Shown in pieces: positions 1-64,000 of a stretch of DNA of 64,000 nt (positions are counted from its first letter, which is position 1; every line of letters begins with the position of its first letter). The position numbers and the translations under genes are program-made. The notes beneath the pieces are model-generated. The model saw only the letters and a program-made list of their open reading frames with translations, was not told where the DNA came from and searched no databases. The DNA is from Telmatactis stephensoni (lineage: Eukaryota > Cnidaria > Anthozoa > Actiniaria > Isophelliidae), in contig JALIZF010001680.1 of assembly GCA_029948255.1 (NCBI GenBank), positions 371,001 to 435,000 of the forward strand, given 5' to 3'.

Positions 1-189
1 TGAGTAAACGCATAAGGAAGTACCTATAAAAGAGAGATCCGAGCCTGAAAATCAATTTACAATAAAAAGAATTGTGCTTTAATAATTTGATTTAGCATGT
101 AGATATATAATCAGAAATATTAAATCTTAGACTGACGTTACCACTTGCAATGGAATCATCTATTTATTATGCACTGCACACTTTTTTAG

Positions 190-3100
190 GACCTGCGAAG
201 GTTTGAGAATATCGCGACCTTAAGCAGGCGCAATTTTGAAATGGTGAGGGAGATCGGTCGGAGAGGGCCTGAATTTAATTCAACAACTGGAAAAGTTTCC
301 CAGCATACCTTCAGGTGGATCACACCCTCGACCATGACTGAGGATGAAATCCATGAAAACCTTTGTAAACTTCTCTCCAAAGAAAAAACTGTAGCTCAGC
401 TAAATAAGGTGATGTATGGAATGAAATTATGAAATTATGAAATCCATGTGTGGTGAATTTCCGTATTTCGAGTCGGTTTCTATCAAATCCTGGTATTAAA
501 ATAAACTTGTTTGCTTTCAAACAGGGAAAATGGAAGAAGGGTAATGAAGTGATGGACGCCAGTGTAGAACACCACCATCTCTACCAGGTATTCTTAACTG
601 ACTTCTGGTGAAAATGACAGGGTTGGCGGAAGCAAGTCATTTGGGGGGGGGCATGGAGGGGGGATGGGGTCAAACAGCCTGTATTGACAATTTTCAGGTC
701 CGTAGCGTGCTTGGTTTAAAAAAGGGGTTGCATTTGCATTCAGTAACAAAGCAAGGTGTGTAGTTAGTTTTTCCGAGTACAAAGGGCAATTGCAATAAAT
801 GCGTTTGGAATTGCTTTCAAAATGTAAAATTCCGATGAAAAAATGCCTGGAAAGAGGCGACATAAAGAATGCAAATATGATGCAGAAGATCAGAAATTTT
901 GTGGATGTGTGTGCGTGTTTGTGTCTGCTTCTCACCCCATCAAAATAACGGTACAAAGGGGGGAGGGGGAGCGCTTCCGCAGCCATTGCAAAAAATAGGA
1001 TAAAAAATAGGGATGCATATTAATATATTTTGTTTGTTACCTTCAGCGCGAGAACGAAAGATTATGAAGAGATCTATTGAGGGAACAAGAAACAAAGCGC
1101 CTTTTAGAGAAAAACAACGAGGTGCTTGAATAGTGTTTGGGATTAAATTGTTTGTATTACCCAAGGAAATCAACTTACATCAAAGATTGCAAATGAAAAA
1201 TCCGCAGAATATAAGTGGAGGAATGTTAGATGGTACTAATACTAATATTAGAGAGTAACAGTAGCTTGCTTTGAGTAAGACGCAAAAGAAAATATTAAAA
1301 ATAATGTTATTCGGGTCCATTCGTGCCTCGTGGTTTTCTTCTTACATCAGTTCCCGCAAAATTTACAATACAACAACACTGTAGACGTTTGGAATTTGAA
1401 AACAAGGATTTTTAGCTCAGTTCTGGTGATTGTGCCGACATAACTGAGTTGACACTCGAGTAACCTTACAGATCTTATGACATGAAATTTATGACCACAA
1501 AGTATCTCTTTGCTTTCCCTTTATTTTTTTCCTTTTGTGACCCAACCTTTTTATGTAAAATCAAGTACTCCTCAACTAATGACAATGACTGACCATGGTT
1601 TCATGATTTTTAGGTTTCTGCACGGCTAATTCCAAATTCAATAGTACTTTGACTGATTGTGTGTAACTTTCTGCGTACCATTTTACACATTATTTTTTAT
1701 TGCTGTTCCACGTGTTAATGAAAACCATTTTTCTAGTTCCATTAGTATTAATTTACGCGTTTAACCTTTTTGACGTTCTTATGTAGCATCAGGCGAATCT
1801 TCGAAGTTTCAAAAAAGAGCTTGAAGATATGAGATATGATTAATTTACGCGTTTAACCTTTTTGACGTTTTTATGTAGCATCAGGCGAATCTTTGAAGTT
1901 TAAAAAAAGAGCTTGAAGATATGAGATATGATTAATTTACGCGTTTAACCTTTTTGACGTTCTTATGTAGCATCAGGCGAATCTTCGAAGTTTAAAAAAA
2001 GAGCTTGAAGATATGAGGGCTGAACACAGTCAGCTCAAGGAAAAAGCTGAGAAGGCAAGTTATATGTGTGTGTTTGTGTGTTCCTTAATGCAACCCTTCT
2101 TGTTAGTACTTCTCAAAAGCCAGTGCCAATAATTATTATGTCCTTCTCAGCCAGAAAGTATGTACGGGAAAGTACAATCTGTTACTACTTTTCAAGGAAT
2201 TTCGATATAAAAGCACTAAAAGTGCTTACCGGCGTTTATGATTAAGGGAGTTGTTATACATTCTCAGTCATTCTTCTAATTTTACAGCTGCAACATGAAC
2301 GAAATGAGCTGTGTTATGTCATAGACATGCTCAAAGAGAGGGAACACCAAGAAAGAATAAAAAGCGAACAAGTATGACATATAGGTTGGATAGTAGTTAT
2401 AGTGGGTTGGCTATTGATGCATGAGTTACCCTAGAAGCAAAGCTACCTTTTGCTTTTTTAGACTACAAAAGAGAAAATTAAAGGGAGGCTTTGTTCGCAG
2501 GGTATAATCACATCAGCTTGTTTTCCTTAATTTCTAGTTCCTTCCATTTTCCTTTCCCTTCCTTTTCTATCATTTTTACGACAAAAGCTAGTCAGCCATG
2601 ACTTGCATACATCTATTTCATGTGTAGCGAATTAAATTTCTGGAAGAAGAAGTTAAATCCCTCAAAACAGAGTATTTGGAAAGTCAGTCCTTGGTAAGTA
2701 GGTCAATTTTGATAAGAGCCAGTTATGCTTTTTTAACATCTTTTAAATATCCATTTTTTCGTTATCCAAGGACACTGCCGACTTAGATGATACCAGTTAC
2801 ATCGCGGATCAACAACGGCAAACAAGGGTATGTAAATTTTGCGACAAAAACTCATATATAACAATAAAAATTGCAAGAACATTTATTTAACTTTGGTATT
2901 TTAAAACACAATTATGGGGGAATTAATTACAAAACGACAAGTCTCGACGTTATGGGGCTTCAAACACCATTCTCAAGAGTGTTTGGGTTAGGGATGTGAA
3001 CAAAGAAATGTCTTGAGGGAGGAAAGCCTTAGTTTTGGTAGCACCCAAATATGAGATTGCTCGATGTTTAATAAGTCTTATGCGAGATTTAATCATGCTG

Positions 3101-6100
3101 TTACAAAATTCCACGCATTATCTACAGGAAACAAAGATGCAAACGGCTATAGCTCCAACTTTGGAGGAAGTAGTCCGTACTAAAGCCATAAGTACTGTTA
3201 CAACAACGGAGCAGGTATACTTGTGTTGATACTCACGTCTTTCAGCTATGTGCGCTTTTTAATTGAATAGTATGATGTAGGTGTTTGTACGATGCGATTT
3301 GTCCCTGATAGCTGGGATAATTTTTGCCCTCTTCTCCTTGAAAGACACAAAACAGAAGAATCATCCAGGCTACTGTTACTATACAGTCACATAAGTAATA
3401 GACCAGTTTCGAATTCCGTTTTGCTTAGGCTTCGCAAAATCCCCGTCGAATTCTAAAGTATTTTCTCTTTTCCTTCATTAGCTCCATCCCTTCCATGGGC
3501 TGTTTCAAACATTCTATAGCGGAATAAATTTTGCGTAATCGAGGCTAAGCCTGACCAAAAAGGAACTCTAAACTGGAGGATTCATTCGACATGTGAAACA
3601 CCCTATCCATTGCAAACTCAAACTCGAACTTGTTTTAGCATCTTGTCTACGCTCATGACTATTATATGCTTTCATGTACCTATATGATGACAGGAACTAT
3701 TCTTTCTTATAGATAACTTTGTCCTCTGGTACATCCCTTATCATGAATGAAATCGACGAGTTCTTGTTTACGAACACTTCAGCAGACTCGTTCAGCCAGA
3801 GTCAGATAAAGGTGAGGGTAAAATGGCATTCATATTTATCACCGTGCCCTTGCCTTTAGAAGTTTGGTTCAAAAGTGTCAAACATTGTAATTTTACCATT
3901 TAATCAGGATTCATCAACTCCAGACAAGAATAATTGTAATGAGGCAGTAAAAGTGGAGGAGACAGAGGTCTTTGGAAATGGGGTAGGAAATGTGTCACCC
4001 ACACCTCTATCTATGAAGGGTGTTATGCATGCTTATCTATAAGCACCGTTTATATTTCCATCAATCAGGATTTGTCCACTCCAGACGAGAATGACGCAGG
4101 GGTAGAGAAAGTAGAAGAAACAAAGGTCGTTGAAAACGAGGTATGAAATGTGTCAATGAAAGGTCTATGTACGTTGCGCGGCAAATATCTGGAATGACGA
4201 TGTCGTAAACCGAATACCATGCTTCCAAAAATAGCCCCTTATGAAGATTATCTACACTTGCCACAATTTCGGAACAAAATAAAAGGTGTATGTTTATTGA
4301 GGAAGATCAGGGTTAATTATATACACTAGCTGTCCTAACTTATAGATACAAATTAAACATACTTAATATACTAACTAGTGAGGAAACAGTGCATAGACAG
4401 CGAAACAACGATTAGTTTGTTTTTACTAGCAGATATGTGAGAAAACCTCAAGGACCAAGGGTAAACGTACTCGGCATGAACAACCAACCACACATAAATC
4501 AATAGTAAGTCATATCCCCATTTCAAGTTAAAAGAACTTCACATTTGATTGTAAATCACAATCTGAAGCAAATGTACCGACATGATCGACAGAAATTCTA
4601 AAAAGTATAATATATACTATGAAAGATACAAGACCCTTTGAAAGGGTATGGCCGTACGATTTTTGATCCCAAAGAGGTTAAACTACATCTCCCGCGAAAA
4701 CTCTGCTCTAAACGGTTTATTTTTTACTTTCAATTTTTTATTATCATAATCCACAAAAGTTTCCCATCACGTGGATACAAAAAAAAACTTCAAGTAAACA
4801 ACAAGCACTCTCTCAGCTTTACTTTTTGAAAAATGACTTTGAATTCTGAAATTGCAAACTTAATTTTGAAGCCTTGAAATATGCAAACATGACTAACCAT
4901 ATTTTGATCCCAAAAAATATGACGAGCATAACCCCCCGACACTTAACATTGGACTGCCGGCCTGGGCTTACACTCGACTATTCTTCTTTGAAGGAAAAGC
5001 TTTTGAAACCAACAAAAAGACAAGCTCCAGATGTTGAGGTATGAATTAGAAAGTACAATCGAAACTGTTATAATGATTTTATCACATTCCTCTGTCTTGA
5101 ACTTATTATTAATTTCCTGGCAGACTGGTTTCATAGCAGTCGGCTATACAGCGCCAAAGCCGAAGCCTCCTGCCTTTTACCTGGGAAAACTAGAAAATGA
5201 AGGGAGCAATGGCACTCTTCAAGTGCGATTTCTGCAGAAGGTGAAAGGAGGGGAGGATCAGTTCCAATGGCCAAAGAGAAATATAATCGAGGAAGTATAT
5301 CCACACCAGGTTTTTGCACGAGATGTAAAAGCCACTGTCAAACACGGGAATTTCTCGTTTGACATGGAAAACCTGGAACAGGAATTCCAGTGCTGCATTA
5401 AAAAACTTGTTGTTATTGAACGACATTCAAAGGTAAATAATAGTAACTTATATTAGGCTGTGTACTTTGCAACAAAACCTAATGGTGCTGATTTGGCCAT
5501 ACAGTTTCACTATAAAAACGGAGTACGAGTAGAACAACAATTTTTATTGATCGAATATTTCGACTGCACATACCTGACAAAGTAGTGATTGTTCTTGTTC
5601 GTTAATTTATGTTTGGTTTCAAAGCCTCTGATATTTCACGTTTCCAGTTTTGAGTACATGGAAGTTGTTTTTGATCACTGGCATATATCCGCTGCTTTTG
5701 ATGTGTTTATGAAAGTGAACATTTATCAGTTGTCTTTTCCGCTGTGCTCATTTATCCTCTCTTGTAATTGTATTACGGTCTCATACATTATGTTGTAGTT
5801 CGTGTTCAAGCTTATGTACGTTGTATTCTACAGGTAGAGGCGGTTTGGAATGATCTTTCCGCACCTTACACAAAGATTGGTCAGGTCTGCTGGAAAGACA
5901 TAAAAACGTTACAGAAGGAGATGCCCATTCCTCATGAGATGAATATGATTGACCTGATGAAAAATACAAATTGGAAAATGGGCTATCTTAACGATGAGGT
6001 AGGCCACAAGCATTCTTAATTAATATTGTGTTTGTGTGTGTGTGTGTGTGTTTTTCGGCGATCAAACGAAGGCACAAAACTTGCATTGACTTGCACCTCC

Positions 6101-7560
6101 TTGCGTTCTCGTTTGATCTGGGCCTAATGTTGCAATCAAAAAAGCAGTCTACATTTGGAATAATGGTTTTTAATATTGGGCTGAAAAACTAGTTATTGAT
6201 CGGCAAAGGTAATACTCATTGATAAATATCAGATGCAAACAACTACCAATAACTGAATAATTCACAATAAAATAGTTGACTTTACTTCCTTGTTATAGGT
6301 AATTGATGAATATATGTGCCTGTTGGAGAGAACCGCAAATAAAATGGTAAGTACATGTGAGAACTTTCTGTGAGGCTGCAATTTTGAACTGCACTCGAGA
6401 ATAACAACGTTACATTGTAGGGGACACGAGTTGTAACGGCTAACACAAAATTCTATCAGCGGATACTCAAGTCGAAACCCTGGAGCTGCAGAAAGGTAAA
6501 TTCATGTAAATCTTACACTTCGTTGGTGATCAAACCAAACTGAGTAGCAATTGTGCCACTGTTCCTTCTTTTGACAGACTAAGATTTCGAAGTTCGAGAA
6601 GCTTATTTTTCCAAGCCAGTTCATAGAAAACCACTGGAGTATTGGGGTAAGTAACGTGCACTTCAACATTTTCATTACCTCAAGCTCTCAAGTGCATTCT
6701 GTTGGAGTTTGCAATGATGATTATGGATGGTCCTCAAACTCAAGGTGCTTATTTATGGTTCATTACGCTGACAATTTCTTAAGTTGGCAAAACTAATGGA
6801 GTACGTGGAGACTTGCCAAAAAGGTTAAACTAGTAAATACTATCTACTGACGATGTATTTCAATTCCATCACATGCCATTAGGTTGTCGACCTTGTAAGA
6901 GGTACAATTGCGATTGTTGATCCCCTTGGAAAAACGTTAAAAACACCTTACCAAATTATAAGGTATGGATTTGATGAAGTTGCTGATATTGTTTGTTTCT
7001 TTGTTCTCTTTCTTGTTTGTTTGGGTCAAATTATCCCTTTCATATGGCTAAAATGCGTAATGACTGTCATTTTCCTTTGGCTTTCAGAAAGTTCCTTGTG
7101 GGAGAAAAGTTGGAGATAGAGTGGAAAGAAGAGAAGATTGAACACCCACTGCAACAGGATGCAGTTAGCTGTGGTGTGTACGTTCTCAAGGTCAGAAAAC
7201 CTTCAAAATAAAATCATGCAGAGACCCATCTCCTGCGGTTCTCCTCTCTACCAATTTTTCCATTCCTTTTTCCATTTTATAGAGCAGCCAGAGTATATTT
7301 GTGTCACAATAAAAAGGGAATTATACATTATCTACCCCTTTACAGATAGCAGAGTGCATTATGCTTCTTTCAGGAGAAATGAATTTTAATAAGGTATGAT
7401 CTTATACCATGTAACAACAATAATAAAAATATATTTATCTTTACTGAAGAGAGAAGAAGAAACGACAAATTTTATTTTGCATATTCCGTTTTCTTTGCAG
7501 GAAGACATCGATGAATATCGCTACATAATTGCAGAGCGATTAATGGACGGAAAATACTGA
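190..7560 (+). CDS. Coiled-coil protein with C-terminal Ulp1/SENP-like (C48) cysteine protease domain
   Basis: Multi-exon gene, 5' end outside the window. Exons I place by GT-AG sites and frame: 190-408, 525-587, 1047-1121, 1971-2054 (GC donor), 2288-2371, 2628-2693, 2771-2827, 3128-3214, 3713-3811, 3908-3982, 4069-4140, 4433-4504, 4927-5038, 5124-5432, 5834-5998, 6299-6346, 6421-6495, 6578-6646, 6883-6962, 7088-7190, 7346-7393 and 7501-7560 (TGA). That gives about 700 residues. Exons from 1047 to 2693 encode a charged heptad-like coiled coil; 5124-5432 is a compact beta-rich domain I cannot name. The last exons show the Ulp1 order ENHWSIG (His), IVDPLG (Asp), then QQDAVSCGVYVLK (Gln, Cys). 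Known family role: cutting SUMO or a related ubiquitin-like tag from proteins. Oddities: an in-frame TGA at 1065-1067, a triplicated acceptor, duplicated exons, and a phase clash at 4927. It could be a host gene or a transposon-carried Ulp1. Confidence 0.75.
1751..2026 (+). repeat. Three tandem copies of a 92-bp unit containing a splice acceptor and exon start
   Basis: Units begin at 1751, 1843 and 1935 with a spacing of exactly 92 bp and only a few substitutions. Each contains the intron end (pyrimidine stretch, then a TAG acceptor) and the first 45 or so bases of a coiled-coil exon. Only the third copy continues into the full exon (1971-2054). In copies one and two the reading frame would run into the next unit and stop. 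The gene therefore carries two decoy acceptors upstream of the working one. Confidence 0.85.
3908..4140 (+). repeat. Tandemly duplicated exon pair in the Ulp1-like gene
   Basis: Exons 3908-3982 and 4069-4140 encode 25 and 24 residues that align throughout, both of the form D-S/L-STPD-x-N...VEET-x-V-x-N. Both are phase 0 and end at GTA donors, and the intron stretches before them also end alike (TCAG). This is a recent exon duplication in an acidic linker between the coiled coil and the protease domain. Confidence 0.75.
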
Positions 7561-7781
7561 ATGGGGCTTGACATGGATTGCCAAATAATGTGTATTATTA
7601 TATAAACTTTAATGAAATACCAAGTGATCTCTCGGGCGAAAAAGTGATATCTTCACATGTTACTTCAAATGTGAAAATAACACGTAACCATGGATACTCT
7701 TTGCATAATTTTGCTATTTTGGGTTATTGTGCTATTTTTGTATTTCATTTGAGTTTATATAATATACAGAGCGTTACATGG

Positions 7782-7883
7782 GGGCGCGGAGATACGGATT
7801 TTATATTCTCATGTTCAATTGCTATATCAATCGAACCAAGAGACCACAATACTCGAATATAAAATACGTATCTCTGTGCGCCC
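7782..7883. repeat. Short inverted repeat (MITE-like stem-loop)
   Basis: Left arm 7782-7808 and right arm 7855-7883 are near-complementary over about 27 bp, starting from GGGCGC and ending at TATATTC, with a loop of about 45 bp. Likely a miniature inverted-repeat element. No target duplication could be fixed with confidence. Confidence 0.55.
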
Positions 7884-10800
7884 TTATAATATCCTCTACG
7901 TATTAGACTCCGTATCTAATGTTTTTTGTTGTTGATCAACTGGTACGGACAAAATAGTCATTTTTTTCGTTAACGGGCGAATGAAAATCACGCTAACTGT
8001 AAATGAAAGTATAGGTCAATTCTACTCGCTGATAAATGAAATTCAAGAACAATTAAGAAATCAATAACCCCGGGGCAACTCCATTGTAAACGTCGTGTAT
8101 GCTCATCATATCTCTCAGGGATAAAAATCAGCGCTCTGACAGTCGACATGTAAGTTCAAAATGTCCTTCAAAAAAGGAATGGAAAACAGAAGTAATGCAG
8201 TGGGAATTGAAGGCAAATCAAATCTCTCATCTCTCGATAATTATTATGTTGACTTTTCTAGCGTCAACCAAATAAGGAACAGTGACCAGTAAATAAACGT
8301 TCTGGACAGGTATGGGTCGATACAAACTGCGAGGTGTGCGAGCCATACCTCATGATGCGAGGCACCCTGCGAACCATTATTAAAATAACTAACAACAAAA
8401 TACTATTATAAACGTTAACGTTTTGGTGCGAAAAATATTGAAATCGAAAAACAAAATATATATCAGAATGAACATGCATTTTCTCCTTTAGTACTCCCTT
8501 GCCATTTCATTTTAAAATAACACGTTGACATTGAATGAGGTTAACTGGGGTTACTATGGGGGTCTTACTATGAATAATGTGCCGAGTAAAAACTGAGCTT
8601 TTCGTGAATTTTTGAATTTGGTGAATTTGGTTATTCGCTTCCGCAAAAACTCACTACTAAAAACTCCTAAAATCCTACAAAATGACCAAATACGATCTTT
8701 AGATGTGAACAGTTGTTCGTATTTAATAGTGATTTTTATTTTTGATTGACAGAAGTAAAATCGCATATTTGCGGTTGGTATTTGAAAGCCAGAGTTCGCA
8801 GATACAATACCGAAAACCGCAGTAAGAGCTGCTTAAATTTGAGTCCCCATGGCGTGCTGCGGAATGGTTCGAAGAGCGCCGCATATTTGACCTCAAGAAA
8901 TGTCACCAAAACATTTTAAACGTTCATTGATATTTCCTCGTTCATTGGATATTTTGAACACCGAACATATTGCTTGGCCTAGTAATATGTTGAAATCTGA
9001 AATTTTACTGTGTCTACGATTATTAGCATAATGGTCTTTTAGGTCAACTGATACGTGTCAGAAAGTATCAATGCAACACGTGTAAATATGTTGAAAACTT
9101 CATCTGACTGTTGCTCCCTTCCAAACATTTTCTCGTTCATTGGATATTTTGAATATTGCTCGGCCTACTAATGTGTGTCGAAATGTGCAATTATAACAAA
9201 ACGGATAAGTCATCTCAAAATAGTAAAATCTGATTACCCGACGAATGTGTATATTTATGCTCTGAATGTGTTATCCCTAGTTGTACAATTTCTGCCTGGT
9301 TTTTGTTATGGAATAAAAACTATCCAGAATTTCTTCTTGGATATTTTTCATGCGACCTTTGTGCGGATAGTGAGGAAGATTTTAATGTTCCTTTTTGATT
9401 ATTTAAACTTTGGTCGGACAACTGACAATGTCATTTGGCGCCCTTGGACCCCTTTGATCTGTAAGCGTCTTTGACAGAAAAATCACAAATTGGCCTAAAT
9501 TAGATTTCGCCGTAGATCGCTACTGAAGATATACTTTATCCAAATGAATCAGTTTCGACATGACTAGGGAGCCAATTATGTGAAGGCGAGTTACCCCTGT
9601 TAGGCGGAATAACCCTTTTGTTACACAAAGCAAAAGAGTTATCCCGGCTTCAAGGAACAACTTACTTCCATATAAACAGCCTCTAATACACCAAGATCAC
9701 CTTTAGTCAGTATGTGTAATATTGAACGTGTCTTTGTCGACATGCCAAGAAGCACGAGGTCATAGCAAAAATGCATAGCCGGCCAGTCAGGTAGAAAATC
9801 TTGAAATTATTGGATTACATTGGTAACGCGGCGGGAAAATATCTAGGTTGCTCGTCATATACGTGAAGCTTGCAAATAACTAAGTCTAAGTGATTTCAAT
9901 AAACCCGTTCAATATTGTATTCCGTACATTCTAGTCATTATTAATTCTTTCCTCTGATGATTCTTTGGTGTCAACACTGGGGCAGAACAAGGAAACTTTT
10001 AAGGAGACTACACGTGATGCTACCTCTGGGAGTATAGTATTACACAGAAATTTACAAGTGGCGGTAAAAACTCGCGCCAAGAATATTATATTCGATTACC
10101 GTAGTTCGCCATGCCGTAGCTTGTTATTTGGTCGCGATCTAGAATACCATGGATCAAGACGTTAAATGAACCGAAAAGTAGGAAACGGTGAGTAAAAAGC
10201 AACTGTATGAATATCATAGCGATACCAAGAACAGCAAAGTGATCTTTGGGGATGAAATTTGCTTGTAGTGGCTTGGTCAAGTTAATGCGCCGTGACCTCT
10301 TGAGGCGCTCATTAACAAGACTGTGCGAGCGATTTACGCTTGCTGACAGTCGGCCGAGACCTCGACCGGCACACCATTATTAAAACTCTAGAGACCAAAA
10401 CTTTCAAACTGACAACTTTGAGGTTGTTCAAAATACTGCACAGCCACTTTTTAATATTTCAAGATTACACTCAATTGGCAGTGATCACATCGAACACGTA
10501 TAAACAATCGTGAAAACACAATCACCAGATACTTCGCTCACCTACATTTTTTGACCTGGTATTATTATTATGCATTTGAGGGTTATCTGCCTGAAGCATG
10601 GGGTTATGAGATGTATTAATGAATGGGGCAGCCTGGATGGACTTTTATACACATAACAAAACGTTTAAGGTCAATAGGTTACTTGTTTGTACTTTGGTGA
10701 GGATTTTGAAATGAGTAAATAATGATTTAATTGAAAACTCTGTTCTATAAGGGGTTACAAGATATGTTCCCGTGCCAAGAAAAATACAAAAAAATACAGA

Positions 10801-11441
10801 AATGAATTATTGGTAGATAGATAGACAAGTGTTGGATGAATGGATGGATGGTTTTGTGTTATTCATGAATGAATGGATTTTTTTATGGACTGATATATGG
10901 GGATTTGAATGGATGGATGGACTGTAGGAAGGAGGGATGCTTGTGTAGATGAATGGACTGGTAATTAATTAACTATTGCTATTGTGCTTTAGGCAAATAC
11001 CTCCTGTTAAATTCCCTCAGTTGTTGTCCTACCTGTTCAAATGTAGACTCACTGGAATGTATCCCTTTACCCAACACCATTATCACTGTTAACCAGAAAG
11101 GTATTCCAGGATTTGTTGAATGCACTATGTATTTGAACTGTTTAATATGCTTTTATATTTAATAAGTAATTATGCTGTCCATGGCTGTTTCCTGCACTGG
11201 AAATATCACTTCAAGAACTTTTGACACTATTGCTTTGTCAAACACTTGTTATTTAGTTCAACCTTGATGAGTGACAATGGCAATTCAAAAAAAGGAAATT
11301 TACTTTTTGACTATTGAGATCCACATATACACTCAGTTTGTATGTATGTGTTATTTTACAGTACCAGTATGCTGAACTAAATGCAGTGGATGATATGAAG
11401 TGAAGGCTTTGTATTGTATCTAGTGCAGAAGCTGCGCCATG

Positions 11442-11466
11442 CTGATGAGGCCCAAAAAGGCCGAAA
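11442..11466 (+). ncRNA. Hammerhead-ribozyme-like core
   Basis: CTGATGA at 11442-11448, then a perfect 4-bp stem GGCC/GGCC closed by CAAAAA, then GAAA at 11463-11466. These are the two conserved boxes and stem II of the hammerhead fold. A candidate cleavage triplet GTC follows about 15 bases on. I could not pair a convincing stem I, so an active ribozyme is not shown. Such cores occur at the ends of Penelope-like retroelements and in animal retrozymes. Confidence 0.45.
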
Positions 11467-11589
11467 CAGCTGCATATAGAGTCCCCTACTGTCATAGAAC
11501 CCAGGCTGATCTTATATGTATCATCCATTAATATGAAATTCATTGAAATATTATTGCAATATGGATATTTATTTATTTTTCAAAAGGTC

Positions 11590-11822
11590 GCATTGATTTG
11601 GATAAATTCAAGGTGCACTGCAAAGAGTGTGATGTCTCCATAGATCCTTTTTGCAAGGCAGACAGTAAAAGCAGGTTACTGGCCAGGAAGTCCTGGTGAT
11701 TTATCTTTTTGATCAAACACTATTTGAGTATTGGGATACCTTGCAAAAACGGATGCCTGGTACTTCACAAAATGCTTTTGTGGGATCACTGGAAGATTTC
11801 TCTCAAATTAAAGGCAGAGTAA
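11590..11822 (+). pseudogene. Fragment of a KDZ-like (Kyakuja/Dileera/Zisupton) transposase
   Basis: Two reading frames joined by frameshifts contain CKECD...IDPF, then AGYWPGSPGDL, then DQTLFEYWDTLQKRMPGTSQ and a segment ending just before AGTAAG. The string of an aromatic W-P-G-S motif, LFEYWD and QKRMPGTS resembles the N-terminal part of KDZ-type transposase-like proteins that are abundant in anthozoan genomes (recalled, not searched). Frameshifts and no visible DDE part mean a dead fragment. Confidence 0.4.
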
Positions 11823-12512
11823 GTATATTAGAAACCTACTCTATGAGATAAATACATTGATATGAGAACTGGGTATGTACTTTGTGTTGTAACTGTATAG
11901 AGCAGTTTCCAAATGATTGGGAAACAGTATGCTTGGTACAGTTCAGCCCCTGTTACACTCTGCAATTTTCTCAGCGACTTGCCTAACAATGCTAGAAAAT
12001 ACAGCGTTGCAAGTTGCAGATAAACTAATGCCCTTAAATTCGTTACAAGGGGTCATGTTAGAGATAAAATTTCACGTTTCCGTACTCGATTCCTTTTACT
12101 TGAGATATATACTTATACAACTTGACTCTTACAACACAATCATATTTTTTGAGCAAACGTTGAGCAAACGGTCCGAAAACGTGGCGGACATTCCTGTCAG
12201 ACTGCCTGCCCCGCCACATGAGTTGCTTACATGAGGCCGGACCCTATGACGTCATGTTTTGTCATGCAATCTAACATTCCGGCCCCTAAATGTTTTGACA
12301 GAACATTTACAAACAACAATTGAATAATGTCAACAAATGTCTCTGATAATCTTGATTCACGGTTCATCAATGTGTCATCTCGACGGCTTCGAGGAGGATA
12401 ACTTTGGTGATTGGACGTCGCAACTCTGAATCTTTGGTCTTGACTGTTACACTTCGCACACATCCATCGTCTGAGTTCTTGTGATCGGCTGTTACTCGTC
12501 TCATCAGCCATC

Positions 12513-14042
12513 GGCATTGGGGGGTCTGGCCGGTACACCGCAACACCGCAAAGAAATAAATGTCATCACCGCAACACCACAAAAGGAAGGAAGGAACTGT
12601 TTCATTGCAGTCTTCTTGGTATGTGAAACTTATGTGTGAAGAGTTTGACTTAGAGGTAGAGGTTGCTACTGGAAAATGAAAGGCTCCATATCTTCAGGCA
12701 ATGCATGCCCTTGTAATGCTTTGTCCTTGCAAGTCATCCTGATAAAGAAGTACAGTACACTGTACAGTGAGAGATTGAAAAGGAAGTAAAGTGAGAGATT
12801 GAAATGGAAGTAAAATGCACTTGGTTTATGATAATACTGAATTCCTGTCGGACTATTATGAAACACTTGAGGAACTCCACAAACGTACGAAAATAATAGG
12901 TACAATATCTGAAAATTGTATCGTGATTCCGTTATTAATCTTAACTTTGTTGTGTTTCTCAATTTAAGGCAAAATTTTTGTCAATTAATACTAAGCTGAC
13001 TGAAAGACACTTTAGGACACCTAATCAATAAAACTAAGCTATCACTAAATACCCTAACACTGAATTACATGGTTTGAAAAAAGCCAAAGCATCTGGTCAG
13101 AAGCATGTGCATCGAACTGAAATAAATATACAGAATAGCAAATTATTTATGCAATTCAGTGTAATCTTCAGTCAAATTTAAACATGACTAGTTGTACCGC
13201 CGACACAACAGAAATGCGGATCTAGACCTTTTGAAAGGCAGGTGCACCATTTTACAAAAGGGCATAATTTCCTCAAGCCCCCTTCTAAAGTAACATCACA
13301 GGGCTGTAGCAAGCCATCAAATTCTGAAAGGCTAAAACAACCTATTATATAGTTATCCTTTTTTGCGAGCACAGTGGGCGCGAAATTTGGGCTAAACAAT
13401 TACGATAAAACCAACCAACAACAAACATTTAGAAAGTAATGCTTTGGGAAAGTATATTGTTCTACATGTTTAGACAAGATATAGAGAGTGAGTGAGAGAG
13501 AGAAAGAAAGAAAAAAATAAGAGGACCCAACTGAAAAGGGGAGGGCACTGGCCCCCCTGGCCCCCCTCTTGGATCCGCCACTGGATCCCCACCACCGAAT
13601 TGATCCCCAATTACCACGTTGTCATGCAAATGATCCCGAGAAAAATCATTGAACCTGTGCCGCATATTCAGACTGCAGAATACACTGCTGTTTTTTTTTC
13701 TCATTTTTACTCGAGTACCATCTCCCTCCCTCCCTTCTTTCCTGAGGGGGACATTGGGGCTTGCGGTGGTGCGGTGTTGGCCTTTTTTAGTTCGCTGTTG
13801 CGGTGAACGAGACTGAAAAAATGCGGTGTTGTGGTGATCACAAACCTTGCGATGTGTTTACGTTATTTTGTGTGCGATGTACGGTGAAGTGAATTTTTTT
13901 TGCGGCATTGCGATTTAAGGTCCAACAAAAATGTTTTATCACGTTCCTCTTGACAAAAATGCGGTGACAGTTCCGCTGAGTTTTTTTGCGGTGTTGACAT
14001 TTATTTCTTTGCGGTGTTGCAGTACGCCAGACCCCCAATGCC
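12513..14042. mobile_element. About 1.53-kb candidate non-autonomous element with GGCATTGGGG terminal inverted repeats
   Basis: The sequence beginning GGCATTGGGGGGTCTGGC at 12513 returns inverted at the right (GCCAGACCCCCAATGCC, ending about 14042). The arms continue inward for about 65 bp through repeats built on GCGGTGTTGCGGTG and the shared string AAAGAAATAAATGTCA. The interior has more GCGGTG copies at 13760-14010, a hAT-like CAGTGGCGGATCC end near 13585 (minus orientation), and no convincing gene. Target-site duplication not identified. Confidence 0.5.
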
Positions 14043-14155
14043 CCCCTCCTTCCTTCCTTCCCTCGTTTCTTCCTTCCCTTCCCTTCGTTGTTCCTTTCTT
14101 CCTTCCCTCCCTCCTTCCTTTCCTTCTTCTTACCTTTCCTGCGCCTCCCTCCCCC
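13722..14155. repeat. C/T-rich low-complexity tracts
   Basis: Runs of CCTTCCTTCC and CCCTCCC at 13722-13740 and 14041-14155 make open frames on both strands rich in Pro/Ser/Phe or Arg/Gly/Lys. These are low-complexity translations, not genes. Confidence 0.7.
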
Positions 14156-14219
14156 AAAAAAGCGGAGAACGAAGCCAAATATGGAATATCTGGGTTACCT
14201 GTGGTGAGCCTTGAGTGAT

Positions 14220-16960
14220 TATTGACGTGGTCAGCGGTACATATTTTTAAAGTCTTCCAGCTTTGTAGCTTTCACTTGATTTTTCCTCCTGAAATGGCTT
14301 CTTCAAAGAGGATTATGGACTTGACTGACCTCTGATGGATATGCTAAGACTTCTTATGAAGCATTATCGAGTAATTCAGAAAGAGATGTTTGAAAGTTAC
14401 CGTGAATTATGAAACTGGACTTCATTGGCGTTGTCACGTTTCTCTTGGACTGATTCGGTTGCCAATGCTTTCAACATGGAGAACAATTATTCTTTGATAT
14501 ATTTTTGCTTTGAGTCAAGGTAAGTCTACTTATAGTGCCAAATTTACATTGTGGTGATTGAAAATTTTGGAACATATTTCAGTTGCAAGACACGTCAGTT
14601 AACTGGTCAATATTTCTTTGAAATTGAGAAAAAACAAATTGTTGTCATTAGAGCCCTTATTCATCACTTTCTCAAGCCAAGTAAAGAGGATTTAACCATA
14701 AAAATCAGAACAAAATGCGAGGTCATATTTCCTGCAATTGCAATAGATGGGTTAGTTTAAAGCAGCATGACATCGTTATTATTTGATATAAAATAATGCC
14801 TGGCAAAGGCTAAGATAAAGTGTTCGATGCAGTTGCTTTACGATTTCAGCATTACCACCAGAGTTATGGATCCCTAAACTTGGTCAAAATTCAGCAATTT
14901 TCAAAACTCGAAAACCATGTAGTTTAAAATACCTGTATTCGGTTGCCAAGGCAACAATTGAGACACAAAGGCAACCAAACGAATAGCAAAAGATTGATCT
15001 TTTCTAGGATATTAAAATTATTTTCAGGCATTAGGTAACCTAGTTACAGTGAGGTATTAAAAAGTTGGAAAATTTTTTGATCAAAACTGGCCCATATTAA
15101 GGCATGTGCGTTGCCATGGAAACCAAAGGCTTCCACACCTAATCATATGGGTGTTTCTTCATAGGTAGGTATAGGGAAGCTGTATGCAGAGTTTCAAGAA
15201 AATCTAATTTTTGGAACGGCCGCCCATTTCAAAAAATGTTTGATATTTACAGTCATTTACACTTAAATGGCAGAGCAGCTGCCATTTAATGCCGACATAA
15301 AACAGTCGTCTTAAGTGACAATTAAAAACTACTATACTAAAAACATCGAGAAGACTATACAAAACCTACATGTAGCAATAAATCGTTATATAAAAAGCGG
15401 ATTCTGAAACTCACTTTAAATTCAGATAGATTCACGTTACATGAAATTACGAGGCGCGCAAAGCATCAAGGGTGAAAGTGGTGGGCCTTTAAGATTATTT
15501 CTTTTGGTAGCATACTTGAATACTCCTGAGTTATCTTAGATAATTTAGACTTGAAAGCCGTGACTTTTTTCACTTTTGAAAGTACGGTCTGTAGAGGTAG
15601 CTAAATCAAACTTTGCTTTTTATCAAAATCACACACATTTCTCAGCTTATATTTAACATTTGTAGGTGTTATTTTGTAAAAATACCACTTGTGGTATTTA
15701 TGGCAAATATAATTACAAACCATGTTTTATTTGTAGTATCATATCTCCTATCACTTTGATCTACAGAGAGATGGCGTTATTTTCCGTAAATGTCGTCTCA
15801 AAATCAGCGCTCGTGATTGGCCCAAACATTGAGGACTGCATCGAAGTGGCTTTCTTCAAAATCACAAAAACCTACTGAAAATCAATTAAAAACTTAAGCA
15901 GCAAATATAAAACAACTTTTTAGATAATATCCGTGATAAAATGACCGAAAAGAATGACATAAAAAAAAGAATGATAAAAAATAGCCGCTAAAATGAATTA
16001 CAGCTACACACGACTATTGCGAAAAGTAAACTGAACTGGAATCTGTTGGTCTAAGCTACCAGTAGATAAAATAACCACAAAAAATCACGAAAAGTAAAAA
16101 GAAATCATCCTAAGTAAAAAAATCATGATATAAGTACTGAATCGGTAATTTTGTTTGGTTTTTGGCTTCAATGACTTCAAAGTCATAGCAAAAGTGAATT
16201 TTCAGCAAAGCAAACAAATTGTCCTTTATGAAGACAAAAACGGTATTTTTTAAACAAAGACGAAACAAATAACTTTTTAAATAAAATAAACAGGAAATAC
16301 ACAAGTGTGGACTACCTTTTTAATACCTTTTCAATAACATTTTAGCATCATTCCTTTAGGTTGAAGCTATATTTTGACAAACTTTCACCGCTTTCACAGG
16401 TCGGCCAGCTCGATCGTTTTTCGCCAGTTTTGAGGAAACAGCAAAATAAATCTTCAAAAGCATCAAATGACCCATACTTCTTTCATTTTGTGAGCTTTTG
16501 GACTTGTTTCTACAATTTAATCACCTCTTTTAAGCGTGAGAAATCTTCCCCAGTCTGATCGCCATTTTCGGCTTTCTTCTTGCAAAGAAAGAAAGAAGTT
16601 GCCATGGAAACTGTAACTCCTACAACTTTGCAGGTAAAGAGAATCTCGCATTCAATCCATCAAAAACGATAACTTTTCTCTTTTTTCTTCGCAAAAAATA
16701 ATTAGAATCGCGATACAAAACTAAACATGATTGTGAGATGGCATTATCAGTTTATAATGACGGCGTTGGGAGAAAAAAAAATGACAATGCCGTCTCAAAT
16801 TCGCGTTTAGTTTATAGAAATTTGCTGATAATTTTCAAAACACCAATCCCTGTTTTCTCTACTCACCTATCATTATTAGAAGGTGAGTAGAGGAGCCAAT
16901 CAGAATGCGAGATTTGCATTAGAATACTTGTAGATTTTAATATAATATATTATATATAAT
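14220..16960. other. No recognised gene
   Basis: AT-rich stretch. The open frames 14551-14760, 15666-15878 and 16361-16558 are short and carry no family motif I recognise. A GAGCCAATCAGAATG string near 16895, also seen near 63958, looks like the end of a dispersed MITE. A pure A/T segment follows at 16938-16980. Confidence 0.45.
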
Positions 16961-17033
16961 GTGATATAATATATTTTCATTTATTTGTTTATATTGACGC
17001 AGGTGTCTTGAACACTACCAGGAAAATTTAACA

Positions 17034-17572
17034 ATGCCATATTTCTGGAAAGGGAAGAAATCTTTGGGGGTTTGGGAGATAACCTTGACAACATTGGACG
17101 TTGACCAGCAGAGTGTGTCTAGTGTGCCTTACAGGGTTATGGACGATGCGTGCTTTGTAATTGATACAACAAATCTGCAAAGCAGGAAAGATTATATGCT
17201 TGACAGAATCGGTAACTTTCGCAACATGGGTAGGAGGAAGGAAGATCCGAAAGAAGGATGAGTTTGACGAGATTGCAACTCTTCTTAAGCTATCCAATGA
17301 CACAGATTTTGTAAAAAACCTTCAGTGGACCCCTCACCCAAGAACTGTTGTGTTAACAGATGCAGTTGTACAAGATCTTGTTGAAAACTGCACGCAAGCA
17401 GGCAATTTTCAAGCACTTACTGTGGACACCATGTTCAACATAGGGCCATTTTATGTAACTAAATCTACGTATCAGCACCTGAAGCTGATTGACAGGAGGT
17501 CAGGGAAGCACCCCAATCTACCTGGTCCTGCTTTATTCCATACAAGACAAGACGCGGGTCAATTTACATACT
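17034..17572 (+). pseudogene. Fragment of a transposase-like protein (MULE-like, uncertain)
   Basis: Two overlapping frames with one shift near 17230. The second reads DEFDEIATLLKLSNDTDFVK, then VVLTDAVVQDLVENC, then LTVDTMFNIGPFYVTKSTYQ and PNLPGPALFHTRQDAGQF. The VDTxFN-GPFYV and LPGPxLxHTxQD signatures resemble the start of an RNase H-like transposase fold found in cnidarian repetitive proteins; I infer a MULE-type origin. The open frame then runs without a break into a different family at about 17572, so it is truncated. Confidence 0.35.
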
Positions 17573-18116
17573 TCACACAAACTCGTGAAGAACAACAGGC
17601 ATCTGGCATTGCCCCAGAAGAAGAAACAGAACAAGAAAAGCTGATGGGGGAGATCATGGAGCTCTTTGAAGAGTTTGAAAAAGCTGCTGACATATAAAAA
17701 AATAAAAAGTTCAAGAAGAAGCAAAAAAAGCTGAAGAAATGAGAAAAGGGTCACTTGAAACCTTCAAAGAAAGTTTAAACAGAAAAGATGAAGATGGAAA
17801 TCAAAGTGGAAATCAAAGTGGAGAAGTGAAAAAAGAAAGAGGGCCAGTGGATCTGATACAATGGCATATTTGAAACAGAATGGCAGAATGGAAATGTGAG
17901 AAATTGGAAGTAAAGCGCCAAGAGCTGGAACTGCAAGAAAAAGATCAATCGGAAAGACAACAGCAGCTTGAATTACAACAAGCAAAACAAAGAAATGCAC
18001 CTACTTCAGCAACAGCAGATGCAACAGTTTATGCAACTGAATGCAACCGTTATGCAGCAGCAACAACAGCAGACGATGGCTTTGATGGAACTGATGAAAA
18101 AAATTGAAGAAAAATG
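17572..18116 (+). pseudogene. C-terminal part of a PIF/Harbinger Myb/SANT-like accessory ORF
   Basis: Frames joined by two shifts read SGIAPEEETEQEKLMGEI, then Lys-rich coil, VKRQELELQEKDQ and a Gln/Met-rich tail ending MALMELMKKIEEK at a TGA (18114-18116). This is the typical acidic, basic coil and Gln-rich tail of the DNA-binding partner protein of Harbinger elements. It converges tail to tail with the transposase remnant at 18255-18819, as expected for one element. The Myb domain itself is missing, replaced by the fragment at 17034-17572. Confidence 0.55.
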
Positions 18117-18254
18117 ATTGCTTGGATATTTAAAAACAAACATTTATATTATCTGATGTTTGCTTGAACCTTTACACTGAGATTTATTGTTATTTATAAT
18201 GTTCAAGTTATTTATAATGTTAAAAAGAAACAGTTATTTTTGTTGACAAAGTGT

Positions 18255-18819
18255 CACTGCAAGTAATCTTCAATAGCTGGAGGTGAAATACCAAAGTATG
18301 TAGATGTATTACAACCATACATACAGACACGGGCATTACGAAGGAGAGTGCACACTATGTACATCTTGCCAACTGCACTTAAATTGACCTTGCCAACTGC
18401 ACTTAAATAGTGTCACCAAACACCCATTCAACAGAAACCTGCACTTCACTCATAGACTTATTCCATGCTTGCTGAAGAGGTGCTCCTTTGAAAGGCCCTT
18501 GGAGGTGTATTCGCAGGGGGGAGGCTGGGTCACCATAAATGCTGCTGTAGTTGATTTAACACACCAGACCTGGCCAACATCCCACTGTCATGCCTTTTCC
18601 CTTCAACTGGATCATATAAATTGGCAACTAGACCATTAGGTGTAGCAATAGATTGGAATTTGATCGCATGAACTTTCTTGTGACCATTGTAAAGGCATTT
18701 CTGATTTTGCCCTGGCCGGCTAATAGGCCTTACAGTACCATCTACAAATCCCCAACAGTTCTGAAGGGCTGCTCCCTTATTGTGAATTGTTGTAGCAAAT
18801 TCTTCTAAATGTAAAGGAC
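18255..18819 (-). pseudogene. PIF/Harbinger transposase (DDE_Tnp_4), 3' part, split by the TTAA transposon
   Basis: On the minus strand, reading from 18819 down: LHLEEFATTIHNKGAALQN, then WGFVDGTVRPISRPGQNQ (first catalytic Asp), YNGHKKVHAIKFQS, KRHDSGMLARSG, then after a one-base shift IYGDPASPLR (second Asp), SMSEVQVSVEWVFGD (Glu), and KMYIVCTLLRNARVC. A tandem duplication of about 22 bp near 18370-18412 repeats LSAVGK. The 5' continuation is at 27082-27098, on the other side of the 8254-bp insertion. Known role of the family: cut-and-paste transposase with a Myb-like partner. This copy is dead. Confidence 0.8.
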
Positions 18820-18823
18820 TTAA

Positions 18824-19780
18824 GAGAGGGGGTCCCTAATTTTCGAAGTTTGAGTTGAAAACGCCAAAACGTCGAAACTCTGTTAGTCACATCAGGATAT
18901 AGGTCTAGGGCAACTATTATCAAAAATAATATTTTGAGTTTCAAGTTCTTATTTTTGGGGGGTAAGCGAAGGCACATTTCGATTTGGGGACTCTTGAGGC
19001 GCTTTTAGAGCACTTTTGACCAGTTCACTTCAAAGGTTGCATAAAAATCAACAACTAAACTCATGAAAATACGAAATGACATCCTTAACAACTAGATAAC
19101 AAACATTCTTTTCAGAAGCCAACCGAATGATTTAGTTCAAAATTGAATATTTAACAGATTTTTGAACTTAGCGCTATTCCAAGCAAATTTTTGAAACCTA
19201 AAAATTGCTCAAATTTATTGGATGATATTGCCACTGGTACATGGGCTACCGTGGAAATATTTTGGTGAGCTGATAGAAACGCTGCTCCCCTTCATAAATA
19301 TCAAATAAAATTTTGGGGCCATTCAAATAATATGTTAGAGCGTGAACACTGACCTGCCCTAAATGCCAAAAATCATGCAATTTGCATATTCTTTGGTCAC
19401 GCGACGATCACTTGTTTGTGAAATAGTAACCTAATTCACCAGTTATAACAGAACCCTAATAAAAGATTATAGCTGAATATTACTGACGACTACATTTACT
19501 TACGATCTGTTTGATTTTCAGAAGTAATTCTTCTGTTCATCTCACGTCCATCTTTGATCATCGCCGAAACCAACACGTTTGCAAAACTCAATTCAAACTC
19601 AAAACATAGAAAATCTCCAAAATTAATTATGAAATCAATTCCGAAACAAACTATTGCTATCTTTCTCTTAGCAAAATAAAGGAAATATTCCATGTTTTTT
19701 TCTCCGTTCTTGTGAAAAACTGAGAAGCATGGAGGATGAAGAAGATGATGCTTGCATGACACACAGGAGTCCCGTCTGTG
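18824..19780 (-). repeat. Left terminal inverted repeat of the TTAA transposon
   Basis: Inverted copy of 26100-27077. It contains on the minus strand (reading outward) an open frame that includes MEYFLYFAKRKIA, ELSFAN and SAMIKDGREMNRRITSENQ, followed by a GTAAGT donor-like site (about 19496-19700). Further out is a second shared frame beginning MCLRLPPKNKNLKLK (about 18777-18977). Confidence 0.85.
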
Positions 19781-19789
19781 AATGACCAT

Positions 19790-20617
19790 CGAGCTCAGTT
19801 GTTGTATCAGCTAATGCTACCTTTTTATGCTAATACTGAATTCAGATGACAAATGAAACACTTTCTAAGTAAAAATAAAACAACTGAACTGACTGAGTCC
19901 GTCGATCACAGCATACCACACAATTAACGACGCGGAGACATACGTCGACACTTTGTCTGACAACTTGTGTTGCCGTTTTGTCGAATTCAAGCTGATGGGA
20001 ATTCATGTCGAAGTTTCGAAGCAATCTTTATATTTATATCAATTTTTATAGTATCTTATATATCAACCTGATCGCATTGGCGACCGTCCTTCGTATTTTG
20101 CATATGGCAACCTGCGGGTACTCGGCATTTTTTGGTGGATCGTGTGGGTCGAGTAAATATTATCGCGAAGAAACATGCACACATATCCGTAAATGCCAAA
20201 AAGATATAAAAGGACATCTGAAGTCGTTGGAAGTTCGAGATACCTATTTACAAACCGAAGCGCAACTCCTCTTAGCCCGGGCAGGAACGTAGGTGTCGAT
20301 CAGTGAATAGACATTACCAAACTCCTACTTGCAAGCTGAGCTTTTAATTACAGAGCAATCTTTCACGATATATTTCCTCAATAAAGCTCACTTAATGTAC
20401 CTGTTACTCCATTTTCTTACCAATGAAATTTTCAAATTAAAGTAAAATATCCCCATGTAATTGACCAGGTGAAATATTCATACCTTTGTAAATATCTGAC
20501 GTCATTGCTAACAATGGTAAGCCGAATATTCATATTTTATCGCGCGGTTTTTTTTCTTTCTTTTTTCTTCTCTTTTCAAGTTAAGTTATATTTTATTGTA
20601 TTATTTTTGTACCGAAG
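19790..20617. other. Interior non-coding segment of the TTAA transposon
   Basis: Lies between the left arm and the first recognised exon. A plus-strand open frame at 20005-20292 includes CGYSAFFGGSCGSSKYYREE and could be an upstream exon, but I see no supporting domain. T-rich tract at 20548-20580 precedes the first exon. Confidence 0.35.
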
Positions 20618-20908
20618 GATTATTTGAAAACCCTCCTGACCTTACTATTTGCCCACTTCATCGCAATAGCTATGGAATACGGTGGCGATGCAACAAGAAA
20701 ACGTGCACTTCTCCCGCTGACTGGGCTGGGCATACTAAACCATTTAAAGGAAATCGTGGAATAACTCTCGTACAGTCGAAAGAGCTTTATAGGCTTACCA
20801 GTGTTTTAATGCCAGTTGGCTCTCGTAAGTTGAATGACCATGACATTTAATGACATTGATTTAAAGGATAATACAATTTTAGGAGGAAACATTATAGTGT
20901 TAATGTAA

Positions 20909-21349
20909 CCCTAGTAGAGAACTTTTAGTCAAACCGTTCAATAGTTAACTATGCCTAAATTAGATAACTATTTTACTAATTTAGCTGACGTCACATATAT
21001 TTGAAAAATCACATGCCGTAACGCCCTGAAAATCAGGGGGCCGTAGCATATAAGCAAACTAAAATTAAGCAAATAGAGAATGCGAAAAGAAACCTTTGAA
21101 AATTCGTGATCGATCGTTTGAAAACGTTCGTTCGAATTTATTTATTTTTTATAACTGCAAAACAAATTCAAAAAATGACACGTTAGAACCAATAATATTC
21201 ATTTTTTTTTCAACGTCCCCCCTGAATGACATGGCCGTTCGCTTGGCGTGCTTTTACGGCTATTTTAGGTGACGTCACCTAAATAGTTAACTAATTTAGA
21301 TAAACTTATCTAACTATTGACCGCTTTGACTAGAAGCACTCTAACAGGG
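20909..21349. mobile_element. 441-bp MITE nested in the first intron of the TTAA-transposon gene
   Basis: Ends CCCTAGTAGAG and, inverted, CCCTGTTAGAG. The arms share about 80 bp including AGTCAAA and CAATAGTTA, and each ends at a GACGTCAC. No coding sequence. It sits wholly within intron 20825-21465, so it need not disturb the protein. Confidence 0.7.
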
Positions 21350-21712
21350 CAAATACTGCTCCTCCACATAAACAGCCCATGCATGACTCGGAACATTACT
21401 TAGCTGTACAAGCAAACTGTACGGATAAACTAAAATCGACTGATGTCAGACTCTTTGTTTTCTAGCAATCTGTAAACAATGTCGATCAAAGCTAAAATCT
21501 GAGTCTGTAGCAGAAGATACTCTCTTCACATTTGCTTATAAAGATATGCCCAAGAAGAAAAAGACCGATAAGCTATTGCAAACATCTCATGAAGAGGATC
21601 AGGAACTCCTGCAATGTGCGGAAAAAGGTGTCAATCAAGCTCTACATGTAGCTACAGAAATAAAGGTTGGTCTTCATATCACGTTTGCCTTCACATTATA
21701 TATACTATCTGT

Positions 21713-22647
21713 TAGATAGATAGATAGATGGTTTATTAATATAATTCATTGCAGCCATATGGCTGAATTACAAACTATTTACAATATAATATTAAATAAA
21801 TTATTTATATATTTACAATGGTAAGGATTAAAGTTATGTATATGTAAACTCATCTTAAGAGGAGAAACTACTTATAAATATGACTTATAATAAAACTGTT
21901 TTTGCATCGTTCTGTCTTAACTCTAGGTAAGTTGAATTTCCTTTGGTGTCTAGTAGCGTAATTACTGTTTGATCGTACAGGAAGAAGATGGTAAAGTTTG
22001 TGCTCATTGTCATTAGCCAGCTCATTGAAGGTTCTTTGAGATATCTCTTCTCTTCGTTGGTGCAGGGTAGTTAAACCAGATTCCACGATGGCACTACTGT
22101 AGGAGAGGGAAGGAAAAATTATCCGTAGCGCACGTCTTTGCAGTCTTTCTAAGTCGTCGCTGAGATATCCAGGGAGAGCGCGATGGAAGACTGGGCACGC
22201 ATATTCCAGTAATGATCGTATACAAGTAATGTAAAAGATGATAAGATCTATTGGAGCAACGGCCGATTTCTTCAGTTGTCTAAGACAGTAGAGGCGGGAA
22301 GAGGCTTTCTTTACAAGCTGATTCACGTGAACGTTCCATTTAAGGTCACTACTGACATTCAGACCCAATATTCTTGCACTTGAAACTAATTCAAGAGGCT
22401 TGCCATTTATTTCCACGGGGTCGAAGTTTGGTGGTGACTTCGAGAAGCAAATTCTCAGTTCTTTACACTTGGCCTCATTGAGTTCAAAGTCGTTCAAGAG
22501 AGATTGCGCAGACAAGCTATCAGTTGCATCCTGTACATGGCTGTGGTCGCCTTTGGGAACGACCTCTAGGGCAGTGATGTCGTCCACAAATTTCCATACG
22601 TCAAGGCCTAGAGCGTGAATTTCATTGACCATGAGGAGGAACAACAA
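21713..22647 (-). pseudogene. 5'-truncated non-LTR retrotransposon (CR1/L2-like), reverse transcriptase C-terminal part
   Basis: Minus-strand frame 22647-21868 starts inside the reverse transcriptase at LFLLMVNEIHALGLDVW, followed by the catalytic KFVDDIT. It continues through SARILGLNVSSDLKWNVHVN, ASSRLYCLRQLKKS, LLEYACPVFHRALP and LQRRALRIIFP, the usual C-terminal series of CR1-type elements. The 3' end has a TATC-type microsatellite (TAGATAGATAGATAG at about 21713-21728), as in CR1/L2 tails. Everything upstream of the YVDD-type motif is missing. It lies in the intron/exon junction of the TTAA-transposon gene and abuts an inverted copy of exon sequence at 22648. Confidence 0.85.
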
Positions 22648-22868
22648 ATCAATTCTCCGTCGCAGCCTCGACCTTCGAACTTTGAAACCAACTCTATAAG
22701 ATCATCAAACGCTTCTACTATCAAACGCATTTTAAACGTCTGTGCAGCAACTGTGCGCAAATCTCTACAAGGCTTAGATTACATCTCTGCTGATGGTGGT
22801 CAAGCGTTTGATGATCTTATAGAGTTGGTTTCAAAGTTCGAAGGTCGAGGCTGCGACGGAGAATTGAT
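22648..22868. repeat. Perfect 66-bp inverted repeat at the LINE 5' junction
   Basis: Left arm 22648-22713 is the exact reverse complement of 22803-22868, with an 89-bp loop. The right arm is the normal exon encoding AFDDLIELVSKFEGRGCDGE. The left arm begins at the base where LINE homology ends, so it is an inverted copy of nearby target sequence placed at the insertion junction. Confidence 0.9.
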
Positions 22869-23006
22869 CAAGTGTTGGGAGAGAGCGTTAAAGACAAGTA
22901 AACAATATATCAAGACTGACTACAAGGTAAGCGTGCATGTTTCTACTCTCTTGCAAATACCGTTCCAAAGTCATGTAAAACTGTATGAAATTGCTCTTTC
23001 TCAACC

Positions 23007-23156
23007 GCCACCCGATTAGCTCAGTTGGTAGAGCATCGGTCTCTTGTGCGGGAGGTCGTGGGTTCAAGCCCCGGCCGGACCAACACTCAGGGTCTTAAAT
23101 AACTGAGGAGAAGGTGCTGCCTTTGTAACTACATCTGCAAATGGTTAGACCTTCAG

Positions 23157-23187
<31 letters not shown>

Positions 23188-23385
23188 TCCCGTCTCTCCA
23201 CACTTCACAATCTATAATTCGGAGGGACGTTAAAGAACCCACACCACTCTTCGGGTAGAGTAGGCAATGAAGTTGCCGGTGTGTGTGGTCTGGCTTACTA
23301 CACTACAGGATCCACAGTAATTGGCGAAAGCTGTTGTGGAGTCTCTGCCTTCATTGGAAGAAAAGCTAATAAAACCTAAAACCAA
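23007..23385 (+). mobile_element. tRNA-derived SINE
   Basis: Head 23007-23080 is tRNA-like, with an A box (TAGCTCAGTTGG, 23017-23028) and a B box (GGTTCAAGCCC, 23061-23071) at normal spacing. About 300 bp of conserved-looking body follows, including GGAGGGACGTTAAAGAACCC and ending in an A-rich AATAAAACCTAAAACCAAAA. These internal RNA polymerase III promoters drive SINE transcription. It sits in the intron 22927-23640. Confidence 0.8.
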
Positions 23386-26099
23386 AAACCCAATCGAGTG
23401 GTAAAAAAATTGCTAGTTATAAGTTTCGAAAATAAAAAAACCCGGAAAGGATGAACTATGTCTGAGTTTGCCTCAGTTAAACGTTAGGTTTGCATGTCAC
23501 AATGAAAGTAACCAGAGGTAGCGCAAGTAAACGCATGGCGGTCTCAGATCGATTTGGCGACAAGCGTCAACTTTGGATTCTTTTAAAATAGGTGCATAGG
23601 TGTGTATGCTCAGGCTAATTTGATTATATTTTATACTCAGGTGCACATAGCTGAAGTGTTCAACGTTGCTGACCATTGTTGTACGTATGCTTTAAGCTCA
23701 AGCAAAGAAGAAACTTTCCTCTCAAAATGTGATCACTCACACGATCAGTTTTGTTCATCTTGTGAGGAGCTGAAATCTGTCCTTTCCTCAATTGAATCTG
23801 CACTAACCACTGTTGGAAGCAGCTTTCCTGAAAATGAAAGAGATGATATGATATTTTCCTTCAGACTTGCAACCCAACAAATTACAGCGTGGAAAGCCGC
23901 AGTCAGTACAACAAGACAAAGCACGCACCGACGTTTTAGAACAACTAGACGAGAATGCTGTTCTTATTACACAAGATTGGGCGATGAAATTTCTTCCCCA
24001 AAAATACTGGGAAACACAGGCAGAGTGGTTCGGCAAAAGGGGCATTTCTTGGCATATTAGCGTGGTTGTGCGACGTTTGGCAGATGGAAAACTCCAGCAC
24101 CAGGCATTTGTGCACGTTGCAGAGAACTGTTCTCAAGACGCTAATGTTGTTATAGCGATGATTAGACATACTCTACAAGAGTAAGAAAAGGAACACCCCA
24201 CTATTTCACTTGCATTCCTCCGACAAGATAACGCTGGTTGCTACCACAATGGCAACATGTTGGTAGCATGCCACTTAATGGGTGAAGCAACCGGTAAAAA
24301 GGTAAAGCGCATAGATTTCAGCGACCCTCAAGGCGGAAAAGGCCCATGTGACGGCAAAGCTGCCACAATCAAAGCTCATGTTCGACGGTACATAAATGAA
24401 GGCCATGATGTTATAACCGCTGCTCATTTGAGAGATGCCATCCTATCAAGTGGTGGTGTGCGTGGCGTGAGGGTTGTGCTCATAGATGCAAGTATAATCA
24501 AGCCTGTAGAAACCATTAAAATCGACGGTATAAGCACCTTGAATGACATTTTGTACAAAGACAAAGAATTAACTGTGTGGAAAGCATATAAGATTGGAAA
24601 GGGAAAGACATTACTTTACTCAGACTTGCAAAGTAAGTAATTTACCCCATTTATGTGCATTTTTTTAACAAAAAAGCGGACTGCTTCTACTTATTTTTAT
24701 CATACAATTTTCAGATCCAAGTGGTCTGTGCTCCTCCCAAATCAGTAGCTGTTTTTCTTCTGGAGATTTCACCGACATCTCTGTTTCAAGACCTAAAGTA
24801 CCACAGAATAAAGATCCTCCAGTCAGTCAGAGTGATGGAAGGGAAGAGGAAAGCAGCCATGAGCCTGAATCAGGGCTTTTCTATTGTCCAAATGATGGAT
24901 GTGTAAAGATGTATCAACGGCATTCATCACTCGAAAATCATTTGCACTATGGGAAGTATGAGCTAGTACCAGAAAGAGAAAGCCTGTACGACAAAGCCAT
25001 TATAATGTATAGAGATAAGCTTTTGCATGGTTCAGGTAAACTGATAAACTTGTGAGTTGAGTGTTCTATAAATGCAAAATATTTTGTATAGAGGTTGATG
25101 AGGTATAGTGAGTAGTGGCAGAACAAGCAGAACCATTATGTGGACCGATACTGCTGCAAAAAGATTTTATTTTATTTATTTCGTTTATTACTTTTAGGTA
25201 TTCAACCAGACCTTTCAAGTTCAACCACTTCAGAAGGTCACTGCGAAAATGCTCTTCCTCAGGGTTGGGCATTAAAGGTAGCAAAATCAAATACCCGGTT
25301 CAACGATGAACAAAAGGCTTATCTCAATGATATGTTCGATATTGGTCAAGAAACAGGACACAAGCTCGATCCTGGGACGGTAGCACGAAATATGAGATAT
25401 GCAAAGGATTGTAGTGGAAAGCGTATTAGCGAATTCCTGACACCCAAACAAGTGCGATCCTATTTCTCAAGACGAGCTTCCAAAATCAAGAACAAACCAG
25501 AGGAAGCTGATGAAAATGAAGTAGCTGCCGAGGAACAAGACGCGTACTTCCAGACCCGTTCTTTAATAATAAACGAATGCCAACTGGTTCATCCAGTTGT
25601 CTTTGATACCTATAACCTTTGCCGATTAAGCGAATCCAATGGTTTGAAGAAGCTGAGCATTCCCTTGTTGCAAAGTATATGCGAACACTTTGACATTGAT
25701 ATCTCTGAAATTACAATTCACCGCAAGGACCCCTACATAAACCTGATAAGTGATATATATGGTGAAGTCATGCTCTTGTTCAACGTAAATGGTGGAATAT
25801 CCATTGATAAAAACTCCGCTTCATCCGAGAGTACCATCAAAAACATGACGCCTTCAAAAATGTTTACATAGTTTTAGCTTCCCTATCGCACCCGTTTATT
25901 CGAAGGTGAAGAAGGGGATTAAGTAAAAATATGAAAGAAAAGGAAGAGGCGGGTTGTTTCCTCATTAGCAGTGTTGATATGTAGCTCAGTTAAAAAGATC
26001 ATCTCCGTGCATTTGGCAACAAGAAGCTCAAAGGAACAACAAGTGGCCATGTTATGACCATACTAGTTTGGAGAAGTGGGGAGGGGCTGTGTAAATCTT

Positions 26100-27077
26100 G
26101 ACCGGAATGCCTGTGTGTCACGCAAGTATTACTTTCTTAACTCACCTTTTGGCTTGCTTGCATTGTTCATATATTATATCACAACAATTGCCAAAATGAG
26201 AGGAAAAAACATGGAATATTTCCTTTATTTTGCTAAGAGAAAGATAGCAATGGTTTTTTTTGGAGTTGATTTCATTTTGGAGATTTTCTCTGTTTTTGAA
26301 TTTGAATTGAGTTTTGCAAACATGTTGGTTTCGGCGATGATCAAAGATGGACGTGAGATGAACAGAAGAATTACTTCTGAAAATCAAACAGATCGTAAGT
26401 AAATGTAGTCGTCAGTAATATTCAGCTATAATCTTTTATTAGGGTTCTGTTATAACTGGTGAATTAGGTTACTATTTCACAAACAAGTGATCGTCGCGTG
26501 ACCAAAGAATATGCAAATTGCATGATTTTTGGCATTTAGGGCAGGTCAGTGTTCACGCTCTAACATATTATTATTTGAATGGCCCCAAAATTTTATTTGA
26601 TATTTATAAAGGGGAGCAGCGTTTCTATCAGCTCACCAAAATATTTCCATGGTAGGCCATGTACCAGTGGCGATATCATCCAATAAATTTGAGCAATTTT
26701 TCAGTTTCAAAAATTTGCTTGGAATAGCGCTAAGTTCAAAAATCTGTTAAATATTCAATTTTGAACTAAATCATTCGGTTGGCTTCTGAAAAGAATGTTT
26801 GTTATCTAGTTTATAAGGATATCATTTCGTATTTTCATGAGTTTAGTTGTTGATTTTTATGCAACCTTTGAAGTGAACTGGTCAAAAGTGCTCTAAAAGC
26901 GCCTCAAGAGTCCCCAAATCGAAATGTGCCTTCGCTTACCCCCCAAAAATAAGAACTTGAAACTCAAAATATCATTTTTGATAATAGTTGCCCTAGACCT
27001 ATATCCTGATGTGACTAACAGAGTTCCGACGTTTTGGCGTTTTCAACTCAAACTTCGAAAATTAGGGACCTCCTCTC
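26100..27077 (+). repeat. Right terminal inverted repeat of the TTAA transposon
   Basis: Mirror of the left arm. The same outward-reading frames are present, with MEYFLYFAKRKIA and MIKDGREMNRRITSENQ at about 26209-26399 ending at a GTAAGT, and MCLRLPPKNKNLKLK at 26924 onward. The arms differ by point changes and short indels, so they have diverged since insertion. Confidence 0.85.
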
Positions 27078-27081
27078 TTAA

Positions 27082-27098
27082 CCAGTCTTGGTGCAGGT
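27082..27098 (-). pseudogene. 5' flank of the split Harbinger transposase
   Basis: On the minus strand a TTTCTTACAG acceptor (ending 27099) is followed by a short exon piece encoding (D)LHQDW, directly before the TTAA. It joins in frame to 18819 when the transposon and one TTAA are removed. Confidence 0.75.
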
Positions 27099-27099
27099 C

Positions 27100-29280
27100 T
27101 GTAAGAAAGTGGGCATGTGTTCGATTGTCAATAAAGAATTAAATTATTGATTAAATCTTATTTTGAAATAAAAAGAAATTATTCTCATAACCCTAATTAT
27201 AGTTCTGTTGGGAGTTTTGATGAAAATGGGGTCCCAACTTTTCAAGGCCGATAACTTTTTCCACTTTTCACCTCAAACCAAAAAAAACTATATTTGGAGT
27301 CGCCTCACTGCCCTCTGTATGGCAATGTGTATTTCGTTGGTCAATTTGAAATATTGGCTGAGACATGGTCTTTTTACAAAAATCCAAATTTGCCTTTCAT
27401 TTCTACAATCTCTAAATTCTTCTTGATGAACAGCTGTCCGTTCAATGACCTTTCATATGATCCCTATCTTGACCCTTACCTGCAAAATGCTATTGGGTTT
27501 TCAGGGTTAGGCTTCATATGCCTGTTATCCTACTACTTTTGGACTCAATTTGATTTTTACAAGGGTTTTAGCATTAGTATCTGATTTTGACGAATGACCC
27601 ATCATATGAAAGGTCTTGCAAAATCCTTTCTATTCATAGGTTGATCGTTGTGATTGGTCAAATTCCGGGGGAGATAGGTCCAAAAAGGGCATTATCTGGT
27701 TTTTCAAGGTTTTTTGAAAAGTGGGTTTTTCGCTTACAGATCGATGGATATTGGCTCCATTCCAATTCTTTTCCAGTATGTTAGACATTTTTAGACGCTC
27801 TGTCTAATGATATGCAAATTGTTGGGGTGTTGCAAATATTGTTGGAGAAATGAAACGAAAACCGCCAAATTTTGGTAAGGCTTGTAAAAATCGGGGTTTT
27901 TGAATTTTTAATCAATACTTTGTTTGTTGTTAGTATGTATCAAGCGGTTTAGGCTCCTGGAAAAAGAATTGGAATAGGTTTTTTTGTTGGCTTTTTGAGA
28001 CTTTGAAATTTTTTTTCTCAAAATTCCACATTTTTTCAAATGCTGTAGTATGTCAGCATTTCAACCAATCGTTCAATATGTAGTGCGTATTGTGCATATC
28101 TCTATGTGGTTTAAGTTTTATTTGAAACAATTAAAATCTCGCTGAGAAATATTTTTTTCTCCTTTCTCATTAATATGCAGAAATATTCTTTCTCCAAGAA
28201 TATTAAGTATTTCTCAATGAAACCCAGCATGCTTTGAGATATTTATGAGGTGCATCTTGTGTTATAATATCAAGAAAAAAACCTACAACGTCGAAGAGCT
28301 AGAATTTTTTGAAGGAAACCCAAAGTACCCTTCAAATTTCCAATTTGTTCACTCCACCTGTAAATGTCCGGAAAAAATATTTTTGTTGTTGTGTTTCTCC
28401 GAGATGAAAGGTCAGAGATGATGACCCAACAGGTTTGGGTCAAAAATCTTTAAATGCAAAAGAGCCACGTCCAAGTTTGAACGATCAATTTTTTGTCATG
28501 GTTACCAAACATTCAAAATACATTTCCATTTTCTTGAAGGCCTACTCAGCGAAAATGTAACCATGTAAAAAAAATTGGACATATTATTATTTCTTGGAGA
28601 AGATTGAGCCTTAAAATTCACCTCTGGGAAGCTACTTTTAGAGCTCGTTGCTAAGCAACCGCATGCTTTGACAAGCCGATACTACCAGAACCGCAAGTCC
28701 AGTCCGTGGACTATCTCAAAATCCCTAAGCTCATTCTGAGCTATGTAAAGGCTTGGAGTTATTGAGCGTCAAAATCGCTTCAAGTGACATGGACTGGTAT
28801 TATTGAAAAGTTTGATAGAGAAACACTTGGATACCAAGTTTGCCCGTTTGATATCTCCTTAACGAAATTGCTGACATCTTTGAAAATCAGGATTTCAGCT
28901 TACCAACAGGGTCTAACTAGAACTGTGAGAAATAATTTAAGTTTCGAAAAGTTTTTGGTACAAAATTTTCTCCTCGAACTTGCTTGGTATGCAAATTGAA
29001 GGAATTTTCCCCAAGGATTTTATGGCGTTTCTACCGAGTTCAAGGCCATTTTTTTCAGTAATAAACTCATATTCTTTGATAACATTGTATAGCAAAGTTG
29101 TTATTCAGATCAAGTGCTCCAACTTTGTTCACCATTGTATAGAAAAATAATGAATATTCATGAAGCTATGCTTCTTCAAATTTTTGAAAAAAAGTGCGAG
29201 GCTTATCAATTTTATCTCACAATATATTAATATTTTCTGATAATAATGTTAGACAAGTTTGAAGATCGACTTATTGTCTA
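27100..29280. other. No recognised gene
   Basis: AT-rich stretch. Short open frames (27208-27426, 27294-27584, 28784-28999) show no known motif, and I see no splice pattern or inverted termini. It may be old repeat sequence. Confidence 0.4.
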
Positions 29281-29443
29281 TATTTTTTGTATATATTATT
29301 ATCAGGAATTATGAATATTAATGAAGAAATATCAGCTAACAAAGGCAACATGAAATTCAAGGTACGCGCATTCTCATAATATCCAAGATTTTTGATGAAA
29401 CTCAATATAATACATAGTGGACATGTACATTTAATAGCAACAC

Positions 29444-32360
29444 ATGTCACATATAACTGCACATACAAGTTGTACAAGTTCGACAAATGAAGCGTTACCA
29501 ATGGAAGATAATTTACATAAATGCCCTCCCGGCTCATTAAATATTCAAGAACACACCAAACAAAACATAGAATTTCAATCCTACAGCAGGAAGAATATTG
29601 TAACAAATCCCCAAACACCGTATGGGTTTCCTTCATTCCTTTTAAGCAATACTAGATCTATGGTTAACAAGCTTGATGAAATTACTGCAACAGTAGCGAA
29701 CAATAAATGCGACATTGCGATCTTTACAGAATCATGGCTGTCATCAAACATCACAAACGATCTCATCAGGATTCCTGGATACACTTCCATTCGTAAAGAT
29801 CGAGCTGATGACCAACAAGGTGGTGGTCTATGCACTTACATCAAAGACTCCTCGGATTTTCTGGAGTTAGACGATCTTTCTGACCCTGTATTTGAAACTC
29901 AATGGTTCTTACTAAAACCGAATAGACTTCCAAGAGGAATTAACTCAATCATAATGGGAACTGTTTATCATCCTCCACAAAATAATGACAATGCTTTGAA
30001 AAACTACTTTTTCCAATCCCTGGACTGCGCCCTCGTAAGATATCCTAACGCTGGAATTGTAATTTTGGGTGACTTTAACCAGTTTAAACCTGGAAACTGG
30101 ACTTCGTCTTTCAACCTAAAGCAAGTGGTAAATAAACCCACCCGTGGAAACAACATCCTCGACAAAATCTTCACTACTCTTCCAAAGTACTACTGTGATG
30201 TAACGATCCTTCCTCCAATCGGATTGTCTGACCACTCTAGTATTCTTTTTTGCCCTGCAATACAGTACTCTATGTCATACTCTCCTGTTTACACTACCAA
30301 GAGAGACTGTCGACCTGCTCATAGAAGAGCACTATTTACTACCCTAGCTGGATTGAACTGGTCTCCTCTCTATCATACAGATTCAGTGGACAGTCAGTTT
30401 TCTCTATTCTCGAATTTGATAACATTTGTTATGGACACTCATCTTCCATTGCGCACGATAAAGAAGATAAAAGACAAAAGGCTTGGCACTCTGGTGATGA
30501 TTTCAAGTACAAGTTTTATCGTAACAAGGTTAGAAAGTTATGCAAGTCTGCTCGCAAATCATACTATGATTATACATGATGAAAAGATTCTTAATACGCG
30601 TGATTTAAATCCGAAACAATGGTGGAATAATATCAAGTCCATTTCTGGTCTATCTAAATCTGACCCCTTCTCAAGTATTTTTCATGATGATGAGTTCAAA
30701 AGAGGCTCTGAACTTACTGAACTGATTGCTGAATTTTTCTGCAACTTCTCAAACAGTCTTCCTCCACTCAAGTTCAACAAGATTCCTATTACGTCTGTTC
30801 CAACTGAATTTATAATCTTACCTCACCAAGAGAGGCTGAGCTGCTGGGAAAAATAAGTCTCAGAAAAGCAATACCGGATGATATCCCTAACTGAGTATTG
30901 AAGACCTGTGCACCAATACTTGCTGGGCCAATTTGTTCAATCTTCAATGCCAGTATTGCACAAAGCTCCATTCCAAGCCTTTGGAAAAGTGCCAACGTTT
31001 CTTCCTCTACCAAAGATCTCCAAGCCTAAGTCAGTTGATACCGACCTTAGACCAATATCCCTGACACCAGTGCTTAGCAAAGTATTAGAAGGATTTGTCT
31101 TCCAATGGCTCTTTAACCACATCAAGTCCTCGATAGATCCTCTCCAGTTTTGAAACATAAAGAACTGTTCTACAACACATGCTCTTATTCATCTCATTCA
31201 CAACTGGCTTGTTGCATTAGACAACCCTGGGTCAACTATCAGAAGCTGTATGATTGATTTTTTGAAAGCTTTTGACTGTATCGATCATAATATTTTGATC
31301 TATAAGTTACAGTCGCTTGACGTACCTCCTATTTTGTTAAATTGGTGTGCTGATTTCTTACTTAACCGCCAGCTTCGTGTTAAACTTGACCAAGACAAAT
31401 CATCCTGGCGTCCAATTCATGGAGGTGTCCCTCAAGGAACCAAGCTTGGCCCCCTATTCTTTTTGGTAATGATCAATGACCTGAAATGTAACCTTCCATT
31501 ATAGAAATATGTAGATGATTGTACCATGTACGAAATTGTCTCAAGATCGCCGTCAAGCTCGACGCTTCAGTCTGACATCGATGCTATCAGTGACTGGACT
31601 GAACGCAATAATATGCGTTTGAATGTTTCGAAAACCAAAGAATTGCGCGTCTTTCCTAAGAGATCATTTGCTATTCGACAACCTTTCTTCATATGGCTCC
31701 GACATTGAGATTGTGCAAGACTTCAAATTACTAGGGGTAACAATTTCATCAAACCTCACTTGGAATACCCATGTTAGTCACATCTGTACCAAAGCAAGTA
31801 AAAGACTGTATGCTCTAAGAGTTCTTAAACGTTCTGGAGCTACTACGAATGACTTAATCACTGTTTATTGCTCATTCATTTGCCCGGTGTTGGAACATGC
31901 CTGTGCTGTATTTCACTTCTCCCTTACGCAAACTTTATCTGATCAAGTTGAGCACATTCAGAAACGAGCATTGAAGATCGTGTACCCACATTCACCATCA
32001 TATGCTTCCTCACTCGAGTACGCTGGCATCTCTACATTACACCAACGCAGATTTGACCAATGCAAGAATATTCAACATCAAGAAGACAACAAGCCTTCTC
32101 GCCAATGCCAAGTGCTCTAAGTACAATTTAAGAAATCCACGCACATACACTTTGTTCAATTGTAAAACCGAACGCTTAAAAAACAGTTTCATCCCTAAAT
32201 GTGTCCACCTCTGGGATACAATATAGACGCATAGTATTATTATGAACAGTCTTTTTATATTATTTGTTCTTACATTGAATATACTTATTTGTATATACAT
32301 ATATATTATATATTTTTTTAATATCATGTTTTTTAGAATCACGAGATTCTACCATATGAT
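29444..32360 (+). pseudogene. CR1-like non-LTR retrotransposon with endonuclease and reverse transcriptase
   Basis: The frame 29444-30856 holds an AP-type endonuclease: LLSNTRSMVNKLDEI, IFTESWL, GYTSIRKDR...GGGLCTYI, VYHPP, ILGDFNQF and the final GLSDHSSIL. After shifts at about 30840-30900 the reverse transcriptase follows: DLRPISLTPVLSKVLE (31040s), FLKAFDCIDHNIL, GGVPQGTKLGPLFFLVMIND (31420s), KYVDDCT (31510s), then the C-terminal region to about 32226. A short AT-rich 3' tail with AATAAA ends near 32370. The enzyme pair nicks DNA and copies the RNA at the nick. Several frameshifts and stops make it inactive. It is a relative of, but different from, the fragment at 21713-22647. Confidence 0.85.
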
Positions 32361-32539
32361 CTTAATTCAATAAAGTTTTTGTCATATATGGATTTGACTG
32401 AGCAATGCCACGAAAAGCAATCGGCCAAATACGATTCATTGATATGTTTTCTCAATAAGTCCTAAAAAGTAGCTCTTCAAAGCATTTCTGTATTGGTAGT
32501 AAATTGTTACAACCAAAACTAATGACTTACCATGACAGT

Positions 32540-33243
32540 TATTGATCTCGACTTCAAGGCAGGCCCTTCTAAATGCTGTTATTAGTGCTTTGGTACTAGG
32601 TGAAACCAAAAAGCGAAAGCTCAAAAATTTGTGCAAAGCCAGGTGTGTTGAGCACCACAAAACCTTTGAAACAATTTATGATCTATATGAGTACTTAGTC
32701 ATCGCCCTAGATAAAATGTGTGGCCCCCTCTGATGACAAACGTTTTAAATGCCCTGGTGAAGATTCATGGGCTTGGGATGCCAACACTAAAACGATGGCA
32801 AATGGCCTGAGAAAGACTATGAGAAGCTTTGGACACATTGTTTGTGGGCGCAATGGAAATGCTTGAGCCTATGTGGCCTCTTGTGAGTGCTCTCCAGGGT
32901 CGACTGGTCGAGGTTTACTTTGGCTTTCACCACTGGTCCCATCACTGGAAAAGGAAAGAAACCGTGAAAGAAGAATCCATCACCTCAATCATCACTAATC
33001 ATGCCAACAAAATATTTATCCCAAATGTTCGCGAACTACTGGATACTGGCCGTTTTGCCAGTCGGAAGTACAGAAGCAGAAAGATCATTCTCCTGTCTCC
33101 GCAGACTTCATACATGGCTGCGATCGACCATGACAACAGAAAGGCTCTCTGATTTAGCTGTGATTCCCATGCATGGAAACGTGGTGGTGCGACAGGAGAA
33201 ATTTGCCGTGCTGTTATGGAACGTCACCCACGAAAGATGTTAG
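32540..33243 (+). pseudogene. hAT-superfamily transposase, C-terminal remnant
   Basis: Frames 32542-32733 (KKRKLKNLCKARCVEHHKTF...YDLYEYL) and 33001-33243 (LPVGSTEAERSFSCLRRLHT, then LRSTMTTERLSDLAVIPMH) match the end of hAT-type transposases: an R/W-VERH-type segment and the ERSFS...LR-MT-ERL dimerisation region. The middle is frameshifted (HHWSHHW in another frame). No complete catalytic set and no termini identified. Confidence 0.75.
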
Positions 33244-33398
33244 CATCCTCACTATTCGTGTAACAATGTGGTATGTAAGTTCTATACACAACATTGAAAA
33301 CTTACCTCAAACTTATTAAAGAAACATAGATACACCCTTTCCGAGAAACTTTGTCACCCGTGAAGGGTAAAGCGTATGAACTAGTGGCGCGGGGGATC

Positions 33399-34802
33399 AT
33401 GGGACTGTTTACATTCGGCCACGTGCACTTTGATAAACGGGTCATAGCAATCATGCAGCGAGCATTAAGTGACGATTTACGGATGAGAAGCGTACTTCTG
33501 TATGGCTTAAACCATAGCAAAAGTGACATTGCAGTTCGCCTTGGAATGTCTTCAAAGTCTGTGTTACGATTCTCCCGACGATATTACGAGAAAGGAAGTG
33601 TTTGTGCTGACAAACCAGGAAGACCAGCTGGTTCATATTCCCTTTCGCAACAAGAACAAGCCGTTTTGATGCAAGAATTGTTAGAACACCCAGAAAGAAC
33701 TGTATCCGAGCTCTGTACAGACGTTGAAGGAGTATGTGGTGCCAGGGTTGCTGTGTCTACTTTGTACGACTATTTCAAAAGAAATGGCATCACACGTAAA
33801 ATGGTAAGCTGAATTAAGTGTTAAATGTGTGTTTCTGTGATCATACATATTGTATTCTAAGGGTACGCTTACACGGTACCGGTTGAAATTTTAATTGGTT
33901 GAAAATTTGTACGTGTAAATGTTTTGTGTACACGGAGCCAGACTAACCGTACAAAAAATCAAACGGCTAGCCGTGCAAATTTTCGTGTAAATGGAAGATA
34001 GTGTTGTCCAAAAAAGAGACAGTTCCATGTAAACAGCATGTACCAGTTTTATTTTCGACCGGTTAAAATTTCAACCGGTACCGTGTAAAGGCAGTCTAAA
34101 ATTCAATGAACTAAAAATAACAAATTAAATTGTTGCAATTTTTCATTTAACTGATCTCACTGGTTTGTCACACTGACAGAGATTATAACAAATGTTCCCG
34201 AATTCCAGGATAAACGCATTTCAAGATGATTTGGATACAGTTTTCGAGGCTATCGAGCTCAAACACAAAGATGGTATGGCAATTGGGGTCCAAGGATTAC
34301 TGCTATCCCTGTCATCTGCACGGAAGGAATAATAGACTTGAGTACGTATCTGTCGCAGGAATACTAATGAAGAGAAATTTCTTGAAACTTATTCCTAATC
34401 TACAGCCGTTTGATGGGATTAATCCTCGTTGTGTGGTTGTAATGGGTAATTATAAGCACTCAAGCCGTTTTCATCAGAAATTTTGTTTTATTGCAATGCA
34501 TAAATCTTTACGACGACACTTTTTCATTGCGTTTTTTTACAGATAATGCTACAATTCACCGCTGTCATCGTGTAGTTCAAGCTATAAATACTAGCGGCAC
34601 GCTTGTGGTATTCTTGCCATCTTATAGCCCTGACGTCAATCCATGTGAGAACGTTTTCGCTCAAGAAAAAAGTTGGATTAGAGCAAATGATGTCGTGTGG
34701 CAAGTATGCCGCGATAATCCATAGGAAATGGTGTTTGAAGCCTTCGTACAAATCTCTGATGCAGACATTAGAAACTATTTACGATTTACTAATTACTTGT
34801 AA
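33399..34802 (+). pseudogene. IS630/Tc1-mariner-type transposase with introns, disrupted
   Basis: Start chosen at the first ATG (33399), at the inner edge of the terminal repeat. Exon 1 (33399-33803) has a helix-turn-helix: HSKSDIAVRLGMSSKSVLRF, then DKPGRPAGSYSLS, then VSTLYDYFKRNGI. Exon 2 (about 34180-34445) reads FRGYRAQTQRWYGNWGPR and ITAIPVICTEGIIDLSTY but is frameshifted, and the first catalytic Asp region (expected before FRGYR) is damaged near 34230. Exon 3 (34543-34802) joins exactly to give VVMDNATIHRCHRVVQ (second Asp), then FLPSYSPDVNPCENVF (third acidic residue region). TAG at 34724-34726 replaces a Gln. Role: cut-and-paste transposition at TA. Dead in this copy. Confidence 0.8.
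33862..34096. mobile_element. About 235-bp MITE nested in the transposase intron
   Basis: Near-perfect inverted arms: TTACACGGTACCGGTTGAAA at the left (from about 33869) and its complement at the right (ending about 34089). No coding capacity. The whole insertion lies within intron 33804-34180. Confidence 0.75.
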
Positions 34803-35049
34803 AGTCCTCCCATACTCTTATTATTTGGGGGGGGGGGGAGAGTTGAAAACGGCATAAATTTTTGGGGGATAACCGTAATTTTTCGCCTTGCATGGCAGCA
34901 ATTTTTTTTCTGAATTTTCTTTACTGGAAATATATATATTTTTGATTTTGTAGCCCCTCTCCCCCCATCACTTTTCTAATGGTCCGTCCCTTATAGGCAT
35001 GTGAATGATACTCAGTAACAAACAAAACAGCAACAGTGTACATAATTGT

Positions 35050-35976
35050 CTACATGATAATTAAAGTTTCTTGAGATCCTTCTAACATCTTCTTCTTCTG
35101 TTCCTCAAACTCATCATTGCTAAGTACATTGGTATCTTTAAGGTTCTTCTACTCAACAAGCTGTTTGATCAAGAATCATCCCTCGAGCTTTGATCTACGA
35201 AAAGCAAAACAAAAAAACAAAAACAAAAAACAACCCTGGCTCTTTCAATTTTTAACAATACTATGTGTCAAAATATTCTAAACTGTAAATATAGCAATGG
35301 AGCATTTTTAAACCCATAATATAGGTCACAACATTATGAACTTGGAAGGAAAGAAGTAGCATTTTATAATGTATTCGTTTTTGATAGGGTTCCCTTTAAA
35401 TTTTCACGTGCGCCATGCATGAATGATTCTAAAATCTAAAACCTTATTATTAAAACAGAATTATTCAGTAAACAGTTCGATTTATCAACAAAAGAGAAAA
35501 ATTATAAACAGACAGCTAGGATAACGGTTGTTCTCTTCTTTGAATTGTGTCACGCTTAAGTACTCAGTATACCTACTTTTCTTCTTGTTGTTTGACGCCT
35601 TGAAATCAAGGCACATGACTTCATCGTCACCGTCCTTGTCGTCGTCCACAGTCACTCGTTTCTTTGGCAAACTCAGTGTATGTGGCTTCAACCAAAATGT
35701 GACATAGTTTTGGCTCTCAGTTAAATAGGCCTCTCTTAGGTGTTCATCTGTACAAATCGTTAGTTTTCTCCCTCTCGTGCCAAAATAACCAATATCAAAA
35801 CTGCTGGCGTCCTTTGCTGGGCTTATCTCTTCAGCATGTTTCTTCACTAAATAGCTTTTCAACTCTTGGACATTTTTGAATACTGGTACTTCTCTCAAAC
35901 AAAACATGGAAAATTGATTTTTGTTCTCATGCTTATAAACTTTTAGCATTACATTAATGTATACTGTGTCGGCCAT
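35050..35976 (-). CDS. Second gene of the mariner element: PB1-like domain protein with degraded SHOCT-like C terminus
   Basis: Exon 1 starts MADTVYINVMLKVYK at 35976 and is open to 35485 (163 residues). Residues 1-105 show the order of a PB1/ubiquitin-like fold: strand VMLKVYK, strand FSMFCL, helix VQELKSYLVKKH, then DIGYFGTRGRKLTICTDEHL (an OPCA-like acidic motif) and strand YVTFWLKPH. A basic and an acidic stretch follow. On the same strand, 35174-35050, LIKQLVE-x-KNLKDTNVLS and NDEFEEQKKKMLEGS match the SHOCT pattern, interrupted by TAG; a TGA lies just upstream, so that part is decayed. PB1 domains pair with other PB1 domains; SHOCT is an oligomerisation-type tail. Function in transposition is inferred only from location between the terminal repeats. 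Confidence 0.6.
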
Positions 35977-36244
35977 GGCTCTTTTAAAAATCCCGCGTCT
36001 CCTCAGACAAGTGTGCTACGCGTCATGCATGGTTAAGTTAATTGAATATACATATTTCCCATGATCCCCCGCACCGCTAGTTTATGCGCTTTTCGCTTCA
36101 CGGGTGACAAAGTTTCTCGGAAAGGGTGTATATCCGATTTGCACACTTTTTATTGGCACGTTTATTGCGATTTTAACTGGACACACAATATTGGAAAACT
36201 CAGTCCTGAAAAGTTTGCACTCAGTGTTGAATATATTTGAATCC

Positions 36245-36298
36245 TAAATCCCCCCCCCCCCCCCTCTGGAAAATTCCTGGATCCGCCCCTGTATTTCC
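36245..36298 (-). repeat. Solo hAT-like terminus with poly-C tract
   Basis: On the minus strand CAGGGGCGGATCCAGG precedes a poly-G run. This is a common terminal motif of hAT-like MITEs. A relative is at about 13560-13590. No partner end was found nearby. Confidence 0.4.
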
Positions 36299-36319
36299 TT
36301 TTAACAATTTTTTTTTTCT

Positions 36320-36428
36320 TACCTCTAATCGCGATGCCATCCGCAAAGCTAAAGAAGCTCACTATATAACCACGCTTGCTAATTCACTTGAACCGAATGG
36401 ACTTAATAAACGCGATGAGACGTTTTAG
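36320..36428 (+). pseudogene. Penelope-like retroelement, C-terminal tail
   Basis: The frame reads SNRDAIRKAKEAHYITTLAN then LEPNGLNKRDE and stop. The R-x-x-EAH-x-I-x-x-L...PNGLN-x-RDE ending is typical of the GIY-YIG-linked end of Penelope-like proteins. Upstream parts are absent; a T-rich tract precedes it. Confidence 0.5.
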
Positions 36429-36607
36429 TTTTATTTCCATTCATTTTATACATATGATCTTTTAAGTATTACCATTTTCTTATCTTTACTGTAATTTCTG
36501 TCTATTTGCCACATTTGTAAACTTGTATATCCATTTCCTGTTACGTCACTTCCTATATCCATATCTTTTATATACATTTACCGATTCCAATTGTAATCCT
36601 TTTAAGC

Positions 36608-36657
36608 CTGATGAAGACTAGTATTGGCTAGTCGAAAATTCGTACATTAAAGAATTC
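36608..36657 (+). ncRNA. Hammerhead-ribozyme-like core in the Penelope-like 3' region
   Basis: CTGATGA (36608-36614), stem II GACTAG/CTAGTC with loop TATTGG, GAAA (36634-36637), stem III AATTC/GAATT with a 10-base loop, then C at 36657 as the expected cleavage base. Stem II and stem III both pair perfectly. Stem I between the flanks does not pair in this copy, so self-cleavage is doubtful here. Penelope-like elements are known to carry hammerhead motifs. Confidence 0.55.
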
Positions 36658-37175
36658 CATAGTTCTACGACGTATTGTTTCTTCAAGTTTCTCAACTATC
36701 TTCAATATATGTATTCAGTTAGATCTTCTAATAGATCCGTCGTATACTGACACTTTGTGGTACGTGGTTGTTTTCGACACAAGTCTATATATATATATTT
36801 AACAAATTTACTCTCCTCTATTTGCACAACCTTTCCTTCCCCACCAAGTTTTTCATTTTGCGACTGAGTGTCACTTCGCATGTCTCTCTTCAGAACATAT
36901 CCAAATCCACGGCAGTAGTAGGATTTATCTTCAACTGTTTCTTGATTTGTAACTGCTCAAGACCTACACACCGCCGAGACGTAAATTTCACTATTTCTTC
37001 CAAAGTCATGTTACTCTTCTCAAACCAGCTACCTTTCCTGATACTAATTACAACAATCTAACGGTCAACCAATCACCAATCACTGAATTCAATGCATTAT
37101 ATAGACTGTCGCTGGCATCGTGCACTTTGTCAGATCTTTAAGTAACTACTTGATCGACTCGTCTTTTGACACTAT

Positions 37176-38406
37176 CATAATGTCAAATCCTATTTCACGA
37201 CTTTCTAGACAAAATGAATCAACATGGGCTTCCTTTTATTTACGTGTAGCAAGCATTCCATTTGACTGCTCGTTATTGTTTTCAAGTTTAGTCTATGACT
37301 TTCTAAAGAACAAAGCCAACTCCATGGGAAGTTCGCTAGGATACCTAGTTCTGGCTCTTCTGACGTCTACTTGATGATTGGCAATCATCTCCAGCCATTG
37401 AACATGTACACCATATTTGTTGGCTACCCAGGCACTGGAAAATCACCAGCGGTTGAGACGATGCTCCAAAGTCTGAAAAACCTTGAGTGCATCAATGCTG
37501 ACACCTTAATCAGCAGCACTACATCATCCAGCCTTATTAAGATCTTGTCCAAGCAGCTACAAAGCCTTTCTTGCATCACCCGAGATATATGACATCTTCA
37601 ATAAGATCTTGAGGAACAATGAGGACAGAACAACAGGCAATGTTCAATTGCTTTGTAAACTGTGGAGCGGAGAAGGTTCAGCCTACCACTTTGCAACTGA
37701 ATCGACCAGGGACATAAACCAGAATACTCCCTTCTCAATACTTGGAGCTACACAAGTGCAAAATGCTGCCACTATAATATATCGCATGGACAAAGGACAC
37801 GGTCTACTCGACTGCTTTCTCATAACGATTCCATTAGCATTAAAGCCTACACCCAAAGAAGAAGAGGAGAGCCTCTCTCAATTGAAAGATCTTCACTTGA
37901 AGGACTTTGATCGTCTCTTTCAAGAGATCGAAAAACATGTCATGGAAGTAAACACCACAATCAGAGCTGGTGAAGTACCCCCAAAATCTAAAGCCTACGA
38001 TTTAGTGGCAAGAATATGTGTGCCCATTCAAGTCGTTACCGAGTGCATATCATCATTATTAGAAGCTACTAATGGAGCTAATGGAACTAATCACAGAACA
38101 TACATTAAGTCAATGGCATACGTCGACTTTTTACATTCCCAAAAGGCAATGCTCACTGGCTTCCTGCAATCAATTGTTGAGCGTTCAACAGACTCGACTC
38201 GCTTTCTTCACAGTCTACAGAAACAAGAGTTTGACAAGATCGCCGAGGATTCTAAAGCATTTGGCCAGCTTGTAGGTGTAAGAGTGGCACGCTGTGCCAA
38301 CAAAGTCAACATCTTCATCAAGAAGAAAACCGAGGAGATTGAATGGCAGTGCGTTACCTGTAAAGGATTGCTTATTATGAAGCCACTCCCCGACTATTCC
38401 TATTGA
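37176..38406 (+). pseudogene. P-loop NTPase of DUF3987-like type, frameshifted
   Basis: Three frames join end to end. 37176-37371 reads MSNPISRL...SLGYLVLALL. 37371-37575 has the Walker A FVGYPGTGKSPAVETML and NADTLISSTTSSSLIK. 37575-38406 reads SPEIYDIFNKILRNNEDRTT, LCKLWSGEG, NTPFSILGATQVQNA, MDKGHGLLDCFLITIP and ends at TGA after PLPDYSY. The Walker A segment, the LWSGEG-x-Y pattern and ILGATQ...DKGHGLLDCFL fit the helicase/primase-associated DUF3987 family, common in phages and bacteria and present in some cnidarian repeats. Two single-base shifts (about 37372, 37575) suggest a dead copy. Function unknown here. Confidence 0.55.
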
Positions 38407-38409
38407 ATT

Positions 38410-40020
38410 AGCTAATTTTAGTTACGTTACAATTTTGTGGTTAAAGTCGTCATTTTATACATTACGTCCCGTATCCGGATAGTTAGTTTTAGGTCAAGTA
38501 ATGCATGAGAAAACATCGTATCTTAGTCACTGACTTAGCAACTTATACCCATTGGAGCAATTTGTATCTCTTAACCTCGGCAAGCGGGACTGTTATGTAA
38601 GTACAACTTTAGTCTTCGTATTAGTCATTATTACGTTTTTATATAGTTTTTACGCACGATTTAGACCCACATGGTATGGGCGCGTCAGACGGAATTATGC
38701 ATCATGAGCCATGCTCTGTAATTTGTATACTTGTATTGTATTCCCCTTGCATGCTTTATATCTTATACGTTAGGATTTTGCCAGAATTACGATTACTATC
38801 TTTGTCATGTTTTCTATATATTCCCTTTACAAGACAATGTATTATTGTAATGGTATGATCGGAATGTTGTGTATTCTCGCTAATTTTAGCTAAGTATATT
38901 AAGTATATTCTTTGTATTATTGACCCTAGTTTACGACAAGTTCTTGGTTGTAATAAACTACAATTCGTCGTCAAGCGCTGTCCGTAAAATATTCCCGAAT
39001 CATTGTGGTGCGTCTTCACGCGCGATATTCGTCGTAGTCAAATTCGCTCGTGTCGGCCGCCGTTACATTACCATCTGCAGCCGTGAAGTATACACTGCAC
39101 AATTGCAAGAATCCATCAACGTTCTGAAAACCATCAACATGCAAAGAGCTTTAGCAGATTCATCCCTTTTCGACATGTAAAAACTATTACAACTATTAAC
39201 ATTGTATTTACAAAGGACATTCTCTAGTATTTTGCAAACGTATTAAGAAATGTATGTGCCATTTTGCGTAACAAAAGCTTTTTGTCTAAAGGACCATAAA
39301 AGGAGCGATAAATTAGCACTTATTATGGCAATCAATTTTGAGCGGGAGTTTTGAATTTTTTTACAATTTTTATCATTTATGTGCCAATCGTAATTGGAAA
39401 ACACAACACGATGAGCCATAGCTTATCACCTGGGGGAGAGGGACATGTCAGCCTTTACAAATCAGCTATCACATGGGGGAGGGGGACATGACAAAACTTG
39501 AATCGGCTTAGTAAACAAAATATCTACAAGGGAATCCAGCAACAAGACTTATTATAAACTGAACATGAAAGATAATAACGTAAAATACAACTTATGTATG
39601 CAATAATCTGGCCTTGTAATATAAGTTAATTTTGGTTTTAGTTACAGTGTACCAAAATTTATCCATAATTTTACATTTCTTACTAGCTCATTTTGCATGC
39701 TATACTGACTAAACAATTCTGAATTATGAATTATGAAACAAATTTAGGACTATCTTTAGCTATGGATGAACTTCTTGTTGCCACGCTTTGAAAAATCTGC
39801 TCAGTGATTATGTAACTAATTAAATATATATTCTCTATTGTTCAGAGTGATGCTTTTCACCACATCTGCAGAAGGCGGCTTATTCAAAATAACTTAATTA
39901 TGAACCATCTGCATTGTAGTTAAGGGGCATTTCATTTTAAGAACGCCAGTTAGATTCATACATCCAATCATTTAATGCTGTAGCTTGGCAACTTGTGACA
40001 TTCATACTGTTATCATGTTT
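38410..40020. other. No recognised gene
   Basis: AT-rich sequence. The frame 38920-39180 ends in LQESINVLKTINMQRALADS but has no recognised domain; it could be a further exon of the P-loop element. GGGGGAG-rich short direct repeats lie at 39430-39490 (CA(C)CTGGGGGAGAGGGACATG and a close copy). Confidence 0.4.
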
Positions 40021-40025
40021 TCAAA

Positions 40026-41482
40026 TTGTCCATTCGAGATTCAAATCTGATTGGTATTTTGCAAAAAGAGCTAGAGCATACAAAATCATGGTCTGCTCAA
40101 GTTTTGTTAGAATACCATAACTTACATTATGCTGCTGATCAAAAGATTGCAAAGCTTAAACTTCAGTTATCTAAAGCTGAACAGCACATACAAGAACTCA
40201 AGTGTCCTTTGGTTCTAAATAATTCAAAAACTTCTATTTGGACTATGACATTGAATGGCAGGTGTCGTCGAAAAGCTAAAATTGGTCAGTTTGTAAAGCA
40301 GGGCCTGAAGACACTTCCCGAGGAATTTCAGCCAGTTGAGGTAACTTTAGGAACTTGTTTTTTGTATAACGTTTCAGTAACAGGTTGTATATATATTGTA
40401 AGAAGCATCAGATCACAAACAGTAAACTGACCTTGCAATGACATATCATCGCTCTGGCCTTTTAGATACTTGTAAGAACTGACGGCCGAGATCTACTGAT
40501 TCGTTTGCAAGCTACTGGTGAGGTCCTTGTCAACGAAGATGAAGAAAACATTCATAGCACAAGAAAGGTATCACAATCTAAGGGATAGTATTGGAAGATC
40601 CAGCCAAAAGCGCAATACCTTCTATTGCCACCCTCAAAACTGAAAGAAAAAAAGCAAAATGGAGAGATACCACTCATAAACATACCACAGGTGAGCTTTA
40701 TTTGAATTAAGAATCGAATCAAACATCACATTATGAGGAGCCCAGAAAAAAAAAAAACATCATAACGTCTTATTATTGGCAACTTCAAACATACCACTTA
40801 CTGGCAAGCAACTCCCATTCCCAGCGGTTGTTGATATTTTAACAAAACTTTATCAAGATATTAACTTTTACTTTAGTTACTATTTCTATTTTTTTGGGGA
40901 AAATCCTTGAGCCTTGATATAGCCTTGATTGATTGCCTTGTATATTTCATTTGCCAAGTGTAATGATGGATGCAGAAGATCCCTAACAGATTTACTGCGA
41001 TATCTGATGTCTGTGCCCTCTGTAGAAGAAGCTGTTCAGAAAGATGGCAGAACAATTTTTGCACGTTTTGTGGCAGATGGCAGAAGAACCAGTGCAAAAA
41101 TAGGCAGCGTCATGGCCGTTATCAGCATCCTTAATGAGAATCGTAACTCTGTTGACTACCAATACACCGTGGCATTGTATAATGGTTATTCTTTTGATGC
41201 CTAAATTATAGCACTGATATTGTGCTACTCTCAACCATGTAGCATATAAACAGTGTTTCGTAATGATGATTAACATTGAATAAGCGATAACTCCATGTTA
41301 AAAACACATTATCACTTATTCAATCAATATATATGTATCTTTACCAATTCTATGATTAACATTGTTTTGTAGGAAAGGAAGACTATGATGAACTTGAAAG
41401 ATGCATGAAAGAAACCTTTCAAGAGATAAGTACTCTGAAGGAAAATGGTATCTCGATTGATGGTGTACATTTTAAAGTAAAC
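40026..41482 (+). pseudogene. Remnant of a repetitive transposase-like gene family
   Basis: Probable exons: about 40026-40340 (coiled coil ILQKELEHTKSWSAQVLLEY, then TLPEEFQPVE at a GTAACT donor), 40466-40567 (ILVRTDGRDLLIRLQATGEV), 40930-41200 (ARFVADGRRTSAKIGSVMAV, YTVALYNG) and about 41373-41482 (KEDYDELERCMKETFQEIST...GISIDGVHFKVNW). The series ADG-R-TS-KI, VALY, K-x-YDELE and DGVHFKV resembles a cnidarian repetitive protein family that I associate with KDZ-like transposases; the assignment is weak. The part that would carry the catalytic residues is not present. Confidence 0.35.
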
Positions 41483-41499
41483 TGGCAAGCTCATAATCT

Positions 41500-42830
41500 T
41501 ATAACTAATTAACAAATAACACAAGATTTGAACTAAAGCAAAATTTTCAGTGATATAATTCCGGCTTGTTTAAAAAAAGTTTGACGGTCTGATTTCTGAA
41601 TCCGACATTTGTTTTAGAGAAACTAATAAATACAAAGCTTGTCAATTTAGATTTTTATATAACTGGATAAGTTAGTCGTAAGATTTTGATGTAGAATAGT
41701 GTCATTCTCGTTGCTTGGCTATTTTTCATTCGCCACCTTTTTCTTTGTTTTTTCCCATTTCTTTCATTTTCACTCAATTTTTCTTTTCACTCTTCCTCCC
41801 CCTCTCCTTTTTTGTCGAATAATTTTTATCCCCTTACCATTTTTTGCACAAATTTTAACAGGGCTACAGCCCACCGTTGTTTTTCAAATGTTTTTGCTCA
41901 TGCGTACGTATTTCCCTTCAAATTCCCTGACGTTTCCTTTCCTACCCGGCTTTTACGTTAAGCTCCCTTCCAGTTCGTTTGAGCATTGACTTTTAGTCTG
42001 GAAAATTTTACATGTATCACAACCCTTAGGTCTTCAGATCGTTTATACACATCAAAGGTGAACAAAGGTGAGCAAAGGTTAAACACATTTAACCCCTAAC
42101 TCGCTAAATCATTTTTCTTTTTTGTTAGTTGTTATTTCACCTTTTTAGTCCACAGGTTTGGCTATATTTTGTCCCCACTTTGTTTTACACCTAAGTCATA
42201 AGTCCGGGGTTCATCTTATACCCATTTTTGCTTTCCCCCCACCACTATCACATGCAATTTGCTTGGTAATCACGTGTAGAGTTAAGCTTCAAGTATGAAA
42301 CACGTTTGTCATCCACCATAATGACAACAGTTTAATATCTTAACCCCTGATGAGTAATGTTAAACTAGATTTACCAGCCCCACATTCAAATTCATGTATT
42401 ACTTCAAGTGTGAGCTCATATTATTTATCCAGTCCACTCCTGACCACATTCTTTCATCCCGTCCCCTGCCATTCCTAGCAATAGAGTCCAATTACCCAAC
42501 TACCTTCATCAATATTTGCTTGATTTTTTGGCAAAAGGTTGTATCTTTTCAAAATCCTTTATTGCTTACCCTTTACACACACAATTTCCTTCCCCTTTCT
42601 GTACACTACTGAACTGACCCCTTTTTAACAATTTATTTGGTTGTCTCCAACTTTGCACTTGTATCATATACCCTATTTTTGTGTCACCCTTCTGTACACT
42701 ACTAGTCCATTTGCTTTACTTTCCTTTTTTCTTGCCGTTCATTTTCACCACCACTTTCTTCTTCTTTTTATTTATGTCATTTTTTATTTATCTGCCATTT
42801 TTTTAATTTTAAGTGATTTCCTTCTCTTTA
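41500..42830. other. No recognised gene; pyrimidine-rich
   Basis: Long T/C-rich blocks on the plus strand (41700-41850, 42640-42800) produce Phe/Leu/Ser-rich frames. No motifs, terminal repeats or splice pattern seen. Confidence 0.45.
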
Positions 42831-42868
42831 ACAGGACCACTTAACAAGAAGAGGAACAAAATACAGGT

Positions 42869-44430
42869 ATGCCATCTGGGTTGGGCGGGGGAGGGGGGAA
42901 ATGTTTGGGATCAGCCCCACTTACTCCCACCAACACCACCTGCACCACTTCCTCTCCATCACACTCCAGCATCATATATTCCACCTTCACGCCATATTTG
43001 GAACCTCTAGAGATAGATTATAACTTACTGATAGAGACATTAGTCTCTTTGGACACCAACACTGATGACATTGACAAGGACCTCCTCCTTCCCCCAGATG
43101 AGAGACTCCTCGGTGGCCCCACTTCCTCCCTTGTCAACCCACTGCCCCTCCATGGGTCCACCCACCAACACCACCACCATCATATCCACTCATATTACCA
43201 CACCCTTTCATACCATCACCATACCCATCCACACCACCACAGTCCCTCATACTTCGACTACCACACCTATCACCGTTACCACATCCCCTACACCTCCACC
43301 ACTACATCTATTCATGACACCACACCCCCTCATACCACTACCATGTATGGACTACTTGATTCCGGTTCAGATATTACCATGACAGACCCCTCCTTGGCAC
43401 TTCCATATCCACAGTAAGTGATACCGGAATTCAAGAAAATAAACTGAAGGTTGACTTCAAACTATCGTCTATGGAGGATGCTAGCGACGGAGAATACGTT
43501 CTTGTTCACTCTGCATGGGCAATCAAGGACCTAGCAATTCCATTGAAGCATACCGAGGTTCTTAAGGCTGTTGATCTTTGGCCACACCTGGCACAGGTGC
43601 CATTTCCGGAAGTATAAAGAAAGAAGATATCAGTTCTCATCGGTACCAGCGTCCAGGAAGCCTTCGTGCCCTTAGAAGTTAGAAGAGGAAAGTGAGACGA
43701 GCCCTTTGCGATATGATCCTGTATCGGGTGGAGTGTCCTTGGTGGTACCTTTAAAGGAATCAAAAATCAGCCAGCGAGCCTTAACTCTATTTGCAGTGAA
43801 GATCTTACATACTCTACGGTGCTGAGTTGAAGATAAGAGAGCCATGAAGATCATCGATGATACCCTGTGTAAAGAAGGACACCACTAAAAAATGGGCTTA
43901 CTTTGGAAAGAACCGACTTCCCATCTTCCTTACAACCGGCAGCTAGCTGAAGCAAGGCTCAATCATCTTAAAGTGCGTCTCTGATGAGACTTGGAGCTGT
44001 TAGCAAAGTACAGAAAAGTGATGGATAACTACTTCGTGAGAGGATACGCTACGAAGATAACCAAGGAAGAGGCTGAGAAAGTTACTGACAAGACGTGGTA
44101 TCTTCCGCACCATCCAGTCAGCAATCCAAATAAACCTTGGAAGATAAGAGTGGTGTTTGATGCAGCTGTGAAGTTCAACGGAACATCACTCAACGACCAA
44201 TTGCTTCAGGGTCCAAGCTTCATCAATGATTTGTCAGGAGTTTTACTCCGTTTCCGAGAGGAACTGTTTGCCTTCACTGCTGACGTGGAGGCAATGTTTT
44301 ATCAAGTTAAAGTCATTTCCAACAACACGAACGCACTTAGATTCTTATGGTGGCCTAGTGATAACCTGGACGACTCACCAGAAGAGTACAAAATGTCAGT
44401 TCATATCTTCGGCGCCTATCTGCCTCATAA
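42869..44430 (+). pseudogene. Bel/Pao LTR-retrotransposon pol remnant with a His-rich leader
   Basis: The frame 42869-43417 begins with Thr/Ser/Pro, then a His-rich stretch from CAC/CAT-rich DNA (about 43160-43300), then LLDSGSDITM, an aspartic protease active-site motif. After a frameshift the Pao-type continuation reads LIGTSVQEAFVPLEVRR, FAIRSCIGWSVLGG, with in-frame stops, then reverse transcriptase start at 43991-44420: [32 protein letters not shown] and DVEAMFYQV. Homology ends about 44420 before the YVDD-type motif. No long terminal repeats seen. An old, truncated copy; described only. Confidence 0.75.
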
Positions 44431-44599
44431 ATACCCAAATTCTTTAGAAAATGTTTTGGTTTCTTTTTCCGTGGCTCCTCCAAGTCAATACTGCTTAAAA
44501 TATTTAGATTTTTATATGAAAATGGCAATGAACAATTGCACTTGCCTCTACTGGAAGCCATTTTGTTTATGTGAAGTGGGGAATACCGCTGACTGGTGA

Positions 44600-45900
44600 A
44601 CGCAGGCTCAAAATGTCCCTGATTTCTGGCAGTGTTAAAGAAGCTGTGTGTATCTAATAGCCCTACCTATTGGTAGTTGTTGGATGCAGTTGTCCAAGCA
44701 ACAGCTTTCCTCCCAGTCTCAAATAATATTTGAACTTTTTGTTTTTGGATCAAGTTTTGCTGAAACTGAAAGAGGACAAATGCTAGCCTTGATGCATGAT
44801 TGAATTGGCAACTAATGTGTCAGTGGAAACAAGCATGGCACCATTCAGTAATGCAAATTGATACCCACCTCTCTTCATTTGAGCTGTTTTCTTTGAGCTC
44901 TACAAATGCGAAAACGGTAAATTAGGCAATAACATATGTTCTTGATTTGAAATTTGGGATGGTGACCATACATTTCACATTTCACAGTGTTCCACGATTC
45001 CTCCAGTGTCATTACATGATGGGCGTGCAAAGAAAGCGACCGTAAAAAAAGAAAACAATGATATCTCTCGTAAGCCACCATATATTTTTCAACAACTTTT
45101 ACATGGTGGAAATTGTTCTGTTTTAAACCATTTGCCTCGCCTTTCCTGTACCTGTTCATAACCCCAAAAATTTGTATGCACATCAACTTCTGAGTTGTCA
45201 AAGTCCGCCTCAGTCACTGAAAATGAATTTTTGAGGTCATCCTAAAAGATTTTAAACCAATTTTGATACATTACATTTCTCACTGTATGTTGTTCATTTT
45301 CTAGCTCTTCCAATTCTTTCTTTGCAAATTGAACTCTGCATTCTTCAGAATTGTCATCCCATTCATCACCCAATTCTTCGTCTACCTATGAGTTGAAATG
45401 TGGGGATTAAAAACTCGGTATTTTTCTATGGCACTGTGACATTTAGAAATGAAACAGTCATGTTACCTCCCGTTCGTCCACCTCTTCAACAATTTTCTCT
45501 GTTTCTCAGGAAAAAACAATTCTTTCAAACACTGCAAAAAAGCTGAATGAGAAAACGACAAGCTGTGAAATTTTTGTTACCAAGCGGAAAAACTCAAAGT
45601 AGTGTATCGTGATGGTACCGACAAACAGTGGAATAGAATCATTTTGATTGGACAATCTGTAATTTTGCCATGACTTAGTGTGTTGCAATTGGTTGATTGC
45701 GATGCCATGCATGACCGTGGCTTCACCTGAACCTATAGGTGGCCTGTACTCAAAAATCCTGTTTTAATCTAATATTTCTTTTAAACGTATACAATGTAAA
45801 TATGTGGTACTAAATAAAGACATTGTTGAAGACTTTGACTACTTTGCAAATCTTGCAACCTATCTGTATTACACTCTCTACAACTATTAAGTTATTCATT
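44600..45900. other. No confident gene; minus-strand acidic exon-like piece
   Basis: On the minus strand about 45390-45290 reads VDEELGDEWDDNSEECRVQ then FAKKELEELENEQ, an acidic/coiled segment that could be an exon; a frame at 45201-44875 follows. I do not recognise either. Confidence 0.3.
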
Positions 45901-45912
45901 AGGTTTGCAGTT

Positions 45913-46203
45913 ATGGATGAAAGAAAGTTGCAAGAGCTAAGTGAAATACAAACAGCTTACGATGATGATGATGATAGTGATCATGAATATGAAGAAACTG
46001 TTTCTACTAAAAAAGAAAAGACGTAGAAGACGTGCGGGAGAGATCTCTGGACGACAGAGAGCCCTCAAGAAACTGAAAGATGAAAATGAGGCCTGGGATT
46101 GGCGCTTTCCCCCTCCCTTCGCTCCCACGGTAGTTAAAATAAGGGAGGCTTTGTTACACTTTAAAGACGTGGAAACCATCCCCTTTGACAAAGATGCGGC
46201 ATG
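45913..46203 (+). pseudogene. Acidic/basic exon-like fragment
   Basis: Two overlapping frames: MDERKLQELSEIQTAYDDDD...EETVSTKKEK ending at TAG (46024), and after a one-base shift RRRRRAGEISGRQRALKKL...ENEAWDWRFPPPF...DKDAA ending at TGA. Charged, no recognised domain. It lies upstream of the chromodomain exon and could be its 5' exon, but this is not shown. Confidence 0.3.
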
Positions 46204-47359
46204 ACTTTCTGGATAGTCAAGCTTTTTTCTTTGAATGCTCTATTCAACTTTTTGGAGTTAATGTCTTTAATATCCTTTGCCTATAAATAGAAGAGCCCCA
46301 CACATTTTGCAGCAGGTTCTGTCAGCTGAAGTAAAGATATATTTATCATAATTTGAAAAGACCAACAAGTGGGTACATTAATTGTTAGAGAAATGTGTGA
46401 TTGTAGTTGAATCAATTTGTATTTGTGACTCACGTCGCAATAAGTTAATGTAAACAAACATAAGATCTCTGATTCGAATAATAATTAACCTTTCAATAAG
46501 TTAAGTATGTTGACATGACCAGCGATTAGCATAGATCAAGTGTGCAAGCAAAGCAGCTAGACTGCGGAGTCTGAATATGTCAGAAGGAGACAGAATATCA
46601 GGGCAAATGAACTTGCCAAACTAAAACTGAATGTGGTACGTAAGTGTACATTAAATTATGCAACTAATACTGTAACTGCAGTCGCTCACTGGCAGTTATT
46701 GCTAGGGGTTTTTACAGATCGATCTTAGACTTATTTGCTTTGAATCTTTTCTTTTAATCATAAATCAGAGATCAGATCGTAAAACTACAATAATACAAAT
46801 AGGATAAATTACTAACTATTCTTACAAATAATTACGTGCATACATGCTGTGATCATACAATAATCATACAATAATCAGGCTATTTTTATCTATAATTATA
46901 ATACAAGTAAAAATCATACCTTGGGCTTAAAACAAAAAGAAAAAATGTTACATTACTAGTATATACTGTTACATTATTTTATAATGCAATGTCTGCAACA
47001 CCAAAATTAGTTTGTCCATGCATTTATACATTACAGTGCATTACAAATAAGTATGTACAAATGAAAATATTAAGAAAATTGTTGAAATATCAAAGTCCAG
47101 TGTTTTCTGTGTAAAATCCAATGATATAATTTTAAAAAGCATACTCTCAAGGTAGCTGAAGGCATGCATAGTTGAATAAAATCATAAGCAACAAAACACA
47201 TTTTTGACATGTGTTATGGTTTAATATATTGCTTTTAATTCAATTACAACTTATACATAAAATGTCTTTAAATTTCTTTGTTAACTTTGTAAACAAATTA
47301 TAGTTTTATTTTGCCTAAATTTTGTTAATGTTTCCAGTCTGCATGCCAGCCAGACTTTA

Positions 47360-47580
47360 ACTAGCATGCATGTAACATGCAAATGTATGCATGAAACCAA
47401 AATTCTGCATGCATGCATTTGAAGTTACATGCAAATATATGCATGAAACCAACATCCTGCATGCATGCATCTGTGTTGTGCATCTGAAGTTGCAGGCATG
47501 CACTTCAAAATGCATGCATGCACAGATGTATGAAAAATAGCTGCATGAATGCATGTAGGCATGAAAAACACGCAGCATGC
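47360..47580. repeat. Imperfect minisatellite rich in ATGCATGCATG
   Basis: About three diverged units of roughly 60 bp share GCATGCATG, ACATGCAAATRTATGCATGA and AACC. Near-palindromic GCATGC cores recur throughout. No gene. Confidence 0.65.
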
Positions 47581-47754
47581 AGTACTGTTTGGAAGGTTAG
47601 TTTTGTACCTGTTCTTCAGTGACGTCTCCACTTTTATCACTGCTATAATCGGAAGACGAACAAATGAGCAGGTTTGTTGACAATCGACTGTAAATGACTC
47701 TTTATGACTGTATTAAGCTTATTTATTCTGGTCGAATATCTATTTCTTTCTCAG

Positions 47755-47901
47755 GAAAAATTGTACTTGGTGAAGTGGAAAAATTACAGTGCTTTCGAGA
47801 ACACATGGGAACCAGAACACCACATTTCACAACTTCTGTTGGAATATTTTAGCAACCCAAGACCTTCACAAAAAGTGGCTGTGAACATGTTGATCTTTTG
47901 A
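47755..47901 (+). CDS. Chromodomain exon (partial gene)
   Basis: After a TTTCTCAG acceptor the frame reads [20 protein letters not shown] then [12 protein letters not shown]. This is the core of a chromodomain: the strand LYLVKWK, the aromatic and acidic residues of Y-S...NTWEPE, and the C-terminal helix. A possible GT donor at 47875 precedes the stop at 47899. Chromodomains bind methylated histone tails and are often carried by transposon proteins. The neighbouring downstream exons are Mutator-like, so it may belong to the same element; the link is inferred. Confidence 0.65.
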
Positions 47902-48311
47902 GGAGTTCTATAATCTCAACTCTTATGATAATGGGCTCGTGCATCTTTCTGCGCACTTTTATTTTGTTAGAGGCGTCATTACATATCCAGATCCGATTGA
48001 AACCAATAATTTTTAGCAGTGGTTGAAATGATCAAAAATAAAGAAAAAAATTGTTGTCGTCATTTACTGTCTCTTTGTAAAATGTCAAAGTGTTATCCTA
48101 TTGTCTCTGCCGGTCAGCAACCCCTCTGAAAGAAAGGGAAATTTGTGAAAAAGGACGATACTAGAATAAAAAACTTGAAACAATTCAGTCAAAAAGAAAA
48201 ACATGATACTATAGCACACAATCCACACAACTAGAAAGCTCAAAATCCGACTGGAACTCAGCGTTCACAAACGTAGAGGGAACCAGAATTGTGTACATAA
48301 ATCACTTACAG

Positions 48312-50484
48312 AAACAACTTGCGGATGGCTGCATGGTATGTGGCGAGTTGTTGAGCATCATAAACATCGAGGAAGAAAGGAAAATTGGCTTGTCAAATCT
48401 CTGGAAAATAAGGTAAGTCATGGACTATTCTCGGCCACAGTACTTGAGTAAATAAATAATTGTTTATGTCCAGAGAGCGTACCTAAAATAGCTAGTCTTT
48501 CCAACTACCTGTAACTGCATGTTTGTGCAATTCCAAGACTGACTACATGAAGTATGTACCGAAAATGGTCAATGCACAAGCACTCCTGCAGGTCAAGGTC
48601 GATTAGTTGACATGACAACAAAATGGCCAGCGAGACGTGAAGGACCAAGGATGGACTGATAATGTTACTAAAACGATACAGAAAGTCGTTTCAGGATCCC
48701 GTTCTTTTGTCAATACATAAATGAACGATTCAGTGACGTTCAAAATGCTACAAAATTGTCTTTTAGAATACTTACAAGTTATTGCATTTTTTGCTTGCTT
48801 GTAAAATTCACTTTTCTGCATTACAGATTTGCAATATTCATAACCAATTCACAATACTCTAAAACATAATTCAGTAAAATAGCCAACAACAACAACTGAA
48901 AAATGCAGTTCATCAAAAGCCATATGCAAAAGTATTTTATGTGATCTATTTTTCTTACATACAAGTTGTAATAAGATATTGTAATTGATATTCAAAAAAA
49001 TTTACAAAAACAAATAAATGTATGGATAGAAGAAATAAGTGAAATAAATAAATGTATGGATAGAAGAAAAGTGAAATGAATAAATGCATGGATAGAAGAA
49101 AGAAGTGAAATAAATAAATGCATGGATAGAAGAAAGAAGAGAAATAAATAAATGTATGGATAGAAGAAAGAAGAGAAATAAATAAATGTACCATTATGGA
49201 TGGAAGAAAGAAGTGAAATAAATAAATGCATGGGTCTGAGAAGAAAGAAGTGAAATAAATAAATGCATTAGTAAGCAAACTAATATATAAATAAATGAAT
49301 AAATAAATAAATAAAGTTACAATAATTTTCTTTGTTATTGTGATATGTGCTATATCATGAAGAACAAAAATATACAAGACTTATGCTGTTGTGTATATTT
49401 TTGCATATACAAATGATTTGTATAATCTTTGAACTCTGCTATTTGTAGGTGCTCAAGCTGTGGTTGTTATTCAAACATCCATATATCTAAACGTCACACA
49501 ATTCCAGGAGCATGCAGTAATCATCAGTGGGCTTATGATTTGAACACAAAAGCAGCTGTCGGTAAAGTCCCTTTTCAATAAATGTTACTGATCAAATTAG
49601 GAATATTACTGTAAATTTTATACATTTCTACACTATATTTTTTTCAATTTTAATTTATAAAACTTATGTCTGTTGAGTGTGTCTATTCCAATAAAGACTA
49701 TTATTTTTATAATGGGGTCTTTGCAGTTAGCAGTCACGTGACTTTGTCAATCAAAAAATCTAAGATTAGCAAATATGTGATAACCCAGAAATTCAACAGA
49801 ACATGTAAAAATGAGTATTTTCTAAAAGTTTCACCTATATAGCTTGAATAGATAGATAGCACTATATACTTGTCCAAATTGAACAGCATGTAGTCCAATC
49901 ACCTATATTTAATATTTGTAATTTATTTATAAATGTATTTTTACAGGGATGGCTCATGCAGGCATTGGCCCTACTCATATAAATTCCTTGTTGACATCAA
50001 TGAACATTCCATCAGTCTCACATAGTACTCTTAATAGACGCCAAAAAGAAGGAGGAGCTGCAATTGAAAAAGTGGCAAGAGAATCTTGTACACAATCTCT
50101 TCATGATGAGAAGCAAGCACAAATGAGAATCCAAAGCCATCCTGAAAACAAAAGCAATGATGTAGTCAATCTAACTGTTTCTAATGACATTAGCTGGCAG
50201 AAAAGAGGTTGTGCACACAATAGTTTGACAGGTTGGCATGAGTCAGTTTATTTTCTTTTTTTTCTGATGAATTCACAGTTTCACAAAATTGTTATTCTAA
50301 AACACCCCTTTTGTAGATAATTATGAAATTACAAAATAAAAAAACTGTCATAAAATGCAAATGCATTTCTAATCAGGTGTTGGTGCAGTTGTACTTGATT
50401 TTGCTACTTGCAACAGACGATGCCAAATGTGTGAAACAGCAGACAGGCTTGGTTTGGAAGTAAAAGAGCATGATTGCCGAAGGA
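48312..50484 (+). pseudogene. Mutator-like transposase-domain gene, N-terminal exons, truncated
   Basis: Exons with matching phases: 48312-48412 (KQLADGCMVCGELLSIINIE), 49449-49561 (CSSCGCYSNIHISKRHTIPG), 49947-50231 (GMAHAGIGPTHINSLLTSMN, SHSTLNRRQKEG, VSNDISWQKRGCAHNSLTG) and 50377 onward (GVGAVVLDFATCNRRCQMCE...EVKEHDCRRN). The paired CxxC sets form a zinc ribbon. D-x-SWQKRG...S-x-TG and KEHDCRRN are hallmarks of the Mutator-like transposase domain found in arthropods and cnidarians; the Asp in NDISWQKRG would be the first catalytic residue. Homology stops at about 50484, so the later catalytic part is missing. Confidence 0.6.
49010..49275. repeat. Minisatellite of about 33-35 bp units
   Basis: About eight tandem units of the form GAAATAAATAAATGYATGGA TAGAAGAAAGAAGT (spaces only for length), with small indels. 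It lies in the intron between Mutator-like exons 48412 and 49449. Minus-strand frames here (Leu/Phe/Ser-rich) are repeat translations. Confidence 0.8.
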
Positions 50485-50796
50485 ATTCTACCTCATTACC
50501 ACGTGACTGGAGATCACATGAGATATTGCATCACACAACTGCCGGTCACACATTTTGCATTCACGCTCGACAATGCCGGTCGCGAATTGGTGAGTATACT
50601 CGTTTTTAAACCAAATTTAGCTTGTATAGTTAAAATTTGTGTTTCTAATTTCAAGTCTTATTTCACTCAGATATTGTCAAAGCTTATGCATCATGAATTT
50701 AGGAGAAACTGCAGAAAATGCTCCAAAAACTGTATGTGAGCTCGCTGATCTCTGACCGTGGCAATAATGGAATTGACACTCGTGGTTCAACTACTC

Positions 50797-52640
50797 TAGG
50801 TTCTAAAAAGACGAGTAAAAAGAACGGAGGACGACTACGAGAAAAATGTCCTGGAAAAAATTCCCCGACCTGAAAATTGTGCAGGCTTGTCCAAAATCAC
50901 TGTAAATCAAGTCATTTGGGATCTTATTTCGGCCGAGGCCAGAACCAATGACGTTATAATGCAGCGTGTACAAACTGCATTGGTAAAAGGTACCACAAAC
51001 GTGGCGTTATTAGCCGACACCATTCTACACGCCATGTCGAATGCAGCGACAAACAAAGAACAAAAAATTGAAGAAATGTTTAATAATCTTTGGAAGACAA
51101 CCAAGGATGCCCTTGTTTGCCTTGGTGCTGCTAATTGGGAATTAGCACAACGACGTCGAGATTTATTGAAGTCTCAAATTTCTAAAGAGTACATTGTGTG
51201 CTCAAAAAGTTGCTTATACTGATATGTTATTTGGTGAAAATGTCACAAAGCAAATCAAAGATATCACTGACGACAACAAAGTAACACACAAATTATTGGA
51301 CAAGTATGGTTGGCGACGTGGTTCTAGAGGAAGCTCAGGCGGCAACTACCGTGGACGCAATGTTTACAGAGGAAATTATGCCTATGGAAGAGGCCGTTTT
51401 ACTCCATATCAGAAGCCTATTTTAGGGGTTTCACACAAGAACACGTCGACAGAGACGACACCCAAAAAGTGATTCCAAATTCACAGGTACATGAAACATT
51501 TATAGTTAATAAAATCCAGCAATTTCTTTCCTCTTGGGAATCTATTACAAGTGATACAAATATTTTAGACATGGTCAAGGGTTGCCATATCACATTCAGT
51601 GGTAATGAGGTACCTTCACAATTTTCAATACCACATCCTATACCTTTGAACAACTATGAGTCAGCGATAAGGACTCAAGAAATAAGAAATTGTGTAATAA
51701 AGGAGTCTTAGAGGAAGCTACCCCTACTCCAGATCAATTTTTGTCCAATATTTTTCTCAGGCCTAAGCCTGATGGATCTGTTCGTATGATACTTAACCTT
51801 AAAAAGCTCAATCAATATGTTGAATATAATAAATTCAAAATGGACACATTGCAATCCATATTAAAACCTGTGACCCCTGAATGCTGCATGCCAACCATTG
51901 ACCTTAAGGATGCTTATTATATGGTTCCAATCGCTATAGAACACAGAAAATACCACCGTTTCTGTTGGAAAGTGAAATTGTACCAATATACATGTTTTCC
52001 AAATGGGTTGTCATCAGCACCCCGATTATTTACCAAACTAATGAAACCATGCTATGCCCACCTCAGAATGGCTGGGCATACAGTATCGGGCTTTATTGAT
52101 GATAGCTATATTCAAGGGCAAAATTTTAATGATGCTATGAATTCGATCACAGCATGCAAACAACTATTAAGCAGCCTTGGCTTCATAAATCATCCAGAAA
52201 ATCTATGAACAGCCCTAGTCAATGTGTGAAGGTTTTAGGGTTTGAAATTGATTCTGTTTAATATGACAGTATCATTAACAGAGGTTAAAAAAGCTTAACT
52301 TAAAAAACTTTGTCAAGAGATGATTGAAATGTCACAACTGAGTATTAGAGAATTGGCCAAGGTCATAGGGAAAATGGTTTCCAGTTTTCCTGGTGTTGTT
52401 TTTGGGCCCCTTTACTATCGACATCTAGAGCTGGCCAAAATCTAAGCACTCAAACATACTTATGGTAATTATGACTCAATTATGCCCATTACAAAAGAAA
52501 TGAAAAGTGATTTAACATGGTGGATCAACCATATAGAGACTGCTTTTAATATCTCGAGGTAACCCTGATCTAGTCATCCAAACTGATGCGTCCCTCACTG
52601 GCTGGGGAGCAGTGTGTGATGAAAATCCTTAGTACGCTGA
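50797..52640 (+). pseudogene. DIRS-type (tyrosine-recombinase) retrotransposon: gag, reverse transcriptase and RNase H remnants
   Basis: Gag-like 50797-51470: IPRPENCAGLSKITVNQVIW, MQRVQTALVKGTTNVALLAD and an RG/YG-rich end (GNYRGRNVYRGNYAYGRGRF), with one frameshift near 51200. Reverse transcriptase 51690-52208: FLRPKPDGSVRMILNLKKLN, FKMDTLQS, IDLKDAYYMVPIAIEHRKY, FPNGLSSAPRLFTKLMKP and the catalytic FIDDSYIQG. Further degraded frames read KVLGFEIDSV, LIGKMVSSFPGVVFGPLYYR-like text and LVIQTDASLTGWGAVCDE (RNase H). The series is characteristic of DIRS1-like elements. The recombinase gene is not found; the sequence gives way to satellite at about 52770. Inactive copy. Confidence 0.85.
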
Positions 52641-52768
52641 GCAAACGTACTACCATGTACCGAATATGTAAAGAGCACCAAATCCTAGCAAATATTGTAT
52701 AAATTGCCAAAAGCAATTAGAGTAAAAAAATAAGCAACTCTGAAGGATTTCAATCATTAAAATCACGC

Positions 52769-54045
52769 GTACTAACAGTACTGGCGTACTAACAGTACTG
52801 GCGTACTAGAGTCGTTACACTTAACCCACTACTAGTCTACTAACTATTTCACGGCTTAAGTGTAATCACTCTAACAGTACTAGCGTACTAGAGTACTAAC
52901 AGTACTAGCGTACTAACAGTACTAGCGTACTACCAGTACTAGCGTACTACCAGTACTAGCGTACTAGAGTACTAGAGTACTAGCGTACTAGCGTACTAGA
53001 GTACTAGTGTACTAGCGTACTAACAGTACTAGCGTACTACAGTACTAGCGTACTAGCATACTACCAGTACTAGCGTACTACCAGTACTAGCGTACTAGAG
53101 TACTAGTCTACTAACAGTAGTAGCGTACTACCAGTACTAGCGTACTAGAGTACTAGTGTACTAGCGTACTAACAGTACTAGCGTACTAACAGTACTAGCG
53201 TACTAACAGTACTAGCGTACTAACAGTACTAGCGTACTAACAGTACTAGCGTACTAACAGTACTAGCGTACTAACAGTACTAGCGTACTAGCGTACTAGA
53301 GTACTAGCGTACTAGCGTACTAACAGTACTAGCGTACTAGAGTACTAGCGTACTAGAGTACTAGCGTACTAACAGTACTAGCGTACTAGCGTACTAGCGT
53401 ACTAACAGTACTAGCGTACTAACAGTGCTAGCGTACTAACAGTACTAGCGTACTAGCGTACTAGAGTACTAGCGTACTAACAGTACTAGCGTACTAACAG
53501 TACTAGCGTACTAGCGTACTAACAGTACTAGCGTACTAGCGTACTAGAGTACTAGTGTACTAACAGTACTAGCGTACTAACAGTACTAGCGTACTACCAG
53601 TACTAGCGTACTACCAGTACTAGCGTACTAGAGTACTAGTGTACTAACAGTAGTAGCGTACTACCAGTACTAGCGTACTAGAGTACTAGTGTACTAGCGT
53701 ACTAACAGTACTAGCGTACTACCAGTACTAGCGTACTAGAGTACTAGTGTACTAACAGTAGTAGCGTACTACCAGTACTAGCGTACTAGAGTACTAGTGT
53801 ACTTACGTACTAACAGTACTAGCGTACTACCAGTACTAGAGTACTAGTGTACTTACGTACTAACAGTACTAGCGTACTAACAGTACTAGCGTACTAGCGT
53901 ACTAACAGTACTAGCGTACTAACAGTACTAGCGTACTAACAGTACTAGCGTACTAACAGTACTAGCGTACTAGCGTACTAGCGTACTAACAGTACTAGCG
54001 TACTAGAGTACTAGCGTACTAACAGTACTAGCGTACTAGCGTACT
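52769..54045 (+). repeat. Left satellite array, GTACTAGC-GTACTAACA units (17 bp)
   Basis: About 1.28 kb built from 8- and 9-bp modules: GTACTAGC, GTACTAACA, GTACTACCA, GTACTAGA and GTACTAGT. The commonest order is the 17-bp pair GTACTAGC plus GTACTAACA. GTAC and CTAG recur every few bases, so single strands can fold back locally. A small 65-bp stem-loop (52806-52873, arms AGAGTCGTTACACTTAA and its near complement) interrupts the outer end. Confidence 0.95.
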
Positions 54046-55305
54046 AAATAGTCATCAACCGTTTTCATCAAATAGGAGGAAATCTGTCCTTCTCGGATGG
54101 ATTTCCACATAATTCCTCCTTGCAAAGAAAAGGTCCTGTTTATAGCTGTCCTTAGCCCCTTCGAACTGCACATTTCTTCACAAGTTACATAACAACGCCT
54201 ACACAGTGAAACAATAACAAGATAACGGACAAGATGAGCAAAATGTAATACATAAATTATGATTTCAGCCAAAGAAATAAAGTTTTTGAAATAAAATCCA
54301 AAGATGATAAATACTCACAAAGTCACAGTGTTTCTAGTGGCGTCAAGTAAGTAACCACTGTATTTTTGCAGTTCTTGTGGAAATCGGACAAAGCCGACAA
54401 TTTCGAAGAAGAAGTTCGCAATACTGCGATATTGGTTATCACCGACTTTCTCATGCAGCCGCCTCACCCCATCTCCATCATCTCTCACAGAGAGAGATTT
54501 CAGGGGCGAATTGGCTGGCATGATGATGAGCGCTAGCAACCAGTACCAGAAAGTGCCACAAGTCTCCAGAACTGACAAAACATATGCTTAATGGCGTAGT
54601 CATGCGCAAAACAATTTCGCTAAGTAATCTGTCATATTGCTATGACATATACCAGAGCATATTTTGGTAAGAAATGTATGGCACATCGCAGTTGGAGTCC
54701 GGCTCCACGGGTCATCAAAATAACAGCAAATCATACAAAAACTCTATAATTTCTGAGAATCTGAAGTCACAAGAAATGTTGCGATGCAAAGATACCAACA
54801 GTTTCACAAACTCGGCCATTTATAAAAATAATTTTATGGGGCGCCATGTTGTAGCCATGTTGGTGTACAACTTTTAGTGCACCAACATGGCGGACAATAA
54901 ATATGAATGGCAATTTTACATACAAATAATAATTTCACCATATGCTTTGATACAGATACCCAAAAATATTGGATTTATCGGCATAGACCAAGCCAAAGTT
55001 GTATTTTCTTCTAAAAGTGCGTGATAGAGTGCGTGACAGTATTGCGTGACATATTTTATGTTCGATAACTCGAAAACTAAACAGGGTAAGTTTCTCAAAT
55101 TCTTAAGAAAAACTTCTGTTAGGCATATAAGCATCGTACTTCAGGCTTAACTTTATGTGATTAAAATAAAAGATGAATATTTTCGATGTCTTTTTTTCTT
55201 TGTAAATATTATTCATATCACATATCTATTTTGTGTTTTATTGTTATTATAGGCACAATAGGAATTTCAAATCCTGGACTGAAATCCTGGATACGTAGGA
55301 TTGGT
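54046..55305 (-). other. Spacer between the inverted arrays with minus-strand exon-like frames
   Basis: About 1.26 kb of unique-looking DNA. On the minus strand a frame from 54578 starts MSVLETCGTFWYWLLALIIM and runs through VGFVRFPQELQKYSGYLLDA to a GTGAGT-type donor near 54316. A second frame after a CACTGTGTAG acceptor (about 54200) reads RCYVTCEEMCSSKGLRTAIN...KTVDDYL and then enters the satellite, where it stops. Hydrophobic start suggests a signal peptide or membrane segment. I do not recognise the protein; it may be cargo of a foldback element. Confidence 0.4.
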
Positions 55306-56910
55306 CACTTGCGTGTACTGCTAGTACGCTAGTACTGTTAGTACGCCAGTACTGTTAGTACGCTAGTACTGTTAGTACTCTAGTACTGTTAGTACGCTAG
55401 TACTGTTAGTACTCTAGTACTGTAGTACGCTAGTACTGTTAGTACGCTAGTACTCTAGTACGCTAGTACTGTTAATACGCTAGTACACTAGTACGCTAGT
55501 ACGCTAGTACTGTTAGTACGCTAGTACGCTAGCACTGTTAATACGCCAGTACTGCTAGTACGCTAGTACTCTGGTACGCTAGTACTGTTAATACTGCTAG
55601 TACTGTTAGTACGCTAGTACGCTAGTACTGTTAGTACGCTAGCACGCTAGCACTGTTAATACGCTAGTACTGTTAATACGCTAGTACTGTTAGTACGCTA
55701 GTACGCTAGTACTGTTAGTACGCTAGCACGCTAGCACTGTTAATACGCTAGTACTCTAGTACGCTAGTACTGTTAATACGCTAGTACACTAGTACGCTAG
55801 TACGCTAGTACGCTAGTACGCTAGTACTGTTAGTACGCTAGTACGCTAGCACTGTTAATACGCCAGTACTGCTAGTCTAGTACGCTAGTACTCTGGTACG
55901 CTAGTACTGTTAATACGCTAGTACTGTTAGTACGCTAGTACGCTAGTACTGTTAGTACGCTAGCACGCTAGCACTGTTAATACGCTAGTACTGTTAGTAC
56001 GCTAGTACTGTTAATACGCTAGTACTGTTAGTATGCCAGTACTGTTAGTACGCTAGTACTGTTAGTACGCTAGTACGCTAGCACTGCTAGTACGCTAGTA
56101 CTGTTAGTACGCCAGTACTGTTAGTACGCTAGTACTGTTAGTATGCCAGTACTGTTAGTACGCTAGTACTCTAGTACGCTAGTACTGTTAATACGCTAGT
56201 ACACTAGTACGCTAGTACGCTAGTACTGTAGTACGCTAGCACTGTTAATACGCCAGTACTGCTAGTACTCTGATACGCTAGTACTCTAGTACGCTAGTAC
56301 TGTTAGTACTCTAGTACGCTAGTACGCTAGTACTGTTAGTACGCTAGTACTGTTAGTACGCTAGTACTGTTAGTACGCTAGTACTGTTAGTACGCTAGTA
56401 CTGTTAGTACGCTAGTACTGTTAGTACGCTAGTACTGTTAGTATGCCAGTACTGTTAGTACGCTAGTACTGTTAGTACGCTAGTACGCTAGTACTGTTAG
56501 TACGCTAGTACTGTTAGTATGCCAGTACTGTTAGTACGCTAGTACTGTTAGTACGCTAGTACTGTTAGTACGCCAGTACTGTTAGTACGCCAGTACTGTT
56601 AGTACGCTAGTACTGGTAGTACGCTAGTACTGGTAGTACGCTAGTACTGTTAGTACGCTAGTACTGTTAATTAGTACGCTAGTACTGTTAGTACGCTAGT
56701 ACTGTTAGTACGCTAGTACTGTTAATTAGTACGCTAGTACTGCTAGTACGCTAGTACTATTAGTACGCCAGTACTGTTAGTACGCTAGTACGCTAGTACT
56801 GTTAGTACGCTAGTACTGTTAATACACTAGTACTCTAGTACGCTAGTACTGTTATTGTACTCGTACTGTTTGTACGCTAATAGTGTTAGTACACTGGTAC
56901 TTCACATTAC
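55306..56910 (-). repeat. Right satellite array, inverted relative to the left array
   Basis: About 1.6 kb of the same modules in reverse complement (GCTAGTAC, TGTTAGTAC and variants such as GTATGCCAGTAC and TTAATACG). Together with 52769-54045 it forms a giant imperfect inverted repeat around the 1.26-kb spacer. This array is more diverged, with more TTAATACG and GCTAGCAC variants. Confidence 0.95.
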
Positions 56911-57245
56911 TGTGCGACGAAAATGAGTACTGTATTTATTTAGAATTTGTTGGTAAAGAACCAAATATAACAATTGAGTCAAAGTGTGATAACAACTAAT
57001 ATTTTTATAGTAGACCAGAAATACACCAGTATTAATGTACTGTTGAAATCTAAAGAAGCAGTGTCCTACGGACAAATGATGAATCAGATTAGTACGCTAT
57101 TCAGCGTACCAAGAAGAAAACGGATGGACGGTGCAGCTAGAATGAGCACCATATGCAACTAGTTGTGTGACACAGGTGTGTTCTATGACATCTCCCTGGG
57201 TAACAATACAGGTGAGACTGCAATGGATACAATAAGATATCTTAC

Positions 57246-62906
<5,661 letters not shown>

Positions 62907-62909
62907 CTA

Positions 62910-64000
62910 GGAACAACAAAATCAAAAATTCAATCTCTGACACAGATACTTTCACTTTGTTGTCAATAGCATATTCATGGTGGTGAAAAAGATTTAAATT
63001 GGCCCAATGAACTTTATAATTAGTAGATGTCAGTCATGTAAACTGCAGTAGATTTACAACGTAGACACTGTTATCACAGAAAACGTCAAAGTAGTTGGAA
63101 ATATTGTGGTTGTGAATGTTTTTCAACAACCCTGTATATTACAGTCTACTATATCATAAATGTAATAAAACCAAATTATCCTGCATTGATCACACTCTGA
63201 CTTTGACTGAATCATATATCTGTGCCACAGATTTTCCACTTGTCACATTTCACAAATTCCCTAGTCCATGAGGCCGAGATGTAACAGACAATTACACTAG
63301 GTAGCGATTAAAGTTATTAAAACACCAATTTGAACGCACTTCGATTCTGCCTTTATTTACGTGAAGTACACGGTCGACGATAGAGATATTGTTGTTGTGT
63401 ATTGTTGTGGTTCAAACTGAAATTACAATGGCTATATATGAGGGACGATTTAAAGGCAAATAACAATAGTCCTATGACGATTACAATTGCATGGACACTA
63501 GAGCAAATCAAATCAATTAAGCGATACTTAACGATAGTTATAATTAACATAGACAAAGTCACTTACTTTGGTGGGCTAACGTGGGTACACAGAAACTTGT
63601 AGAATTGTAGATATATACTTGTTGAAATTTTAGAGACTTGATATAATGTTGTCGACTCACGCGAGGTTGATAAAAGACTGAAACCTAAGACGCTATCACG
63701 CTACTGTAGCTAATCCTATTTGCGTGACTAAGTAAACCTCGATAATGGACATATATGATAAACGCGACATATGTTGTGTGATCTAAACTAACACGAGAGG
63801 TCTAATTGTTTTAGTATAAACCTACTATTTGGTCAAATAAAGCGATGTAAATTCTCAATAAAATCCTGAGAGATCGCTGCAAAACACAGTTTAGCATTTT
63901 GATCTACCATATTGTTTTTGCTACTAGTAGGCTAACACAAAGTAGACCTCAAGTAGAGAAGCCAATCAGAATGCAGGATGTGTGATAGACTGTTAGTAGG
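62910..64000. other. CNOT1 upstream intron and unrecognised sequence
   Basis: No further CNOT1 exon seen upstream of 62906. Short frames at 63353-63602 on both strands lack motifs. The final bases contain AGCCAATCAGAATG, a string also seen near 16897, suggesting the end of a dispersed repeat. Confidence 0.4.

Follow-up and report, generated by a model that had tools for sequence, protein, structure and literature searches.

The window analysed here (64,000 nucleotides of the Telmatactis stephensoni genome) raises the question of whether a gene for an uncharacterised protein, enclosed by long inverted repeats and two TTAA tetranucleotides, belongs to a mobile element, and to which superfamily such an element should be referred. 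The answer to the first part is affirmative: the stretch 18820-27081, both TTAAs included, is confirmed to be a cut-and-paste DNA transposon, genuine although this copy is broken. The element is 8254 bp (8.25 kb) long. Its left terminal inverted repeat, with the terminus GAGAGG, occupies 18824-19776 on the plus strand (the best part extends to 19604), and the right one occupies 26100-27077 on the minus strand; the adjoining TTAAs are at 18820-18823 and 27078-27081. When the arms 18820-19776 and 26100-27081 are aligned, 914 positions agree, 36 differ and 39 are gaps; the inverted-repeat segments I1-I3 within them are 93-99% complementary. An earlier note on this DNA, made from the sequence alone, had described TTAA on both sides and inverted termini of about 950 bp, which is borne out (914/950 aligned bases identical). 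It also called the copy intact-ended; this is true of both ends, but the internal gene is damaged.

A search with the arm's initial 477 bases gave at least 41 matches in the genome, a lower bound since 40 of the 61 first-look candidates were scored. Identity is 94% or more in 28 of these at least 41 matches; 27 of the 28 extend to the terminus, and all 27 (two are the window's own, 25 lie elsewhere) read TTAA|GAGAGG. They make up 13 paired copies and one single end, the ends of two pairs being about 21 kb apart. The family is thus multi-copy, and it includes short copies that retain the ends only. The window copy is inserted in a Harbinger-type transposase gene. A query composed in silico of the left flank, one TTAA and the right flank is continuous at four other loci, each with a single TTAA and 0 gaps (mismatches 8/300, 7/268, 8/268 and 11/268). 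Considering that these four targets are unbroken and carry one TTAA, the tetranucleotide qualifies as a genuine target site duplication of 4 bp.

A single plus-strand gene, as initially described, lies between the arms in seven exon segments (20104-25871), the fourth being a remnant. Exon 1 (20104-20284) contains the start codon and the Cys-rich N terminus and was located by tblastn with P0012 (E=5e-6); exon 2 (20618-20824) encodes a Cys/His-rich N-terminal domain, and exon 3 (21466-21665) the end of the Cys-rich domain. The remnant of exon 4 (22714-22926) encodes the end of a helical domain, exon 5 (23641-24632) a His/Cys block and the DDD core, exon 6 (24715-25035) a C2H2 finger, and exon 7 (25198-25871) a conserved C-terminal domain. 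AG acceptors precede exons 2, 3, 5, 6 and 7, and GT donors follow exons 2-6. The Cys/His-rich N terminus (exons 1-3) and the C-terminal domain noticed earlier are therefore present, and the C2H2 finger is placed at 24879-24944, where the match to Pfam zf-C2H2 (PF00096, E=0.15) is below its cut-off. No Rfam family matched anywhere in the window at gathering cut-offs, and ARAGORN found no tRNA at 22900-23500.

The acidic series, initially read as D/D/E-like, proved to be D/D/D. The first Asp (DWAMK, 23975-23977; D470 in P0001 numbering) is conserved in 120/120 homologues, the second (DNAGCY, 24227-24229; D554) in 119/119 of the 120 with a residue there, and the third (GKGPCD, 24350-24352; D595) in 118/119. 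The second and third are separated by 41 residues in 112/118 homologues. We presume these three to be the catalytic residues, by conservation only; E482 and D583 of P0001 are equally conserved.

The window copy has decayed. Its exon-1 splice donor is GA; ten other loci were scanned, and GT was found in all 8 where the junction could be located. A foreign segment of 999 bp (21715-22713, minus strand) stands where copy L010 has 827 bp, comprising most of exon 4; the sequence on either side matches L010 at 98%. The reading frame 21871-22701 (minus strand) in this segment matches PF09004 (E=1.5e-7), and its fragment was named by eye as reverse transcriptase-like. Exon 5 has a frameshift near 23900 and a stop at 24182-24184; the Arg after the third Asp, the same in 119/119 homologues, is replaced by Gly; and the frame of exon 7 diverges from that of L010 near its end. 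Judging from the lost splice donor, the mostly replaced exon, the frameshift, the stop and the changed invariant Arg, the copy is dead and unable to make the whole protein, and it could move only with protein supplied by another copy.

The same genome has four further families, whose catalytic exon is 41-52% identical to that of the window family; their inverted repeats are likewise long, and their ends read TTAA|G(A/T)G. TTAA was found at 6/7 ends in L041, 6/7 in L042, and 12/12 in each of L044 and L043, with one flank occurring twice in each of the last two. Families L041, L042 and L044 have GTG termini, while 11/12 ends in the L043 family have a GA terminus. Since these four related families likewise combine long inverted repeats with TTAA ends, the protein is the transposase. 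The suggestion of the earlier note that an uncharacterised cnidarian protein family would have this role is thus upheld in five families of one genome.

The protein family is large and animal: 634 homologues were found among the 8000 candidates scored, and the family is represented in cnidarians, lancelets, a crinoid, a mussel and rotifers. None of the 120 homologues listed has a Pfam domain, and those of them that bear a name from their source are mostly labelled uncharacterized, hypothetical, unnamed or predicted. The dN/dS ratio of L010 against L011, L016 and L017 is 0.14-0.20, and between families pS is saturated (0.76-0.89) at pN of 0.25-0.42; these values are signs of purifying selection on the transposase. 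Higher ratios in other pairs, based on few changes (L016-L017, 0.28; L011-L016, 0.33; L038-L040, 0.97), count against it.

As to the superfamily, several readings were weighed. That an unrelated gene merely happens to lie inside a large inverted duplication, by chance or through misassembly, is favoured by the long arms and by nothing else; the 13 paired copies at different places speak against it, the empty sites refute it, and we give it practically no credence. The opinion that the element is neither piggyBac nor Kolobok, formed by eye at the outset, agrees with the signatures tested. A derived Kolobok element, which we consider very improbable, would share the TTAA duplication, and the 5'-GA...TC-3' ends of the window family conform to the 5'-RR...YY-3' pattern that a passage of PMC9587614 states for Kolobok, as do 11/12 ends in the L043 family (GA); the ends of the three related families L041, L042 and L044 are GT, not RR. 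The gap between the second and third catalytic residues is only about 41 residues, and the published C/DxxH signature occurs there in 1/120 homologues; its absence from the other 119 led us to reject this assignment. A derived piggyBac element is more improbable still, despite the common TTAA duplication and a triad that in piggyBac is also of the DDD type. The element has GAGAGG termini and repeats of about 950 bp, against the CC[C/T]T and 12-19 bp given for piggyBac in a passage of PMC2872659, and no piggyBac model appeared when window pieces, 24 homologues (best 25 of 30 families) and 9 of these homologues singly were scanned with Pfam; termini, repeat length and profile all mismatch, and piggyBac was rejected.

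The undescribed superfamily initially proposed is not supported: the features tested fit the published Sola superfamily, which the earlier note did not consider. We believe, with a probability of about 0.77, that the element is a Sola cut-and-paste transposon, most likely of the group Sola3, the assignment being made by described features and not by sequence. Sola, of which Bao et al. 2009 is reportedly the founding paper, has been described from bacteria too; Sola3 elements have a TTAA target and GAG ends. A passage of PMC10741241 gives Sola a DDD transposase, 4-bp target duplications, a length of mostly 2-9 kb and inverted repeats of 11-1124 bp, and Sola1-3 are treated as its subgroups in a passage of PMC4455052. 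Our element has the D/D/D series (the triad by conservation only), a 4-bp duplication (TTAA at 27/27 ends and once at each of the four empty sites), and a length of 8254 bp with repeats of about 950 bp, within both ranges. Its TTAA target and GAG terminus correspond to Sola3, but three sister families end with GTG, not GAG. The search of the prokaryote collection with alignment A1 gave no confirmed relative, which, for a superfamily known from bacteria as well, counts against the assignment to Sola. So do the baculovirus Sola insertions tabulated in a passage of PMC5704228 with AT, not 4 bp. Passages of PMC10294476, PMC8634313, PMC5199201, PMC11071193 and PMC10045372 do not state the Sola3 target, and PMC8969392 contains none of the terms looked for.

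An alternative is that the elements with TTAA|G(A/T)G ends are an unnamed DDD superfamily, or an equally deep lineage, separate from Sola; we consider this unlikely. In its favour, nothing in Pfam, NCBIfam, PHROGs or the PDB sequences matched the catalytic core significantly in the proteins scanned, and five motif strings searched in the literature returned one unrelated paper and nothing for this transposase family. Against it, the testable Sola features are all present, and the Pfam absence is weak evidence, as Pfam is not shown to contain a Sola model. With window pieces, alignment A1 and single homologues as queries, no confirmed relative of the core was found in Pfam, NCBIfam, PHROGs, PDB sequences (C2H2 fingers and one unrelated weak match), INPHARED phages, IMG/VR or prokaryote contigs. 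Such a lineage would be marked by a DDD triad whose last two Asp are about 41 residues apart, by a His/Cys block that precedes the core, and by the C2H2 finger and C-terminal domain.

DUF7869 (PF25273), suspected to be Sola2-like, was considered as a possible link with a family already known. P0025 matches it at E=0.17 over a stretch up to its second Asp, and DUF7869 proteins of the same genome have, by eye, the same motif order (D-Y/W-A, DN-x-x-G, G-x-x-K...D). One such gene is enclosed by inverted repeats of 42 bp, and either flank of that element can be read as AAAT; the protein and the repeats are shorter, and the target is different. The link was rejected: hhalign gave no significant relationship of the cores (121/200 column shuffles reach the score), with E=0.039 and a probability of 1.3 for a helical-domain stretch. 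This outcome, too, counts against the Sola assignment.

For the Sola reading, the three Asp would form an active site of the RNase H fold, which would cut at the ends of the inverted repeats and join these ends to TTAA targets opened by staggered cuts. Binding of the element ends would fall to the N-terminal Cys/His domains, the helical domain and the C2H2 finger. Many loci in the genome hold long open frames (e.g., several of 998 and 1045 codons, stop to stop), which makes the present mobility of some families a testable question. The main use of the finding is that a large protein family still catalogued as uncharacterised can be named as a transposase family; the ends, the empty sites and the conserved DDD series provide the material required for building a profile and a masking library.

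The window element runs from the TTAA at 18820-18823 to that at 27078-27081. Its two arms share 914 identities over about 950 aligned bases, and the outer 790 or so are 98-99% identical. A search of the 483.5-Mb genome with the initial 477 bases of the arm gave at least 41 matches, of which 28 are 94-100% identical and 13 are 69-72% identical; as 40 of 61 candidates were scored, these counts are minima. All 28 of the former were inspected: the 27 that reach a terminus read TTAA followed by GAGAGG, and the remaining one is an internal piece of an interrupted copy. The earlier note had asked whether other copies lie between inverted repeats with TTAA; these ends, forming 13 pairs and one single end, answer that they do. 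Six gene-bearing copies, including that of the window, are 7.3-8.3 kb long; one pair of ends spans 10.0 kb, two pairs lie about 21 kb apart, and in four short copies (1.0-1.5 kb) the arms agree at 99.7-100% of aligned bases, with at most 14 gap positions. In the 69-72% group, six of the seven ends examined (four loci of the 13 matches) read TTAA followed by GAGC, and the seventh is disrupted.

The left flank holds an interrupted Harbinger-type (DDE_Tnp_4) transposase gene fragment (18533-18835, minus strand, E=4.1e-11). A query joining the left flank, one TTAA and the right flank found 14 matches in the genome: the two window flanks, four loci that continue unbroken through the joint, and eight others, weaker at 70-74%, that stop short of it. 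Base-by-base reading of the four uninterrupted loci, all Harbinger-type relatives, shows one TTAA and no gaps in each; therefore, TTAA is duplicated at a target site that is otherwise unaltered. In its mode of action the element resembles other TTAA cut-and-paste transposons.

The joined 889-residue peptide of copy L010, scored over residues 133-640, matches 634 proteins at E <= 0.001 when the 8000 best candidates are scored; those named come from sea anemones, stony corals, an octocoral, lancelets, a crinoid, a mussel and bdelloid rotifers, and many others are unnamed. None of the 120 homologues listed among the 634 has a precomputed Pfam domain, and Pfam and PDB sequence searches added nothing of note except a C2H2 finger. 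In the alignment of these 120, acidic columns conserved at 97% or more are D208, D470, E482, D554, D583 and D595 (numbering of the homologue P0001). We take D470, D554 and D595 as the putative catalytic triad because of their setting in DWAMK, DNAGCY and GKGxCDR, and because none of these acidic columns lies beyond D595. Ahead of the core, 117-118 of 118 homologues carry a block HC...C...H...C..C. The dN/dS of L010 is 0.14 against L017, 0.17 against L011 and 0.20 against L016; that of L016 is 0.28 against L017 and 0.33 against L011, and for L038-L040 (the 64% family) it is 0.97, all from small numbers of changes. Comparisons between families give pS values of 0.76-0.89 and pN values of 0.25-0.42.

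The window copy is 98% identical to L010 on either side of 21715-22713, where 999 foreign bases replace 827 bases that in L010 contain most of exon 4. The insert has a minus-strand reading frame that is reverse-transcriptase-like by eye, and a Pfam match to PF09004. At its edge, a perfect 67-bp inverted copy of exon 4 sequence (22648-22714 and 22802-22868), 87 bp away from the original, resembles the product of a template switch during insertion. The exon-1 donor is GA, versus GT in 8 of 8 other copies in which the junction was found. Exon 5 is frameshifted and carries a stop at 24182-24184, and Gly takes the place of the invariant Arg following the third Asp. Since the window copy is thus broken and L010 is also frameshifted (exon 4), no demonstrably whole copy of the family was seen among those examined. 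The intron upstream of exon 5 contains a tRNA-derived-looking repeat (about 23009-23400) with promoter-like boxes by eye, in which ARAGORN called no tRNA.

Sola3 elements have a TTAA target and GAG ends. piggyBac is disfavoured by the ends, the TIR length and the profile. PMC9587614 ascribes to Kolobok a C/DxxH signature and an RR...YY end rule; the ends of the window family do follow RR...YY, but Kolobok is disfavoured by the signature, present in only one of 120 homologues. The element agrees with the Sola description in PMC10741241 at every point compared. The AT listed for Sola insertions in a baculovirus, in a table of PMC5704228, is at odds with a four-base rule. According to PMC3627910, Sola2 duplications are AT-rich and 4 bp long (AWWT and similar), so TTAA points to another group. 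With piggyBac and Kolobok failing, the Sola description matching and TTAA unlike Sola2, we therefore file the element, compared by described features rather than sequences, as Sola, probably Sola3, at slightly better than three chances in four.

DUF7869 (PF25273), one of Pfam's domains of unknown function, matches the same genome at least 182 times; it was noted at L066 193-3115 (G000:C115) and elsewhere, with one match at C278:365248-365496, just outside the window. One of three copies examined has 42-bp inverted repeats at both ends, flanked on both sides by AAAT if the terminus is GTGACC. DUF7869 may belong to a transposase, perhaps one of a Sola2-like kind in view of the AWWT duplications given in PMC3627910.

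Matches to the catalytic exon number at least 150 in the genome, and four further families were sampled from them, at 52% (L044), 48% (L043), 44% (L041) and 41% (L042) identity. Long inverted repeats flank the gene in all four. TTAA is found at 12 of 12 ends of the L044 family (11 of 27 matches and L044 itself, one flank present twice), at 6/6 left and 6/6 right ends of the L043 family (10 of 37 matches and its own two, one flank present twice), and at six of seven ends in each of the L041 and L042 families (from at least 24 same-family matches each), the exception in L041 being GTAA. In the L042 family (L042 and G000:C927 21542-29031), the strongest inverted repeat lies about 630 bp inward of the TTAA ends, so that a repeat finder alone would misplace them; in L043, the two ends disagree in their outermost 44 and 34 bases. 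The termini begin with GTG in the L041, L042 and L044 families and with GAG in the window family and at 11 of 12 L043-family ends, the twelfth being GTG. The proposal of the earlier note that the uncharacterised protein is the transposase is thus supported by four more families with long inverted repeats and TTAA ends. Found across the sampled families, TTAA and G(A/T)G ends are therefore a property of the protein family and not of a single element.
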